A DNA stretch of 64,000 nt. Origin: Trichocoleus desertorum NBK24 (GTDB lineage: Bacteria > Cyanobacteriota > Cyanobacteriia > FACHB-46). The stretch covers positions 2,829,628 to 2,893,627 of the forward strand of contig NZ_CP116619.1 in assembly GCF_030409055.1 (NCBI RefSeq), in the 5' to 3' direction. How positions within the stretch are numbered: the stretch's first letter is position 1; each line of letters starts with the position of its first letter. This document shows positions 1-64,000 of this stretch, piece by piece. The position numbers were made by a program, and so were the translations under genes. The notes under the pieces are model-generated. The model searched no databases. It saw only the letters and a program-made list of their open reading frames with translations, and had not been told where the DNA came from.

Positions 1-2262
1 CAGGGAACCACTTACCGAGTCATTACCGATCAGGGGCGGGTAATTCAGTGCTACCAGGAACAACTGGCCTTAGCGCAACATAAAAACCAACCGCAGCAAC
101 AGCGGCAAACCTTGCATAACCTGGGCAGCATTTACTTTGTCGTGGGTAACTATGCTCAGTCGATCCAGCGCTACCAGCAAAGTTTGGCGATCGCTCGGCA
201 ACTGCAAAACCGGGAAAGTGAAGCTGAAGCGTTGAGTGGCTTAGGTGCTGCTTACAGTGCTGTGGGCAATTACGATAAAGCGATTCAATACTACGAACAA
301 AGCTTAGCCATCAGCCGCACCTTAGCTGTCCCAGAATTGCAAGGCATGACGCTGCGGAACTTGGGAATTGCATATCTGGCTCAAAACAACCCTGCCAAAG
401 CACTGGAATACCCAAAGCAAAGTTTAGCGATCGCGGAGAAAGCCCAAGATCGCCGGGGCATTGGGCAATCGCTTGGCAATTTGGGCCTGGTGTATTTTAC
501 CAAAGGGGATCACGCCAAAGCGGTGGAGCATTTGCAGCAGCAATTGGCGATCGCCCGCGAATTGAAAGATCGCTTAGCCGAAGGGCGAGCCTTGGGCAAC
601 TTGGGACTCGCTTACTATGGCTTGGAAGACTACCAGAAAGCTGCCGACCATCAACAACAGAGTTTGGCGATCGCTCAGCAGTTGCAAGACCGCCCTGGTG
701 AAGGTCATGCCTTAAATAACTTAGGGGATGCTTGGTTCCGTTTGGGTAGATTGGCTGAAGCGGAGCAAACCCTATTTGCCGGGATCAAAGTTTGGGAATC
801 GTTGCGATCGCAGCTTGACCAAAATGACGATGCCACCAAGATTTCCCTGTTCGATACTCAAGCTACAACTTACAGCACGCTGCAAGAAGTCTTAATTGCC
901 CAAAATAAAGTGCAGGTGGCTTTAGAGGTTGCAGAGCGGGGGCGATCTCGTGCTTTTGTTGAGTTGCTGGCGAAGCAGTTGCCCCCTGATGGCACTAAAA
1001 GTCTTGCCGCCTCTAGTCTTGATCTGCCCAATATTGCCCAGATTCAACAAATCGCCCGCGAGCAGAATGCCACCCTAGTTGAATATTCAGTTATTCAAGA
1101 AGCCTTTCAGGTGGAGGGACAGCGCCGAATTGAGGACAAAGCTCTCTATATCTGGGTGGTGCAGCCTACAGGTGAAGTTGCGTTTCGCCAAGTAGATCTC
1201 AAACCGCTTTGGCAGGAACAAAAAACTTCTTTAGATGATTTGGTCGCCAGTACTAGAGCCTCGATTGGTATTGAAGGGCGGGGGTTAGTATTTAACCAAA
1301 AAACTGAAGTGGTGGCTAGTGCCCTAGAGCGGCTCCAACGCTACCAAACTCAACAGTCGCAACTCAAGCAACTCCATCAACTGCTAATTCAGCCAATCGC
1401 GGATTTGCTACCAACGAACCCAGAGGCCCGCGTAATATTCATTCCTCAAGGCGCTCTCTTTCTCGCTCCCTTTCCCGCTTTGCAGGATGCTGCCGGAAAG
1501 TATCTGATTGAAAAACACACAATGCTGACCGCCCCAGCGATTCAGATTCTGGCACTCACCCATCAACAACGGCGACGCCAAGGACTAGCGCAACAGTTGC
1601 AACCTACCCAAGTTGCCGCTACGACACTGCCGCGATCGCCCCAGCATTCCTTAATTGTGGGTAATCCCACGATGCCTAACTTGCCAACTGAAAACGGCGA
1701 GCGATCGCAACAACTCTACAGTCTGCCGGGGGCTGAGCGGGAAGCCAAGATGATTGCCTCGCTCCTCAACACTGAGGCGATTACAGGCAGTGCTGCTACC
1801 AAGGCGGCAGTAATGGCGAAGATGGGCGAGGCTCGGATTATTCACCTGGCAACCCACGGGTTACTGGATGATTTCCGAGGGTTAGGGATTCCAGGGGCGA
1901 TCGCGCTAGCGCCTTCAGGTCAGGATGATGGCTTACTGACGGCAAATGACATTCTTGGTTTGAAGCTAAATGCTGAGCTGGTGGTGCTCAGTGCTTGCGT
2001 TACTGGGCGTGGCAAGATCACGGGGGATGGGGTAGTAGGGCTATCGCGATCGCTGATTTCGGCAGGGGCTCCGAGTGTGGTGGTGTCGTTGTGGCAGGTG
2101 CCCGATAATCCAACGGCGACTTTGATGACGGAGTTTTACCAAAATCTGCAAGGTCAACCGGATAAGGCGCAGGCGCTACGGCAGGCGATGTTGGCAACTT
2201 TGAAACAGTACCCAGACCCCAGAGATTGGGCGGCGTTTACCTTAATTGGTGAGGCGGAGTGA
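1..2262 (+). CDS. TPR-CHAT domain protein (5' end outside window)
   Basis: The reading frame is open from the first base, so the gene starts upstream and 753 residues are visible. The first ~270 residues are TPR-type helical repeats of about 40 residues, with recurring SLAIA helices. The C-terminal ~350 residues are a CHAT domain, a caspase-like cysteine peptidase fold. The expected His lies in ATHGLLDD (window residue 619) and the Cys in LSACVTG (residue 666), so it should be catalytically competent. The residue after the Cys-Ala-Cys stretch is Val where the downstream paralogue has Asp (LSACDTG). The last residues closely match the next gene, so the two form a tandem paralogous pair. TPR-CHAT proteins are common in filamentous cyanobacteria and are mostly of unknown target. 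Substrate is unknown here. Confidence 0.9.
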   Translation, partial: QGTTYRVITDQGRVIQCYQEQLALAQHKNQPQQQRQTLHNLGSIYFVVGNYAQSIQRYQQSLAIARQLQNRESEAEALSGLGAAYSAVGNYDKAIQYYEQSLAISRTLAVPELQGMTLRNLGIAYLAQNNPAKALEYPKQSLAIAEKAQDRRGIGQSLGNLGLVYFTKGDHAKAVEHLQQQLAIARELKDRLAEGRALGNLGLAYYGLEDYQKAADHQQQSLAIAQQLQDRPGEGHALNNLGDAWFRLGRLAEAEQTLFAGIKVWESLRSQLDQNDDATKISLFDTQATTYSTLQEVLIAQNKVQVALEVAERGRSRAFVELLAKQLPPDGTKSLAASSLDLPNIAQIQQIAREQNATLVEYSVIQEAFQVEGQRRIEDKALYIWVVQPTGEVAFRQVDLKPLWQEQKTSLDDLVASTRASIGIEGRGLVFNQKTEVVASALERLQRYQTQQSQLKQLHQLLIQPIADLLPTNPEARVIFIPQGALFLAPFPALQDAAGKYLIEKHTMLTAPAIQILALTHQQRRRQGLAQQLQPTQVAATTLPRSPQHSLIVGNPTMPNLPTENGERSQQLYSLPGAEREAKMIASLLNTEAITGSAATKAAVMAKMGEARIIHLATHGLLDDFRGLGIPGAIALAPSGQDDGLLTANDILGLKLNAELVVLSACVTGRGKITGDGVVGLSRSLISAGAPSVVVSLWQVPDNPTATLMTEFYQNLQGQPDKAQALRQAMLATLKQYPDPRDWAAFTLIGEAE

Positions 2263-2370
2263 CAAATTTGTTACTAATGGGTTGACAGTTCTACGGAGTG
2301 GGGCAGAATCGTGGTGAAGAATTCTTGGGTGCTCCTTGTTTTTTCTGGCTTGATTCTTCTAAAACCCGAA

Positions 2371-2414
2371 CCCCCGCTGAGGGACGGTTGCGTCCCCCAG
2401 ACCCCCTCCAAAAG
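2371..2414 (+). repeat. Interspersed GC-rich repeat, copy 1
   Basis: A 44-base element with the core GGACGGTTGCGTCC, a 5-bp stem with a 4-base loop. It recurs on the opposite strand at 9087-9130 with five mismatches. It ends directly against the Shine-Dalgarno-like AAAGGTG of the following gene. In-frame reading through it lengthens the downstream reading frame artificially. Confidence 0.75.
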
Positions 2415-2423
2415 GTGTTAATT

Positions 2424-5279
2424 ATGTCTTATCGCTACCGATCGCTTAGCCTTATGGGTGCTGCTTTCCTGCTAACAGGAAGTGTGCCGTTGGGTCGCTT
2501 CAATCCGTTGGTGGCTTCGGTGGTGTTGGCGCAGTCGGAAGAGGCTCAGGCACGGATTACTGAGGCCGCTTATCTGAATCAGCAGGGGTATGACCAGTTT
2601 CGGCAGGGGCAGCCTCAGGAGGCTTTGGCTACTTTTCAGAAGGCGATCGCAGTTTTTAAGGCGACGGGAGCTAAGGCGGGGGAGGCGCAAAGCCTTAACC
2701 ATATTGCCAATGTCTATCACTACAGTTTGAGGCAGTATCCGAAGGCGTTGGAGTTTTATCAGCAGGCGCTGAAGTTGCGGCAGCAGATTGGCGATCGCGA
2801 GGGGGAGTGGGCGACGCTGGCTGATATGGGGGTGGCTTACGGTGAGCAGGGGCAGTACACCAAGGCGCTGGAGTTTTACCAAAAAGCGTTAGGCATTATT
2901 CAGCAGTTGGGCGATCGCAACAGTGAGAAGCTACGGCTGAATGAGATTGCCAGCGTTTATTTCCGGTTGGGGCAGTATCCCCAAGCATTGGAAGCTTATC
3001 AGCAAGTGCTCAAACTTCAGCGGGAGGGCAGCGATCGCGAGGGGGAAGGTACGACGCTGGGGAATGTGGGCGTGGTCTATGTGAACTTGGGGCAGTACGC
3101 CAAGGCGCTAGAAGCGTACCGTCAAGCTTTAGCCATTTTTGATTCGCTCCCCGCTTACCAAGGAGCGAAGGCGACGATTCTCAACAATATGGGGGGGCTG
3201 TATTTCAGCATTGGCCAATATAAAGAAGCCCTTGACTCGACTCAAAAGGCTTTGGCGATTTTTAACAAGTTTAGCGATCGCCCAGATGCTGCTTCAGCGT
3301 TTACGGATTTGGGTTTGCTGTACGAAATTGTGGGGCAGTACTCGCAACCATTGGAGTTTCAGCAGTCGGGCTTGGCAATGCGTCGGGATATTGGCAATGC
3401 CCTGAATCAGGAATCGATTACGAAGGTAGGTCAAGCCGCTACGTTGAACAATATTGGACGGGTCTATGTCAGTGTGGGCCAATTGGATCAAGCGCTGAAG
3501 CTACATCAACAAGCACTGGCGACTTACCAAGAGCTTGGCGATCGCGCTGGGGAAGCCACGACGCAGAATAACTTGGGGCAAGTCTACGACAATCTAAAAC
3601 AAACAGAGCAAGCACTGAAATTGTACCAGCAGGCGTTACAGCTCTATAAGCAGGTGGGCGATCGCACTGGGGAAGGGGTAGCGCTGAGCAACTTGGGCCA
3701 CGCCTATGAGCAACAAGAGCAAAATGCTCAGGCGCTGAAGTTTTATCAGCAAGCACTAGCGGTACACCGAGACGTGGGCGATCGCGTCAATGAAGGGGTG
3801 ACGCTGAGTAGCATTGGCCGCATTCTGCATCGCTCTGGGCAACAATCGGAAGCGGAGAAAACGCTGCGACAGGCGATCGCGATTCTAGAATCCTTACGTC
3901 CGGGTTTAACTGATGCGGCTAAGGTTTCCATCTTTGAAACTCAACAGAGAACCTATGGCACATTGCAGCAATCGCTGATTGCCCAGAAGCAAACCAATTC
4001 AGCTTTGGAAATCGCTGAACGCAGCCGCGCCCGTGCCTTTGTAGAGCTGCTAGCTCAACGTCTCACCACCAACTCAGCCACTGCATCCCCCCTCAATCCC
4101 CCGACTTTGGCACAGATTCAACAGATTGCTAAAACCCAAAACTCGACGCTGGTGGAGTATGCCATTGTGCATGATGCCGCTCCGTCGCAAGCTTCCCAAC
4201 TATTAATTTGGGTGATTCAGCCCACCGGAAACATTAGATTTCGTCAAGTTGATCTGAAAGCTTTGCCGCAGCCAGTCGTCAGCTCATCCGATGCTGCTTC
4301 ACCGCTAGAGACCTTAGTCACGCAGGCTAGAGGGGCGATTGGCATTAAGGGGCGAGGGCTGACGTTTCAAGAAGATACGACGACAGTGGCTAGGGCGATC
4401 GCCAGGGTGAGCGATCCCACCAATCAACCCTTGCAGCAACTCTACCAACTATTAATTCAACCGATCGCTGACCTGCTGCCTACTGATCCCAATGCCCACG
4501 TCATCTTTTTGCCCCAGGAAGCCTTATTTTTAGTGCCTTTCCCTGCCTTGCAAGCGAGCAATGGTCGCTACTTGATTGAGCAACACACGGTTCTCACTGC
4601 ACCTTCGATTCAAGTTTTAGATCTGACGCGCCAGAAACACCAACAGCTATCGGGCAAAAACAAGAATGTGCTGGTGGTGGGTAACCCGACTATGCCTAAG
4701 GTCAGCCTGCCCCTCGGTGCTACGCCTCACCCGCTACCCAGCCTCCCTGGAGCTGAGCAAGAAGCCAAAGCGATCGCCACCCTACTGAAAACTCAACCTC
4801 TAACGGGCAACCAAGCGACAAAAACTGTCATCTTGCAGCAACTACCCCAAGCCCGACTCATGCATTTAGCCACCCACGGACTGCTGGATGACTTCAAAGG
4901 ACTGGGTGTGCCTGGTGCGATCGCCCTAGCCCCCTCTGCTAAGGACGATGGCCTCCTGACTGCTAGCGAAATTCTCGACTTGAAACTCAACACCGATTTA
5001 GTTGTTCTCAGTGCTTGTGATACTGGACGCGGCCGCATCACGGGAGACGGGGTGATTGGTCTTTCGCGCTCATTCATTGCTGCTGGGGCACCCAGTGTGA
5101 TTGTCTCCCTCTGGCAAGTACCCGATGCACCCACCGCAACCCTAATGACGCAGTTCTATCAAACCCTGCAACAACAGCCAGACAAGGCCCAAGCTCTACG
5201 TCAAGCCATGCTAGCTACTATGAAACAACACCCTGACCCCAAAGATTGGGCCGCCTTTACCTTAATTGGTGAATCTTAA
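2424..5279 (+). CDS. TPR-CHAT domain protein with signal peptide
   Basis: A 951-residue protein. The ATG at 2424 is chosen because AAAGGTG lies 6 bases upstream and because it gives a clean signal peptide ending near VVLAQ (about residues 1-38). Upstream in-frame codons only translate an interspersed repeat. Residues ~45-490 are around ten TPR units of about 40 residues. Residues ~590-950 are a CHAT domain with His818 (ATHGLLDD) and Cys865 (LSACDTG). The exported TPR array suggests a periplasmic or envelope-located peptidase or scaffold; this is inference. It is a tandem paralogue of the gene upstream, 161 bp away, and converges on the next gene with only 11 bp between stops. No substrate can be named. 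Confidence 0.92.
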   Translation: MSYRYRSLSLMGAAFLLTGSVPLGRFNPLVASVVLAQSEEAQARITEAAYLNQQGYDQFRQGQPQEALATFQKAIAVFKATGAKAGEAQSLNHIANVYHYSLRQYPKALEFYQQALKLRQQIGDREGEWATLADMGVAYGEQGQYTKALEFYQKALGIIQQLGDRNSEKLRLNEIASVYFRLGQYPQALEAYQQVLKLQREGSDREGEGTTLGNVGVVYVNLGQYAKALEAYRQALAIFDSLPAYQGAKATILNNMGGLYFSIGQYKEALDSTQKALAIFNKFSDRPDAASAFTDLGLLYEIVGQYSQPLEFQQSGLAMRRDIGNALNQESITKVGQAATLNNIGRVYVSVGQLDQALKLHQQALATYQELGDRAGEATTQNNLGQVYDNLKQTEQALKLYQQALQLYKQVGDRTGEGVALSNLGHAYEQQEQNAQALKFYQQALAVHRDVGDRVNEGVTLSSIGRILHRSGQQSEAEKTLRQAIAILESLRPGLTDAAKVSIFETQQRTYGTLQQSLIAQKQTNSALEIAERSRARAFVELLAQRLTTNSATASPLNPPTLAQIQQIAKTQNSTLVEYAIVHDAAPSQASQLLIWVIQPTGNIRFRQVDLKALPQPVVSSSDAASPLETLVTQARGAIGIKGRGLTFQEDTTTVARAIARVSDPTNQPLQQLYQLLIQPIADLLPTDPNAHVIFLPQEALFLVPFPALQASNGRYLIEQHTVLTAPSIQVLDLTRQKHQQLSGKNKNVLVVGNPTMPKVSLPLGATPHPLPSLPGAEQEAKAIATLLKTQPLTGNQATKTVILQQLPQARLMHLATHGLLDDFKGLGVPGAIALAPSAKDDGLLTASEILDLKLNTDLVVLSACDTGRGRITGDGVIGLSRSFIAAGAPSVIVSLWQVPDAPTATLMTQFYQTLQQQPDKAQALRQAMLATMKQHPDPKDWAAFTLIGES

Positions 5280-5290
5280 TAGTGCCAGTG

Positions 5291-6193
5291 TTAACCGGGG
5301 GTATCAATGGCAGCGAGTAGAGTTTCTGCTTGAGTGCAAAGTTGAGTGTGACAAGTCCCATTGCTGGCGAGTAAGCCCCCCCACTGGCTAACATCTGCCT
5401 GGTTATACTGCAACAAACTGCCATCAAAATGGGTGAACTTGCCACCTGCCTCAGTCAAAATTAGTTCTGGAGCAGCCAAGTCCCAATCTTTCGGCGCTGA
5501 TTTTCCTGAAAGAGAGATGTATAGGTCTGCCTGTTGCTCTGCGATCGCCGCAATTTTGCAACCCACACTGCCGATCGCCCGCTGATTCTGGCAAGGTAAT
5601 TGCTTCAAAAGCTGGGTGAGGCGTTCTCCCCGGTGACTGCCACTGACAACCACTGACAGATCTTCTATGCGATCGCGCTCAGTCACTTGCAGTTGCGTCA
5701 CGGCACCGTCACGAGTTTCGACAAACGTGCCACCGCCCAAAGTCGCGTAGTAAAGTTTGCCTAACTCTGGACAAACCACCACCGCCAATACAGGTCGTCC
5801 TGCATGAGCTAAAGCAATGTGAACCGCATATTCCCCAGTGCGTTTAATAAAGTCTTTGGTGCCATCTAAGGGGTCTACAATCCAGACCCAAGTATGCTGC
5901 AATCGCTCAGCGGGGTTCTGCGCTTTGAAGGTTTCCTCAGTCAGGTAGCCAAATTCTACTGTGCCAAACGCAGCGTGCAAATTATTCAGAATGTAGTTGT
6001 TGGCGGCAACATCCGCAGCGGTGACAGGCCCATCCCCTTGATCTTGAATATTGAGGGTTAGGGCTGCTTCTCCGGCAATTGGATTGGGGTGATAGTAGGA
6101 TTGCAAAATGTCAGCCGCACCCCAACCAATAGAGCGGGCGATCGCTAAAACAGACTCGACCGGAAATCCAGCGATTGATTGTAAGCTTGCCAC
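5291..6193 (-). CDS. CysQ/inositol-monophosphatase family phosphatase
   Basis: A 300-residue member of the lithium-sensitive, magnesium-dependent phosphatase family. The diagnostic metal site DPLDGTKDF is at residues 107-115, the preceding TEE at 85-87, and the C-terminal DWDLAAPELI motif completes the active site. The TKDF form is the one seen in CysQ (3'(2'),5'-bisphosphate nucleotidase), which removes PAP made during sulfate assimilation; inositol-phosphate activity cannot be excluded. The start is GTG, directly after the TAA stop of the upstream membrane-protein gene (TAAGTG), with AAGGA 7 bases upstream. Translational coupling of the two genes is therefore likely. Confidence 0.88.
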   Translation of the reverse strand: MASLQSIAGFPVESVLAIARSIGWGAADILQSYYHPNPIAGEAALTLNIQDQGDGPVTAADVAANNYILNNLHAAFGTVEFGYLTEETFKAQNPAERLQHTWVWIVDPLDGTKDFIKRTGEYAVHIALAHAGRPVLAVVVCPELGKLYYATLGGGTFVETRDGAVTQLQVTERDRIEDLSVVVSGSHRGERLTQLLKQLPCQNQRAIGSVGCKIAAIAEQQADLYISLSGKSAPKDWDLAAPELILTEAGGKFTHFDGSLLQYNQADVSQWGGLLASNGTCHTQLCTQAETLLAAIDTPG

Positions 6194-6676
6194 TTAGGAT
6201 TCCTTTGCCACGCTTACTGCTGATGCACCTTGAGCTGAAGCCATCCAATAGCGGCGACAACTCCACATCAGGGCAGAGCCTACCGCAATATAAATCAAAC
6301 CGCGAATCTCAAAACTGACTCCCGCCAAACGCAAGCCAACCCCAATGCCCATCATGGCGAGAATCAAGGCAATGGTTTTGGCCCCAAACATCTGAAAGAC
6401 GCTCTTGAAAGGGTTTGGCTCTTGTAACGTATCCACGCGATCGATCACTCGATTCGCAGTGCGATCCAAAACCACCTTGCCTTTGAGCAAGCCAATACTC
6501 AAAGCAACCGCTCCCCAGACTAGATGCTTGGTATCCAGAAAGCCCAAGTAAGGTAGGTGAAACCAAAACACCAAACCCATCGTAAACAGACCGATACCTA
6601 CCAAAGTCCAGATACTCGCTGCAATCCAGAGGTGTTGCCTACGAGTGAGACCGCCTGTCGTTTCAGTGCTTTCCAT
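6194..6676 (-). CDS. Conserved hypothetical membrane protein
   Basis: A 160-residue protein with about four hydrophobic segments (roughly residues 18-40, 48-65, 98-118, 122-142) and a short charged loop (KVVLDRTANRVIDRVD) between the middle two. The ATG at 6676 is preferred over an upstream TTG. It is the first gene of a two-gene unit with the CysQ-like phosphatase, with no bases between stop and start. No known domain is recognised. A transporter or structural inner-membrane or thylakoid role is possible but not shown. Confidence 0.75.
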   Translation of the reverse strand: MESTETTGGLTRRQHLWIAASIWTLVGIGLFTMGLVFWFHLPYLGFLDTKHLVWGAVALSIGLLKGKVVLDRTANRVIDRVDTLQEPNPFKSVFQMFGAKTIALILAMMGIGVGLRLAGVSFEIRGLIYIAVGSALMWSCRRYWMASAQGASAVSVAKES

Positions 6677-6820
6677 AACCAAGCTGGGAGTCGCGCAATA
6701 TTAGCCCTCATTATAGGACGCAGACCGAAGTCCAGCAGATAGCACAGCAGATCTTCTAGTTAAAGTAGTTGAAGTAGTTAAAGCCTTGCCGCAATTGCTA
6801 ATCTCGCCACCTATAAGCAC

Positions 6821-6860
6821 AGCGCCAGAGCTGAGGAATCGTCCTACAAACTCTGGCGCT
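6821..6860. terminator. Perfect 10-bp hairpin downstream of secreted Q/N-rich gene
   Basis: AGCGCCAGAG (6821-6830) and CTCTGGCGCT (6851-6860) form a perfect stem with a 20-base loop. It lies 110 bases past the stop of the minus-strand gene that ends at 6971. There is no T tract, so a classical intrinsic terminator is uncertain; it may be an mRNA 3'-end stabiliser. Confidence 0.4.
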
Positions 6861-6970
6861 GATGTTTGGGATTAAGCTGGTTGAGCGCTAGGCAAAACCT
6901 TTAACTAGAGTTACTGCTTAAACTACAGTTTTCTAGGGTTGAGCCTGAAGCGATCGCTCAAATGCTGGGT

Positions 6971-7840
6971 TTAGCAACCACCCATTGCGCTACCACTGTT
7001 GTACTGGCTGCTGGAATTGGAACCACTAGGGCCAATTCTGTAAATAGAATTGTTTTGGTTGTCGAGGCTTTGGCTAACTTCGGGAGTCATCTCACCAGCC
7101 GGACGGTTGCGATCGGAACTCATCGAACCAGCTAGAGGCCGCATGGTGTCGCTAGCACTGTACTGGTTATCAACAGAGGATTGGTTCATCCCCATGTTGT
7201 TATTCGTCATGCCAGCAGAGGATTGGTTCATCCCCATGTTGTTGTTGCCAATGCTATTGGCAGTGTAACCACCTGCAGGGCCTGCACTTGGCGTAACGGT
7301 ATTTGCTTGATAATTGGAGCGGTAAGACGAGTTGGAAGCCTGGTTCATCCCCGTGTTGGAGCTAGCAACCTGATTGCCATCCATCTCCTGGAAACGCAAC
7401 ATGGTGTAGCCACCCGCTGGGCCTCTGGTAGGAGTGACAATACCGCTGCTTAAGAAGCTGCGATTGTAGTCGGGGCTAGCGGCGGAAATGGACTGGTCAG
7501 CTTGCACGTTCTGAGAGCCCATCTGAGAACCCATGTAGCCAGCATTGGCTTGGCTAGAGCTACCATCAGCCGAACCACTGTAGGGCGAGTTCATGTTGAT
7601 GTTGGATTGGTCCATTGATTGAGTGCCACTTGCCTGCATTTGCTCCATCGTGGCTCCACCTGCGGGGCTGTCGCTGGGGGTCACTTGGCTCGTGCTCGGT
7701 AAGCACTGAGCAGGGCTGTTGGAGTTGGCAGGGCTAGGCTGCATCTGGGCCATAGCGGGTAAAGCTAGCAACGCACTAACACCAGCTACACTAGCTAGGC
7801 TAACGACTTTCTTAATGGACAAAAAATTCTGAGTGCTCAT
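6971..7840 (-). CDS. Secreted low-complexity Gln/Asn/Ser/Met-rich protein
   Basis: A 289-residue protein with a signal peptide ending in LPAMAQ (about residues 1-31). The remainder is almost free of charged or bulky hydrophobic runs and is rich in N, Q, S, G and M. A VTP..xxPAGGxT motif recurs three times (VTPSDSPAGGAT, VTPTRGPAGGYT, VTPSAGPAGGYT), and a fourth weaker PAGEMT occurs near the C terminus. NNNMGMNQSS is present twice, encoded by a 28-base exact repeat at 7174-7201 and 7216-7243 (period 42). Cys occurs near the mature N terminus (PAQCLP) and as the final residue. Start ATG has AGAGG upstream. It is probably an extracellular or envelope protein; function is unknown. Confidence 0.8.
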   Translation of the reverse strand: MSTQNFLSIKKVVSLASVAGVSALLALPAMAQMQPSPANSNSPAQCLPSTSQVTPSDSPAGGATMEQMQASGTQSMDQSNINMNSPYSGSADGSSSQANAGYMGSQMGSQNVQADQSISAASPDYNRSFLSSGIVTPTRGPAGGYTMLRFQEMDGNQVASSNTGMNQASNSSYRSNYQANTVTPSAGPAGGYTANSIGNNNMGMNQSSAGMTNNNMGMNQSSVDNQYSASDTMRPLAGSMSSDRNRPAGEMTPEVSQSLDNQNNSIYRIGPSGSNSSSQYNSGSAMGGC

Positions 7841-8231
7841 AAATACCTCTGGGCTCCCCTAAGAGAGATAGCGTTTTCAAAACTTGGGCTAAAAATGTAT
7901 TTGGGCTAAAAATGTCTGCTCCTATACAAATTTGAGTCTATAGATTTGTAGGGACTATATTCTCTGCCACGAGTGGGATCTGCCTGAGCTAATAGATAGA
8001 TAGTGCGAGGCTGTAAGAGCGTTACCCAGCGATCGCCCTTAGCCTGGATTCTTCCCGAACCAACCCGCCGGAAGATAGAACCCGAAACTATAACTTTTAG
8101 CTTAGGAATTCAGGGCATTTAGCAGGGTCTTTTTCGCTAGAAGTGTCTTTTCTTAAAGAGCCTGCTACCTTGGAAGGCGGATGGGTCGTCGTTGTAAAAC
8201 GCCAGCTGTAAACCGCCACAGGAGAATGACC
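7841..8231. other. Divergent intergenic region
   Basis: This 391-base stretch separates two divergently transcribed genes and must hold both promoters. The only structure seen is a 15-base direct repeat TTGGGCTAAAAATGT at 7884-7898 and 7901-7915 (period 17), close to the minus-strand gene start and suitable as a tandem operator. No RNA gene was recognised. Confidence 0.5.
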
Positions 8232-9029
8232 ATGTTGGAGTTGTACCAATTTGAGATGTCGCACTACTGCGAAAAAGTGCGGCTAATTTTGGACTACAAG
8301 GGATTGGCCTATCGCAAGATTGAAGTGACCCCTGGCATTGGGCAAGTAGACCTTTTCCGAATGTCTGGGCAGCGCCAAGTACCCGTATTGAAAGATGGCA
8401 ACGAAGTGATTGCCGATTCCACTGCGATCGCTAAATATCTCGATCGCCAATATCCCGATCGCCCCGTTATCCCTACAGACCCTAAGCAAAAAGGGCTGTG
8501 CCTGATGTTGGAAGAATGGGCTGATGAAGTCATGGGTCTAAACGCCCGCAAGGCCATGCTCGCCGCCTTCAGCCAAAGCGCAGATTTTCGTACTGCCGCC
8601 CTACCTGCTTCTACGCCTGCCCTATTAAAAAACTTGATTGGTTCAGTCCCTAGCGAAGTGCTAGACGTGCTGAGCTTCGGCGTTGGCATGGGACCCGATG
8701 CCTTGCATAGCGCTAAAGCCTCACTCCGACAGAACCTAGAAGCCCTGACCTTTATCTTGCTCGATCACCCCTACTTAGTGTCCGATCAGCCTACCCTAGC
8801 TGACTTCGCTGTCGCAGGGATGAGTATGTACATCAAATTCCCGACTGGCTCTTACCTCGACATCCCCGAAGGACTCAAAGGCAAAGGAGTTCCAGGATTA
8901 GCAGATGTAGGCACCTTCGCCCCCTTCTTCGACTGGCGCGATCGCCTCTACACCGAGTACCGAAAATCCTTCACCCCCGCTACCACCACCTCCAGTAGCA
9001 CCAGACCCACCTCGATCGACATCGAGTAG
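8232..9029 (+). CDS. Glutathione S-transferase family protein
   Basis: A 265-residue protein. The N-terminal thioredoxin-like domain (residues 1-78) has the GST signature SHYCEKVR near the start, the cis-proline motif QVPVL, and DSTAIAKYL, which binds the gamma-glutamyl group. The C-terminal all-helical domain follows, with QPTLADFAVAGM typical of GSTs. The Cys at residue 13, in the position of a catalytic Ser/Cys, suggests an omega/beta-like thiol-transferase or dehalogenase activity rather than classical Tyr-dependent conjugation. The ATG at 8232 is preferred because AGGAG sits 7 bases upstream; an ATG at 8226 is too close to it. Substrate unknown. Confidence 0.88.
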   Translation: MLELYQFEMSHYCEKVRLILDYKGLAYRKIEVTPGIGQVDLFRMSGQRQVPVLKDGNEVIADSTAIAKYLDRQYPDRPVIPTDPKQKGLCLMLEEWADEVMGLNARKAMLAAFSQSADFRTAALPASTPALLKNLIGSVPSEVLDVLSFGVGMGPDALHSAKASLRQNLEALTFILLDHPYLVSDQPTLADFAVAGMSMYIKFPTGSYLDIPEGLKGKGVPGLADVGTFAPFFDWRDRLYTEYRKSFTPATTTSSSTRPTSIDIE

Positions 9030-9366
9030 CACCCAGCCCTTTACACGCTAGAGGAAAACTCAGCCCTCAAATTCCCTTCTGGCCCCTTCTGGAGGAGGTC
9101 TGGAGGACGCAGCCGTCCTTCAGCGGGGGTTTGGGGGCAGGTGCCCCCAAGGTCTTGGTTTTTACCAAAAAGGTACGAACTTAACGGTTCAAACCAGAAG
9201 TGGGTGATCTTTTTACACCAACCTCCTCCGTACAATCACTCTTCTGAAGTAGATCAGCTTACCCCTGAGACAGAGCGATCCGCGCCAATTCAGCGGTTAA
9301 TCTCGGAATGTTAAAACTTCAGTTTCGTTACCTGATTTTTACCAATACCGAGTTCTGAAAAAAACC
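9030..9366. other. Intergenic region with repeat copy 2
   Basis: A 337-base stretch after the GST gene. It holds the second copy of the interspersed repeat (annotated separately at 9087-9150). The remainder, from 9151 to 9366, shows no gene or strong structure and should contain the promoter of the downstream membrane-anchored protein. Confidence 0.5.
9087..9150 (-). repeat. Interspersed GC-rich repeat, copy 2, with terminal hairpin
   Basis: On the minus strand, 9130-9087 matches the copy at 2371-2414 at 39 of 44 positions. Here the element is extended by TTGGGGGCAGGTGCCCCCAA at 9131-9150, a perfect 9-bp stem with a two-base loop. On the plus strand that hairpin is followed by a T-rich run and could end the GST transcript. 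Confidence 0.75.
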
Positions 9367-9825
9367 ATGACAAACTTGCGCGATCGCGATAGAGAAATTT
9401 ATAACCAAGAGCTACGCCGAGAAGAACTACGTCGAGAAAACCAAATCGTTCGTGAAAACAATAGTGCTGCTGGTGGTTTGCTGACAGGCATCGTGTTAGC
9501 CGCTTTAGTGGCTTTAGGACTAGGTGCCCTGTTTGTGTTTAATCGCGGTGGAGAAAGCTCAGCACCTGCTGGCCGTCAAACCATCATCGAGCGAACTAGA
9601 GAAGTTGTGCCTCAGCCCCAAGCTCCTGATGTGAAACCCCCAGACGTGAACATCACAGTACCCAAGGTTGAAGCACCCCAAGTGCCTGATGTGAACGTTA
9701 CCATTCCTAGCCCTGCGGCCCCAGCAGCCCCCACCACGGAAACTGCACCTGCTGAGAATGCGGCTCCCGCAGGCGACGCTACTTCTACGGGTTCTACAGG
9801 CGCAACTGCACCTGCTCAACCATAG
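9367..9825 (+). CDS. Single-pass membrane protein with Pro/Ala-rich tail
   Basis: A 152-residue protein. Residues 1-35 are highly charged (repeated RRE/REE pattern, probably helical and cytoplasmic), residues ~37-60 are one hydrophobic transmembrane segment, and residues ~62-152 are a low-complexity tail rich in P, A, V and T with alternating PDVKPPDVNITVP-like blocks. The tail is probably periplasmic. ATG start. A rho-independent terminator follows at 9906, so it is likely monocistronic. No known family is recognised. Confidence 0.7.
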   Translation: MTNLRDRDREIYNQELRREELRRENQIVRENNSAAGGLLTGIVLAALVALGLGALFVFNRGGESSAPAGRQTIIERTREVVPQPQAPDVKPPDVNITVPKVEAPQVPDVNVTIPSPAAPAAPTTETAPAENAAPAGDATSTGSTGATAPAQP

Positions 9826-10154
9826 GTGAACTAGTAGCTAGCTATAAAATCCTGTAAGCATCAGGTAAACATATTCACGTCGAAAATCACTCAACACCAT
9901 CAGTAGTGAAGAATCTCCTGAGAGACTCTTCACTTTTTTTATGGATGAAACTCTTTCAAATCAAAGTTTTTCTCAAAAGAAATTTCTAGAAATTAGGCTG
10001 GGCCTAATCGTAGCGATCGCACCCTCAATAAATCTCCGCCGCTAAATACCTGAAAGTGGAAACCAGGATGGCTTCCACATCACTTTATAAACCCTAAAAT
10101 AACTAGGATTAGTATTACTTAAATCAATTAGACCTAAGATAGTTCAAAGGGTTG
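9826..10154. other. Intergenic region left of the IS element
   Basis: This 329-base stretch contains a terminator at 9906-9940 and otherwise A+T-rich sequence leading to the IS630 left end at 10155. No gene or RNA was recognised between 9941 and 10154. Confidence 0.5.
9906..9940 (+). terminator. Rho-independent terminator
   Basis: GTGAAGAATCTC (9906-9917) pairs with GAGACTCTTCAC (9922-9933), with one wobble pair and a 4-base loop, followed by seven T residues. It ends the transcript of the 152-residue membrane protein. Confidence 0.85.
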
Positions 10155-10216
10155 ATACCAATTCAATTTAAAGGTGCATAGAATTAAGAAGAAGAATTAA
10201 CTGACTCTGAGCAATC

Positions 10217-10720
10217 ATGGCCCGCCCCTTTCACGTTGAAATTCAAGAGAGTGTGGAGTATCTCGAAAAGAGCTTGCACCAAGCCCGAAGAGTGAGCCAA
10301 AAAGAGAAACTACAAATGCTGTGGTGGCTCAAGAGTGCTCAAGTGCAGCAACATCAAGAACTTGCTCAACGCTTGGGCCGCAATCCTTCAACCATTACTC
10401 GCTGGCTGCAACAGTATCGCCAAGGAGGTATCAGTGAGTTGCTGCGCCTCAAGAAGTCACCGGGTCGTCCACCGGAAATGGATGGTGAGATGCTGCGGCA
10501 ACTGGAAGAGCGTTTGGCACAACCGGAGGGATTCAAAAGTTATGGGGAGGTCGAACAGTGGGTGCGAAGCGAATTGGGCAAAGCCGTGAAATACAAAACG
10601 GTGCATAAAACCGTGCGTTATCGGCTGAAAGCAAAATTGAAGGTGCCTCGTCCTCAAAGCATTCAGCAAGATCCGCAAGCAGTCACCTTGTTTAAAAAAA
10701 CATCCCCCTTGCCCTTCTAA
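10217..10720 (+). CDS. IS630 transposase, N-terminal part (DNA binding)
   Basis: A 167-residue product with a helix-turn-helix of the IS630/homeodomain-like type (about residues 25-65, including LAQRLGRNPSTITRWLQQY) followed by a second winged-helix-like segment (KSPGRPPEM... YGEVEQWVRSELG). It ends a few codons after an A7 run (10694-10700). A minus-one shift or addition of one A there joins the catalytic part in the next frame. Standing alone it would bind the terminal repeats and could act as a repressor; that is family knowledge, not shown here. Confidence 0.88.
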   Translation: MARPFHVEIQESVEYLEKSLHQARRVSQKEKLQMLWWLKSAQVQQHQELAQRLGRNPSTITRWLQQYRQGGISELLRLKKSPGRPPEMDGEMLRQLEERLAQPEGFKSYGEVEQWVRSELGKAVKYKTVHKTVRYRLKAKLKVPRPQSIQQDPQAVTLFKKTSPLPF

Positions 10721-11277
10721 CTTTGCAGAACCTGTTTGGTCAAGGCAAACGGTTGCGGTATTTGTGCCAAGATGAGATGCGCTTGGGACTGAAAACGGAG
10801 ACAGGGCGAGTCATCACTGCTTGTGGAGTGAAGCCGATGGCGAAAGTAGCGTGGAAGCGAGATAACTTCTGGGTCTATGGAGTCGTTGAACCGCTGAGTG
10901 GATGGCACTTTGAGCAGGAGTATACTCAGCTCAACTCTGAGCAGTTTCAATCCTTCCTAGATGCACTTTCAACGGAACTTGGCGAGGATCGGGCACTGAT
11001 TCAATTAGACCGAGCGCAAGCGCATCAAGCTCAGAGTTTGCGTTGGGCAGAGAATCTGATTCCGGTACTGCAACCTGCTCACTCACCAGAGTTGAATCCA
11101 GCAGAACGATTGTGGCAGTATCTCAAATCTCAGCTAGAGGGCGAGCACTTCACAACGATCGCACAGATGCAGAAGCGATTGAGCCAGATTTTAGGCGAAC
11201 TCCTTCCCGAACAAGTCGCTTCATTGACCAGTTATGATTTCATTTTAGAAGCCCTATTCTATGCAGCCTTAAATTGA
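10696..11277 (+). CDS. IS630 transposase, C-terminal catalytic part
   Basis: This frame opens just after an in-frame TAA at 10693 and runs to 11277. It carries the DDE triad of IS630: first Asp in CQDEMRLGL, second Asp in IQLDRAQAH, Glu in LNPAERLWQYLK. Family members usually have LDNAxAH at the second site; here Arg replaces Asn. It lacks a good start with ribosome-binding site, which supports expression as a fusion with the upstream frame by slippage on AAAAAAA. A TTG at 10723 is the only near-cognate internal start close to the beginning. Confidence 0.85.
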   Translation, partial: KNIPLALLTLQNLFGQGKRLRYLCQDEMRLGLKTETGRVITACGVKPMAKVAWKRDNFWVYGVVEPLSGWHFEQEYTQLNSEQFQSFLDALSTELGEDRALIQLDRAQAHQAQSLRWAENLIPVLQPAHSPELNPAERLWQYLKSQLEGEHFTTIAQMQKRLSQILGELLPEQVASLTSYDFILEALFYAALN

Positions 11278-11378
11278 ATTGGTATGAGGAATTATTAGTC
11301 TAAAATTATTCGCCTTCATTCACACATACAGGCAACCCATCCAGGTGTAAGCAGCGGAGACTAGCGAGTTATAGATAG

Positions 11379-13154
11379 ATGGATTTAGATAAACCCCTAG
11401 GTACAGTCATTCAAGGCTCCCTTAGCCAAGGACTCGAAGTCCGATTAAATCCAGATGTGTCTGTAGAAGACATGCGGGTGGGCAAGTTTTTGGTCGTTCA
11501 GGGAGCGCGATCGCGGTTCTTCTGCATGTTGACTGATGTCACCCTAGGAACCGCCAGCACTCGCATCTTTGCCAATCCTCCTGATCCTGGCAATACCTTT
11601 CTCCAAGAAGTGCTCGCCGGAACGGGCACCTTTGGCACCATCGACTTAACCCCGATGTTGATGTTCACGCCAGAACCCGAAGAACCCATTAGCTATTCTG
11701 CCAATGGCAAGTCAAAGAAAACCAAAGGTAGCAAAGCTGCTCGTGCCGCTGAAGATAAAAGCGACTCCACCGCTAGTTTGCCGCTGCTTGCTTCCCTAAC
11801 GCCTCAAAGCAGCAGCAACATCGAGCTGATGCCCGTCAAAACAATTCCTAGTCACTTCAGCCAAGTGCATGAAGCCAGCGATCGCGACTTTCGAGCTGTA
11901 TTTGGTTGGGAAGATGACCCCCATCGACGCAACTTTGCGATCGGGCAACCGATTGATATGGATGTGCCCATCTGCCTCGATTTGGATCGCTTTGTCGAGC
12001 GCAGCAATGGTGTCTTTGGTAAGTCGGGAACCGGAAAATCTTTTCTAACTCGATTGTTGTTGTCGGGGATTATCCGCAAACAAGCGGGAGTCAACCTGAT
12101 TTTTGATATGCACTCGGAATATGGCTGGGAAGCCGTCCGAGAAGGCAAGCAATTTAGTACAGTCAAAGGACTGCGGCAACTATTTCCTGGTCAGGTGCAA
12201 ATTTACAGCCTCGACCCCGAATCCACCAAGCGGCGGGGGGTGCGGGACGCCCAAGATCTGTTTATCAGCTTTGATCAAATTGACGTAGAAGACTTGATGC
12301 TAGTGCGAGGAGAACTCAACCTCTCCGAAGCTAGCTTGGAGAACGCGATTATTCTCCGCAACGAGTTTGGCAAATCTTGGATTACTCGCCTGCTCTCCAT
12401 GAACAACATGGAAATTCAGGAGTTTTGCGAGACCAAGATGGGGAGTAAGTCCTCCATCATGGCTCTACAGCGCAAACTCAACCGTCTAGAAGAACTGAAA
12501 TACATTCGCAACACCTGCCCCCACAACTATGTGAGTCAGATTCTCGATTCGATTGATGCGGGCAAGCATGTGGTGATTGAGTTTGGCTCTCAGTCGAATA
12601 TGCTCTCTTACATGTTGGCAACGAATGTGATTGCGCGGCGGATTCACGCGGCTTATGTGCGAAAAGCTGAGAAGTTTTTGCAGAGTAAGAACCCAAGCGA
12701 TCGCCCCCAGCAACTAGTCATCACGATCGAAGAAGCCCATCGTTTTCTCGACCCCAGCACTGTCAGCCAAACCATCTTCGGCACGATCGCCCGTGAGATG
12801 CGGAAGTACTTCGTTACCTTACTAGTAGTAGATCAGCGGCCCTCAGGCATTGATAACGAAGTCATGTCTCAGATTGGTACTCGCATTACCGCACTCCTGA
12901 ACGACGAGAAAGATATTGATGCCATCTTCACCGGAGTTTCTGGGGCACAAAGTCTCCGTTCGGTATTATCTAAGCTAGACTCAAAACAGCAGGCTCTGAT
13001 CCTGGGGCATGCAGTCCCCATGCCTGTCGTCATTCGTACTCGTCCTTACGACGAAACCTTCTACGCAGAGATTGGAGATGTGCCTTGGGAAGAAATGCCC
13101 ACCGCAGCCGTCTTCAAAGCCGCAGAATCAGCTAAAGCAGACTTGGGGTTTTAG
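11379..13154 (+). CDS. HerA-like ATPase (DUF87/HAS-barrel)
   Basis: A 591-residue protein. The first ~100 residues fit the HAS barrel of HerA-type translocases. Walker A GKSGTGKS is at about 214-221, Walker B with IEEAHRFL near 446-455, and a later DQRPSGID...IGTRI segment carries the sensor and arginine-finger region. HerA forms hexameric DNA pumps; its usual partner NurA is not adjacent here. A low-complexity Ser/Lys/Ala linker (about residues 108-140) is an insertion relative to compact HerA proteins. The close IS630 element ends 94 bases upstream, leaving little room for a promoter outside it. Role in DNA-end processing or a defence-type activity is inference. Confidence 0.88.
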   Translation: MDLDKPLGTVIQGSLSQGLEVRLNPDVSVEDMRVGKFLVVQGARSRFFCMLTDVTLGTASTRIFANPPDPGNTFLQEVLAGTGTFGTIDLTPMLMFTPEPEEPISYSANGKSKKTKGSKAARAAEDKSDSTASLPLLASLTPQSSSNIELMPVKTIPSHFSQVHEASDRDFRAVFGWEDDPHRRNFAIGQPIDMDVPICLDLDRFVERSNGVFGKSGTGKSFLTRLLLSGIIRKQAGVNLIFDMHSEYGWEAVREGKQFSTVKGLRQLFPGQVQIYSLDPESTKRRGVRDAQDLFISFDQIDVEDLMLVRGELNLSEASLENAIILRNEFGKSWITRLLSMNNMEIQEFCETKMGSKSSIMALQRKLNRLEELKYIRNTCPHNYVSQILDSIDAGKHVVIEFGSQSNMLSYMLATNVIARRIHAAYVRKAEKFLQSKNPSDRPQQLVITIEEAHRFLDPSTVSQTIFGTIAREMRKYFVTLLVVDQRPSGIDNEVMSQIGTRITALLNDEKDIDAIFTGVSGAQSLRSVLSKLDSKQQALILGHAVPMPVVIRTRPYDETFYAEIGDVPWEEMPTAAVFKAAESAKADLGF

Positions 13155-13822
13155 TGAAGTAGGTAGAAAGACAGGAAGCAGAAGGGGTGTAGCCGCTGCT
13201 ATTAAAACCCCCTTATTAAGAAGCCATAGTTCCTCCGCAACCTAGTGAGGCTTTCTCCACATATAGCCTCTCTATAAGTTCGGTTTTCACCCTACCAAGG
13301 TGGTCTCCGGCTAGGGGAAACTGCGCCATTATAGTAGAAGAACTTCTTAGAGCACCTCTCCAGAAATGCCACTTCGCTAAAGTTAGAGCTAAAATAGAAA
13401 ATTTTCCAGTAAATTCTCAAGTTTTGCTTGACGGGATCATACTCTAGGATGAATCTTTTTTGCTTTCCTGGAGTCTAAACTTATAGCACAATCGAGTAAA
13501 GCAAACTCATACTGAGTACGAATTTTCAGGAGTTTGTTGCCACTACTGGGTTAAATATTATGGAATCGGGTCCACCTGCATCCTAAAAGTTACGGGCACG
13601 AAGTTTCAAGCTAATTCATCACCTGTAGACAGAGGTTAGCCTCATCCTCTGAATTTTTACTTCTCTGACTTGAACGAGGTAGATTTCGTCAGGGAAGAGC
13701 TTGGTCATTGTGTCTAGTTGGCTGCCCGTTCCTACTTCAAGCTTTCATTTACCTTCTCTTTCGCCCCCAGTCTCTTTCTAGAATTCCGCAATCTCTACTT
13801 TTACTGAGTTCATCACAGATCC
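13155..13822. other. Long leader region before the sigma-factor gene
   Basis: A 668-base non-coding stretch with no credible reading frame. It contains a hairpin-forming segment at 13290-13316 (CCCT, then ACCA-AGG-TGGT, then AGGG) and a -35-like TTGACG at 13428 without a convincing -10. A long 5' leader for the sigma-factor mRNA is plausible. No tRNA or known ncRNA recognised. Confidence 0.45.
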
Positions 13823-14812
13823 ATGCCTACTGTTGATTCTAAAACAAAAACAAAAGCTGCTAGCCCCATGTTCACTGTTGACATGGTACGCACCTACCTA
13901 CACGAGATTGGACGGGTGCCCCTGCTAACCCACGAGCAAGAAATTGTTTTTGGGAAGCAAGTCCAGCAAATGATGGCTCTGATAGAAACTAAGGAAAAGC
14001 TGGCGAAGAAGTTGCGTCAGGAACCAACTCAAGCTGAGTGGGCAGCACAAGCAAAGCTCAGCGAAGAAGAGTTAACCAAAACCTTGACTCAGGGCCGACG
14101 AGCTAAGCAAAAGATGATTGAGGCGAACCTGCGTTTAGTCGTGGCGATCGCGAAGAAATACCAGAAGCGTAACCTGGAGTTCCTGGATTTGATCCAAGAA
14201 GGCACCCTAGGTCTAGAGCGTGGTGTAGAGAAGTTTGACCCCACTCGTGGTTATAAGTTCTCAACCTATGCCTACTGGTGGATTCGCCAAGCCATTACTC
14301 GCGCGATCGCTCAGCAAGCCCGGACTATCCGCTTGCCCATCCACATCACCGAGAAGCTCAACAAGATCAAGAAGGTACAGCGTGAGCTAGCTCAGAAGTT
14401 AGGTCGGGCTGCTAGCCCCGCCGAAATTGGCGAAGCTCTAGAGCTAGAACCCGCTCAGATTCGGGAGTACCTGACCATGGCGCGTCAGCCTGTGTCTCTG
14501 GATCTACGGGTCGGTGACAATCAAGACACCGAACTGCAAGACCTCTTGGAAGACCAGGGGCCTTCACCTGAGCACAATATGACTCAGGATTTGCTCCGCC
14601 AAGACTTGCAAGATTTGCTGGCAGAACTCACTCCCCAACAGCGGGAAGTCTTAACCCTCCGCTTCGGCCTGAACGATGGCAAAGAGTTGTCTCTCGCCAA
14701 AGTCGGTGAACGCCTCAATATTAGTCGTGAGCGTGTACGCCAACTAGAGCACCAAGCCCTCAATCACTTGCGTCGTCGTCAGGAGACCGTACGTGAGTAT
14801 CTGGCTAGCTAA
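13823..14812 (+). CDS. Group 2 RNA polymerase sigma-70 factor
   Basis: A 329-residue non-essential-type sigma-70. Region 1.2 ([17 protein letters not shown]) is followed by region 2 with the -10-binding core [12 protein letters not shown], region 3 ([16 protein letters not shown]), and region 4 with the helix-turn-helix [18 protein letters not shown]. It lacks the long region 1.1 of the primary sigma factor, which places it in group 2. The sequence resembles SigB/SigD-type factors of cyanobacteria, but I cannot separate them with certainty. It directs stress, nitrogen, light or dark responsive promoters. It follows a 668-base leader and ends in a strong terminator. Confidence 0.93.
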
Positions 14813-14822
14813 TCATCACTCT

Positions 14823-14853
14823 TAGGGATGCGATCGCTCGCGTCCCTATTTTT
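14823..14853 (+). terminator. Rho-independent terminator of sigma-factor gene
   Basis: TAGGGATGCGA (14823-14833) pairs with TCGCGTCCCTA (14838-14848), with one wobble pair, a 4-base loop and a following T-rich tract. The HIP1 octamer GCGATCGC spans the stem-loop boundary. Confidence 0.88.
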
Positions 14854-15107
14854 TATTTTTATGTATTGATAAGGTATTTAAAGTTTCCGAGAAGATATTG
14901 GCTCTGCAATCGGGAATCGGGAACTAAACCTTTGTAGAACTGAACAGTACCTTTAGCAACACCCTTTTGAGTGTTTCCTCATATCGTCCAGATACCTACC
15001 TCTAGGTAGCAATTAATTCTCCCATTTGATTGAACAGTTGCACAGGTATTCTGGGTTACGGTGTGAATATTGAGGTTTGTCGTTAAGTATTGATGGAGGA
15101 AACTACG

Positions 15108-15662
15108 GTGACTAATCCATACATCCGTTCTCTCTCGCCGTGGCGTACTCTGCAACGCATGACCCAGACAGGTTTAGGCATTTTGCTGCTAACGAGTCTC
15201 TCTGCTGGAGGGCTGCAAGCTACGATCGCCCAGCCAGCAGTGTCTAGCAAAAGTCCTGCTAAAAGCTCGGTTAACAGCAAGACCAGTGCTCTCGCAGACG
15301 GCACCTATCTGTATGGTGAGTCGCCAGAAGCAGAGCAGATTGGTAGTGCTTACATGGTCTTTCAAGTTACTCAGGGCGATGTGGTAGGTGCCTTCTACAT
15401 GCCACGCTCGTCGTTTGATTGCTTCTCTGGCCGTTTCGAGCCAGGTAAATTAGCCCTAAACGTGGTTGATACTTACGAGCAAGCTACACATCCCTACGCG
15501 ATCGCGCTTGAGCAAAACAGCACTGTGGCCTCTAATGGCACTCAACCCACGGTAGGCGAGATTGGCTTACAAGGCTTCCAGCGCTTAGCTAAGGTTAGTG
15601 ACAATGACCAGCGCATCCTGAGTATGTGTCAGAGCAACTTCCAAAAAAATCAGGCTAAATAG
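15108..15662 (+). CDS. Conserved secreted hypothetical protein
   Basis: A 184-residue protein from a GTG with GGAGGA seven bases upstream; an ATG at 15093 overlaps that ribosome-binding site. Residues ~12-43 are a signal peptide ending near TIAQP. A Ser/Lys-rich linker follows, then a compact domain beginning ADGTYLYGESPEAEQIG, with AYMVFQV, GAFYMPRSSFDCFSGRF and a second Cys near the C terminus (SMCQSN), possibly a disulfide. This domain looks like a cyanobacterium-restricted family of unknown function. The upstream region 14981-15060 contains two short hairpins. Confidence 0.78.
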   Translation: MTNPYIRSLSPWRTLQRMTQTGLGILLLTSLSAGGLQATIAQPAVSSKSPAKSSVNSKTSALADGTYLYGESPEAEQIGSAYMVFQVTQGDVVGAFYMPRSSFDCFSGRFEPGKLALNVVDTYEQATHPYAIALEQNSTVASNGTQPTVGEIGLQGFQRLAKVSDNDQRILSMCQSNFQKNQAK

Positions 15663-15727
15663 AACATTTGCTCGCTAGCTCAGCTAAGGCTCGGTAGACT
15701 GGGGAAAGCCACGCTATAGATCTGGTT

Positions 15728-17059
15728 ATGCCTCGCTTTCTCCACGTTGCTGACGTGCATTTAGGGCTCGATCGCTACGACACTCCCCAGCGCACCAAGG
15801 ATTTCTTCTTAGCTTTTCGCGATGTGCTAGAGCGTTACGCCATTAATGAGCAAGTTGATTTTGTCCTAATCGCTGGAGACTTATTTGAGCATCGGCAGGT
15901 GTTGCCCGCAGTGCTGAACCAGGCCCAGGTTTGCTTTGAGATGCTGCGAGAAGCTGGCATTCCAGTCTTAGCGATCGAGGGCAACCATGACAACCGACCC
16001 TACGCCACTAAAACCAGTTGGCTGCGCTACATGGCTGACTGGGAATATGTAATTCTGCTAGAACCCAAGGAAGATGCGGAGGAGGGCGAAAACCTCTTTG
16101 ATCCTTGGACTCCCGAAGCTAAAGCAGGGGGCTATATTGATTTACCCTGTGGAGTGCGAGTCTTAGGCTCTCGCTGGTATGGTGCCTCTGCTCCACAGAT
16201 GATTGAGAAATTAGCCAATAGCATTCGGCAACTACCACCAGGACCCCCCCACACCGTCATGATGTTTCATCATGGTATGGATGGTCAAATTGCTCGTTAC
16301 ACAGGGGCCTTGAGGCTAGAGGCAGTAAATCCGTTGCGTCAAGCAGGAGTGGAGTATTTGGCGCTGGGGCATATCCATAAAAACTATGAGCTAGAAGGCT
16401 GGATTTTTAATCCTGGCTCCGTTGAGGCTAACAGTATTGCTGAGAACCTTCAGCAGAATGCGCGTGGTGTCTATCTCGTGGAGATTGATGAGACAGGAAT
16501 TCGAGCGGAGCTGAAACAAGATTATTATCAGCGCCGGATGATTCGCCTCAGTCTGGAAGCGAACAAGCAACAAACGCAAGCCGAACTAGAGCAAGCCGCA
16601 ATTGCTTACATTCAAGCCGCAGCAAAATCTGGCAAAACCCAAGAGGCGATCGTGGAAATGCGAATTCACGGTCAGGTCGGCTTCAACCGCTTGGATCTCA
16701 ATGTACGCGATTTGCGGGACAAGCTCCATCAACTCAGTGAAGCACTAATCTTTTTGCTGAAATACGACGCGATCGGCACAGAATACGAAACGCCGATGAT
16801 TGGCAACGGCGAGGAACCACCCCATCGAACTGCAATTGAGCTACAAGCCTACACCGATTTGTTGGCTGCGAATAATGCTTACCAAGATCAGGCAGGTGCG
16901 ATCGCCAAAGGTTTAGTAGAACTAAAAGACTTAGTCCTCGACAGCCGCCCCGAAACCGAACTCTATGAACTTGCCCAACAACTATTAACGACTACAACAG
17001 ACAGTCTAGTGAATGCTCTACAGCCCAGCACGCTGCTTGATGCTTCAGAAGTCATCTGA
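15728..17059 (+). CDS. SbcD/Mre11-like DNA repair exonuclease
   Basis: A 443-residue calcineurin-like metallophosphoesterase. All metal motifs are visible: ADVHLG (D9, H11), AGDLFEH, GNHDN, MFHHGMDG and LGHIHKNY. The C-terminal ~160 residues form the capping and partner-binding region. Mre11-type nucleases work with Rad50/SbcC on DNA ends and hairpins. The probable partner lies at 17817-20573 on the opposite strand rather than in the same operon. ATG start. Assigned to the SbcD family with good confidence; exact substrate inferred from family. Confidence 0.9.
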   Translation: MPRFLHVADVHLGLDRYDTPQRTKDFFLAFRDVLERYAINEQVDFVLIAGDLFEHRQVLPAVLNQAQVCFEMLREAGIPVLAIEGNHDNRPYATKTSWLRYMADWEYVILLEPKEDAEEGENLFDPWTPEAKAGGYIDLPCGVRVLGSRWYGASAPQMIEKLANSIRQLPPGPPHTVMMFHHGMDGQIARYTGALRLEAVNPLRQAGVEYLALGHIHKNYELEGWIFNPGSVEANSIAENLQQNARGVYLVEIDETGIRAELKQDYYQRRMIRLSLEANKQQTQAELEQAAIAYIQAAAKSGKTQEAIVEMRIHGQVGFNRLDLNVRDLRDKLHQLSEALIFLLKYDAIGTEYETPMIGNGEEPPHRTAIELQAYTDLLAANNAYQDQAGAIAKGLVELKDLVLDSRPETELYELAQQLLTTTTDSLVNALQPSTLLDASEVI

Positions 17060-17124
17060 GGTGGCAGGGTGGGTACGCTAAAGACATCAGTTTGTCCTCA
17101 GGTTCAACATTAGGAAAGATACTT

Positions 17125-17796
17125 ATGAACTTTACTCCGCAGCAAGCTTCAGCTGAGGGCTTTGTCGCGCCAAATCCTGGTTCTGCTACTGATAGAACGA
17201 ATGTGATTGTTCCTGCAAACTATCTACGAATCAAAGACTTCTTACCTGTAGAAGAGCGCGATCAACTCTTCGAATACGTGTTGCAGCAGGAGCCAAATTT
17301 TGTGGCAGCCAGAGTTCAAGCAGCAGATCTAACTTATCGGCAAGCCAAAGTTCTCTACTCATTTCCACAATTCGCAGATGCAATGACATCTCTGGTGGAA
17401 CTACTCCTACCCGATGTCTTGAGCCAACTAGGATTACCTTTATTCCCTATCTCTCGAATTGAAGCTCAGTTAACCGCTTATAACGATGGGAATTATTACA
17501 TTACTCATAACGATAAAGATTCTCCTGAATCTGCAAGCCGACAAATTAGCTACATTTACTACTTTCATCAGAAACCTAAACCATTCTCAGGAGGTGAGTT
17601 ACGCATATATGATTGCAAGTCTGAAGGGAATAAGTTTGTCGTAGCCGACTCTTTTCAGACGATTGAGCCGATTGACAATAGCATTGTCTTTTTTCAAAGC
17701 GGCTATGCCCATGAAATTCTTCCGATTCGCTGTCCATCCCAAGCTTTTGCAGATAGCCGATTTACCTTAAATGGTTGGGTACGCAGTGAGTCATAG
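17125..17796 (+). CDS. 2OG-Fe(II) oxygenase (prolyl 4-hydroxylase-like)
   Basis: A 223-residue protein. The iron ligands of the double-stranded beta-helix are H128 and D130 (YITHNDKD) and H196 (GYAHEIL), and R212 (SRFTLNGWVR) would bind 2-oxoglutarate. SGGELRIYD is the usual strand before the second half. The start ATG at 17125 has AGGAAAG upstream; an earlier TTG lacks this. It sits between sbcD-like and sbcC-like genes but is probably a separate unit, converging on the latter with 20 bp between stops. The target (protein prolyl, small molecule) is unknown. Confidence 0.87.
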   Translation: MNFTPQQASAEGFVAPNPGSATDRTNVIVPANYLRIKDFLPVEERDQLFEYVLQQEPNFVAARVQAADLTYRQAKVLYSFPQFADAMTSLVELLLPDVLSQLGLPLFPISRIEAQLTAYNDGNYYITHNDKDSPESASRQISYIYYFHQKPKPFSGGELRIYDCKSEGNKFVVADSFQTIEPIDNSIVFFQSGYAHEILPIRCPSQAFADSRFTLNGWVRSES

Positions 17797-17816
17797 GAGT
17801 AGAAAGTAGAAATTAA

Positions 17817-20573
17817 CTATAATGCTTCTCGTTCTACACGAATTAGGTTTTCGGTGACGTTCTCAAAGGTGTCATCGTGGCTGATGATGAAGAGTTGATG
17901 GAAGGATTTGATGTTGGCGATCGCTTCAGCCAATTGCTCTCGTCGCGATCGATCCATATTAGTTGTGGGTTCGTCAAAGAAGGCAACATCAATATCTGCC
18001 AAAACCTTCAGTAAGGCGAGACGCACCGCCAGGGCTGCGCACATTTGCTCTCCCCCTGATAAGCTCCTGAATGTGCGCCAGTAGCCACCTTCTTGAATGC
18101 GGATTTCGTAGTCACCTGTCCACTCCAGAGCTACATTCTGACGGTTGATTAGTTCGCGGAAGAGTTTGTCAGCCTCGCGGGAAATCTCCTCGATGTAGAA
18201 CTTGGTAATCCTTGGCCCTGCTTGGTTGTAGACTTGGCGAGCATCGCTGATAAACTGCTGCACTCGTTGCCGTTCTAACAAGTTAACTTGGGCCTGAATC
18301 CGCTGGTCTGCGATCGCTTGCAACTCTGCTAGCTGGTGCTCAATTTGATAGAGGAATTTCTGCTTTTGAGGCAACCCCCCCTCAATTTGATCTTTTTGGC
18401 TGCGAACAGCGTTGTAAGTGGCTTCAGCTTCTTGCAGATGTCGCGGGTCGTAGGTTTCTGCCAGTTGTGCTAACTGCGCCTGCACGATCGCTTGGTTGGT
18501 GGTTAAGGTGCTAAGTTGGGCGATCGCGGCCTCAAAATTTGCTTCTAGAGTCGGCAACTGCTCGGCATCTTTTTGATTTTGCAAGTACAAATCTCGCGCG
18601 GCCTGCTGCCTCACTTTTTGAGTTTTTTGCACTTCTATTTGGTCTGGCAGATCGACAAATTCTGCTAATTGAGCTTCTAGGTGAGTCACTGCTTGAGCAA
18701 CTTCCATCTGAGCTTGCTGAGCTTGGTCGTATTGCATCTGCAATTGGGTTTGCTGCTGCAACTCCTGCTGGCGAAGTTGGCTACGGCCTCTCGGATTACC
18801 TAGAGCAGCAACTTCAGCGGCAACTTCCAGCTTTTGTTGTTGCAAGGTTGCTTGGTTCGCAAGTTGAGTTTGTAAATGTTGAAGTTTGGCTTGCAGTTCA
18901 GCTGTCTCTTGTTGCAAAGCCGTCTGTTTGCCCAGCAAAGTTTCTAGCCCAGCCAAGTGTGTGCGCTGTTGATAGGCTGTTTCCAGTTGGCGTTTTACTT
19001 CCCTTAGCTGTTGCTCTAGTTTGCTGGCAGAAACCTGCTCCGATAAATCGCCTAGGATTTGCTGCAAGTTTTCGAGAATTTCGTTGTTCAGGTCTACTCC
19101 TGCCTGAAGTGTGGCTAAAGCAGAGTCTACCGAGGCGGCGAGCAAAGGTACCGATCGCTGAAGTTCTTGCAAACCCGCGATCGCAGTGGCAGCATCACTC
19201 AAATAGCGATCGCGTTGAGTTTCTCCATGAGAGACGATCTGGCTGAGGTCAGCTTCAAACTGTTTGGCAGCGGCAATGCGGCTGAGCTGTTCTTGCAGGC
19301 GATCGCGCTGTTGCTCCCAGGTAGGAATTTGTCCCAAAACAGCCTCAAAGCTACGAATTCGCTCGATTTCTGGACCCAAATGTTCCAATTCACCTTTTAA
19401 CTTGGCTAATTGCTTAGTGACGTTCTGCCGCTCTAACTCGGCGCTAAACAATTGTTGGAGTTGTTGGGCGATCGCTTCTTGGGCTTGCTCTAGCTCAGCT
19501 TGCTGCTGGATTAAGGGTTGCAGTTGCTCAATTTCTTGCTGGGCTGCGGTCAAGTTTTCGAGTTGCAGAGTCAGTTTAGTGAGCTTGGCTTGCGAGTTCT
19601 CCCAAGTCATTTGATAGCCTTGGCGCTGTTTCAGCAGAGCTTGCTGTTGTTTGCTTTGGCGATCCAGGGCTTGCAAGGCGGATTCTGCTTGCACAAAGGT
19701 TTGATAACCCGCTCGATTGGCTTCGCAGGTGGCTACTGCTTGCTTTGCCCGTTGGAGTGACTGCTCTAGCAACACATTGGTTTGGCGCTGTCCAGTCAAT
19801 TGCACTTGCAAAGTCGAGAACTGAACTTCCAGTTGCTGGATTTGGTGTGATTGAGCGGTGAGGCGATCTTTTTGGTGCTGGAGTTGCTCCAGTTGGGTTT
19901 GGAGTTGCTGTAAAGCAGTCTTATCTTTGGTTACTTCTTGCTGCAAATCAGCCCGTTGAGTGTGCAGCAAATCCCAATCGCGCAGGTTCTCGGTATAGTA
20001 CGCGATCGCCCGCTCTAGTTCTTGGACTTGCTGCTGAGCATATTTTTCTAGGTCTCGCGACTTTTCAAAAGCTTGTTTGTACTCATCCACGCGCAGGATG
20101 CGATCGAAGACTTTGCGCCGCTCGTCCGCCGCTTTCTTAAAGTCTTCGGTAAAGGTGCCTTGCGGAATGCCAATTGTGTCGGCAAACAATTTGGGCAAGT
20201 CAGTTTCTTTGGCAACGCCCAAATGCTCTTTCAGCCAGGGCAAGACATCACTGACATTCTTCAGGTCTAGCCGTTGGCGAATTTGTGGGTCAAAAATCTC
20301 ATAGCCCTTGCTGGTACAACGCTGCACGCGATAAGTGCGCCCATCCCCTCTGGAAGTAAAGGTGACACTGACTTGAGCGCTGGCTGCACCCCGACGGATT
20401 AATTCTTCTTTGGTATAACTGGAGTAGTTAAACAGCGCCCAAGCGATCGCCTCTAAAATGCTGGTTTTGCCTGCCCCATTCTCTCCACAAATCGCGTTGG
20501 TTCCGGGCTGAAACTCAAAGTAGCGATCGCTGTGGGCTTTAAAGTTTTTGAGACTAATCGAAAGAATTTCCAT
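17817..20573 (-). CDS. SbcC/Rad50-like ATPase lacking the zinc hook
   Basis: A 918-residue SMC-like protein. Walker A GENGAGKT is at residues 30-37, the ABC signature LSGGEQ at about 838-843, and Walker B with the D-loop (AFFDEPTTNMD) at about 864-875. Between them lie some 600 residues of Gln/Leu-rich coiled coil. The apex carries no CxxC; the only cysteines are isolated (ICGENG, QRCTSK, ATCEAN, EQMCAA). The zinc hook that dimerises Rad50/SbcC is therefore missing and a different apex or hinge must be used. It should act with the SbcD-like nuclease on DNA ends. A long hairpin sits directly upstream of its ATG. Confidence 0.9.
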   Translation of the reverse strand: MEILSISLKNFKAHSDRYFEFQPGTNAICGENGAGKTSILEAIAWALFNYSSYTKEELIRRGAASAQVSVTFTSRGDGRTYRVQRCTSKGYEIFDPQIRQRLDLKNVSDVLPWLKEHLGVAKETDLPKLFADTIGIPQGTFTEDFKKAADERRKVFDRILRVDEYKQAFEKSRDLEKYAQQQVQELERAIAYYTENLRDWDLLHTQRADLQQEVTKDKTALQQLQTQLEQLQHQKDRLTAQSHQIQQLEVQFSTLQVQLTGQRQTNVLLEQSLQRAKQAVATCEANRAGYQTFVQAESALQALDRQSKQQQALLKQRQGYQMTWENSQAKLTKLTLQLENLTAAQQEIEQLQPLIQQQAELEQAQEAIAQQLQQLFSAELERQNVTKQLAKLKGELEHLGPEIERIRSFEAVLGQIPTWEQQRDRLQEQLSRIAAAKQFEADLSQIVSHGETQRDRYLSDAATAIAGLQELQRSVPLLAASVDSALATLQAGVDLNNEILENLQQILGDLSEQVSASKLEQQLREVKRQLETAYQQRTHLAGLETLLGKQTALQQETAELQAKLQHLQTQLANQATLQQQKLEVAAEVAALGNPRGRSQLRQQELQQQTQLQMQYDQAQQAQMEVAQAVTHLEAQLAEFVDLPDQIEVQKTQKVRQQAARDLYLQNQKDAEQLPTLEANFEAAIAQLSTLTTNQAIVQAQLAQLAETYDPRHLQEAEATYNAVRSQKDQIEGGLPQKQKFLYQIEHQLAELQAIADQRIQAQVNLLERQRVQQFISDARQVYNQAGPRITKFYIEEISREADKLFRELINRQNVALEWTGDYEIRIQEGGYWRTFRSLSGGEQMCAALAVRLALLKVLADIDVAFFDEPTTNMDRSRREQLAEAIANIKSFHQLFIISHDDTFENVTENLIRVEREAL

Positions 20574-20584
20574 AAACTCAATTC

Positions 20585-20633
20585 TAGAGTTTGAATTTCG
20601 GCTTGGACTTGCTCACGGAAAATTCAAACTCTA
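20585..20633. repeat. 14-bp perfect inverted repeat before sbcC-like gene
   Basis: TAGAGTTTGAATTT (20585-20598) and AAATTCAAACTCTA (20620-20633) with a 21-base loop containing GGACTTGCTC. It lies between the cobO stop and the sbcC-like start, ending 11 bases before the ATG. No T tract follows on either strand, so it is not a simple terminator. Confidence 0.8.
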
Positions 20634-20637
20634 AAAT

Positions 20638-21297
20638 CTAAAATTCGATTCCTGGTTGAGCTTTTACACCTTGTTCCTTGAAGGGGTGCTTCACCAAAGT
20701 CATTTCAGTCACTAGATCTGCCCGCTCAATCAAAGCCGCAGGCGCACCCCGTCCCGTCAGAATGACGTGAGAATCCTCTGGTTTCTGCTCCAGACCTGCT
20801 AAGACATCCTCGACCGCTAAATATCCCAGCTTTAGAGCAATATTCACTTCATCGAGCAGCACCAAGCGAAATTCTGGATTACGGATATAGGTTAAAGCGG
20901 TATTCCAAGCTTCCTGAGCTTTTTGGATGTCGCGATCGCGGTCTTGAGTCTCCCAGGTGAAGCCCTCACCCATCGCATGAAATTCCAGTTGCTCACCCCA
21001 ATGGCTAAAAGCTGCTTTCTCCGCTGGCTCCCAAGCGCCTTTGATAAACTGCACGATTGCCACCTTGTAACCGTGACCGAGCGATCGCAGCACCATCCCC
21101 AAAGCAGCGGTAGTTTTACCCTTGCCGTTGCCCGTATTGACCACAATCAAGCCTTTTTCCAGCGATCGCTCAGCTAGGCGCTGTTCTTGCACTTCTTTGC
21201 GCCGTTGCATTTTCTGCCGATACTGGTCGTCTGTCAGGCCCGCTGCTTCGGGTGAAGCTGAGTCTGTAGCGGCTGAGGTGTCAAGATTTGGATTCAT
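20638..21297 (-). CDS. cobO: Cob(I)yrinic acid a,c-diamide adenosyltransferase
   Basis: A 219-residue enzyme of the CobO/BtuR/CobA family, which transfers 5'-deoxyadenosine from ATP to cob(I)alamin precursors. The family P-loop is GNGKGKTT (residues 56-63), followed by VAIVQFIKG, LVLLDEVNIAL and the late GRGAPAALIE and TEM.LVKHPF motifs. The N-terminal ~45 residues form a charged extension (KMQRRKEVQEQRLAERS) typical of this class. It is transcribed in the same direction as the sbcC-like gene, 64 bases downstream, with a hairpin between them. The small conserved gene upstream may share the transcript. Confidence 0.93.
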   Translation of the reverse strand: MNPNLDTSAATDSASPEAAGLTDDQYRQKMQRRKEVQEQRLAERSLEKGLIVVNTGNGKGKTTAALGMVLRSLGHGYKVAIVQFIKGAWEPAEKAAFSHWGEQLEFHAMGEGFTWETQDRDRDIQKAQEAWNTALTYIRNPEFRLVLLDEVNIALKLGYLAVEDVLAGLEQKPEDSHVILTGRGAPAALIERADLVTEMTLVKHPFKEQGVKAQPGIEF

Positions 21298-21378
21298 TGA
21301 ACTAGTTATCCGAAAGGCTCTGTAGCGATCTTAAAGTCTAAGTCGAAGCTCGGTGGAACGGTTGCTAATTTAACGAAC

Positions 21379-21684
21379 TTAATCGAAATCTCCCAAGCAG
21401 CCATCCCAAGGCTGCTCTTCTGAGCCTTCTGCTAAAGCTGCCATATCGCCGTTGTAGTGAGCGTTAATCGACATCGCTTTCTGTTGCAGTCGCTCTGGGA
21501 CATAACGCAAATCTACAGGCAAACCATGAGCTACTAGGAACTCAGCTAATTGCTCAGGATGCAGGTAAACACCCTCGGCATGTAGCCGTTTCAGCATGTG
21601 ACTAAAGCTATGCCAATGCTGCCGAGATGAAGAATGAGAAGTGGTGTGGTGCAATGCAGAAGGCAAGGCTGGAGGTGTAGGCAT
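21379..21684 (-). CDS. Conserved small cyanobacterial protein
   Basis: A 101-residue soluble protein. The first ~25 residues are Ser/His-rich and poorly ordered. The core (LKRLHAEGVYLHPEQLAEF, then GLPVDLRYVPERLQQKA, then SINAHYNGDMA) looks like a compact helical domain and the C terminus is acidic. It is probably a conserved protein of unknown function in cyanobacteria. It lies 82 bases upstream of cobO on the same strand. Confidence 0.7.
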   Translation of the reverse strand: MPTPPALPSALHHTTSHSSSRQHWHSFSHMLKRLHAEGVYLHPEQLAEFLVAHGLPVDLRYVPERLQQKAMSINAHYNGDMAALAEGSEEQPWDGCLGDFD

Positions 21685-21792
21685 GGCATGACCTCAGAAA
21701 CGGGCTGAGCAGTTAAATATGCCGTATTAGCTTTTTGATGAAGTTTTTTATGGCGTCGTCTCCAGTTTATCTTGTTTCTTCGCCTAATTTGC

Positions 21793-21820
21793 TTGACTAA
21801 AATAGAGCAGATATTGTAAT
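21793..21820 (+). promoter_or_regulatory. Sigma-70-like promoter
   Basis: TTGACT (21793-21798) and TGTAAT (21815-21820) with a 16-base spacer. Both hexamers match consensus at five of six positions. The nearest downstream gene begins about 870 bases away, which suggests a separate transcript or a very long leader. Confidence 0.5.
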
Positions 21821-22036
21821 GCTCAAGACGAAAAATCGTAAAGGAACGCCTTCAGGAGTGGCATACTCACCCAAGGGGTAGAGAAAGCCGTAAGAACCTG
21901 TACTTTGGGCAGGTCTGTTTGGGGAATCCCAGCAATTTCCGTACTTTTAATGAACTGATCTCAAACGTGGGTGTTAAACTGTAGCAGTTGGTGTTTGAGG
22001 TCGCGTATAAAGCCTTGAAACTCCTTTCCTTGGTCG

Positions 22037-22106
22037 GGTACCCGTGGAGACCACTTTGGTACCTGGAAATGAAATTGAAGCGGAAACGGCAGTGCGATCC
22101 CGCACT
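22037..22106 (+). ncRNA. Candidate structured RNA segment
   Basis: GGTACC (22037-22042) pairs with GGTACC (22058-22063), enclosing GTGG (22044-22047) paired with CCAC (22051-22054) around an AGA loop. A second hairpin, AGTGCG (22091-22096) with CGCACT (22101-22106), has the loop ATCC. The dense pairing downstream of a promoter-like pair suggests a folded transcript. Class unknown; existence as an RNA is inference. Confidence 0.3.
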
Positions 22107-22693
22107 ATCTTGGGCTGACCGTTGTGAAGCACCCAGTATGAGCTGATCGGCCTGTAACTACAAGGTTCGCGATTGCTAGTAGATACTCTTGCTGAGTCAG
22201 AGGATAAGCAATCCTATCTCTAGAAATAGTGGCGAACTGGGTCGATCGCGCTCCTTAGGTGGAGTCTTTTTGAATTAAATAGCTGGATTAATGGTTCTGA
22301 TGTTTTCAGATTTATCAGAGCTTTTAGTCAAGGGATATTGATCTGTACGATGTCCTTTTTCATCTGGCCTAGGGAATTCTGTGCCTAGGTTTAGCTGATG
22401 CAGCAAACATAAGTTTTGAGTCTGTGGAGTTCTGCCACTACTGGACAGAGCGACAGAATCGAATCTCTTGGTTGTTTGGGTACCTACTCACCTAAGCTCC
22501 GCCAATTTCGTTGACCTAATCGGATCACATGACTTTGAAAGTTTCTTTCAAGGTTGCAGATAAGAAAACCTAGTGGCGTTTGAGTTGATTGAACTGGGCT
22601 TCCTAGCTCGTGTCATCAACGGCGATCGCATTAGGTAGCTGCGTGTCCATTTCTCCTCTTCTTTATGCTTTTTGTTCTTTTTGGAGCGTACAA

Positions 22694-23899
22694 ATGTCGA
22701 AATTGCTCAGCCACAAAATCGCACCCGCCCCCATGCCTGCTGAAATCAGCGTCGTTGATTTAATCGACGGCTATTTCACCGCTTACAACTCCGCTCGCCT
22801 GCGCGAGATTTGTCACTTACTGAGCCAAGAAGTGATGCAGGAGGGCGTAACTGTTGGGGTGAGTTTGTCTGGCGCAATGACTCCAGCTGGGTTCGGAGTT
22901 TCAGTCCTGGCTCCCCTGATTCGGAATGGCTTTATTGACTGGATGATCAGCACGGGCGCTAATCTCTACCATGACATGCACTATGGTTTGGGGTTGAGCC
23001 TCTATTCCAGTAACCCCTTTTTGGATGACGTGAAACTGCGCCAAGAAGGCCGCATCCGAATTTACGATATTGTGTTTCACTACGATGTACTGCTGGAAAC
23101 CGACGCCTTCATTCGCGAGATTTTGCGGGCTGAACCGTTCCAAAAGCGCATGGGTACGGCAGAATTTCACCATTTGCTGGGCAAGTATGTCCGAGAAGTG
23201 GAGAAACAACTCGGTGTACAAAATTCTTGCTTGTTGGCAACCGCCTACGAATGCGGCGTTCCCATCTACACTTCTTCTCCCGGAGACAGCTCGATTGGCA
23301 TGAACGTAGCAGCTCTGGCGCTAGAAGGCTCCGAGTTGGTAATTGATCCTTCCTTGGATGTGAATGAAACCGCAGCGATCGCCTATGCCTCCAGGGAATC
23401 TGGCATCTCTGGCGTAGAGGGCAAGAGTGCAGCGGTAATCATTGGCGGTGGCAGTCCTAAGAACTTCCTCTTGCAAACGCAACCTCAACTGCATGAAGTG
23501 TTGGGTTTAGAGGAACGCGGCCACGACTACTTCATCCAAATCACGGATGCTCGCCCAGATACAGGTGGTCTTTCCGGGGCTACTCCTAGCGAAGCCGTGA
23601 GTTGGGGCAAAGTTGACCCGGATGAACTGCCCAGCACCATTGTTTGCTACACCGACAGCACGATCGCGCTACCCATCATGACCGCTTATGTCATCAACCA
23701 ATGTGCGCCTCGTTCACTCAAGCGACTCTACGATCGCCGGGAAGAAATGCTGGCAAAACTGAAGGCTGACTACTTGGCAGCAAAAGCAGAATCGGCAACG
23801 GAGCGATCGCTGGTCGCCGTGGCTGAGACCATCAAGAGCGAAGCAGCCAAGCGCGAACCTGTGGCGACCTATCCTTGCGGCACTCCGATTCGCAAATAA
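22694..23899 (+). CDS. Deoxyhypusine synthase-like (polyamine) enzyme
   Basis: A 401-residue member of the deoxyhypusine synthase fold. The catalytic lysine motif EAVSWGKV is present (Lys306), with NAD-contact segments such as [24 protein letters not shown] and [10 protein letters not shown]. Bacteria have no eIF5A, so the likely reaction is aminobutyl transfer to a small diamine (homospermidine synthesis); this is family knowledge and inference. ATG at 22694 has GGAG eight bases upstream; the frame extends 28 codons further but without support. It is preceded by a 1-kb non-coding region and followed by a strong terminator, so it is probably monocistronic. Confidence 0.88.
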
Positions 23900-23936
23900 A
23901 CGTCACTTTTAAGTGAACGTCTTCACTCAAATTAGC

Positions 23937-23965
23937 TCCCCCTGACTTCGGTGAGGGGGATTTTT
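23937..23965 (+). terminator. Rho-independent terminator with TTCG loop
   Basis: TCCCCCTGAC (23937-23946) pairs with GTGAGGGGGA (23951-23960), with one mismatch and a stable TTCG tetraloop, followed by TTTTT. It separates the polyamine gene from the acetyl-CoA synthetase gene. Confidence 0.92.
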
Positions 23966-24088
23966 GTTGTCAGGGAAAAATAGCGATCGCTGTTTTAGCT
24001 CTGCTTCAGCAAGCACTTAAACAAAATCAAGATATAGTTCTGCCCAACTGACCCAAGAACGAGTATCGTTTTTGGAGGAGCCGTCCTG

Positions 24089-26077
24089 GTGATAGAAAGA
24101 GCTATGTCAGAATCCACGATTGAATCCATTCTTCAAGAAAAGCGCCTATTTCAGCCTGCGGCTGAGTTCTCTCAAAAAGCTCAGATCAAGAGCCTGGAAG
24201 ACTACCAGCAACTCTACGATCGCGCCAAGGCTGACCCAGAAAAGTTTTGGGCCGAGCTAGCCGAGCAGGAATTGCACTGGTTTCAGAAGTGGGATCAAGT
24301 GCTGGATTGGCAGCCTCCCTTCGCCAAGTGGTTTGTGGGTGGCAAAATCAACATCTCTTATAACTGCCTCGATCGCCACTTGACCACCTGGCGACGCAAC
24401 AAGGCCGCTTTGATTTGGGAAGGAGAACCGGGAGATTCACGCACGCTCACCTATGCCCAACTGCATCGAGAAGTGTGTCAGTTCGCCAATGCCCTGAAGC
24501 ATTTAGGGGTGGAGAAGGGCGATCGCGTGGGTATCTACATGCCGATGATCCCGGAAGCAGCGATCGCGATGTTGGCTTGTGCGCGGATTGGCGCGGCTCA
24601 CACGGTCGTGTTTGGTGGCTTTAGTGCTGAGGCATTACGCGATCGCTTGGTCGATGGTCAAGTCAAAGTAGTCGTCACAGCCGATGGTGGCTGGCGCAAA
24701 GACGCGATCGTGCCGCTGAAAACTCAAGTGGATAAAGCCTTAGCCGATGGTGCGGCTCCCAGTGTCGAGAATGTGCTGGTGGTGCGCCGAACTGGGCAAG
24801 ACATCCCCATGCAACTCGGCGGTCGAGATCATTGGTGGCATGAGTTGCAGCCGCAAATGTCCGCCGATTGCCCCGCGGAACCGATGGAAAGCGAAGATTT
24901 GCTGTTTATCCTCTACACCTCAGGCAGTACAGGCAAACCGAAGGGCGTGGTGCATACCACAGGCGGCTACAACCTCTACACCCACATGACCACCAAGTGG
25001 ATCTTTGATCTGCAAGACACAGATGTGTATTGGTGTACCGCTGATGTGGGCTGGATTACGGGACACAGCTACATTGTCTATGGCCCACTTTCCAACGGTG
25101 CCACGACGCTGATGTATGAAGGGGCACCCCGCGCCTCAAATCCTGGCTGCTTCTGGGATGTGATTCAAAAACATGGGGTCAATGTCTTTTATACCGCACC
25201 CACCGCGATTCGCGCCTTTATCAAGATGGGCGAAGACATACCGAAAGCACGGGATCTTTCCTCTTTGCGCTTGTTGGGCACTGTGGGAGAACCCATCAAC
25301 CCCAAAGCTTGGATGTGGTACCACCGGGTGATTGGCGGTGAGCGCTGCCCCATTGTAGATACTTGGTGGCAAACCGAAACCGGGGGCATTATGATCACAC
25401 CTCTGCCCGGTGCGATCGCCACTAAACCAGGCTCAGCGACCCTGCCTTTCCCTGGCATCTTGGCAGATGTAGTGAACCTAGAAGGCGAATCCGTCGGCAC
25501 TAACCAGGGCGGCTACCTAGCAGTACGGCATCCCTGGCCCGGAATGATGCGGACGGTGTACGGCGATCCCGATCGCTTCCGCAAAACTTACTGGGAACAC
25601 ATCCCCCCCAAAGATGGCAAATACATCTACTTCGCAGGCGACGGTGCACGACGCGATGAAGATGGCTACTACTGGGTGATGGGCCGTGTCGATGACGTGA
25701 TCAACGTAGCAGGGCACCGTCTAGGCACAATGGAGATTGAATCGGCATTGGTTTCACACCCTGCCGTGGCTGAAGCTGCGGTGGTCGGCAAACCCGATGA
25801 AGTCAAAGGGCAAGATATTGTGGCTTTCGTCACCTTAGAAGGGGGTCACACGGGCAGTGATGCTCTGAAAGCAGAACTAAAGCAACACGTGGGCCAAGAA
25901 ATCGGCGCGATTGCCCGTCCCGGAGATATCCGCTTTGCCGATGCCCTCCCCAAGACGCGATCGGGCAAAATTATGCGGCGCTTGCTACGAGATCTCGCCA
26001 GTGGTAATGCCGTATCGGGAGATACTTCCACCCTGGAAGATCGCAACGTCCTAGAAGCCCTCCGGGATGAGGGTTAA
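24089..26077 (+). CDS. acs: Acetyl-CoA synthetase (AMP-forming)
   Basis: A 662-residue enzyme converting acetate, ATP and CoA to acetyl-CoA. Family motifs: the adenylate P-loop-like [31 protein letters not shown], the [19 protein letters not shown] hinge, and the C-terminal [14 protein letters not shown] whose Lys is the site of regulatory acetylation in other bacteria. Full length compared with the family (~650). GTG at 24089 is favoured by GGAGGAG eight bases upstream; an ATG at 24104 is the alternative. Monocistronic between a terminator and a hairpin repeat. Confidence 0.96.
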
Positions 26078-26091
26078 CTAGGATGACCTAA

Positions 26092-26165
26092 CCCCCAGCC
26101 CCTTCCCTACAGGGAAGGGGAGACAGATTCAAAGTCCCTCGCCGAAGCGGAGATGGGTTTGGGGA
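26092..26165. repeat. Cyanobacterial interspersed hairpin repeat
   Basis: CCCCTTCCC (26099-26107) and GGGAAGGGG (26112-26120) form a perfect 9-bp stem with loop TACA, flanked by AACCCCCAG and followed by a GGGTTTGGGGAGAGG-like end. Elements of this type are scattered in many cyanobacterial genomes. It lies between two convergent genes and may double as a bidirectional terminator. Confidence 0.75.
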
Positions 26166-26182
26166 GAGGTCTCGATTTTACC

Positions 26183-26827
26183 CTAAACCCGCTGAGCAAT
26201 CACGGCATAAAAGGGATCGCCCCCTGCAACACCAAGCATTTGCAAGAAGCTGGGTACTTGTGCCCGTCGAGCGATCGCTTCTGGTTCCGAAAATCCAGGT
26301 ATAGATGTGAAGTAGCGCTTCACCAGTTCTACCCGGTACTCCTCTGAGTTATCTCGCCAAGCCTGAATTGCCTTTTGGTAAAACATGCGATTAGAAAAAC
26401 TGACGATCGCAATGCCTCCGGGCTTGAGAACGCGATGAATCTCAGTGAAGATCGCTTCGGGATACTGCAAGTACTGCACAGAAACCGTATTGAGCACCGC
26501 ATCAAACGATTGGTCGGGTAGCGGCAGTTTCGGTTCCTGGTTGAGGTCTTGGGTAAAGCAGTGATTCAGGCGGGGATTGCGGGCTAACTCTTCGGCGTTG
26601 AGTCCATGCCCCTCGACGTGAGCAAATTCGATCTCATCCGGTAGATGGGAAACCCAACTGCTCATCAAATCCAAGATGCGCGTCTGAGGCTTCAACCGTT
26701 CGCGATACAAATCGGTGAGCTGCTGGATGAATCCTTCGTCTACGTGAGTGACAAAACGGGGCAGACCATAAAATACCGTATCTTCGGTGGGGTCTAGCTT
26801 GGTGCGATCGCTGGGTTGAAGGGGCAT
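26183..26827 (-). CDS. SAM-dependent methyltransferase
   Basis: A 214-residue class I methyltransferase. Motif I is degenerate (RILDLMSSWVSHLP in place of a Gly-rich loop). Then come GHGLNAEEL, motif IV (FDAVLNTVSVQYLQYPE) and VLKPGGIAIVSFSNRMF. The altered motif I is typical of a subgroup found in cyanobacteria and plastids. Substrate unknown. It starts at ATG and lies 47 bases downstream of the TPR gene in the same direction, so the two may be co-transcribed. Confidence 0.85.
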   Translation of the reverse strand: MPLQPSDRTKLDPTEDTVFYGLPRFVTHVDEGFIQQLTDLYRERLKPQTRILDLMSSWVSHLPDEIEFAHVEGHGLNAEELARNPRLNHCFTQDLNQEPKLPLPDQSFDAVLNTVSVQYLQYPEAIFTEIHRVLKPGGIAIVSFSNRMFYQKAIQAWRDNSEEYRVELVKRYFTSIPGFSEPEAIARRAQVPSFLQMLGVAGGDPFYAVIAQRV

Positions 26828-26874
26828 GATGTCGGCGGGAATGTTCTCTACTTCCCAAATTTTAATGAAGAAAC

Positions 26875-27564
26875 TTAACGTGAGACAGTTGCTGCCAAAA
26901 CTTGCTCCGCCACTTGAATTTGAGCCGCACTAAATCCAGCTTCTTGGAGATAGCTCAAAAAGGCGCGATCGCTATAGCTGCCCTCTAAAGCTAGGGCTTG
27001 CTCGTAGGCTTGAGTTGCTGCTGTGCGATCGCCTCCATCCCAGTTAATAATTGCCAGTGCCACCCAAGGATGCGGATTGCTCGGCTCCAAATCAGCAGCC
27101 CGACGCGCGGCTAAGCTGGCCCAGCCATATTCCTGCAAACGGTGAGCCGCTAAGCTGAGATTGTAATAAGGAATTTCGTTGCTGGGTTCGAGCCAAGCGG
27201 CCCAAGTGTGAGTGATGGCAGCAGAATTCAGATCTCCCTGCACTAAATAGACAATGCCTAAAGCATTGAGCGCTGGGACTGAATTGGGATCGCGATATAG
27301 CACCTGAAACAGCGATTCCATTGCTGCTACTTCTTGGCCTGCCAAATGTTGCGTCCAGCCTAAGGTAGTGCGTCCAGACAAATTGTTGGGTTCTAGCTCT
27401 ACCGCTTGCTGCAAAGCGGCGATCGCTTCTGAATAACGTGCTTGTGCCCGATAAGTCAGACCTAATTGACGATATTCACTTGCAGAGGGAGCAGCTGAAA
27501 CCGATGTTATTAACCACAGGCTACTACTAATGATCAACCCAGGAATTAAACCATTTCGCATCAT
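26875..27564 (-). CDS. TPR repeat protein with signal peptide
   Basis: A 229-residue protein. The ATG at 27564 follows an upstream TTG without better support. The signal peptide covers about residues 1-24 (IISSSLWLITSVSAAP). Five or so TPR units follow with the usual W-LG-Y-A-P pattern (YSEAIAALQQAVELEPNN, SVPALNALGIVYLVQG and so on). It probably acts as a periplasmic or thylakoid-lumen scaffold. No catalytic domain is visible. Confidence 0.82.
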   Translation of the reverse strand: MMRNGLIPGLIISSSLWLITSVSAAPSASEYRQLGLTYRAQARYSEAIAALQQAVELEPNNLSGRTTLGWTQHLAGQEVAAMESLFQVLYRDPNSVPALNALGIVYLVQGDLNSAAITHTWAAWLEPSNEIPYYNLSLAAHRLQEYGWASLAARRAADLEPSNPHPWVALAIINWDGGDRTAATQAYEQALALEGSYSDRAFLSYLQEAGFSAAQIQVAEQVLAATVSR

Positions 27565-27639
27565 TACCAGCCACAACAATTAAGCAGGTTTCGATTATTT
27601 TGAGTTACAAAAACTAAGCAGCAGTAACCTTTTGTGTAC

Positions 27640-29661
27640 TCATATTTTAATAGCCTCACTAATGAGTCGTTGTTCCTCAGTCGTGAGTTCATAAAGGTCG
27701 TAGACAAATTGGTCGATTTGGCGTTCCAAGGTGTACATATGCTGCTGTAAATTGTGGCGATGTTCGGCAGCTTCGGCTACTAGTAACTGTTGCTGTAGGG
27801 ATAACAAATGCTGCACTAGTGCGACTAGAGGTTGCTTTGGTAGAGGACGTAGTGAGTCGTGAGCAAGACAAATGGGCAGCGATCGCAACTGTTGCGGCCC
27901 AATTCGCAAATAGCCCCCTTTGAGGCAGTCTCCCCCGTATAAGTTGCGGTAGTAAAAGCTGATCAATTTACTGTTTAGCAGCGCCAAAAGGTAATGCAAA
28001 TTCAACGAGGTGAGAATAATCACAGTGGATTTTCCCGCTAAGAAAGCTCCTGTAGCATCCACCATACATTCCAAAATTTGGGTCATGCCAGCCACAATAA
28101 TTTTCGGTTGGCGAGCTTGCTGGTGTCGCTTATGCGGCAGATGAGAGTGCTGGGTCGCTGGGATGACGGGATAGCGATAGGCATGGCCCAAATAGCGTAG
28201 GCACTTGTGTCCCCACAGGTCGCAGTAGCGGTCAATGGTGCCGCTATTAATCAGCTTCAGGTCGGTCGTCTCTGGGCAAGCTTCATCTGCAATCAACGAC
28301 TGCATGGCGTAGGCTTCTCCTACGGTTGCGGCTCCCAAAACTTCTGCCACTGCGGACAAGGGCGGAAATTGGGACTGCAAGCGATCGCACAACTCCGCCT
28401 GCTGCAAGCTAGCCCCCAATCGCCACGGTTTCTCTGCTTGCCAGAAATAGCGCTGGTAATCTAGCCATTGACAAGTTGCTACAGCGATCGCGCCGTTAGC
28501 GGCTACTTCCATGCGTTCGTACTGCACCTGTAAGGTTACTTTTGGCGGTTGTTTGCGAGCCGTGTAAACAATGGGATAAACCGCAACCGGAAAAATCGGC
28601 ACCTTGGAGTAATCGCGGATCGTCAAAAGTTGATTCTGGACCGTTAAAAGCTGGCGAGCTTGAGCGGCATAACTGGCTGACCCTAGCTTATTCGGCACAA
28701 TCAAGCTGGTTAACCCGTAAGGTTTGCACAGGGCGATCGCTTGTTCAATAAACACGCAAAACAAGTCCCAATTGCCTGAAGCGGCTTGATAGTGTTGCGT
28801 ACAGTAGTGCCGCCAATCAGGAAGGTGCTCAGTCATCCACTCCGAATCCACATAAGGCGGATTGCCAATCACCACATCAAACCCACCTGCCTGCATCACC
28901 TCTGGAAACTCTGCTTGCCAGTTAAAAGCCTGGTTAGAGCTGCCCAGAGACGAAGGGGAGCGATCGCCCAATTCCTCACCAATAACGGCGTTGCCACATT
29001 TAAGGTTGTTCTCCAAATCAAACGGCTCGCTTGGAGTTTTGCCCCCCCTACCCCCCTTTCTGGTATGCCCGCTAGGGCTATATGGTGGGGGGAGCCAATC
29101 CATAGAATATTCAGAAGAATTATCTCCTATAGCCTTTTGAACTCTTATTCCCCCCGAAGTCGGGGGGCTAGGGGGGCCAAGTTTGTGACAAGCGCAGGGA
29201 ATAAGGGGAATAGAAGCCATATCTAGCAAGCGGGACTGAGCCTGTGCGACTGCTTGGGCATCAATATCCACTCCATAAATGTGCTCCCGCAGAATCCGCC
29301 ACCGTTCCACGATCGCCAATTCCCAAGTTCCATCACTCGCCAGTTGTAGCGGCAATTCTGTGATTAATGTGTTTCCGCTTTCGTAATCATTGATGTAGCG
29401 ATCGCGATACCAAGCCAACAAGTAAGCATAGGCTCGGATCAAGAAAATGCCTTCGCCACAAGCAGGGTCAAGGATGCGGAGGTTGCCCAATAATTGTTGA
29501 GGCGTTTTGTTTGCTAACAACCGCCCGACTGTGTTCTCCACCATGTAGTCCACAACTGCCGTAGGTGTGTAACAAACCCCAATGGGCAGCTGTAGTGTCC
29601 TTGCGTCATCTGTGGCAGCAGGATCAGAAGGAACGGGTGGGGGAGGTTTGCGGTTGAGCAT
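27640..29661 (-). CDS. N6-adenine DNA methyltransferase (Eco57I/TaqI-like) with repeat insertion
   Basis: A 673-residue type IIG-like or orphan adenine methyltransferase. Motif I is DPACGEGIFL, motif IV is NPPYVDSEW. The C-terminal half has a TaqI-like target-recognition region (KIIVAGMT...LLALLNSKLISFYYR) and a final coiled coil. No nuclease domain or partner restriction gene is adjacent. Between motif I and motif IV lies a 46-codon stretch encoded by a GC-rich interspersed repeat (29041-29178), an in-frame insertion. The likely start is ATG 29661, which still overlaps the upstream START-like gene by 38 bases; a longer frame to 29724 would overlap more. Confidence 0.85.
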   Translation of the reverse strand: MLNRKPPPPVPSDPAATDDARTLQLPIGVCYTPTAVVDYMVENTVGRLLANKTPQQLLGNLRILDPACGEGIFLIRAYAYLLAWYRDRYINDYESGNTLITELPLQLASDGTWELAIVERWRILREHIYGVDIDAQAVAQAQSRLLDMASIPLIPCACHKLGPPSPPTSGGIRVQKAIGDNSSEYSMDWLPPPYSPSGHTRKGGRGGKTPSEPFDLENNLKCGNAVIGEELGDRSPSSLGSSNQAFNWQAEFPEVMQAGGFDVVIGNPPYVDSEWMTEHLPDWRHYCTQHYQAASGNWDLFCVFIEQAIALCKPYGLTSLIVPNKLGSASYAAQARQLLTVQNQLLTIRDYSKVPIFPVAVYPIVYTARKQPPKVTLQVQYERMEVAANGAIAVATCQWLDYQRYFWQAEKPWRLGASLQQAELCDRLQSQFPPLSAVAEVLGAATVGEAYAMQSLIADEACPETTDLKLINSGTIDRYCDLWGHKCLRYLGHAYRYPVIPATQHSHLPHKRHQQARQPKIIVAGMTQILECMVDATGAFLAGKSTVIILTSLNLHYLLALLNSKLISFYYRNLYGGDCLKGGYLRIGPQQLRSLPICLAHDSLRPLPKQPLVALVQHLLSLQQQLLVAEAAEHRHNLQQHMYTLERQIDQFVYDLYELTTEEQRLISEAIKI
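29041..29178 (-). repeat. 138-bp repeat element inserted in coding sequence
   Basis: The ends are near-inverted repeats: GCCCCCCCTACCCCCC at the left and GGGGGGCTAGGGGGGCC at the right. An internal hairpin is CCCCCCGAAGTCGGGGGG at 29150-29167. The length is 138 bases (46 codons), so the reading frame is preserved. It translates as a Pro/Gly/Ser-rich insert starting PPSPPTSGG and ending RKGGRGGKT. The composition and terminal symmetry fit cyanobacterial interspersed palindromic elements. Confidence 0.75.
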
Positions 29662-30373
29662 GGTGGGCTGTTGCCTGCAAGGTTCGCCGACCGATTTCTT
29701 GACTAATCGCAGTGAGAGATTCATTCAAGCCACTGCGAAACAGGTTGTAGAACAGCCCTTTTGGGATGCCTGCAGTGGGTTCTGCCGTAATATCTTGCGT
29801 CAGCAATACTTGAGTCACAGGAGCGCCCGGATAAGCTGCTACGGGATTAATTTGCCAATATCCTTGCAGCGTTTTCACATCGCCTTCCAGTAGCCGAAAA
29901 TCAATCCGTTTTTTCGCAATTTCAATGTTCTCGGTGCGGAAACGCGATCGCCTGCTGACAAGCAATACCTGGCGCACATCCACTTGCTCCACGACTTTGC
30001 GGTTGCCCTGCGCCTCAATCACACGGCTCGAAACCACGTTGGGGAGAAATGTAGACAGATTGGCATAGTCGGTCAACACAGACCAAACCACATCTGGGGA
30101 AGCTTTGACCAAAACTTTAGCCACATAGCGACCTTGATCGCCTGTGACCACCACCTTGCCACTGCGTAATGCTACCCGCTCCGCTACCGGAAGGCGATCC
30201 AAGGGGCCGTTAAACAGTTCGGCTCTAGCTACCGAGGGAGAAGTGACAGTCAACAATACAGCGGTTGTGAGTCCTCCCAGCCTTAGCAGAGTTTTAGTTG
30301 GTGTGACTACTCCAGAGCGAGCGATCGCAGAAACGCAATTTGCCAAGATACCAGGCGTAGAAATATCAGACAT
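29624..30373 (-). CDS. SRPBCC/START-like protein with signal peptide
   Basis: A 249-residue protein. The start at ATG 30373 is preferred over an upstream GTG (30451). Residues ~28-52 are a signal peptide (LGGLTTAVLLTVTSPSVARA). From residue ~75 a polyketide-cyclase/START-like beta-helix-grip domain follows (VLVKASPDVVWSVLTDYANL, then FLPNVVSSRVIE, with ITAEPTAGIPKGLFYNL late). Such proteins bind hydrophobic ligands. The 3' end overlaps the DNA methyltransferase start by 38 bases, giving possible coupling. Ligand unknown. Confidence 0.84.
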   Translation of the reverse strand: MSDISTPGILANCVSAIARSGVVTPTKTLLRLGGLTTAVLLTVTSPSVARAELFNGPLDRLPVAERVALRSGKVVVTGDQGRYVAKVLVKASPDVVWSVLTDYANLSTFLPNVVSSRVIEAQGNRKVVEQVDVRQVLLVSRRSRFRTENIEIAKKRIDFRLLEGDVKTLQGYWQINPVAAYPGAPVTQVLLTQDITAEPTAGIPKGLFYNLFRSGLNESLTAISQEIGRRTLQATAHHAQPQTSPTRSF

Positions 30374-30462
30374 AAAGTCAGAAGATAGGTCAGAAGCTAT
30401 TGGCAATTGTCTCTGACCATAACCTGTCGTCCCATTGAATGCTACTGGCACCCTAGAAGTCT

Positions 30463-31275
30463 TTAGCTTGCCGAATCTAACGCTAAACTCAGCGCTAACT
30501 GGAGTTCTGGACGGGGTTTGGCATCAGCGGGTAAAGGTTCTGGCTCCGCTTGTACGCCTGGACAATAGCGAGCATAGGTGCAGCGATCGCAATGCCCGCC
30601 AGTCGTAGGTTCCCAAGCGGCATCGGTTCGCAATCGTAGCGCCAAATCACTAATGGCTGACTCAACTCGCTGTTTATGGTCTGGTGTGACCTCAAAGCTG
30701 ATTTTCTCGCCTGTACGGAGATAGATCAAGCTCAATCGCCGTAGTGTTTGCGGGTAGGTTTGCTCTAAGGCCAAGTAATACAGCCCAATTTGTAGATTAA
30801 TTTCTGCTGGGTCTAGTAGTTTAGTGTCTTTGTTGGATTTATAGTCGATCAGCTCCAAGCCATCGGATAAATAATCGAGGCGATCGTAACGCCCCGCCAC
30901 GGTAAATTCTAGATTTTCCACCTGAAGCGAACCTTGAATTTTGCCTTCGACTGCCAAGGGTCGAGCGATCGCGCTTTGGCCCACAATAAAGCGCTCGTGG
31001 TACCGCTGCAACATCATCTGCCCTGCTGCTACCTGGTTAGGACTGAGTCCTTGAGTGTGCTGGCTCCAGCAATATTCCACCCAATCGAGTCCTGGAATTG
31101 GTTCTTGATAGTGCCAATCTCGGTAAATCTGGGCTAAAGCTTCGTGCAACGCCGTACCCAGAGCCGCAGACCCAAAAAAGGCAGCGGTTTTAATTCCACG
31201 TTCGTAACGGAAATAGTAGGACTGGGCACAGCGATGGTAGGTTTGCAGCTTGGTGGCAGAAAGGTGGTAAGCCAT
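30463..31275 (-). CDS. PD-(D/E)XK Fe-S nuclease (RecB/Cas4-like)
   Basis: A 270-residue single-domain nuclease. The active site is visible as E110, D131 (AGRYDRLDY), D144-Y-K146 (LIDYKSNK) and Q162 (LQIGLYYLAL). Four cysteines C16, C229, C232 and C238 have the C...Cx2Cx5C pattern that holds the [4Fe-4S] cluster in AddB and Cas4. It is therefore probably a 5'-3' or end-processing ssDNA exonuclease. There is no CRISPR array or cas gene nearby. A second paralogue with the same cysteine spacing is at 42908-43870. Confidence 0.9.
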   Translation of the reverse strand: MAYHLSATKLQTYHRCAQSYYFRYERGIKTAAFFGSAALGTALHEALAQIYRDWHYQEPIPGLDWVEYCWSQHTQGLSPNQVAAGQMMLQRYHERFIVGQSAIARPLAVEGKIQGSLQVENLEFTVAGRYDRLDYLSDGLELIDYKSNKDTKLLDPAEINLQIGLYYLALEQTYPQTLRRLSLIYLRTGEKISFEVTPDHKQRVESAISDLALRLRTDAAWEPTTGGHCDRCTYARYCPGVQAEPEPLPADAKPRPELQLALSLALDSAS

Positions 31276-31317
31276 GAATGACCCAGGAGGAAGTGAGGAC
31301 AGAGCGCTACGACGATT

Positions 31318-31731
31318 TTAGGAGGACTCCCCCGCTAGTTGCAGAATTCGTTGCCAATGTTCAGGTGAGACTGGCACCACTGAAAGCCGACTAATCCGCA
31401 ATAAATCAAACCCTTCAAAACTGCTGTCTTGCTTAATCTGAGCCAAAGTTACAGGCTGCGACAGCGATCGCACAGCTTTCACATCCACCACGGCCCGTTT
31501 CGAGTCGTCGAGGGCAGGGTCGGCATAAGGCTCACTCACCACTTCAGCCATCCCTGTGGCTCGGCGTTCATCACCTGTGTGATAGATCAGCGCCAAATCT
31601 CCTGGCTGCATGGTGCGGATGTGCTTCAGCGCTAAATTGTTATTCACCCCATCCCAAATTGTGCGCCCATCTCGTTCCAAGTCTGCATAGCTATAAACGT
31701 CCGGTTCACTCTTCAGCAACCAATAAGCCAT
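31318..31731 (-). CDS. EVE domain protein
   Basis: A 137-residue protein starting at MAYWLLKSEPD, the conserved beginning of the family; the frame extends further upstream without support. The EVE fold is PUA-like and is linked to reading modified nucleobases. Typical features seen are WDGVNNNLALKHIRTMQPGDLALIYHTGDE and the late LSVVPVSPEHW. It is the entire protein, as in single-domain bacterial EVE proteins. It diverges from the SIMPL gene, with 139 bases between starts. Confidence 0.92.
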   Translation of the reverse strand: MAYWLLKSEPDVYSYADLERDGRTIWDGVNNNLALKHIRTMQPGDLALIYHTGDERRATGMAEVVSEPYADPALDDSKRAVVDVKAVRSLSQPVTLAQIKQDSSFEGFDLLRISRLSVVPVSPEHWQRILQLAGESS

Positions 31732-31870
31732 CGCGATCGCGCTCCTCACCAACCAAGTCTGTAAGTTTCTAAAAATGTAACCAATCAGACTTTGTACCAC
31801 TGGAGATGACAGATTAGAACCATCAAAGCCATTTAGTCGCCTGTTTGCGATTGTGAGGAGGAGCCATCCC

Positions 31871-32623
31871 ATGTACCAAGCTCAATTATCCCATCGCCCC
31901 CACACCACCTGGCAGCGCTGGAAAGCGTTACCGATCGCCTTAGGGCTGCTGAGTTTAACCTTTGCCAACCCTGTTCTAGCTCAAGAAAGAGCCCAGGAAA
32001 AAATGCTGAGAACCCTCACTGTGACTGGCCGTGGCATAGAAATGATTCCCACCACTCTGACTCAAGTAGAACTAGGGGTGGAGGTGCAAGGCAAAACTGC
32101 AGAAGCAGTGCAGCAAGAAGCTGCCAAGCGTTCCTCAGCCGTCGTCAATTTGCTCAAGGCGCGCAATGTGGAGAAACTGCAAACCACAGGCATTACCCTG
32201 AACCCCAACTACAGTTACGAAAACAACACGCAACGCTTGGTCGGCTACATCGCCACCAACACCGTCAGCTTCCGGGTCGATACGCAACGGGCAGGCACCA
32301 TCATTGATGATGCAGTCAAAGCAGGAGCGACGCGAGTTAATGGTGTGAGTTTTGTGGCTCCAGACCCCGCGATCGCCGCCGCTCAAAAACAAGCGCTACG
32401 AGAAGCTACCCAAGATGCCCAACAGCAAGCCAACGCTGTTTTAGAGGCACTCAACTTCACGGCTCAAGAAATCGTCAGTATTCAAGTGAATGGAGCCAGT
32501 GCCCCACCGCCTCGCCCCGTCATGGCCTTCTCTAAATTGCAACGCGCCGAAATGGCTGATACGCCTGTAGAGGGTGGCGAACAACAAGTCGATGCCAGCG
32601 TCACCCTAGAAATTCGGTACTAA
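31871..32623 (+). CDS. SIMPL domain (DUF541) periplasmic protein
   Basis: A 250-residue protein. ATG 31871 has GGAGGAG seven bases upstream. The signal peptide is about residues 10-38, ending PVLAQ. The SIMPL/DUF541 domain covers the rest, with TVTGRGIEMIPTTLTQVELG near the start and VDASVTLEIRY at the very end. The family includes oxidative-stress or outer-membrane-linked proteins of poorly known function. Convergent with ssb; a shared hairpin lies between them. Confidence 0.88.
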   Translation: MYQAQLSHRPHTTWQRWKALPIALGLLSLTFANPVLAQERAQEKMLRTLTVTGRGIEMIPTTLTQVELGVEVQGKTAEAVQQEAAKRSSAVVNLLKARNVEKLQTTGITLNPNYSYENNTQRLVGYIATNTVSFRVDTQRAGTIIDDAVKAGATRVNGVSFVAPDPAIAAAQKQALREATQDAQQQANAVLEALNFTAQEIVSIQVNGASAPPPRPVMAFSKLQRAEMADTPVEGGEQQVDASVTLEIRY

Positions 32624-32633
32624 CCATCCATAC

Positions 32634-32658
32634 AAAAAGGGCAGGCTCAAACCTGCCC
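32634..32658 (-). terminator. Rho-independent terminator of ssb
   Basis: GGGCAGG (32639-32645) and CCTGCCC (32652-32658) form a perfect 7-bp stem. On the minus strand it is followed by TTTTT at 32638-32634. On the plus strand it could also serve the SIMPL gene. Confidence 0.88.
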
Positions 32659-32698
32659 TAATATCAAAATTACAAGATACCGAAATTAGGCGTTCCTG

Positions 32699-33067
32699 CT
32701 AAAATTCATCATCGCCGCCGTAATTGTTCATGGAACCAGCGTCATTGTCCCGCTTGGAGCCTAGCAGTTCTAAGCGATCGACTCGAATCACAGGCTTGGA
32801 ACGAGTTGCTCCTGTATTGCGGTCTTGCCAAGACTCAAACTTGAGTGCTCCACTAACGCCAATCAAGCTGCCTTTACGTACATAGTCAGCCGCTACTTGG
32901 GCCGTTTTGCCCCACAGCTCCAAATTAAACCAGTCTGGCTGGTCGCTGTTGCGAGTTCGGCGATCGACCGCCAACGTTAAGTTGCACACTACGCTACCCG
33001 ACTCGAAAAATTTCACATCGGGGTCTCCCCCTACTCGACCGACTAAAGTAACAACATTAAGACTCAT
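32699..33067 (-). CDS. ssb: Single-stranded DNA-binding protein
   Basis: A 122-residue OB-fold protein from MSLNVVTLVGRVG, the usual SSB start; an upstream frame without homology is rejected. Features are VKFFESGSVVCNLTLAVDRR, the WFNLELWGKTAQVAADYVRKG core and the short RVDRLELLG end. The C-terminal tail is short and ends in GGDDEF, acidic with terminal Phe but without the DxPF of the canonical protein-interaction tip. It binds ssDNA in replication and repair. Cyanobacteria often have more than one SSB, so whether this is the main one is uncertain. Confidence 0.93.
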   Translation of the reverse strand: MSLNVVTLVGRVGGDPDVKFFESGSVVCNLTLAVDRRTRNSDQPDWFNLELWGKTAQVAADYVRKGSLIGVSGALKFESWQDRNTGATRSKPVIRVDRLELLGSKRDNDAGSMNNYGGDDEF

Positions 33068-33507
33068 AGGATTATCAGTACAGAGCTTTAGTACAAGCGT
33101 ACCTATAGTATATCGAAAGTTTTCTGGCTGTGGCCGCAATTTAATGGGTTGTGAGGAGTGGGCTACTGCTCCCCTCAAAATCGCTAAAACATGCCACTAA
33201 AAAACCTGCGACCCTTAGTGGTTATAAGGTTCAATTTATCACTAATTTAAGGATGCAAATATTGTTAAGTTCTGTCGCGATTAGTCGTTAAGATAAAAGT
33301 TATCAAGACCAAACAAATTCGAAATTTTTCCTGATTCCAGCCTGCAATCCTAGGAATGTGACTAAAGATTCGTCAAGGTTATCGTAATTAGCTGGATTTA
33401 CAGTTAACCTGAAGCTAACTAGACTCAGGATAAAAAACGTAATAAAATCCACCTCGGCTACATTGTATTCAGGCGCGGCAGCATTTCGTTTAGGGGCGTA
33501 GAAACTA
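33068..33507. other. Divergent ssb-mreB intergenic region
   Basis: 440 bases between two divergent genes, so both promoters must lie here. Short GTAC-containing repeats occur near 33078-33105 in front of ssb. No credible gene or RNA was recognised. Confidence 0.5.
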
Positions 33508-34551
33508 GTGGGTCTTTTCAGTCGTTTTTCCTTATCTCGGGACATGGGTATCGACCTCGGTACCGCCAACACACTAGTTTATGTATCGGGTAAAGGGATC
33601 GTTCTCCAAGAACCTTCCGTAGTTGCGATCGATCAAGATGATCGAGTGCCTTTAGCGGTCGGAGAAGATGCCAAGAAAATGCTAGGACGGACCCCTGGGA
33701 ATGTAGTGGCACTGCGTCCCCTAAGGGATGGCGTAATTGCTGACTTCGACACCGCAGAGTTGATGTTGAAGCATTTTATTCGGCGGGTGCATGAAGGTCG
33801 CACGCTGGTTTCCCCCCGGATTGTCATTGGTATTCCCAGTGGGGTTACGGGTGTAGAGCGTCGGGCGGTCATGGAAGCAGCTTCGCAAGCGGGTGCCCGT
33901 GAAGTCTATTTGATTGATGAGCCAGTTGCCGCCGCAATCGGTGCAGGTTTGCCTGTCGCAGAACCAACGGGCAACATGATTATCGACATTGGTGGTGGTA
34001 CTACTGAAGTCGCTGTATTGAGTTTGCAAGGGACTGTACTGAGTGAGTCGGTACGGGTCGCGGGTGATGAGTTGAGCGAATCGATCACCCAGTACATGAA
34101 GAAAGTACACAACTTGGTGATTGGGGAACGTACAGCCGAAGAAATTAAAATTCGCATCGGTTCTGCTTACCCCACCAATGAAGTGGATGAAGCCATGATG
34201 GAAGTCCGGGGTTTGCATTTACTGTCTGGGTTACCTCGTACCGTTACGATCAAGGGGCCAGAAATTCGTGAGAGCATGTCCGAGCCTCTCTTGGTGATTG
34301 TTGAGGCTGTTAAGCGCACCTTAGAACGCACTCCCCCAGAACTGGCAGCGGACATTATTGATCGCGGCATCATGTTGGCAGGTGGAGGCGCATTGTTAAA
34401 AGGGATTGACACCCTGATTAGCCACGAAACTGGAATTGTGGTTCACGTTGCTGCCGATCCACTGAGCTGTGTTGTATTAGGCACGGGTCGGGTTCTGGAG
34501 AACTTTAAGCAGCTAGAACGGGTGTTTAGTGGCCGCTCTCGGCATATGTAA
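33508..34551 (+). CDS. mreB: Rod shape-determining protein MreB
   Basis: A 347-residue actin homologue. Actin-fold motifs are seen: phosphate-1 MGIDLGTANTLVY, connect-1 IDEPVAAAIGAG, phosphate-2 IIDIGGGTTEVAV, and adenosine motif MLAGGGALLKG. It polymerises under the membrane and guides lateral wall synthesis. The N-terminal FSRFSLSRD segment precedes the fold. GTG start at 33508 with a weak AGGGG upstream. It heads the mre cluster, although 321 bases separate it from mreC. Confidence 0.97.
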   Translation: MGLFSRFSLSRDMGIDLGTANTLVYVSGKGIVLQEPSVVAIDQDDRVPLAVGEDAKKMLGRTPGNVVALRPLRDGVIADFDTAELMLKHFIRRVHEGRTLVSPRIVIGIPSGVTGVERRAVMEAASQAGAREVYLIDEPVAAAIGAGLPVAEPTGNMIIDIGGGTTEVAVLSLQGTVLSESVRVAGDELSESITQYMKKVHNLVIGERTAEEIKIRIGSAYPTNEVDEAMMEVRGLHLLSGLPRTVTIKGPEIRESMSEPLLVIVEAVKRTLERTPPELAADIIDRGIMLAGGGALLKGIDTLISHETGIVVHVAADPLSCVVLGTGRVLENFKQLERVFSGRSRHM

Positions 34552-34872
34552 CTGCATCCGCTGGATTTTGTGCAGTGTGACCAAGTTTCTTGTGCAGGGG
34601 GTGGCGATCGCCCACTCCCTTACCTTGTAGAGCAGTAACAGACTGCTTGGTTTCAACTTGAGTGCTGCTTCATTCTGTTGCACAACGCTCTACGCGACTC
34701 ATGCTGCTCTACTGAGTGGATTTATGCAGAATCATACCTGCTCTTACCTGAGCGATCGCTTCTTGTAAGCCTTCCTTTGACCTAGCGCTAACCCGCTTTA
34801 AACAAAGGGGAAAATTTCAGCAACCTTAGGGATTCTCAAACCGTAAGCTCAAATCAAGATATTTTAGATTGC
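34552..34872. other. mreB-mreC spacer
   Basis: 321 bases between mreB and mreC. It contains a near-palindrome around a HIP1 site (34600-34614, GTGGCGATCGCCCAC). The unusual length for an operon suggests that mreC may have its own promoter, though none is clear. No gene seen. Confidence 0.5.
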
Positions 34873-35658
34873 ATGTATACACTGCGTCGCTGGTGGGATC
34901 GATATGGCATAAAAATGTTGCTAGTGGGTGTTACCCTGAGCACTGCCTGGATGGTTCGGGAGACCCAAGGAGCAGCGATTCTAGAAGTGTATCAAGGTAT
35001 GACTCGTCCCTTCCAAGGTGCTCCTAACGCAGAAGAGCAGATTGCGAATGCACGAGTCCTAGAGCTACAGCAGCGCTTGGTCGAGCTAGAAAGCCAAAAC
35101 CAAAAACTTCAAGACTTACTGGGTTACGCCTCCACGACACCTCGAAAAGGAATTGCCGCTCCAGTGATTGGGCGCAGTGCTGACCACTGGTGGCAGCAGG
35201 TGACTCTAGGACGGGGTAGCAAAGACGGGTTGCAAGTGGGGTATGTGGTAGCAGGGCCAGGAGGCCTGGTGGGTCGAGTTACGAGTGTCACCCCCCGCAC
35301 AAGTCGTGTCCTCTTGATTAGCGACCCCACTAGCCGCGTAGGAGTTGTCGTGAGCCGTAGCCGTTATACCGGATACATGCGTGGGCAAGCGGCTAACCGA
35401 GCCGTTCTAGAGTTCTTCGATAAAGTTCCTGATGTGCGACGTGGCGATGTGATTTCTACATCTACGTTTAGCCAACTCTTCCCATCAGGCATGCCTGTGG
35501 GTCGGGTGGAGTCAGTCAACCTCAACAAAAGCCCTGCCCCGGAGGCTGTGATTGAGTTGTCTTCCCCCATTAGTTATTTGGAGTGGGTAATTGTTTACCC
35601 TCATCAATCAGCGATTCCCGATTCTACGTCTGCTACTCCCAGGTCGGATGCCCCATGA
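34873..35658 (+). CDS. mreC: Rod shape-determining protein MreC
   Basis: A 261-residue bitopic protein. One transmembrane helix (about residues 14-28), then a coiled coil (AEEQIANARVLELQQRLVELESQNQKL split across residues 51-76), then the double beta-barrel of MreC (GKGI.APVIGRS, LGRGSKDGLQVGYVV, GLVGRVTSVTP). It acts in the periplasm linking MreB to wall synthases. Its stop overlaps the mreD start by four bases (ATGA), so the two are co-translated. Confidence 0.96.
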   Translation: MYTLRRWWDRYGIKMLLVGVTLSTAWMVRETQGAAILEVYQGMTRPFQGAPNAEEQIANARVLELQQRLVELESQNQKLQDLLGYASTTPRKGIAAPVIGRSADHWWQQVTLGRGSKDGLQVGYVVAGPGGLVGRVTSVTPRTSRVLLISDPTSRVGVVVSRSRYTGYMRGQAANRAVLEFFDKVPDVRRGDVISTSTFSQLFPSGMPVGRVESVNLNKSPAPEAVIELSSPISYLEWVIVYPHQSAIPDSTSATPRSDAP

Positions 35659-36239
35659 GGAATGATCCTTTCAAAAACCTGCTGAAAAGCTCTGCTTATA
35701 GCCGTTCGCTACTAAACTGGTCTGTTACGATTGTCTCTGTAATTTTGTGTCTATTGGCTCTGCCTTTACGCTTTCCAGGTCTGGAGTTAGCAGGCATCGG
35801 CCCAAACTGGTTATTGATTTGGGTTGTTGCTTGGAGCGTCAAACGCACAGTGTTTCAAGGTGCGATCGCCGGATTAGTTCTAGGACTTCTGCAAGATGGG
35901 ATGACAGCCGCTCATCCTACCCATGTCCTCAGTTTGATTCTGGTTGGTGTTTTGACGGCTCGCCTGCAAAAGCAGCGGTACATTGAAGAAGATTTTATTT
36001 CGGTGGCGCTGATTGTGTTCGGCATGGCTGTGGTAGCCGAAACTGTCATTGCCATCCAATTTAGTTTGCAAAAGCTGGATGGCGCTTCAGTGCAATCAGT
36101 ACGCACGCTAGCAGAAATCTGGACATATCACCAGCGCACAGCCCTAAGCTCAGCAATTTTGAGTAGTCTGTGGGCTCCTGTGGTTTACTTCCCCCTAAAT
36201 CGTTGGTGGGAGCGGATGGGCCTGCTGGAGCAGCCTTAA
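35655..36239 (+). CDS. mreD: Rod shape-determining protein MreD
   Basis: A 194-residue integral membrane protein with about five hydrophobic helices, including SVTIVSVILCLLALPLRF, GPNWLLIWVVAWSV and GAIAGLVLGLLQDG, the last of which is the family's signature region. The ATG at 35655 overlaps the mreC stop in ATGA. It converges with the HAD gene; a 7-bp A+T hairpin lies between them at 36247-36262. Confidence 0.92.
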   Translation: MRNDPFKNLLKSSAYSRSLLNWSVTIVSVILCLLALPLRFPGLELAGIGPNWLLIWVVAWSVKRTVFQGAIAGLVLGLLQDGMTAAHPTHVLSLILVGVLTARLQKQRYIEEDFISVALIVFGMAVVAETVIAIQFSLQKLDGASVQSVRTLAEIWTYHQRTALSSAILSSLWAPVVYFPLNRWWERMGLLEQP

Positions 36240-36246
36240 GCTTGGA

Positions 36247-36262
36247 TTTTAATCTATTAAAA
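36247..36262. terminator. A+T hairpin between convergent genes
   Basis: TTTTAAT (36247-36253) and ATTAAAA (36256-36262) pair perfectly around CT. With U- and A-rich arms it could act weakly as a bidirectional terminator for mreD and the HAD gene. Confidence 0.4.
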
Positions 36263-36264
36263 CT

Positions 36265-37074
36265 TTAAGCCTGGACTAGATGGTAGCAAGTGACGACGTG
36301 CTGCACTGCGGAGGCTAGGTCGCCTAAAATACAAGTGGGTTGTAAGCGTTCTACGTAGCGTCGGCTCCGAATTCCGCAAGTCAAGGCGATTGTAGGAATT
36401 TCTAGGGCTTGCCCTGCCACAATATCGGCTTCAGTATCTCCAATCATCCAAGCTGTCTGGGCTAGCTCACCGCTCAACCCATGTTCAGCTACAGCTTTAG
36501 CTAATAGTTGGGTTTTGCAATCTGCATAGTTTTGATAGGCGGCTTGGTCGTTGTCAGTGCCATAAATGCCGCTAAACAAATCCAGCAAGCCATACTCTTG
36601 CAAAATTTGAGTTGCTTGGTTTTGGCATCGTAGTGTGACCAAAACTAGCCGAATTCCCTTTGTATGCAGTAGGGTTAAGGCCCAACGCACGCCAGGTTGC
36701 AATCGATCCTTCTGTAGCAGGGTTGGCTGGTTGACGATTTGAGTAACTCGCTGCAAAAACACATCAATTTGCTCTTGCTGGCTTAAACCGGAGCGCATAG
36801 CAATTTCTACATCTGGCACCCGGTCTTGTTTCATTTGCCAGAATTGGTCTTTACTCAGCAACTGAAGCGGCAAGGTAATTCCTTGAGCTTGGTAAGTCGC
36901 TTGGGTATCGGCGAGACCTAGCTGATAGGTACTGTAGTACCGCTCTGAAACATCAATGATGGGACCATCGAAGTCACAAAATACGGTTAGCCCTGATGAA
37001 GATGGAACTGGAAAACCCGTTTGACTGCGATATAGCTCATAAAGACGCAAGCTGGCGGGTACAACACCTGTCAT
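36265..37074 (-). CDS. HAD-superfamily hydrolase
   Basis: A 269-residue phosphatase. Motif I is VFCDFDGPIID (nucleophile Asp and acid/base Asp), motif II is the Thr in LVLVTLR, and motif IV is GDTEADIVAG. A helical cap lies between motifs I and II (YYSTYQLGLADTQATYQAQG onward), as in class C1 enzymes such as phosphoglycolate phosphatase. Substrate is not determined. A GTG at 37107 would add 11 residues; the ATG at 37074 is chosen here, but either is possible. Confidence 0.86.
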   Translation of the reverse strand: MTGVVPASLRLYELYRSQTGFPVPSSSGLTVFCDFDGPIIDVSERYYSTYQLGLADTQATYQAQGITLPLQLLSKDQFWQMKQDRVPDVEIAMRSGLSQQEQIDVFLQRVTQIVNQPTLLQKDRLQPGVRWALTLLHTKGIRLVLVTLRCQNQATQILQEYGLLDLFSGIYGTDNDQAAYQNYADCKTQLLAKAVAEHGLSGELAQTAWMIGDTEADIVAGQALEIPTIALTCGIRSRRYVERLQPTCILGDLASAVQHVVTCYHLVQA

Positions 37075-37107
37075 AAAGGTTACCTGGAAGGCTACAAGCC
37101 GATACAC

Positions 37108-37492
37108 TTCTTCACTTTAGTTGATTAAAACATAAGTTGTCATGCCTTTTGGGCTGGTTTTGGTATCAAAAAAATTTATGACTCGGATAACAAGGCTAAG
37201 AAAGGTTGACAAAATTAATATTTGTCTATTTTTATGGATACACGCAAATATTTTGTATTTACGTATACAAAATACTGAAAAACTTGGCTTGCTATCCCCT
37301 AGAGGCGATCGCTTCTAACCAGCCCAGACTATGAGTATCGACCTTGATCCCACTTATACTGGCTCGATCGCTCGTCTACATCTGTCGCGAAAAATAAGCT
37401 TCTCAACAAAACTTCCTCGGCACTTGGGCCAGAGAAGTACTTCGTAAGAGTCAAGCAAGTTCACTCATAGGTAAGGAGTTCAATCGATTCGA
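37108..37492. other. Intergenic region with A+T palindrome
   Basis: 385 bases upstream of the HAD gene. The notable element is a perfect 10-bp inverted repeat TATTTTGTAT / ATACAAAATA at 37249-37258 and 37265-37274 with a 6-base spacer, resembling a dimeric regulator operator. A plus-strand TTGACA lies at about 37206. No gene was recognised. Confidence 0.5.
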
Positions 37493-38677
37493 CTAATGCA
37501 CAGGCGGCACAAAAGGTAGCTCTGATACCTGCTCTAGATTGGTCATGTTCTTCAGATTTACTGTGCCCTGAGCCAGGAAACGGAAGGTTTCTTGATACAG
37601 ACTTTGCCAGAAGCGATTGCTCATACCTTGGCTTACCTCAGTTGGGTCTACCATTGGGTGAGGCACTAGGTCTTGGGCTGGATAAAGGTAGGAGTAGTGC
37701 CCTTGTTGATCGCCACCAATCTTTTGAAAGAAAGTTTGGTTGGTTTTGAGATCAGCGGCATCCTCATTTTCGGTCAGAACTAAGAAGGTGGGGACATTTT
37801 GCAGGGTACGGGTCTGTTTAGAGTCAAGAACAAAGGCGCTACCAAAGCGATCGGCGGCGGTTAAGGCTCCGACAGGAAATTGCAAGTTAGGGTCCCAACC
37901 CAGCTCTTTGATGTCGAGGGGGCCAGCGAGATTTACATATTGCCGAGGCTCTTCCCCATAAACTTTCAGCAGGGGTGCATAAGCGACAACTCGATCAACG
38001 CGATCGGGTCGAGTAGCGGCAAGGCTCAGGGCTACAGCTCCGCCCACTGATAAGCCAACTGTATAAATTGGGCCAGGGAGAGCCTCCAACTCAGCCAATC
38101 GAGCTTTCGCCTCGCTTAGGTAGTTAAGGTCGGAAGAGATAAAGTAGCGCTCAAAGTCGGGATCATCTGGCTGAGAAATGGCTTGGATAATATCGAGTAA
38201 TCGAGGCTCGATCGCGATTAATCTGGCGGTTAGAGCGATACGTTGCGTGGCACTGGGGTTGCGGCGATCGCTGGGATGGGCAGCCAAATTAGCAAAATAG
38301 TTTTGCAGAACAGGATCTTTTTGAACTTTCTGGCGTAAAGGTGTGGCAATTTCGGGCTTGAGGTCAACTTGAGGCCAATACTTGTTGGGTAGGGCAAATT
38401 CATGGCCCGCTAGGGTGGCTTGATAAACATTAAAGCCATTCTGAAAAAGATATTTTGCTAGTCGCCACATTTGATGAGGCTTAGCACTGAAGCCATGAAA
38501 CATCAGGACAGTGCCGAGAATAGTCTGCCCCGGTTCATGAAACAGATAATAGGGGTATGCACCCGAGCGGCGATCCGGGTTGTCATCAATACTAGCGACA
38601 TAAGCAGCGATCGCTCGCTTCGTTTGGTCTAGTTGCTCGGCAGTGGGGGCTGTCTTGGTGTTCAAAGAGAGAGTCAT
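37493..38677 (-). CDS. Alpha/beta hydrolase family protein
   Basis: A 394-residue hydrolase. MFHGFSAKPHQMW forms the oxyanion strand, GLSVGGA the nucleophile elbow (Ser), TENEDAAD a likely acid region, and HPMVDPTE a likely catalytic His. The N-terminal ~55 residues and an internal insertion between the oxyanion strand and the nucleophile (PSDRRNPSATQRIALTAR region) enlarge it relative to minimal lipases. No signal peptide. ATG 38677 has AGGA eight bases upstream; an ATG at 38686 is too close to that site. Substrate unknown. Confidence 0.82.
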   Translation of the reverse strand: MTLSLNTKTAPTAEQLDQTKRAIAAYVASIDDNPDRRSGAYPYYLFHEPGQTILGTVLMFHGFSAKPHQMWRLAKYLFQNGFNVYQATLAGHEFALPNKYWPQVDLKPEIATPLRQKVQKDPVLQNYFANLAAHPSDRRNPSATQRIALTARLIAIEPRLLDIIQAISQPDDPDFERYFISSDLNYLSEAKARLAELEALPGPIYTVGLSVGGAVALSLAATRPDRVDRVVAYAPLLKVYGEEPRQYVNLAGPLDIKELGWDPNLQFPVGALTAADRFGSAFVLDSKQTRTLQNVPTFLVLTENEDAADLKTNQTFFQKIGGDQQGHYSYLYPAQDLVPHPMVDPTEVSQGMSNRFWQSLYQETFRFLAQGTVNLKNMTNLEQVSELPFVPPVH

Positions 38678-39019
38678 GAGGGTCATCCTAGAGGGTAGAG
38701 CTAGGCCATGAGTTAAGGCTCAAAAAGCCCAACCATAGACCTTACACCTATATAAATACAAAGGCTTGAGGGGTTAGGATAGCGTTGCTGAATACCACAC
38801 CAGTAAATTTAGTAATTCCGCATCTAAATTCTTTGCAAAAATCTTTTTCTGCGACTTGGGTAGCGATCGCGGCCTCTGTTACAAATTCTTCTACTTGCAA
38901 ATTCTCCCACCCACTTTTAAAGCCAAGCACTAGAATCGATCTACTGACGTGCTGCTTACATGTGGCACTGTTTCCATTCAGGCAAGCTTGAAAATTGGCT
39001 CTGGCTGAGCCCCTTCTTT
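38678..39019. other. Divergent intergenic region
   Basis: 342 bases between the hydrolase gene and the zinc-ribbon protein gene, which are transcribed away from each other. Nothing structured or coding was recognised with confidence. Confidence 0.45.
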
Positions 39020-40030
39020 ATGAAAAGGTCAATTCACTGCCCATCGTGTCTGACACCCCTGGGTACCCTCAACTATGACAGCATTCCTCAGTTGAGGTGC
39101 ACCTCCTGCCAACGCAAATATGGTGTTGTTTACGGTAAGCTCTCTCAGCGGAATTCTATGCGAGAGGTGTTGCTTTACCTCACCAGTAAGCTGCCGAGAT
39201 TTTATAAACGGCATTATGAATTTCGCATTATTACGCCTGCTAGGAGTCTGCAAGTCCTGAAGTTTTCAGTGCCAGGGGCAGAAGATGGGATTCCCGTCCG
39301 GCGGGGCGATATGGTTTCGCTGCTCTATACCACTCAGGGCTACGTTCTAAAAAAGCTAATTGCAATTACTAACCACACGACTGGGAGTGACTATCTTCTA
39401 CCTGCTCCTGTGCCCAGCCCTGGCTATTTAGTGGCTACTCGCGGAACCGTCTCCACCGTTGTGTTCCTATCTCTGCTGTTCACCGGGGCCAATATCTTTT
39501 TGCTATCGACGCTAAGCGCGGCGGGTCTTTTGCTTTACGCCAGACTCGCTCATACAGCTCAGCTCTCTAGTCCGCCCTTACAGATGAACGTGCAGGAAGA
39601 ATTGCGCCTCATGGCTGACCAAAAGCTGTTAACCCAGAGATACAGCCTAGAGCAACGAGTAGGAGAGCTGAAGCACGAATCTGCTGCCAACCAAGCGCTA
39701 ATCAGTCAACTTGAATCTCTGAAGCGCAAAATGTTGCAGTTTGACGACAAGCTCTATGCCAATCGAATTCGTCGCACAACCAGTGCTGTTGGTATTTTGA
39801 GCAAGCAAACCAGCAACAACCAGCGGCTCATGAGTGAGTACGCTCGCATGATTAAGATGATCGACATTGAAGTAGAAACGGCTCAAATTGCCGACCAACT
39901 ACCTGATGCTGAGAACTTTACCAAAACGATTCTGCGGAAGCTGGAAGAACTCAAGCACGTTGAAGAGTACAACCAAAATCTAAGATTTCAGCTAGAAGCC
40001 AATGAAGAAGTGAGAAGGATGCAGGCTTAA
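39020..40030 (+). CDS. Zinc-ribbon, membrane and coiled-coil protein of unknown function
   Basis: A 336-residue protein with an unusual architecture. Residues 7-30 form a zinc ribbon (CPSC...CTSC: C7, C10, C27, C30). Residues ~65-140 look like a small beta-rich domain. Two hydrophobic stretches at ~143-163 and 162-177 form a membrane hairpin or one long segment. Residues ~190-336 are mostly heptad-rich coiled coil (SLEQRVGELKHES, ISQLESLKRKML, LRKLEELKHVEEYN). The ATG at 39020 starts at the ribbon; an upstream TTG-type extension is less likely. No family was recognised; a membrane scaffold or nucleic-acid tether is conceivable. Confidence 0.72.
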   Translation: MKRSIHCPSCLTPLGTLNYDSIPQLRCTSCQRKYGVVYGKLSQRNSMREVLLYLTSKLPRFYKRHYEFRIITPARSLQVLKFSVPGAEDGIPVRRGDMVSLLYTTQGYVLKKLIAITNHTTGSDYLLPAPVPSPGYLVATRGTVSTVVFLSLLFTGANIFLLSTLSAAGLLLYARLAHTAQLSSPPLQMNVQEELRLMADQKLLTQRYSLEQRVGELKHESAANQALISQLESLKRKMLQFDDKLYANRIRRTTSAVGILSKQTSNNQRLMSEYARMIKMIDIEVETAQIADQLPDAENFTKTILRKLEELKHVEEYNQNLRFQLEANEEVRRMQA

Positions 40031-40064
40031 GCCGCAATAGGAGAGTGAACTGTCTGCAACTGGC

Positions 40065-40400
40065 TCAGGCTAATGTGGCAGCAAAAGCGGCTTGATTCTC
40101 AAAGATGGGAAAAACTCTATCTAGCTGGGTTAACTCAAAAATAATTTTGACTGAGGGTGGAATTGAGCACAGGATCAACTCACGACCTAAGCGTTGAGCC
40201 AAGCTAAGGGTTCCTATTAAGGCCATCAGACCGGAGCTGTCTAGAGACTCTACTTGAGCCATGTCCACTATGACGTGTTGGGTGGGGCTAGACGCAACTT
40301 TGTGCTTCAACTGATTCTGTAGCTCAGTAGCACTGGCCGCATTGAGCTGACCAGAAACTTCAAACACTTCGAATTTGGGGCGAGAAGGGGCGTATTGCAT
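40065..40400 (-). CDS. STAS domain protein (anti-sigma factor antagonist type)
   Basis: A 111-residue single STAS domain. The phosphorylatable Ser is in ESLDSSGLMAL (about S55-S56), preceded by HVIVDMAQV, as in SpoIIAA/RsbV antagonists. Such proteins bind anti-sigma or partner-switch kinases in the unphosphorylated state. No RsbW-type kinase is adjacent. It converges on the zinc-ribbon gene, 34 bases apart. Partner unknown. Confidence 0.9.
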   Translation of the reverse strand: MQYAPSRPKFEVFEVSGQLNAASATELQNQLKHKVASSPTQHVIVDMAQVESLDSSGLMALIGTLSLAQRLGRELILCSIPPSVKIIFELTQLDRVFPIFENQAAFAATLA

Positions 40401-40575
40401 TATGAAACCCTACAGGTAGGGAAGGAATGGCTTGGATGTTCCCAACCATAAACGCTCCTGCCTAGGGACAGCTAGCTAAAGCCAGCGGTTTTACTTAATC
40501 TTTAGGTTACTGGCTGCAATGGTTTAACTCCTCTTCGTACTGCTACTAAGCAGAAGGAAAATTTTAACTAGTCCT

Positions 40576-40610
40576 AAAAAAATTCGAACCCCCGTAGGAA
40601 GCTCGAATTT
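40576..40610 (-). terminator. Rho-independent terminator of mraY
   Basis: On the minus strand AAATTCGA (40610-40603) pairs with TCGAATTT (40587-40580) and is followed by a T run over 40582-40576. The loop is 15 bases and contains additional partial pairing. Confidence 0.82.
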
Positions 40611-40639
40611 AAAACTTGATCCAGTTTTGTTGGAGACGC

Positions 40640-41743
40640 TTAAACAAAAAGCTGTAACAGCAGACACGTTAGGGCTAGCAGTCCTCCGGTCAGGTAGAAC
40701 CGAGCGACAATCTGGTTTTCTGACCAACCAGACAGTTCTAAATGGTGATGTAGAGGAGCCATTTTGAAGAGACGCTTGCCTACCCCGTTGGGGCCTTTAG
40801 TAGCTTTGAAGTAGCTGACTTGTGCAATTACAGACAACGTTTCTACCAGAAACAGACCGCCGAGAATCAGCAGCGCCCAGAGGGTGTTGGTAATGAGGGC
40901 GATCGCAGCTAAGGCTCCTCCTAGCGCCAAAGAACCCGTGTCTCCCATGAAGACGCGAGCGGGGTTCCGATTGTGCATGAGGAAACCTAGACAGCCACCA
41001 CTGAGACAAGCGGCAAAGAGCATGAGTTCGGGATGGGTGGGCGCAACCAAAGCGCCTAAACCTAGGAGAGCGATCGCGCCAGTGCCGCCTGCTAAGCCAT
41101 CGAGGCCATCCGTTAGGTTGGTGGCATTACTCTCCGACACCAACACAAACCAAGCCAAGGGCCAAAACAGCAGTCCCAGTGGTAGTGCTAGCCCAAAGGG
41201 CAGAGCCACCGTAGTAATGCTTTCACCTTGAGTCAGCATTAGCCACAGACAAAACAGCCCGCCAAACATTACCTGTAGGGCGAGCTTCATCCGGGGTGAA
41301 ATACCTTTATTAGACTTGCGGCGTAAAACTTGCCAGTCGTCTAGCCAGCCGATGAAACCGTAGCTGAGTGTCAGGGCTGAGACCGCGACTACATTTGAGT
41401 TGAACCCCGACCAAAGCAACGCGATCGCCACGGCGGCTGGCACAAAGAAAATGCCTCCCATCGTTGGGGTGCCTGCTTTCTTTAAGTGGGCTTGAGGCCC
41501 GTCTTCTCGAATAAATTGGCCAGTTTTTAGCGCCCGGAGTAAGGGTACGGCCCAGTAACCCAATGCGGCAGTTGCTAAGCCACTAACCCACAATGGCAAA
41601 GTTAAAGAAAGTCCTTGCCAAAGAGAGCGGTTGGCGAATGCATCTAGCGTCGAGGCGGCAAAGCTCAGCCCTGTCCACAGCGCTAGTAGCAGTATTGTCC
41701 CCGTTAGCTTGAGGGAGCGGTCAGAAAATAGTTTTGCGTCCAC
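40640..41743 (-). CDS. mraY: Phospho-N-acetylmuramoyl-pentapeptide transferase
   Basis: A 367-residue enzyme with about ten transmembrane helices that makes lipid I from UDP-MurNAc-pentapeptide and undecaprenyl phosphate. Family motifs: [34 protein letters not shown] with the catalytic aspartates, [19 protein letters not shown], and [19 protein letters not shown] start. It stands apart from other mur genes, with a terminator downstream, so it is probably transcribed alone or with the small acidic gene upstream. Confidence 0.97.
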
Positions 41744-41863
41744 TGGATTGTCATCTCACTTCACACCACACATGCCAAAGATTTCGAGCTGATCTTTGGA
41801 GATTCAGGACAAAATTTTACCCATTTGGGCGATTGTCATACTTAGAGCGATACTGAACTTTAT

Positions 41864-42100
41864 CTATTCATCTAGATCAAGTAGATCGTCATCATCGTCA
41901 TCTGCGTCATAGGTGTTGTCGTCAACGGCCATGAGTTCGGCAATTTCTTCCTCATTATCGGAGTAGTCAAAATCTTGACTATCACGTGCCAACAGACGAC
42001 CATTTGCCTCCAGCCAGTCTAAAATTGAAGACTCTTGCTGAATTGGAATGATGGGAGCGCGCTCATTACGAGATTGCTGCCGCAAAGAAGGGTTGTACAT
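41864..42100 (-). CDS. Small acidic cyanobacterial protein (DUF3134-type)
   Basis: A 78-residue protein with MYNPSLRQQSRNERAPIIPI at the start, then SSILDWLEANGRLLARDS, then a highly acidic tail including DADDDDDDLLDLDE. The start and the WLEANGRL segment fit DUF3134, found in cyanobacteria. It is upstream of mraY on the same strand (120 bases). Function unknown. Confidence 0.82.
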   Translation of the reverse strand: MYNPSLRQQSRNERAPIIPIQQESSILDWLEANGRLLARDSQDFDYSDNEEEIAELMAVDDNTYDADDDDDDLLDLDE

Positions 42101-42320
42101 GCTAAGGTTCGGCCTAGAGGATCTACTTTTTTATTCTGACGAACGGAGATGCCCAGAGTCTACCACCGAGTGGGGAATTTCGTGAAGACATCTCTAGCGG
42201 ATATTTGAGTTGAAGTCAAGAAAGCCCTCAAAAGATTTGTAAAGTTGCGCTAACACTTATCAAACTGCTGTAACACGATCAAGATCAGACCATCTAACCA
42301 TCTAGTGGAGGTCAGCTCCG

Positions 42321-42911
42321 ATGTTAGGCAAGGCAGAGTTATTAGAGGCGATCGCAGGCAAGAATCGAGGTTTGCTAGCGACAGAGCGCGATCAACTGGC
42401 CATCTTAGCAGCGATCGCTCAATTAGAAGACCGCAATCCTACCCCCCGACCGACTGAAGCCAGTGATCTTTTAGACGGTAACTGGCGCTTACTCTACACC
42501 ACCAGTCGAGGTCTGCTAAATATTGATCAATTTCCCTTGTTGAAGTTGGGCCAGATCTACCAATTCATTCGGGCCGCCGAATCCAAGATTTATAACTTGG
42601 CTGAAGTACATGGCTTGCCCTACCTAGAAGGGTTGGTCAGTGTTGCAGCCCGCTTTCAAGCTGTTTCGCAGCGACGAGTTGAGGTGAAGTTTGAGCGCTC
42701 TGTGTTGGGTTTACAACGGCTGATCGGCTATCAGTGGCCGTCTCAATTTGTGCAGCGGCTGGAGAGCGGAGAAAAATTTCTTGCGATCGACTTTAGTATT
42801 GCCGACCGAGACCAGCAAGGCTGGCTAGATATTACCTATTTAGATGCCGACTTACGCATTGGGCGAGGCAATGAAGGCAGCGTTTTCGTCCTGACTAAAG
42901 TCCGGGAATGA
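42321..42911 (+). CDS. PAP/fibrillin family protein
   Basis: A 196-residue lipocalin-like protein of the plastid-lipid-associated (fibrillin) family. The hallmark motifs are LLDGNWRLLYTTSRGLLNID near residue 50 and YLDADLRIGRGNEGSVFVLTK at the end (split here for length). These proteins associate with thylakoids and plastoglobule-like bodies and bind hydrophobic compounds. Its stop overlaps the start of the nuclease gene (ATGA), implying translational coupling. Confidence 0.92.
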   Translation: MLGKAELLEAIAGKNRGLLATERDQLAILAAIAQLEDRNPTPRPTEASDLLDGNWRLLYTTSRGLLNIDQFPLLKLGQIYQFIRAAESKIYNLAEVHGLPYLEGLVSVAARFQAVSQRRVEVKFERSVLGLQRLIGYQWPSQFVQRLESGEKFLAIDFSIADRDQQGWLDITYLDADLRIGRGNEGSVFVLTKVRE

Positions 42912-43870
42912 CCATGCACCAGCAGACCCATTGGGATACTAACTTGAATGTTGTGAGTAACGTTGCAGGTGACTTTGCGAGTGATGTTGCAAGTGACTTT
43001 GCGAGTGATGGTGTGGGTAATGGTGCAGGTGGCATTGCGATCGCTGACAGCCCAGAGCCTAAGTTGCGGCTGTCTCAAGGGCAATTGAATCTACTAGAAA
43101 CTTGTCCCCGGAAGTTTCAACATATTTATTTAGAGCAGCTTGGCTCACCTTCAACGCCAGAACAGCAAGCACATCAGGCATGGGGGAGCCGTTTCCACTT
43201 ACTAATGCAGCAACAAGAACTTGGGCTACCCATTGATGCTCTGATGGCAGAAGATGCTCAAATGCAGCGCTGCATCAATACCCTACTAGCCGCAGTTCCA
43301 GAAATTGTCGGGCCTGCTGCAACTTCTTCAGGCTCTGCTTGGCGACAAAGTGAGCATCGTCGGACTTGTAGTGTGCAAGGCTATTCAATCACGGTGATTT
43401 ACGACTTGGTCATGCTAGAGGAGCAACAGGCCAGGATTCTAGACTGGAAAACCTACCCCCGTCCGCCACAGCGAAGTTGGCTGGCGCACAATTGGCAAAC
43501 TCGTCTATATCCCTTTGTGCTGACAGAAACTAGTCCCTATTTACCAGAACAGATTTCTTTGACTTACTGGTTCGTGCAAGCCCAAGATGACCCAACGAAG
43601 GCTCCGCTACCCCAAAGCCTTACCTTCCCCTACAGTTCCACCTGGCACGAGCAAACTCGGCAAGAGTTAACGCAACTGCTACAGCAACTAACCCACTGGC
43701 TCGAACGATACCAGCAGGGCGAACCGTTTCCGCAAGTGAATGTAGCCCTAGATCACTGTGACGATTGTCAGTTTTCGGGTCGTTGTCAGCGGCACTCCAG
43801 TGATCCAGAAGTCGCTCCGGTGGCAGATTGGTTAGCAGACCTCGATCGCATTGATGAAGTGATGCTCTGA
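42908..43870 (+). CDS. PD-(D/E)XK Fe-S nuclease with repeat-derived N terminus
   Basis: A 320-residue nuclease. The core carries D166 (VIYDLVML), D179-W-K181 (RILDWKTY) and the Q-containing WQTRLYPFVL. Cysteines C66, C284, C287 and C293 match the C...Cx2Cx5C iron-sulfur pattern of Cas4/AddB and of the nuclease at 30463-31275. Residues ~15-48 are a low-complexity VASDFASD-type segment encoded by a 24-bp tandem repeat. ATG 42908 overlaps the fibrillin stop; ATG 42914 is an alternative two codons downstream. Probably an ssDNA exonuclease. Confidence 0.86.
   Translation: MTMHQQTHWDTNLNVVSNVAGDFASDVASDFASDGVGNGAGGIAIADSPEPKLRLSQGQLNLLETCPRKFQHIYLEQLGSPSTPEQQAHQAWGSRFHLLMQQQELGLPIDALMAEDAQMQRCINTLLAAVPEIVGPAATSSGSAWRQSEHRRTCSVQGYSITVIYDLVMLEEQQARILDWKTYPRPPQRSWLAHNWQTRLYPFVLTETSPYLPEQISLTYWFVQAQDDPTKAPLPQSLTFPYSSTWHEQTRQELTQLLQQLTHWLERYQQGEPFPQVNVALDHCDDCQFSGRCQRHSSDPEVAPVADWLADLDRIDEVML
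42951..43041 (+). repeat. Tandem repeat in nuclease 5' end
   Basis: GTGACTTTGCGAGTGATG occurs exactly at 42969-42986 and 42993-43010 (period 24), flanked by degenerate copies of about 12 bases. All periods are multiples of three, so copy-number change would stay in frame. Confidence 0.85.
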
Positions 43871-43879
43871 AGCGGCAAA

Positions 43880-43937
43880 CACTATTAATCTCTATTAATA
43901 GTGTCTGGATAATAGACTCTGGGTAATAGTGTCTGGC
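43880..43937 (+). repeat. Hairpin and 3 x 14-bp tandem repeat
   Basis: CACTATTAAT (43880-43889) pairs perfectly with ATTAATAGTG (43894-43903) over a 4-base loop, just past the nuclease stop. Overlapping it are three tandem 14-bp units at 43896, 43910 and 43924 with consensus TAATAGTGTCTGGN. The hairpin could end the fibrillin-nuclease transcript; the repeats lie 120 bases before the first kinase gene. Confidence 0.75.
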
Positions 43938-44058
43938 TCATGTAGCAATGCCGTATTCTCACCTCGGTTTCTACCCCTAGCGGAAGAGATAGGTAATCGT
44001 TAGACTAATTTCATACCAGAGGGAGAAGATTTTTCTACCACTCCTTCCGGCTCGTACC

Positions 44059-45309
44059 ATGAAAGATTTTGGGCAAGTCCTAGTTGAGAAGACTGAGGGC
44101 ATTGTTGAGCAGTGGGTGGATGCAGTGCGCCAAGATCGGCAAATTGAAAGTGCAGATGACCTTTCTTCGACTGCAATTCGCAACCATATTCCCCATGTCT
44201 TGGCCGCGATGGCGACTGTGCTCTGCGAGTCTCAGGACAGCAATGTCTCGGAATTAGTCGCTGCCAGCCTCAGTCATGGCGTTTTGCGGGCGGAGCAGGG
44301 ATTTGACCCTAGAGAAATTGCGCGGGAATATCGCTTATTACGCTCAGAAATTTTTGCTGCCCTACAGTCTGAGTTACTACAGGCAGAGCCAGCCGTCATC
44401 ATTCGAGCGTTTCGGCTAATTGACGTGGTGGTGGATGAGGCGATCGCTCAATGCTTCAAAAGTTATGTAGAAGAACGGCTTCGAGAATTTGAGCAACTGC
44501 AAAGCCAACTCGCACTCACTAATCAAGAGCTAACGCGCTTGGTTCGTACCAGCCGGGAAAATCTTTCTTTGTTAGCTCACGAACTCAAAACACCGCTGAA
44601 TTCCATCATTGGCTACTCAGAACTCTTTTTGCGCCAGCAGCAGCAACTGGAAGCGAAAGATAATATTCCGAGTATTGAGAATATTGAGCGGGTGCTACGG
44701 CATGGCCGCGATTTATTGCGCTTGATCAATAATGTTTTAGAGCTATCGCGTTACGAAGCGGGCAACATGCAGCTTCATCTCACGACGATTGATGTGCGCC
44801 TGGTGATCAATAGCGTGATGGAAATGCTAGAACCCCTAGCTCTGGCTAAAGGGCTGATTCTAGACATTGATTACGACGCGGCTCCTGCCACGATCACAAC
44901 CGATCCTCTCCGGTTGCAGCAGGTGATTACTAACTTGGTGAGCAACGCAATTCGTTATACCAACACAGGCACAATTCACGTCCAGTGCCATCGCTTACCC
45001 GATCAACATTGGTCGATCGCGATCGCCGACACAGGTCTTGGCATTAGCCCAGAAGACCAAGCGCGAGTCTTTGATCCTTACTTTCGGGTCAATGAGCATT
45101 CCCCTTCTGCGTTGCCTGAAAGCACTGGCCTAGGCTTAGCGATCGTGGCGCGGCTGGTGCAGTTATTGCAGGGCCAAATTCAACTGGTGTCGGAGTTGCA
45201 TGTAGGCTCTACCTTCACCGTAGTGTTTCCTCAGCACGTTGCGGCCTCTAGCCAAACTGTCAATGTTCCCAGCTTGGCAGTAGAGGCGCTAAACCATCAC
45301 AGGCAGTAG
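44059..45309 (+). CDS. Sensor histidine kinase with RsbRD-type N-terminal domain (copy 1)
   Basis: A 416-residue soluble kinase. Residues ~5-140 form an RsbRD_N-like helical sensor (VEQWVDAVRQD, then AEQGFDPREIAREYRLLR). A short coiled coil leads to the HisKA dimerisation domain with His174 in LLAHELKTPLNSIIGYSE. The HATPase domain follows with N box NLVSNAIRYT, G1 DTGLGIS, and G2 STGLGLAIV. No transmembrane segment and no attached receiver, so a separate response regulator is needed. It is a tandem paralogue of the next gene. Confidence 0.93.
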   Translation: MKDFGQVLVEKTEGIVEQWVDAVRQDRQIESADDLSSTAIRNHIPHVLAAMATVLCESQDSNVSELVAASLSHGVLRAEQGFDPREIAREYRLLRSEIFAALQSELLQAEPAVIIRAFRLIDVVVDEAIAQCFKSYVEERLREFEQLQSQLALTNQELTRLVRTSRENLSLLAHELKTPLNSIIGYSELFLRQQQQLEAKDNIPSIENIERVLRHGRDLLRLINNVLELSRYEAGNMQLHLTTIDVRLVINSVMEMLEPLALAKGLILDIDYDAAPATITTDPLRLQQVITNLVSNAIRYTNTGTIHVQCHRLPDQHWSIAIADTGLGISPEDQARVFDPYFRVNEHSPSALPESTGLGLAIVARLVQLLQGQIQLVSELHVGSTFTVVFPQHVAASSQTVNVPSLAVEALNHHRQ

Positions 45310-45401
45310 AATTCTTTCCCTCGTACGACGCTAGGCTTAGGGCGATCCGGTTAAGCTACTCATAATGGGTAAGCGATCGCAGTTACACGGCAAGCGGCAA
45401 T

Positions 45402-46634
45402 ATGGTGGACTTTGGGCAACTACTGACCGACAAGATAGAGATCATTGAGCAAAATTGGGTGAGTGCGGTTCGGCAGGATAGCCAAATCGAGATTGCTCAG
45501 GAGCTAACTTATAAAGCCCTGCGTAATAGCTTCCCCAAAGTTTTGCAGGCAATGGCTAGCATTTTGTCGAATGACGGGGAGGGAGACCTACAAAAGCTAG
45601 TCGAAAGTAGTTTGGAACATGGTATTGTCCGCGCCGAGCAAGGATTTGACCCAGCCGAAATTGCCCGCGAATATCGTCTTTTGCGCGCCGTGATCTTTGA
45701 AACTTTGGAAACAGGATTGCTGCAAAGCTCCCCCAAAGAACTGCTGAGAGCGGTGCGCCTGATTGACACGGTAATTGATGAAGCGATCGCCCGTTGTTTT
45801 AAGAGCTATACCCACGGACGGCTCCAAGAACTAGAGCAACTACAGACGCAACTAAAGCTCACCAACCAAGAACTAACTCGTCTGGTACGGGCCAGCAAAG
45901 AAAATCTGTCGCAACTCGCTCACGAACTCAAAACTCCTTTAACTTCCATCATTGGCTATTCCGATCTCTTTCTCCGCAAGCACCGACACGAGGAAGACAA
46001 GGATACCTATCAAGAATTGGAGCACATTGAGCGTGTTCTCCGCAGTGGTCGGCAACTGCTCCACTTGATCAACGATGCCTTAGAAGTTTCTCGGTATGAT
46101 GCTGGCAAGATGAAACTGCAACCAGCACCGATTCGGGTACAGGAGACTATCCAACAGACGATCGAAATTGTTGAACCTTTAGCCCGTACTAAAGACTTGC
46201 AGTTGGTAGTTGACTGCGATCGCGCTCCAGAGCAAGTGATTACTGATGGTTTGCGTTTGCAGCAGGTGTTGATGAATCTGCTCAGTAACGCGATTCGCTA
46301 TACCGAAAACGGCTCAATTCATCTCACCTGCGAAACTCAACCTAACCAAACTTGGGCGATCGCGATTAGCGATACAGGCATTGGGATTGGGCCAAGCGAT
46401 CAGGCTCAAATCTTTGATCCTTATTTTCGGGTAATGCCAAATAACCAGTCCTATCTGTCGAATAGTACAGGGTTAGGACTGGCGATCGTGGCGCGATTAG
46501 TCCAGCTAATGCAAGGTGAGATCAAGCTAGCCTCTGAAGTTGGCGTTGGCTCCACCTTTACGGTGACGTTGCCCTTAGAGGCTAAACCTGCTGAAGTGAT
46601 GCTACACCAAGAATTGTCTCTTCAGAGCGAGTAG
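45402..46634 (+). CDS. Sensor histidine kinase with RsbRD-type N-terminal domain (copy 2)
   Basis: A 410-residue kinase aligned without gaps to the preceding one through residue 180; the phospho-acceptor is also His174 (QLAHELKTPLTSIIGYSD). N box NLLSNAIRYT, G1 DTGIGIG, G2 GLGLAIV. Differences cluster in the sensor domain, suggesting different signals or heterodimers. It lies 92 bases downstream of copy 1, probably in one transcript. The 3' end overlaps a small opposite-strand gene by 53 bases. Confidence 0.93.
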   Translation: MVDFGQLLTDKIEIIEQNWVSAVRQDSQIEIAQELTYKALRNSFPKVLQAMASILSNDGEGDLQKLVESSLEHGIVRAEQGFDPAEIAREYRLLRAVIFETLETGLLQSSPKELLRAVRLIDTVIDEAIARCFKSYTHGRLQELEQLQTQLKLTNQELTRLVRASKENLSQLAHELKTPLTSIIGYSDLFLRKHRHEEDKDTYQELEHIERVLRSGRQLLHLINDALEVSRYDAGKMKLQPAPIRVQETIQQTIEIVEPLARTKDLQLVVDCDRAPEQVITDGLRLQQVLMNLLSNAIRYTENGSIHLTCETQPNQTWAIAISDTGIGIGPSDQAQIFDPYFRVMPNNQSYLSNSTGLGLAIVARLVQLMQGEIKLASEVGVGSTFTVTLPLEAKPAEVMLHQELSLQSE

Positions 46635-46827
46635 ACGGCTGCACGATCCAGGCAGAGGTGAGATCTTCGAGGACTTTGTGGTGATGGGTTAGCGCCAGCT
46701 CATCGGTCATTAGGACTTGCAGGGTAGGCAGATAAGCCCCTTGCTCCGAGATTTGATGACCGTAGCCCACTAGTTTGCCCAACCGTCCAGTCGTTTGATG
46801 TTGTACGGAATCGCCGATCGTAAACAT
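46582..46827 (-). CDS. Small conserved hypothetical protein
   Basis: An 81-residue protein. The N-terminal part (MFTIGDSVQHQTTGRLGKLVGYGHQI) looks like a small SH3-like beta domain, followed by LPTLQVLM and a VLEDLTSAWIVQ segment. It resembles a family of short cyanobacterial proteins of unknown function. The last 17 codons are antisense to the end of the kinase gene, which is unusual but possible. It is close to the transporter ATPase gene (19 bases) and could be the last gene of that transcript. Confidence 0.68.
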   Translation of the reverse strand: MFTIGDSVQHQTTGRLGKLVGYGHQISEQGAYLPTLQVLMTDELALTHHHKVLEDLTSAWIVQPSTRSEETILGVASLQQV

Positions 46828-46846
46828 AGCTAATTCAACTCCTGCT

Positions 46847-47686
46847 CTAATCTTGAGTGAAGTAGTGATCGAGGAAGTTCAACACGTAATTCCGGAGTTC
46901 AAAATACTCTCTTGAGTTACGCATGGCAGCGCGATCGCGGGGATGAGGGAAAGGAACCTCTAAAATCTCACCAATCTTGGCCGCAGGGCCATTGGTCATC
47001 ATGACGATGCGATCGGACATATAAAGCGCCTCATCGACATCGTGGGTAATCATCATCACGGCTTGGCGTTGGTTCTCCCAAATATCGAGTACTTGCCGTT
47101 GCAACTTACCGCGGGTCAAGGCATCCAGCGCTCCAAACGGTTCATCCATCAGCAGCATCTTGGGCCGAATCGCTAAGGCCCGCGCAATCCCAACTCGTTG
47201 CTTCATCCCACCTGAAATTTCGTCTGGATATTTGTCGGCGGCAGCAGTGAGATTCACCATCGCCAAATGTTCATTGACAATCTGTTGTTTCTCACGGGCA
47301 GGGACGCGCTTTAGCACCTCATCTACTGCTAAGCGGATGTTTTCCCGCACTGTCAGCCACGGTAGCAACGAGTAGTGTTGAAAAACCATCATCCGCTCGG
47401 CTCCTGGCTTGCGGACTTCTCTACCCTCTAGCCTAACAGAGCCAGCACTGGCCGTTTCTAAACCCGCAAGAATCTTCAACAAGGTTGACTTCCCGCAACC
47501 AGAGTGACCAATGACCGAGATGAATTCATTTTCCTTAATGGTCAAGTTGATGCCATCTAAAACGACAGACTCACCCCCACCCGCTGTGGGATAGGTTTTG
47601 ACCAGGTTCTCAATCACGACAAAGTCACCTGTATAGGTTGGAGTCCGACTATCGGACTCAGTGAACTGGCTAGTTGATTTGACCAT
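46847..47686 (-). CDS. ABC transporter ATPase (NrtD/CmpD-like)
   Basis: A 279-residue nucleotide-binding subunit of the nitrate/sulfonate/bicarbonate importer family. Walker A GHSGCGKST, Q-loop VFQHYSLLPWLTV, signature ISGGMKQRVGIARAL, Walker B LLMDEPFGALDALTR, switch His in MITHDVDEAL. The protein has the family's extra C-terminal region but no fused sensor domain. It is the last of three genes permease, binding protein, ATPase. Substrate cannot be fixed between nitrate, bicarbonate and cyanate. Confidence 0.93.
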   Translation of the reverse strand: MVKSTSQFTESDSRTPTYTGDFVVIENLVKTYPTAGGGESVVLDGINLTIKENEFISVIGHSGCGKSTLLKILAGLETASAGSVRLEGREVRKPGAERMMVFQHYSLLPWLTVRENIRLAVDEVLKRVPAREKQQIVNEHLAMVNLTAAADKYPDEISGGMKQRVGIARALAIRPKMLLMDEPFGALDALTRGKLQRQVLDIWENQRQAVMMITHDVDEALYMSDRIVMMTNGPAAKIGEILEVPFPHPRDRAAMRNSREYFELRNYVLNFLDHYFTQD

Positions 47687-47725
47687 GATTAACTCCGAAG
47701 CGGCTGTAAGGGTAGGACAAAAACT

Positions 47726-49150
47726 TTAAGAGAGGAAAAATCGTTGCGGTGCGTTAGCACGAATAGCGAAACTGTTGAGGTAGCCTACGGGATCGCTGGG
47801 ATCAAATCTTTTGTTGTCAATAAATACCTCTGGCGACTCGACCTTGAAATCCTCTTCAGGAGAGGCGATACCCATTTCGGCAGCGATTTCGCGGTATAGG
47901 TCAGCTCGCCAACCTTGACTCGCCAGTTCTTCCGCGTTTTTGGGAAATTCTTTAATCTGTCCCCAACGAGCCGCCTGCGTCATCAGCCAAATACTGCGCG
48001 ATCGCCACAAAAAGGTAGAGTGCTCGTTCGGTTGCTTGGGAATGTTGTCAGGGATGTCAAAGAAAATCGTGGTATCAAGCGATCGGTCGATCCGCTCTTT
48101 GCCGTCAAAACCACCGTAGTTATACTCCCCAATGATCGCAGGACGGGTGAACTTCGGTTTCGCTCCCGTAAACGATCGCTCAGAAATGAGTTGAGCAACT
48201 TCAGCCCGATTTTCCGGTTTGCTGCAATACTGGCAAGCCTCAATCATGGCTTTGACCAAAGATCTATAGGTTTTGGGGTTTTCGTTGATGAACGATTCCA
48301 ACACACCCAGCAGGCGATCGGGGTGCCCCAGCCAAATCTCTTTCCCTTGGGCAAAAGTAAACCCAACCCCTTCCTTCCCTTTACCCAAGGGGCTAATGGC
48401 GCGGCTGTTCCAGGGTTCGGCTACCATGTAGGCTTGCATAGCTCCAATCCGCACATTGCTTACCATCTGCGGTGGGGGAATGATGATGACGCGAAATTCT
48501 TTCAGGGGATCTACGCCCGCCGCCGCCGCGAGATAGCGGACAAAGTATTCATAAATGGCAGAACTGAGCACCACTGCCCAAACCCGTTGGTCGGAGGGTT
48601 GAGTCTCAAAGTAGTTTCTAAAGTCGCGGCCAAAGGCTTCTAAGTCACCGTTGTAGTCCCGCCAAGGCCGAATGCCTGCATCCCACATGTTGCGGTTCAT
48701 GGTCATGGCGTTCCCGTGGCGATGGATGGTCATCGCGGCACATAAGGGAGCGTGTCTCGCGCCCTCGGCTCCAATCCGGGCATTGGTCACGGCACCAGAC
48801 ACCACGGGAGCGGCATCAGTACGGCCAAAGATGATGCCATCGCGAGAAGTGGCCCAACTCGCTTCTCGGTTCAGTCGCACGTTGAGGCCATACTTCCGGA
48901 AAAAGCCTTTTTTCCAGGCGATCGCAAACGGCGCGCAGTCATTCACGGGCACATAGCCCACAGTGAGATCCGGTTTCTCTAAGTCGTCCGGTTTGACGAC
49001 CTGTTTGATGGCTAGGGATTCTTCGGTTAAACCTTTAGCACTGCGATCGCCACTAATGCCACAGGAGGCAAGAGTCGTACCTACTGCCGCAGCTCCTACC
49101 CCCTTCAGAAAATCTCGTCGGTTCCATTGATGCTCAAATGTATCGCTCAT
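47726..49150 (-). CDS. Tat-exported lipoprotein, NrtA/CmpA-like solute-binding protein
   Basis: A 474-residue periplasmic binding protein. NRRDFLKGVGAAAVG is a twin-arginine signal and LASC a lipobox, so it is folded before export and anchored by lipid. The mature part has the NrtA/CmpA-family features LTVGYVPVNDCAPFAIAWKK, the GIIFGRTDAAPVVSG segment and MVAEPWNSRAI. Members of the family bind nitrate, nitrite or bicarbonate. Gene order (second, after the permease) differs from nrtABCD, where the binding protein comes first. Confidence 0.92.
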   Translation of the reverse strand: MSDTFEHQWNRRDFLKGVGAAAVGTTLASCGISGDRSAKGLTEESLAIKQVVKPDDLEKPDLTVGYVPVNDCAPFAIAWKKGFFRKYGLNVRLNREASWATSRDGIIFGRTDAAPVVSGAVTNARIGAEGARHAPLCAAMTIHRHGNAMTMNRNMWDAGIRPWRDYNGDLEAFGRDFRNYFETQPSDQRVWAVVLSSAIYEYFVRYLAAAAGVDPLKEFRVIIIPPPQMVSNVRIGAMQAYMVAEPWNSRAISPLGKGKEGVGFTFAQGKEIWLGHPDRLLGVLESFINENPKTYRSLVKAMIEACQYCSKPENRAEVAQLISERSFTGAKPKFTRPAIIGEYNYGGFDGKERIDRSLDTTIFFDIPDNIPKQPNEHSTFLWRSRSIWLMTQAARWGQIKEFPKNAEELASQGWRADLYREIAAEMGIASPEEDFKVESPEVFIDNKRFDPSDPVGYLNSFAIRANAPQRFFLS

Positions 49151-49302
49151 AGTTGGAAAAATTTTTAGCGACTATCAGTTAGCGATTGGCGATTAGTACC
49201 AAATCCATCACGCTAATCGATGAATTCTGCAAAAACATAGATGAGGGAGAGGCGTTTAGTCATACGCCCTCAAGCGGTAAATTGTGAATCGTTAAGATTA
49301 CT

Positions 49303-50154
49303 TCAGAAATTAGTTCGCTGAGCTGTGCGGTGAGTGACCAGTTGTTCTACCTTGCTAACGGCGTAGTCGAGCAGCAATCCTGTGACACCAATGACCACAA
49401 TCGCGAGAAATACCGAGTTCAGGTTCAGGCGGTTCCACTCATCCCAGACAAAAAAGCCAATCCCAATGCCACCGGTGAGCATTTCTACAGCCACAATCAC
49501 CAACCAAGCGATCCCCAAACTGATCCGTAGACCTGTAAAAATATAGGGCAGACTCGCAGGCCAAATGATTTTAGTAATGCGCCGCCAACGAGGCATTTCT
49601 AGCACTCGTGCCACATCAATGTAGTCTTGAGAAACGCTAGAAACGCCCAGTGCCGTATTAATAATTGTTGGCCATAAAGAAGTAATGAAAATTACAAAAA
49701 TAGCGGAAGGATCAGCCAAGTTAAAGATAGCTAAGGCGATCGGTAACCAAGCGAGTGGTGAGACAGGTTTAAAGATTTGAATAACTGGATTAAGCGCCAT
49801 CATAGCTGGCTTAGACATGCCCACCAAAAAACCAATTGGAATGGCTACGATCGCTGCTAAGAAAAACCCTAAAAGAACTCGACGCAGGCTAGCCAGCAGC
49901 AGCCAACCAATACCCAAGTCGCCGGGGCCGCGTCGGTAAAAGGGATGCAGAATGTAATCCAAATTAGCGACTAAAGCTTCTGGCGGAGTTGGCATTAAGT
50001 CAGGATTAAAGATGGCTGCTAACCACCACAGCAAGATAATGCCTAAAAATCCGAGCGCGGGCAGTAGAACTGTATCTCGAATTAAAAGTGGTTTCGCTCG
50101 TCGCCAAGCCACCTGTCCTGCAACCGCAATTGCAGCAAGATTGAGTTGAAGCAT
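49303..50154 (-). CDS. ABC transporter permease (NrtB/CmpB-like)
   Basis: A 283-residue permease with about six membrane helices. The ATPase-contact EAA loop is near VSQDYIDVARVLEMPRWRRI, followed by LPYIFTGLRISLGIAWLVIV and GGIGIGFFVWDEWNRLN, all characteristic of NrtB/CmpB. ATG start (MLQLNLAAIAVAG). It is the first gene of the three-gene transporter unit, with 152 bases before the binding-protein gene. Confidence 0.92.
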   Translation of the reverse strand: MLQLNLAAIAVAGQVAWRRAKPLLIRDTVLLPALGFLGIILLWWLAAIFNPDLMPTPPEALVANLDYILHPFYRRGPGDLGIGWLLLASLRRVLLGFFLAAIVAIPIGFLVGMSKPAMMALNPVIQIFKPVSPLAWLPIALAIFNLADPSAIFVIFITSLWPTIINTALGVSSVSQDYIDVARVLEMPRWRRITKIIWPASLPYIFTGLRISLGIAWLVIVAVEMLTGGIGIGFFVWDEWNRLNLNSVFLAIVVIGVTGLLLDYAVSKVEQLVTHRTAQRTNF

Positions 50155-50808
50155 TGATTTATCTCAGGGTCGAGGCAGGTACCAGTAAGTCGTCGCTATA
50201 CCAACCAAGGACACTGAAAAGACCAGATTAAAAAAATGCTGATCTTCAGTCTCCTCTCAATGCCGACGGAGTTAGCTGACGGGCTAGGACTGAGAGATGT
50301 CCCTCCTGGCTGCTTTTAGAAACAAAGCTAGCTCAGAATAAGCCCCAAAATGTGGTTCCTCCGCTTCAGTTCTTAGCTCAAAAGCACTTGGCTTTGAATA
50401 TAGTGCGATCGCACTTGCTAAAAACTGAATTAGGCTGACTTACTATATTTAATTTTCAGCAGTCTAGCACTACTTTTTGCGATCGGCAATTATTCCGGAG
50501 ATGGAAGCAAAAAAATGTTACTGAGCCAACAAATTCAAAGAATCTGATGCATAGATTAAATAGCCACAAGAGTCATATTTGACTGAAGGTTAGATCGGCT
50601 TTTCTTGAACTAATAAATAATTCATTTTTTGAAAAAGCTGATTCTTTGATTTTATTTTTAGGATTTTCTTGATACTTTTTGACGGAAGTAACTTTGGATA
50701 GTCTATAAAGTTTTTTGCTCTTTGAATTCAGGATCAGCCGCGATCGCGTGAATTCTGGCTCCGGTTCCTTGTTATGCTGAAACACTGGACTCGCTATTGA
50801 TCGAAACC
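50155..50808. other. Divergent transporter-chlD intergenic region
   Basis: 654 bases. It contains a 14-bp perfect palindrome AGTGCGATCGCACT at 50402-50415 centred on HIP1. No clear NtcA site (GTA-N8-TAC) was found in a direct scan, so nitrogen control cannot be claimed from the sequence. A GACGGAAGTA string near 50681 lacks the flanking pairing of a glutamine aptamer. An 83-codon minus-strand frame at 50573-50824 is considered spurious. Confidence 0.5.
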
Positions 50809-52872
50809 ATGCCTGCGCTGACAAACCCGTCGATTACTGCTTTTCCTCTCGCCGCTGTTGTAGGTCAAGAAGCCATCAAGATGGCCTTGTTACTAGCTGC
50901 CGTTGATCCTGGTTTGGGCGGGGTGGTGATTGCGGGTCGGCGAGGGACTGCCAAGTCAGTCATGGCACGGGCAATTCACGCCCTACTGCCCCCGATCGAA
51001 ATCGTTAAAGGCTCCGCTTGCAATTGCGACCCCAACAATCCCCGCGAGTGGGATGACCAGTTACTGGCCGAGGCTGCTAGTGGTCAGATGCCTGTAATTG
51101 GCGGTCTGCCCCTCCCCTTCACCGAAGTTATCCCTTCGCCCTTCATCCAAATTCCGCTGGGTGTGACTGAAGATCGCTTGCTTGGTTCAGTAGATGTCAG
51201 TCAGTCCATCAAGCGCGGAGAAACGGTTTTCCAGCCCGGACTGTTGGCTGAAGCCCATCGAGGCGTGATGTATGTCGATGAAATTAACCTCCTAGATGAC
51301 CAGATTGCCAATCTCTTGCTCGGCACCCTAACAGAAGGCCGTAACCAGGTAGAGCGGGAAGGCATTAGTTTTCAGCATCCTTGCAAGCCGTTGCTAATTG
51401 CCACCTACAACCCAGAAGAAGGCCCACTCCGAGAGCATTTGCTAGATCGAATTGCGATCGCCCTTTCTGCCGATGCGGTTTTAGGTATTGATGAGCGAGT
51501 GCAAGCAGTAGACCAAGCTACGCAATACGCCAACTCCCCCCAAGCTTTCCTAGATCAGTACGACGAAGATCTGGATGGCCTCAAAACTCAAATCGTTTTA
51601 GCTCGCGAGTGGCTGAAAGATGTACAGATTCAGTCAGAGCAGGTTGCCTATCTGGTTAATGAAGCGCTACGGGGCGGCGTACAAGGTCACCGAGCGGAAC
51701 TATTTGCAGTGCGAGTCGCTAAAGCTCATGCGGCATTAGAAGGTCGAGCCAGCGTCAACGCCGACGATCTGCGACGGGCTGTAGAACTGGTGATTGTGCC
51801 CCGATCCACGATCGTTCAAACCCCACCCGAAGAACCACCTGCGCCCCCACCGCCACCGCCCCAGCAAAACCAAGACGAACCCCAAGACGAATCTGAGCAA
51901 GACCAAGACGAGCAAGAAGAAGAAAAAGACGAGCAAGACGACCCAGAGCAAGAGCAAGAACCGCCCAACGTGCCGGAGGAGTTCATCTTTGACCCCGAAG
52001 GTGTGATTCTCGACCCGTCTGTGCTGTACTTCGCCCAAATGGCTGCTAATCGGCAGGGTAAGTCAGGCGCTCGCACCATTATCTTCTCGGAAGATCGCGG
52101 TCGCTACATCAAGCCGATGTTGCCACGCGGTCAAGTGCGACGAATCGCGGTAGATGCCACCCTTAGAGCTGCCGCTCCTTACCAAAAGGCTCGCCGTCAA
52201 CGTCAACCCGACCGTCGGGTGATTGTGGAGCAAACGGATATTCGGGCTAAGCGGCTGGCGCGTAAAGCGGGAGCCTTGGTGGTGTTCGTAGTTGATGCTT
52301 CTGGCTCAATGGCGCTAAACCGGATGCAGTCTGCCAAAGGCGCTGTCTTGCAATTGTTGACCGAAGCCTACCAAAACCGGGACCAAATTGCCCTGATTCC
52401 CTTCCGAGGCGAACAGGCAGAAGTGCTTCTCCCTCCCACTCGATCGATCGCAGCTGCCCGCAAACGGCTCGATCGCATGCCTTGTGGGGGTGGTTCTCCT
52501 TTAGCGCACGGTCTGACGCAAGCTGTCCGAGTCGGCATGAACGCCCAGCAGTCCGGAGATATTGGACAAGTGGTGATTGTGGCGATTACCGATGGCCGTG
52601 GCAATGTATCGCTGGCGCGATCGCTGGGTGAACCGATTCAGGAAGGCGAAAAGCCCGACATTAAAGGAGAACTGCTAGAAATCGCTGGGAAGATTCGCGG
52701 CCTACGAATTCAACTGCTGGTGATTGACACCGAAAGCAAGTTCATTTCCACAGGTTTCGCCAAAGAGCTAGCCAAGCACGCGGGCGGTAAATACTACCAT
52801 CTGCCCAAAGCCACCGATCGCGCCATTGCCTCGATGGCCAGAAATGCGATCGCCGATGTCAGAACCCGCTAA
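50809..52872 (+). CDS. chlD: Magnesium protoporphyrin chelatase subunit D
   Basis: A 687-residue subunit of the enzyme that inserts magnesium into protoporphyrin IX for chlorophyll. Residues ~5-330 form an AAA+ module with GRRGTAKS at 43-50. Residues ~345-395 are the proline-rich and then acidic linker typical of ChlD. The C-terminal ~200 residues are a von Willebrand A domain with the MIDAS motif DASGSMA. ATG 50809 is preferred over a TTG four codons upstream. No chlH or chlI is nearby. Length matches cyanobacterial ChlD. Confidence 0.97.
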
Positions 52873-52893
52873 GCCAGAAAACTAAGTAGCAAC

Positions 52894-52926
52894 AAAAATG
52901 CCAGATTGATTAAGTTCAATCTGGCA
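52894..52926 (-). terminator. Rho-independent terminator of sigF
   Basis: TGCCAGATTGA (52899-52909) and TCAATCTGGCA (52916-52926) form a perfect 11-bp stem with a 6-base loop. On the minus strand a TTTTT tract (52898-52894) follows, so it ends the sigF transcript. A second short hairpin (GCTAATC / GATTAGC, 52983-52999) lies closer to the stop. Confidence 0.9.
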
Positions 52927-53005
52927 GATGCAGGAGGATCTGATGTAGGAAAATCTATGGCTAACTTAGATGGCTATAGATGGCTAATCTGAGATTAGCT
53001 AAATT

Positions 53006-53788
53006 CTAGGGGTCAGTTTGCAATTCTTGAGGTTGGAGATAAGCCACCATCTGCTGGATGCCTCTCTGGATGCGTCGGGTTACGGTCATGGGGCTGACCT
53101 CAATCCGCTCTGCCACTTCTTTGCGGGACAAATCACTGAAGTACACTAGCTCGATCGCGGCTCTGGTCTTGTCTTCTAGCTGGCTCAGCGCTCTCTGCAA
53201 CTGCTGGCGGTCTTCTTCGAGCAACTGCAAGGTCTGGTAGTGAGCATCGGGGATCATGTCGCCGAGGGTCACTGTGGAGTCTACTTGTTGCGAAACCGTA
53301 GCATCCAAGCTCAGCAAGGAGCGATTCTTCCCTGCGAGTTTGATGTCGCGCCACTCATTGACTGAGACGCCTAGCTGACTAGCGACTTCTGCGTCCTGGG
53401 GCTGCCGTCCCAACTCTTTCATCAAAGACTCGCGTACCTTCTGCCCTTCCTTCTGCAAGTCTTGCCAGCGGCGAGGAATCTTCACTGTGTTGCCGCGATC
53501 GCGGAGGAAGTGGAGCATCTCACCACGAATGTAGGGAACGGCAAAAGAGCTGAAGGCGCAACCTTGGGAAGGGTTGAAGCGCTCGATGGCGCGGATGAGA
53601 CCGAGATGACCGATTTGCTCCAGGTCTTCGTAAGGTTCTGCACACTGATGGCTGACTTGGTGAGCAATCTTCCGCACGAGTCCAGCGTTGAGGCGGACGA
53701 GTTGGTTGCGCCGAGAGACGGAGGGGGTCTGGTGGTAGGCAACCAGGAGTTCCATGACTTGAGAGCGGGGAGAAGATTGAGTAGTCAT
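53006..53788 (-). CDS. sigF: Group 3 sigma factor SigF
   Basis: A 260-residue sigma factor of the SigB/F/G (group 3) class. Region 2 (AEPYEDLEQIGHLGLIRAIERF, FSSFAVPYIRGEM) and region 3 (IPRRWQDLQKEGQKVR) are characteristic. Region 4 ends with SRKEVAERIEVSPMTVTRRIQRG. In cyanobacteria SigF controls motility, pili and stress genes; that role is inferred from the family. Start at MTTQSS (53788); an upstream frame gives an unconserved extension. A strong terminator follows the gene. Confidence 0.93.
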   Translation of the reverse strand: MTTQSSPRSQVMELLVAYHQTPSVSRRNQLVRLNAGLVRKIAHQVSHQCAEPYEDLEQIGHLGLIRAIERFNPSQGCAFSSFAVPYIRGEMLHFLRDRGNTVKIPRRWQDLQKEGQKVRESLMKELGRQPQDAEVASQLGVSVNEWRDIKLAGKNRSLLSLDATVSQQVDSTVTLGDMIPDAHYQTLQLLEEDRQQLQRALSQLEDKTRAAIELVYFSDLSRKEVAERIEVSPMTVTRRIQRGIQQMVAYLQPQELQTDP

Positions 53789-54218
53789 CACACAGAACCT
53801 TGCATCAGAGTTGAACTCATTCTCGCGATCGCACCCCATAAAAAGGATCGTTGATTCACGGGAATATTCATCGCCCCCGTAGATACGGTCAGGGGAAACA
53901 CGGATCTATCTTTCGTTTTCAGCTTGGGATAAGCCTTTGGGGAGATGCTTTTTCTACCACTAACTAGAATGAGTCTGGCGATCGCTGAACCATAAATTTC
54001 CCCAAACACTGATCTACAGTGGGTTTTACTCGGCATTGTTGAAGTGCCAGGATGTTTGTTAAGGCTGTTCTGGTTTCCTAATGAAACGTTACACAGAGTT
54101 GCGGATAGTAGATTTGGAGCTGCGCTCAGAGCAAAACTCCCCGGAACTCTAGCCAGAAAAATTGTAGTTATTAGTACTAGAGCCTTTTCCTGTTGCGCTC
54201 CTCTATGCCGTGCTGCTT
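53789..54218. other. Divergent sigF-to-repeat-protein intergenic region
   Basis: 430 bases containing the sigF promoter on one strand and that of the repeat-bearing protein on the other. No structured element or additional gene was recognised. Confidence 0.45.
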
Positions 54219-54872
54219 ATGTTTACCTCACTTAAAGTTACGCATCTCGCTTTATTCACAGGGCTAGTCGTAGGATTGACCACTGGGGTTGCCGCCCACT
54301 TGAGCCGCGTTGAGTTACCAGCCGCTCTGGTTGGTCAAACAATAACTAAGGTTGAGCCAGCAGAGACTGTTGAGCCAGCAGAGACTGTTGAGCCAGTAGA
54401 AGCAGGGACTGTTGAGCCAGCAGAGGCTGTTGAGCCAGTAGAAGCAGGGGCTGTTAAGCCAGCAGGGGCTGTTAAGCCAGCAGAGGCTGTTGAGCCAGTA
54501 GAAGCAGGGGCTCAAGACAGGCGAGATGATTACAGCTCTATGTCTCTTGACCAGTTTGCTCAAAGCGGTAGAAGCCTTACGGGGCAGAGGCCCAGTGCGA
54601 TCGTGGCTCAGTTATTTGGGGCAACGGAGGGTTTGTCGCCTTTGGGACTGGAGCAAATGGAGATCCGTTATGCCGAATCTGGGGAAGCGATCGCCCTACT
54701 GACCCAAACGGGACGACAGGATGATTCGGTGAATGGGGTGAGATACCGAGTGGAACTACAACCTCAACCCAGCGACATCGGGAGCCAGTGGCAAGTGACT
54801 TGGGTTGGACAACAGTTCAAGTGCCAACCGCAACGTGGTCAGCAAGATTGGGCTACAGCTTTGTGTCTGTAA
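54219..54872 (+). CDS. Membrane-anchored protein with VEPAE tandem repeats
   Basis: A 217-residue protein. Residues ~7-25 are a hydrophobic signal anchor (ALFTGLVVGLTTGVAAHL). Residues ~45-98 are eight tandem units: five of six residues (VEPAET, VKPAGA and relatives) and three of eight (VEPVEAGT/A). The C-terminal ~115 residues form a compact domain with QMEIRYAESGEAIALLTQ, YRVELQPQP and two cysteines (FKCQPQ, ALCL). ATG 54219 was chosen; an ATG-like TTG start lies three codons upstream. The last domain may be a conserved cyanobacterial periplasmic module of unknown function. Confidence 0.75.
   Translation: MFTSLKVTHLALFTGLVVGLTTGVAAHLSRVELPAALVGQTITKVEPAETVEPAETVEPVEAGTVEPAEAVEPVEAGAVKPAGAVKPAEAVEPVEAGAQDRRDDYSSMSLDQFAQSGRSLTGQRPSAIVAQLFGATEGLSPLGLEQMEIRYAESGEAIALLTQTGRQDDSVNGVRYRVELQPQPSDIGSQWQVTWVGQQFKCQPQRGQQDWATALCL
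54351..54512 (+). repeat. In-frame minisatellite (VEPAE units)
   Basis: 162 bases composed of five 18-bp and three 24-bp units beginning GTTGAGCCAG or GTTAAGCCAG. All units are multiples of three, so changes in copy number preserve the frame. Confidence 0.92.
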
Positions 54873-54932
54873 CTCAATTCAAATCCAAAAATTTGAGCGT
54901 AGAAGTTCAAGCCCAACGACCTAGGCTCTGAT

Positions 54933-56999
54933 CTAAGCTTGGAGCTGAGAGGCGGGCTGGATTAACTTGGCGACCGCTGCGACTAACTCTCCTGGCTCTA
55001 TAGGTTTCGCTAAGTGCATTTGGAACCCCGCTTCGATCGCGCGTTTGCGTTCTTCTACACGGGTATAGGCAGTGAGAGCGATCGCAGGAATATTGCCTCC
55101 TTGCTCGGCTTCTAGACTCCGAATTTTACGAATTAGTTGGTAGCCATCTGCTTGTGGCATACCAATATCGCTTACTAGTACATTGGGCTTAAAGTCACCC
55201 AGTGCTGTCACCGCATCCGCCGCAGAGGCCACGATTTTCACGTCAGCTCCGTATTGCGCCAAAGCTGTCGATAAAAATTCCCTGGTATCTGGATCATCAT
55301 CGACGACTAGCACCCGCAAGCTAGCCAGCGAAGGTACCTCTGCATTCACTGTCCCCAGATGTGTCATCGGATAGCCTTCTTCCGCATCTTGAGGGTCGAT
55401 GAGAGTGGCTGCTTGGGGCAATTTCACAATAAATCGTGCCCCTGGGCCATCTGGGTTGCTGGTTGCTTCCACCGTACCGCCATGCAACTCGACCAAATGT
55501 CGCACGATCGCTAGACCCAAACCTAAGCCGCCGTAAGGTCTAGTCGTGGTGCTATCGGCTTGTCGGAAGCGATCGAACACGTAAGGCAAAAACTCAGGAC
55601 TGATGCCTATTCCCGTATCTGTGACTTGAATTTGAGCATAGCGCTGGGGTGGGGCTTGTCCGTCGTCGCTAGCGGTATCCTCTTGAGCAAAGGATAAACC
55701 CACTTCCACTTTGCCTTCCTCAGGCGTGAACTTAATCGCATTCGATAGCAAGTTCCAAACTACCTGCTGGAGACGATCTGGGTCTCCTAGAACCAGGTCT
55801 CCGCCTGGATCAAACTTAGTTTCGAGCTGAATCGACTTGCCGTCCGCCATCGGTCGCAAGGCATCGATCGCGGCTTCAATCACCCCGACTGGGTTGACCG
55901 GACGGATCATCAACCGCAGCTTGCCCCGAATAATCCGCGAGACATCCAGAATATCTTCAATCAGCTGGGCCTGGACTTTGGCATTCCGCTCAATCGTTTC
56001 TAGCGCTTTGCTCGTGGTCGCCTCATCAAATTTACGAGTTCGCAGTAGCCTAGCCCAGCCCAGCATGGCATTAAGCGGGGTGCGTAGCTCGTGGGAGAGG
56101 ATGGCGAGGAATTCATCTTTAATCCGATTGGCTGCTTCTGCTTCTTGTCTAGCAATCTGCTCGCGCATGAACTGAGATCTGGCTGCTTCTGCCTGTTTGC
56201 GCTCCGTTACGTCTTCGATCGTGCCGACATGCCCCAAGAGCTTGCCATGATCCGAAACCATTGGAGACGATCGCACATGAGTCCAGCGAATGCTGCCATC
56301 GGGGCTTTGAAAGCGAAATTCATCAGAATATTCTTGGCCTTTCTGGGTGTAAACTGACCACTCTTGGATCGCGCGGCTTCGATCCTCTTGGTAAACCGAT
56401 TGCAGCCAGCCCGCTCCTAAACTAGCAGCTTCATCTAGGCCGCAGATGACTTGGTAGCGGGGGTTGGTGTAAATGCAGCGTCCCGCTATATCCGTCAGGA
56501 AAATGCCCACAGGTGAACAAGCGCTCAGAGAGCGAAAGCGTTCTTCACTTTGCCTCAGCTCCGCATTCATGGCTCCTAGTTGGGCTGCTTGCCGCTTGAC
56601 CTCTTCGGTTTTCTTGAAGAGATCGACAAAAACGGCAACTTTAGAGGTCAGAATTTCTGCCTTAACGGGTTTGAACAAGTAATCGACTGCGCCTAGAGAG
56701 TAGCCCTTAAAGACCAAAGAATCGCTACTGCTGAAGGCGGTCATGAAAATGATCGGGGTATGCTGCGATCGCGTCCGTTCCCGAATCAAGGTAGCTGTTT
56801 CAAAGCCGTCAATCCCTGGCATCTGCACGTCTAGCAAGATGACCGCAAAATCTTGGTCGAGCAGGCAACGCAAAGCTTCTTCGCCGGAGCTTGCTCTGAC
56901 TAAGTTTTGGCCTAGTTTTTCCAGAATTGCCTCTAAAGCCAGTAGGTTTTCCGGATAATCGTCAACCAGGAGAATATTGACTTTGGGTTCAGACGACAT
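54933..56999 (-). CDS. Hybrid sensor kinase: REC-PAS-HisKA-HATPase-REC
   Basis: A 688-residue soluble hybrid kinase. An N-terminal receiver (residues ~8-125; Asp in VILLDVQMPG) is followed by a PAS/PAC pair (~150-280, ending TIEDVTERKQ), HisKA with [13 protein letters not shown], HATPase (N box NLLSNAIKFT, G1 DTGIGIS, G2 GLGLGLAIV) and a C-terminal receiver (Asp in VLVSDIGMPQADG). The double-receiver layout suggests a phosphorelay node fed by other kinases. It is the last gene of the operon, 4 bases after cheB. Confidence 0.94.
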   Translation of the reverse strand: MSSEPKVNILLVDDYPENLLALEAILEKLGQNLVRASSGEEALRCLLDQDFAVILLDVQMPGIDGFETATLIRERTRSQHTPIIFMTAFSSSDSLVFKGYSLGAVDYLFKPVKAEILTSKVAVFVDLFKKTEEVKRQAAQLGAMNAELRQSEERFRSLSACSPVGIFLTDIAGRCIYTNPRYQVICGLDEAASLGAGWLQSVYQEDRSRAIQEWSVYTQKGQEYSDEFRFQSPDGSIRWTHVRSSPMVSDHGKLLGHVGTIEDVTERKQAEAARSQFMREQIARQEAEAANRIKDEFLAILSHELRTPLNAMLGWARLLRTRKFDEATTSKALETIERNAKVQAQLIEDILDVSRIIRGKLRLMIRPVNPVGVIEAAIDALRPMADGKSIQLETKFDPGGDLVLGDPDRLQQVVWNLLSNAIKFTPEEGKVEVGLSFAQEDTASDDGQAPPQRYAQIQVTDTGIGISPEFLPYVFDRFRQADSTTTRPYGGLGLGLAIVRHLVELHGGTVEATSNPDGPGARFIVKLPQAATLIDPQDAEEGYPMTHLGTVNAEVPSLASLRVLVVDDDPDTREFLSTALAQYGADVKIVASAADAVTALGDFKPNVLVSDIGMPQADGYQLIRKIRSLEAEQGGNIPAIALTAYTRVEERKRAIEAGFQMHLAKPIEPGELVAAVAKLIQPASQLQA

Positions 57000-57003
57000 G
57001 GGC

Positions 57004-57645
57004 TCACCTTATGACAGGCTGACAAAGATGGATCAAGCGAGGGGCAATATCTGCCAGGGGTAAAATCCAGTCTACGGCAGTTGTTGCGATCGCTGCTTTT
57101 GGCATCATCTGACTCTCAGCAGTTTGGGGATCTTGGACAATAGCCAAGCCCCCACGAGCTTTGATTCTAGCCAAACCCTGAGATCCATCTCCACCCGACC
57201 CAGTTAAGATAATACCAATGGTGTGATGACCATAGGCATCGGCGGCTGACTCAAACAGCACATCAATCGAGGGCCGAGCATAAGACACAGGCATATCTGT
57301 AGAGAGCGCAAACCAGCCCGCTGACTCTACTAATAAATGATAGTCAGCAGGGGCTAAGTAGACGTGACCAGGCACAATGGCTGCTTTATCGGCGGCATCT
57401 TGCAGCGGCAGCAGACTGCAAGATTGCAAAAACTCACTGAGACCTATGTTGGAGTCTTTATGCCGATGTTGCACAATCGCGACTGCTGCTGGAAAGTTGC
57501 TGGGTAATCCCTTTAGCAGGATTTCGAGGGCAGAGAGGCCACCCAAAGAAGTCCCCACGACGACCAACTCGAAGTGGGGTTGCCGTGGAGCTTGCTTCCT
57601 ACTGAATCCGTCGGTAAAGCTTTTCACGGCTTTCCAACTCCTCAT
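57004..57645 (-). CDS. CheB-type protein-glutamate methylesterase, no receiver
   Basis: A 213-residue CheB catalytic domain without the usual N-terminal receiver. The active site is visible: Ser in VVGTSLGG, His in VQHRHKDSN and Asp in TGSGGDGSQG. Normal CheB removes methyl groups from chemoreceptor glutamates; stand-alone forms occur with CheR in kinase operons and may act on a non-receptor target. The start (ATG 57645) overlaps the 3' end of cheR by 47 bases. No methyl-accepting receptor gene is seen in the window. Confidence 0.92.
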   Translation of the reverse strand: MRSWKAVKSFTDGFSRKQAPRQPHFELVVVGTSLGGLSALEILLKGLPSNFPAAVAIVQHRHKDSNIGLSEFLQSCSLLPLQDAADKAAIVPGHVYLAPADYHLLVESAGWFALSTDMPVSYARPSIDVLFESAADAYGHHTIGIILTGSGGDGSQGLARIKARGGLAIVQDPQTAESQMMPKAAIATTAVDWILPLADIAPRLIHLCQPVIR

Positions 57646-58417
57646 AACGATCTTCGTATTTTGTCAGGCTTAGAGTCTCTTGCTGACCTAATCCTAAGAT
57701 GCCAAATGTCCCTAGGCTTTCGTATAAGAGCTGGTGGACTCGATCCTGCAAGGTATTGTTGAAATAAATTAAGACGTTACGACATAGAATCACATTGAAT
57801 TCGTTGAAGGAACCATCGGTGGCTAGGTTGTGTTGCGAGAAGATCAAATTTTCTTTAAGAGTTGAGCGAAAAATCGCGCTATCGTAAGCTGCCGTATAGT
57901 ACTCAGAGAATGAGTACTTCCCCCCTGCCTTGAGATAGAGCTGCGTGTATTCCTGCATCAGGTGGATGGGAAAGATGCCTGCCTTTGCTTGGCGTAGAAC
58001 CGATTCATTCATATCTGTGGCATAAAGACGACAGCGGTGATATAGCCCTTCTTCCTGCAACAAGATAGCCATCGAATAAACTTCCTCCCCCGTAGAGCAG
58101 CCCGCATGCCAAATCCGAATAAACGGATAGGTGCGTAATAGCGGCACCACCTTTTGCCGAAAAGCTAGATAAAAGGTGGGATCACGAAACATGGAGGTGA
58201 CATTCACCGAAAGACCGAGGAGAAATCGCTCTAAGCATGCAGGGTCATGCAGTAGTCTTTCCTGAAGACCAGAGATGCTCTTCAAGTTTTCGGCCCGAAC
58301 TGCGTTCCAAATCCTCCTTTTGATAGAGGCTAAGGCGTAGTTGCGAAAATCAAATCCATAGTGACGGAATACTCCTTCCAATAGCAACTGAATCTCTAGT
58401 TCCTCAAGGTTGTTCAT
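57599..58417 (-). CDS. CheR-type methyltransferase
   Basis: A 272-residue SAM-dependent protein-glutamate methyltransferase. A small N-terminal helical domain (about residues 10-75) precedes the catalytic domain, with IRIWHAGCSTGEEVYSMAI (SAM loop), LYATDMNESVLRQAK, and NVILCRNVLIYFN. No TPR or PAS fusion. Its 3' end overlaps cheB. It is 72 bases downstream of the giant kinase, with a hairpin between them. The methylated substrate is not obvious; the poly-HAMP protein is a candidate (inference). Confidence 0.93.
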   Translation of the reverse strand: MNNLEELEIQLLLEGVFRHYGFDFRNYALASIKRRIWNAVRAENLKSISGLQERLLHDPACLERFLLGLSVNVTSMFRDPTFYLAFRQKVVPLLRTYPFIRIWHAGCSTGEEVYSMAILLQEEGLYHRCRLYATDMNESVLRQAKAGIFPIHLMQEYTQLYLKAGGKYSFSEYYTAAYDSAIFRSTLKENLIFSQHNLATDGSFNEFNVILCRNVLIYFNNTLQDRVHQLLYESLGTFGILGLGQQETLSLTKYEDRYEELESREKLYRRIQ

Positions 58418-58431
58418 TTGATAAAGAAGTT

Positions 58432-58477
58432 ATTAAAAGTGTAAAAAGCAGGAGCAATCCGTTCTTACACTTTTAAT
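58432..58477. repeat. 13-bp perfect inverted repeat between kinase and cheR
   Basis: ATTAAAAGTGTAA (58432-58444) and TTACACTTTTAAT (58465-58477) with a 20-base loop. On the minus strand the loop contains GGATTGCTC, shared with the loop of the hairpin at 20585-20633 although the stems are unrelated. Confidence 0.8.
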
Positions 58478-58489
58478 TTTGCCCTCTAC

Positions 58490-61400
58490 CTATTGGTACA
58501 ACCAGACACGTAGGAGAGATAATAACTGCTCTGTATCCACTGGTTTGGTGATGTAATCGGATGCGCCTGCCTCAATGCACTTCTCGCGATCGCCTTGCAT
58601 GGCCTTCGCGGTGAGAGCCACCATTGGTAGGGCATCAAACACACTCAGTTGTCGAATGGTTTGCATGGTTTCGTAGCCATCCATTTCTGGCATCATCACA
58701 TCTACGAGCACGATGTCTACGTCTGGGTTGTTTTGCAACACGGCAATGCCATCGCGACCGTTTTCGGCATACAGCACTTGCATTTGATACCGCTCTAGGA
58801 GGCTGGTGAGGGCAAAGATATTACGGACATCATCATCCACAATCAGTACCTTTTTACCTGCCAATACGGGGTCGTTTTGACGCAGTTGCTCTAGCATTTG
58901 ACGCTTGGGTTGAGGCAAGTTTGACTGCACCCGATGGAGGAATAAAGCCGTTTCATCCAAGAGGCGTTCGGGCGATCGCACATCCTTAATGATGATGGTT
59001 TCGGCCATCCGTTTCAGCTCAGTTTCTTCTTGCTGGCTCAGTTCCTTGCCTGTGTAAACAATAATCGGCAATTTCGCTAGCCCCACTTCCTGTTTTAGGG
59101 CTTCGATCAGCTCTAACCCTGTCATGTCAGGCAAGCCCAGATCGAGCACGATACAGTCAAAGTGGTTGTCTTTGAGAGCTTCTAGAGCTTCGGCTCCAGA
59201 CCCAACGGCTGTGGTTTCGACATCGCCGTTGCCGATCAGTTCGACAATGCTTTGGCGCTGGGTTTGATCGTCCTCTACCACCAAGAGGTTCTTGACGCGA
59301 CGCTCGACAAATTCCTTGATTTGAGTCAAGGCGTTGGTCAAGTTTTCGCTGGAGATCGGCTTTTGCATGTAAGCGATCGCGCCCAGTTGCAAGCCCCGCT
59401 GCCGTCCTTCTTCCACCGTCAAAATATGGACTGGAATATGGCGGGTTTCGGGGTTGTGCTTTAAGCGATCCAACACAGTCCAGCCATCCATGTCGGGTAG
59501 GCGAATATCCAGCATCACGGCATCGGGCTTGAAGTCACGGGCCATCGAGAGACCCATGTTGCCACGCAACGCCACCAACACTTTGAATCCGGCGCTACGG
59601 GCCATGTCGATCAAGACACGGTTGAAGTTGATGTCGTCTTCAATAATCAGCAAGACGCGATCGCTGGGTTCAATATTGGTACGGTCATCGCTGAGTTCGG
59701 GCAACGGCACCATTGGCGCATCAAGGGCTGACTCAGACAGATTTAGAGCCGCAATGTTGGCAGCGAGGCTTGTGGCAGCGAAAGCAGTGCCAGAACCATC
59801 CAGACCATTGGCGACATCCCGCCGTCCCAGCTCTACCCGGATGGGGGATTGAGGGGTTGGAGTTGAAGCTTGGGGTGGTGCCTGGTAAGCCTGAGGTAGA
59901 TACAGAGTAAAGGTGCTTCCTTGCCCCGGAGCGCTGGTTAGCCTAATTTCACCGCCTAAGAGACGGGCAATTTCTCGGCTAATCGAGAGGCCCAGTCCAG
60001 TACCGCCATACTTCCGGCTCGTCGTGCCATCCGCTTGCTGGAACGCCTCAAAGATGATTTTCTGTTTATCGGCTGGAATGCCAATGCCCGTATCGGTTAC
60101 AGAGAAGGCAATCACTGTGTTAGCACGACTCAAGCTTTCCTTCTCTGGATTCCAACCTTGGGCTGCTGCCGTCATGCTTAATTTGACAGAGCCGCGATCG
60201 GTAAACTTAAAGGCATTTGCCAGCAGATTCTTCAGCACTTGTTGCAAGCGCTTGGAATCGGTATAGATGGCGCGAGGGAGGCGATCGTCCAGCTCAATGC
60301 CGAACTGTAAGCCTTTATCCTGAGCGACTTGCCCAAAGGTGCGATCAATGTAGCCGCGCAAGTCCGTGAACAACATCTGATCAATATCGACGGACATGGT
60401 GCCCGATTCGATTTTGGCTAAGTCCAGAATGTCGTTGATCAGCTCCAGCAGATCTGTACCCGCTGAGTGGATGGTTTGGATGTACTCGACTTGCTTTTGG
60501 CTCAAGTTGCCATCCGGGTTGTCGGTCAGCAGTCGCGCCAGAATCAGCAAGCTATTCAGTGGCGTGCGGAGTTCGTGGGACATATTCGCCAAGAACTCGG
60601 ACTTGTACTTGGAGCTGAGGGCCAATTGTTCGGCTTTTTCTTCCAGCGATCGCCGCGCTTGTTCAATTTCGCGGTTCTTGCGCTCCACCTCTTTGTTTTG
60701 CAGTGACAGCAACTCGGCTTTTTCTTCCAGTTCTTCGTTGGTCTGCTGCAATTGCTCTTGCTGGTTCTTCAGCAACTCTTCTGACGCCTTCAGCGATTGC
60801 GCTTGTTGTTCTAGGCGCTTGTTGGTATCGGTGAGTTCCTTCTGCTGGACTTGTAGTTCTTCGGCCAAGGATTGAGACTGCTTCAGCAGTTCTTCCGTCC
60901 GCATACTAGCCGCGATCGTGTTTAAGACGATGGCGATACTTTCAGTCAGTTGGTCGAAGAAGGTAAGGTGAATGTCGCTGAAGTGGCGGAAGGAGGCCAG
61001 CTCAATCACCGCCGTGACTTGACCTTCAAACAGAACAGGCAACACGACCACATTGCGCGGCGTGGCTTCTCCCAAACCAGAACTGATCTTGATGTAATCG
61101 TCTGGGACTTCGGTGAGCAGAATCCGTTCTTTTTCTAGGGCACATTGACCGACCAGACCTTCGCCGATGCTAAAGCGGTTCGCCAAGTGTTTGCGCTCCC
61201 GGTAGGCATAGGTGCTAAGCAGCTTCAGGAAAGGAATGTGCATCTCGCCCGGTTCCATCAGGTAAAAGACGCCATGCTGCGCCGAGACCAGTGGAGCCAA
61301 TTCTGACAAGATGAGTTTGGAAACCGTTTCCAAATCGCGCTGACCTTGCAGCATCCGGGTGAACTTGGCTAAGTTGGTCTTGAGCCAGTCTTGCTCGGTG

Positions 61401-64000
61401 TTTTTCTGAGTAGTCTCGCGCAGGTTGGCGATCATCTGGTTGATGTTGTCCTTCAGGACTGCCACCTCCCCTTGCGCCGCCACAGAAATCGATCGGGTCA
61501 GGTCGCCCTTGGTCACTGCGGTTGCCACTTCCGCGATCGCTCGGAGCTGAGTCGTGAGGGTGGCCGCTAGTTCGTTTACGTTGTCGGTCAAGGCTCGCCA
61601 GGTTCCAGAAGCCCCCGGTACCTTCGCTTGACCGCCTAGTTTTCCTTCAATCCCCACCTCGCGGGCCACTGTGGTTACCTGATCCGCAAAGGTTGCCAGC
61701 GTGTCGATCATCTCGTTGATCGTGTCAGCCAGGGTTTCGATTTCACCCTTGGCATCCAGCATTAGCTTCCGTTTCAGGTCACCGTTCGCCACCGCCGTTA
61801 CTACTCGCGCAATCCCCCGCACCTGGGCCGTGAGGTTGCCTGCCATCGAGTTCACGTTGTCTGTCAAGTCTTTCCAGGTTCCCGCGACCCCCGTTACTTG
61901 CGCTTGACCGCCTAGTTTTCCTTCGGTGCCTACCTCCCGCGCGACCCGCGTTACCTCAGAGGCAAAGGAGCTAAGCTGGTCCACCATCGTGTTGATCGTG
62001 TTCTTCAGGTCGAGAATCTCACCCTTCACATCCACGGTGATTTTCTTGGAGAGGTCGCCGTTCGCGATCGCCGTTGCCACCTCCGCAATGTTTCGGACTT
62101 GGGCCGTTAGGTTGCCTGCCATCAAGTTCACGTTGTCGGTGAGGTCTTTCCAGGTGCCTGCGACCCCTCGGACATAGGCTTGCACACCCAACTTACCTTC
62201 GGTTCCCACCTCCCGGGCCACTCTCGTTACTTCAGAAGCAAAGGAGTTGAGCTGGTCCACCATCGTATTGATCGTGTTCTTCAGCTCTAAAATCTCGCCT
62301 TTGACGTCTACTGTAATCTTCTTCGAGAGGTCGCCGTTCGCTACCGCCGTTGTCACTTCGGCGATATTTCGCACTTGGGCGGTTAAAGAACCTGCCATGA
62401 AGTTTACCGAATCAGTAAGGTCTTTCCAGGTTCCGGCGACCCCCGGCACGACCGCTTGCACACCGAGTTTCCCTTCGGAACCCACCTCCCGTGCCACTCT
62501 GGTTACTTCAGAAGCGAAGGAGTTGAGCTGGTCCACCATCGTGTTGACCGTGTTTTTCAGCTCTAAAATCTCGCCTTTTACATCTACCGTGATTTTCTTG
62601 GAGAGGTCGCCATTCGCCACCGCCGTCGTCACCGCAGCAATGTTCCGCACCTGGGCAGTCAACGAACCCGCCATGAAGTTTACCGAGTCGGTCAGGTCTT
62701 TCCAAGTACCTGCTACACCCCGGACATCGGCTTGTACCCCCAGTTTTCCTTCTGAGCCTACTTCACGGGCGACTCTAGTTACCTCAGAAGCGAAGGAGCT
62801 GAGCTGGTCCACCATGATGTTGATCGTGTTTTTCAGCTCAAGAATCTCGCCCTTCACCTGCACCGTGATCTTCTTCGAGAGGTCACCGTTGGCGATCGCG
62901 GTCGCAACTTCGGCAATGTTCCGTACCTGGGCTGTCAGGTTGCCTGCCATCGAGTTCACGTTGTCGGTCAGGTCTTTCCAAACCCCCGCCACGCCTCTTA
63001 CTTCGGCTTGTACCCCCAGTTTTCCTTCGGTACCGACCTCACGGGCGACTCTAGTTACCTCAGAAGCAAAGGAGCTGAGCTGATCCACCATTGTGTTGAT
63101 CGTATTCTTCAGCTCTAGAATCTCGCCCTTCACATCCACGGTGATTTTCTTGGAGAGGTCGCCGTTTGCTACCGCTGTCGTTACCTCGGCAATGTTCCGC
63201 ACTTGGGCGGTCAGGTTGCCTGCCATCGAGTTTACCGAGTCGGTCAGGTCTTTCCAGGTACCTGCCACCCCACGTACTTCCGCCTGCACACCGAGTTTCC
63301 CTTCCGTTCCCACCTCACGGGCCACTCTGGTTACCTCAGAAGCAAAGGAGTTGAGCTGATCCACCATGATGTTGATGGTGTTCTTCAGCTCCAGAATTTC
63401 GCCTTTGACGTCTACCGTAATCTTCTTGGATAAGTCGCCATTCGCCACCGCTGTCGTCACTTCCGCGATGTTCCGTACCTGCGCTGTCAACGAACCCGCC
63501 ATGAAGTTTACCGAGTCAGTCAGGTCTTTCCAGGTGCCTGCTACCCCTCGCACATCGGCTTGACCTCCCAGCTTGCCTTCCGAGCCTACTTCCCGCGCCA
63601 CCCGCGTTACCTCAGAGGCGAAGGAGTTGAGCTGGTCCACCATCGTGTTGATCGTGTTCTTCAGATCCAGAATCTCGCCTTTGACATCTACGGTAATTTT
63701 CTTGGAGAGGTCGCCGTTTGCTACTGCGGTCGTCACTTCGGCAATGTTTCGTACCTGAGCGGTCAGGTTGCCTGCCATCGAGTTCACGGAGTCAGTCAGG
63801 TCTTTCCAGGTACCTGCTACGCCTCTTACTTCGGCTTGTACCCCGAGCTTTCCTTCCGTTCCCACCTCGCGGGCGACTCTGGTGACCTCAGAGGCAAAGG
63901 AGTTGAGCTGGTCCACCATCGTGTTGATCGTGTTCTTCAGCTCTAGAATTTCGCCTTTTACGTCTACTGTAATCTTCTTGGAGAGGTCGCCGTTGGCCAC
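58490..64000 (-). CDS. Giant poly-HAMP hybrid histidine kinase (5' end outside window)
   Basis: At least 1836 residues; the frame continues past the window edge. Visible from the left: nine 92-residue HAMP units (residues 1-828) and a final HAMP-like unit leading to a GAF domain (~860-1010). Then a coiled coil, HisKA with His1142 ([14 protein letters not shown]), HATPase ([16 protein letters not shown]) and three receivers (Asp motifs [36 protein letters not shown]). The 92-residue HAMP period is that of fungal group III (Nik1-type) osmosensor kinases. A soluble cytoplasmic signal integrator is likely. First gene visible of an operon with cheR, cheB and a second hybrid kinase. Confidence 0.96.
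61517..64000 (-). repeat. Nine 276-bp HAMP repeat units
   Basis: Units begin at 64000, 63724, 63448, 63172, 62896, 62620, 62344, 62068 and 61792 (minus strand). The first eight are nearly identical in protein; the ninth is diverged. Many nucleotide differences between units are synonymous. The array continues beyond the window, so total copy number is unknown. Confidence 0.95.

Follow-up and report, generated by a model that had tools for sequence, protein, structure and literature searches.

A REPIN-like repeat carried in frame within a cyanobacterial DNA methyltransferase gene

How does a palindromic repeat come to lie within the coding sequence of an enzyme, and what becomes of the enzyme and of the repeat? 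A methyltransferase gene of Trichocoleus desertorum NBK24 raises this question. The gene lies in the window, the whole 64,000-nucleotide stretch of contig NZ_CP116619.1 that was analysed here, and carries an in-frame insert of 138 nt. We consider it very likely that an old copy of a REPIN-like repeat landed in a loop of the methyltransferase before the species of the genus split, was tolerated there, and is translated as a spacer. In the proposed course of events, a small mobile repeat of ~70 nt, made of two inverted GC-rich hairpins, would have inserted into a loop that varies naturally, at a time before the three species sampled from the genus had split, and a second repeat in one hairpin loop would have added a net 24 nt. 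The parts of the locus are as follows, with G001 and G002 denoting the two congeners.

27640..29724, minus strand: methyltransferase ORF of Eco57I/TaqI_C type, 694 aa, open through the insert (domains; dN/dS outside the insert 0.12–0.14)
29041..29178, minus strand: composite in-frame insert, 138 nt, residues 183–228 (genome search; congener and outgroup alignments)
29150..29178, minus strand: left hairpin unit, head GGCCCCCCTAG plus CCCCCC-GACTTC-GGGGGG (kept in G001 together with the spacer; family alignment A1)
29136..29149, minus strand: family-like spacer AATAAGAGTTCAAA, following the left hairpin (similar spacers in family copies)
29094..29135, minus strand: 42-nt (14-codon) middle (no second match in its own genome; G002 counterpart diverged; absent in G001)
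29041..29093, minus strand: right hairpin unit, in inverse orientation to the left unit, with its loop enlarged by the nested repeat (family comparison)
29057..29084, plus strand: small nested repeat TTTCTGGTATGCCCGCTAGGGCTATATG within the loop of the right hairpin, adding 24 nt net (other copies; 24-nt orthologue differences in four other genes)
29180..29215, minus strand: extra 36 nt (12 codons) immediately upstream of the element (present in the window species alone; missing from both congeners)

The preliminary description placed an in-frame insert of 46 codons between SAM motif I and the NPPY motif of the methyltransferase, and the coordinates, length and placement are as it claimed, the insert lying between DPACG (residue 86) and NPPY (residue 288). 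The near-inverted GC-rich ends that it noted are also present, with hairpins inside. Folded as RNA, with a few flanking bases (29036–29182), the insert reaches −68 kcal/mol (z −3.45), and none of 200 shuffles does as well; as DNA the z score is −2.55, and 1 of 200 shuffles is as good. Allowing up to two mismatches, GGGGGGNTAGGGGGG matches the window three times against 0.25 expected, a count reached by none of 100 shuffles; two of the matches overlap, leaving two places, both inside the insert. What did not hold up is the idea of one 138-bp interspersed repeat. A search of the insert against its own genome (G000; 5.458 Mb in one contig) at E up to 0.001 returned eight matches, which are the insert itself and seven partial matches of ~29–42 nt confined to query positions 12–53 or 96–138. 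The suggested genome-wide search thus found family copies elsewhere and no other full 138-bp copy, and the plasmid records searched gave no match.

The insert is instead a composite of a REPIN-like pair of inverted GC-rich hairpins, a nested small repeat and a 42-nt non-repeated middle. On the coding strand, the order is left hairpin unit, spacer, 42-nt stretch and right hairpin unit with the nested repeat. The middle was also considered as a third repeat, a proposal left unsupported by the own-genome search, which found no second copy of it at E up to 0.001. The same result, together with the presence of the left hairpin only in G001, would suit two separate single-hairpin insertions flanking a native 42-nt linker. 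We think this improbable, because a family-like spacer follows the left hairpin and the right hairpin has the inverted orientation of the family, both of which point to a single two-hairpin element. The window DNA also contains GCGATCGC octamers, which we take to be HIP1.

The enzyme that hosts the insert appears whole. Pfam finds an Eco57I domain (E 6.8e-33, residues 147–378) and a TaqI_C domain (E 4.4e-10) in the 694-aa protein, both intact, and these domains and the DPACG and NPPY motifs identify it as an adenine-specific DNA methyltransferase. Outside the insert, dN/dS is 0.143 between the window and G002, 0.142 between the window and G001, and 0.116 between G002 and G001, and this part of the enzyme is under purifying selection. 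Inside the insert, the values for the same pairs are 1.17, 0.80 and 1.03, which is near-neutral, on few codons (49, 14 and 14). In an AlphaFold2 model built with 14 sequences (mean pLDDT 75, with 493 of 694 residues at 70 or above), residues 176–233 fall below a pLDDT of 50 and have no secondary structure; this stretch lies between a helix (156–171) and a strand (241–243). The insert is therefore modelled as a disordered loop. Residues 1–50 and 252–263 are also of low confidence, so disorder is not peculiar to the insert. The solved relatives 8cxz and 7lni have ~26 residues between matched blocks at the corresponding stretch. The central proposal of the preliminary description, that a repeat was turned into coding sequence with frame and domains unbroken, agrees with the intact domains, the low dN/dS outside the insert and the modelled disorder within it. 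One ORF away from the methyltransferase lies an ORF on the minus strand (30463–31275) that we take to resemble a PD-(D/E)XK-type nuclease.

The element occupies the identical methyltransferase codon in all three searched genomes of the genus and is in frame in each. The versions differ: the window and G002 (L039) both have the full element with the nested repeat, and G001 (L040/L057) has the left hairpin and spacer only. Codon 4 of the aligned G001 frame is a stop, which means that the G001 protein must start later, and for this reason the methyltransferase probably starts at Met22 (near 29661) rather than at the first ATG of the ORF. Homologues were sought in 77 genomes and matched in 19, 16 of which lie outside the genus. 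The outgroup alignment used 13 of these 16, the other three loci having been set aside because no GNPPY frame was recognized in them by the script. All 13 aligned homologues, from other families, are without the insert; in 12 its place is taken by no more than a short variable linker, and 1 is an incomplete row without sequence at this point. The comparison with orthologues lacking the insert, which had been proposed as a check, could thus be made. Neither of the two outcomes named beforehand as counting against the observation was found, namely an insert in all distant relatives or an absence of other copies in the genome.

Shared by the three genomes of the genus and missing from the aligned outgroups, with a near-neutral, disordered sequence inside a constrained enzyme, the insertion is thus old, inherited and apparently tolerated. 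It most likely predates the split of the three sampled species and, judging from the substitution ratios, has most likely not ended selection on the enzyme. An adaptive reading would have the inserts domesticated, with the hairpins or the Pro/Gly-rich loops kept for regulation of translation or for altered enzyme behaviour. The inserts do persist across species, with those of the methyltransferase and of an oxoprolinase found in all three genomes, and the RNA hairpin is strong. However, the dN/dS of the insert is near 1, albeit on few codons, orthologous inserts vary in length and content, and the G001 methyltransferase retains only half of the insert. We regard domestication as very unlikely. 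In the reading as a tolerated spacer, three points are inferred: production of an active protein, spread of the element through transposition and not some other form of copying, and a selection that puts up with the insert without making use of it.

The hairpins belong to a dispersed family. The pattern CCCCCYTANCCCCC has 24 matches in the window's own genome, against 2 for a control read backwards, and a covariance model of 10 copies gives at least 37 matches on both strands, in at least 21 places, a lower bound that comes from 150 scored candidates out of 3266 at first look. The window copy is not among the model's matches at E 0.01. The basic element is ~70 nt long and reads GCCCCCCTAR-CCCCCC-loop-GGGGGG-spacer-CCCCC-loop-GGGGG-TTTAGGGGGC or similar. 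Its head is CCCCCCTAG or CCCCCCTAA in most copies, with T or C as the last base in a few. A stricter pattern is found in 44 of the 388 class genomes and in 26 of 160 genera, with per-genome counts that include some overlapping matches and no control match among the rows listed; the repeat-rich genome G132 has 97 matches on this count, overlapping ones included. The looser pattern has 45 matches in G002 and 4 in G001. Inverted pairs of short GC-rich palindromes with a short spacer, as in REPs and REPINs, characterize 26 full copies and are seen in alignment A1 of 10 copies. In 23 of the 26, the length is 67–79 nt, and the other three, with extra inserts, measure 84–95 nt. Several full copies (L015, L021 and L164, for example) continue as AGTGCARGGAG on the right and are preceded by CCGAACCAG-like sequence at their left, and these flanks hint at a longer parent element. 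At L128 (G326:C1:1264913-1265679), hairpin copies are crowded within ~770 bp, and open frames of 131–225 aa pass through the hairpins; one of these, of 202 aa, has no Pfam match.

What moved the element? A classical MITE, mobilized by a DDE transposase, would account for the size of ~70 nt and for the terminal inverted repeats, since the full copies do have inverted ends and a size fitting the ~70–300 nt of MITEs. The target duplications that the preliminary description had suggested looking for were, however, not found in 26 copies: the observed mean is 0.5 against 0.68 (sd 0.21) in shuffled pairs, and 407 of 500 shuffles lie at or above the observed value. Nor is a target duplication evident at the empty site of L183. 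The result for the 26 copies speaks against a classical MITE, which we consider unlikely. A RAYT was also examined as the mobilizer. Y1_Tnp was searched in the window's own genome and in 14 genomes (not every listed match had a locus), and L034 was left out of the inspection as equal to L033 over the 500 bases compared. None of the 31 Y1 transposase loci is bracketed by the hairpin within up to ~1.5 kb of flank, as judged by exact patterns that would miss decayed hairpins, and 4 of the 31 have a related hairpin on one side only. Mobilization by a RAYT is thus left unsupported. The family also lacks the conserved GTAG/CGTC end tag of REPs and REPINs, with no GTAG among 24 own-genome heads. Because both the tag and the RAYT tests fail, we call the element REPIN-like and not a REPIN.

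The preliminary description further suggested that this copy might reveal a family that is still mobile. Because all three genomes of the genus hold it, the methyltransferase copy is not evidence that the family moves today. Comparison of the sister genomes points to movement after the species split only for other copies and, it appears, for the nested repeat.

The nested repeat has a narrower distribution. The pattern TCTGGNATGCCCNNTAGGGCTA occurs in 4 of 388 genomes, which are the three of the genus (3, 7 and 1 copies) and G236 (2 copies); a fourth copy in the window's own genome (L061) differs in the last base of the pattern. In the 12 copies of the genus, the repeat sits between a C-rich and a G-rich arm in a single polarity, with decayed arms at L146. 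For the glycosyltransferase, TPR and PKS genes, the nested repeat appears as a gap of exactly 24 nt between orthologues; in the oxoprolinase gene, the element lengths of G000 and G001 are likewise 24 nt apart (36 against 60). As 24 is a multiple of three, gain or loss of the nested repeat leaves the frame intact. One contig of G002 (G002:C40:4680-39464; L166–L170) has five in-frame elements in its NRPS/PKS genes, ~8–9 kb from one another. All five carry the nested repeat, one of them with a base changed.

It is possible, if somewhat on the doubtful side, that the nested repeat is immobile and that hairpins with long and short loops are two versions of one repeat, swapped by gene conversion. 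Its constant position in the loop and single polarity within the genus would be expected from such swapping, as would the 24-nt difference at four loci and the series of five elements on the G002 contig; the two copies in G236, by contrast, lie in a different C-rich context without the hairpin of the genus. Were the nested repeat mobile, a two-tier, frame-neutral system could be envisaged, in which a hairpin that is stop-free in four frames seeds enzyme loops and a 24-nt cassette moves in and out, so that loops of core enzymes and of NRPS/PKS proteins keep diversifying unbroken. We offer this proposal tentatively, as one that is less likely than not.

The methyltransferase is not the only gene with an element in frame. 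We examined 79 entries in G000, G001 and G002, comprising 72 pattern matches (44 of the 45 of G002 among them) and 7 model places, at which a point at or near the locus middle was tested first and then the element's own coordinates. A single open frame of at least 300 aa, measured between stops and in many cases truncated where the locus ends, spans 26 of the 79 entries (33%), which correspond to 25 elements because the two hairpins of the window are counted twice. Shorter open frames (L014, L117, L158, L179 and a second frame of 148 aa at L019) were left out of this count. With the G002 methyltransferase added, there are 26 in-frame sites in 17 gene loci of the genus: the methyltransferase, 5-oxoprolinase, an Orn/Lys/Arg decarboxylase, a glycosyltransferase, an AMP-binding ligase, an RluA-type pseudouridine synthase, a TPR protein, a LarC-type nickel insertion protein, an unassigned protein (L183), a PKS, an MmeI-like protein (L104), an epimerase-like protein (L106), four NRPS sites and CobN. 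These names are based on Pfam matches, and those of RluA and LarC are presumptive. In 13 of the 17 loci, Pfam matches in the same frame extend across the element or lie on both sides of it; for RluA, L106 and L183, an orthologue alignment covers both sides, and for L104 the frame is supported on one side only. L104 (G002:C1:316703) is a second restriction-modification-like gene, with MmeI target recognition and methyltransferase domains and the element in an open frame.

Some of these sites have relatives that are empty or altered. The site of L183 is empty in G002, by 78 nt, with other sequence there in G001, and that of L106 is empty in G000 and G001, by 75 nt that include non-element sequence. 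Compared with their relatives, L018, L181 and L175 show less clean replacements, and in the G001 relative of L168 the hairpin has decayed and the nested repeat is missing. The sample outside the genus consisted of 20 loci, one per genome and 3 of them from this genus, with 35 matches. In 3 of the 17 loci from other genera, a frame of >900 aa runs through the element (nSTAND1 in L135 and PKS in L143 and L144, the last two being from one genus and possibly the same gene). Shorter frames pass through the element in L128, L131 and L136, and the two tested, in L128 and L131, have no Pfam match.

The share of copies in genes is below that expected at random: when positions are drawn at random from the loci fetched for the genus, 54% (662 of 1223) fall within an open frame of 300 aa or more, compared with the 33% observed. 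Simulated inserts keep such a frame in 7% of cases at 31 nt (85 of 1210) and 40% at 30 nt (484 of 1203), and in 6% at 70 nt (72 of 1225) and 29% at 69 nt (361 of 1236). Given the low retention at 31 and 70 nt, frame-breaking copies would rarely show in long open frames. The simplest mechanism would be copying into many places, with selection removing the copies that break the frame and in-frame copies surviving in flexible loops. Both repeats are stop-free in 4 of 6 frames, and the 17 loci between them use all four hairpin frames. A copy that lies in a flexible loop and preserves the codon phase would thus be read as a Pro/Gly/Ser-rich spacer, out of reach of purifying selection.

In the sister species, the same insertions occur naturally in empty, half, full and nested form, which makes direct testing possible of how selfish repeats become protein and of which loops tolerate them. 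Loop changes in NRPS/PKS proteins could matter for natural product enzymes.

Several known systems resemble the one considered here. Elhai et al. reportedly described, in 2008, small dispersed repeats of Nostoc that include repeats inserted in repeats; the present elements are likewise tiny, dispersed and cyanobacterial, a likeness at the level of that description. Ogata et al. are said to have found Rickettsia palindromic elements (RPEs), small palindromes in frame in many unrelated genes. The present family similarly consists of small palindromic repeats in frame in many unrelated, apparently functional genes, with recurrent in-frame insertion at 26 sites in 17 loci. RPEs are reviewed, with intragenic MITEs, in PMC10969869; that review reports them as ~150 bp long with a conserved peptide, whereas the element here is ~70 nt, is used in four reading frames and so encodes no one conserved peptide, and has another sequence, another phylum and a second repeat nested inside.

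PMC3733652 treats intragenic REPs of the GTAG/CGTC super-families, both singlets and dimers, within the ORFs of several species; it reports 20 to 82 amino acids encoded by dimers and groups, and lists cyanobacterial GTAG families as well. The present palindromes are again singlets and dimers, some within ORFs. Unlike the REPs as presented there, they have a head that is mostly CTAG/CTAA, and no RAYT association was found. REPINs, introduced by Bertels and Rainey in 2011 (PMC3116915), share with them two inverted hairpins, a short spacer and dispersal; the differences are that no linked RAYT gene was found here and that a good part of the copies lie in coding frames. Within the literature searched, which left most subscription papers outside, this hairpin family in coding frames or a nested 24-nt repeat of this sort is not described, a weak negative. 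RPEs and intragenic REPs are the closest precedents, and the kind of element is a known one, its cyanobacterial two-tier variant being apparently new. The Rickettsia-type phenomenon of coding palindromes would thereby extend to cyanobacteria.
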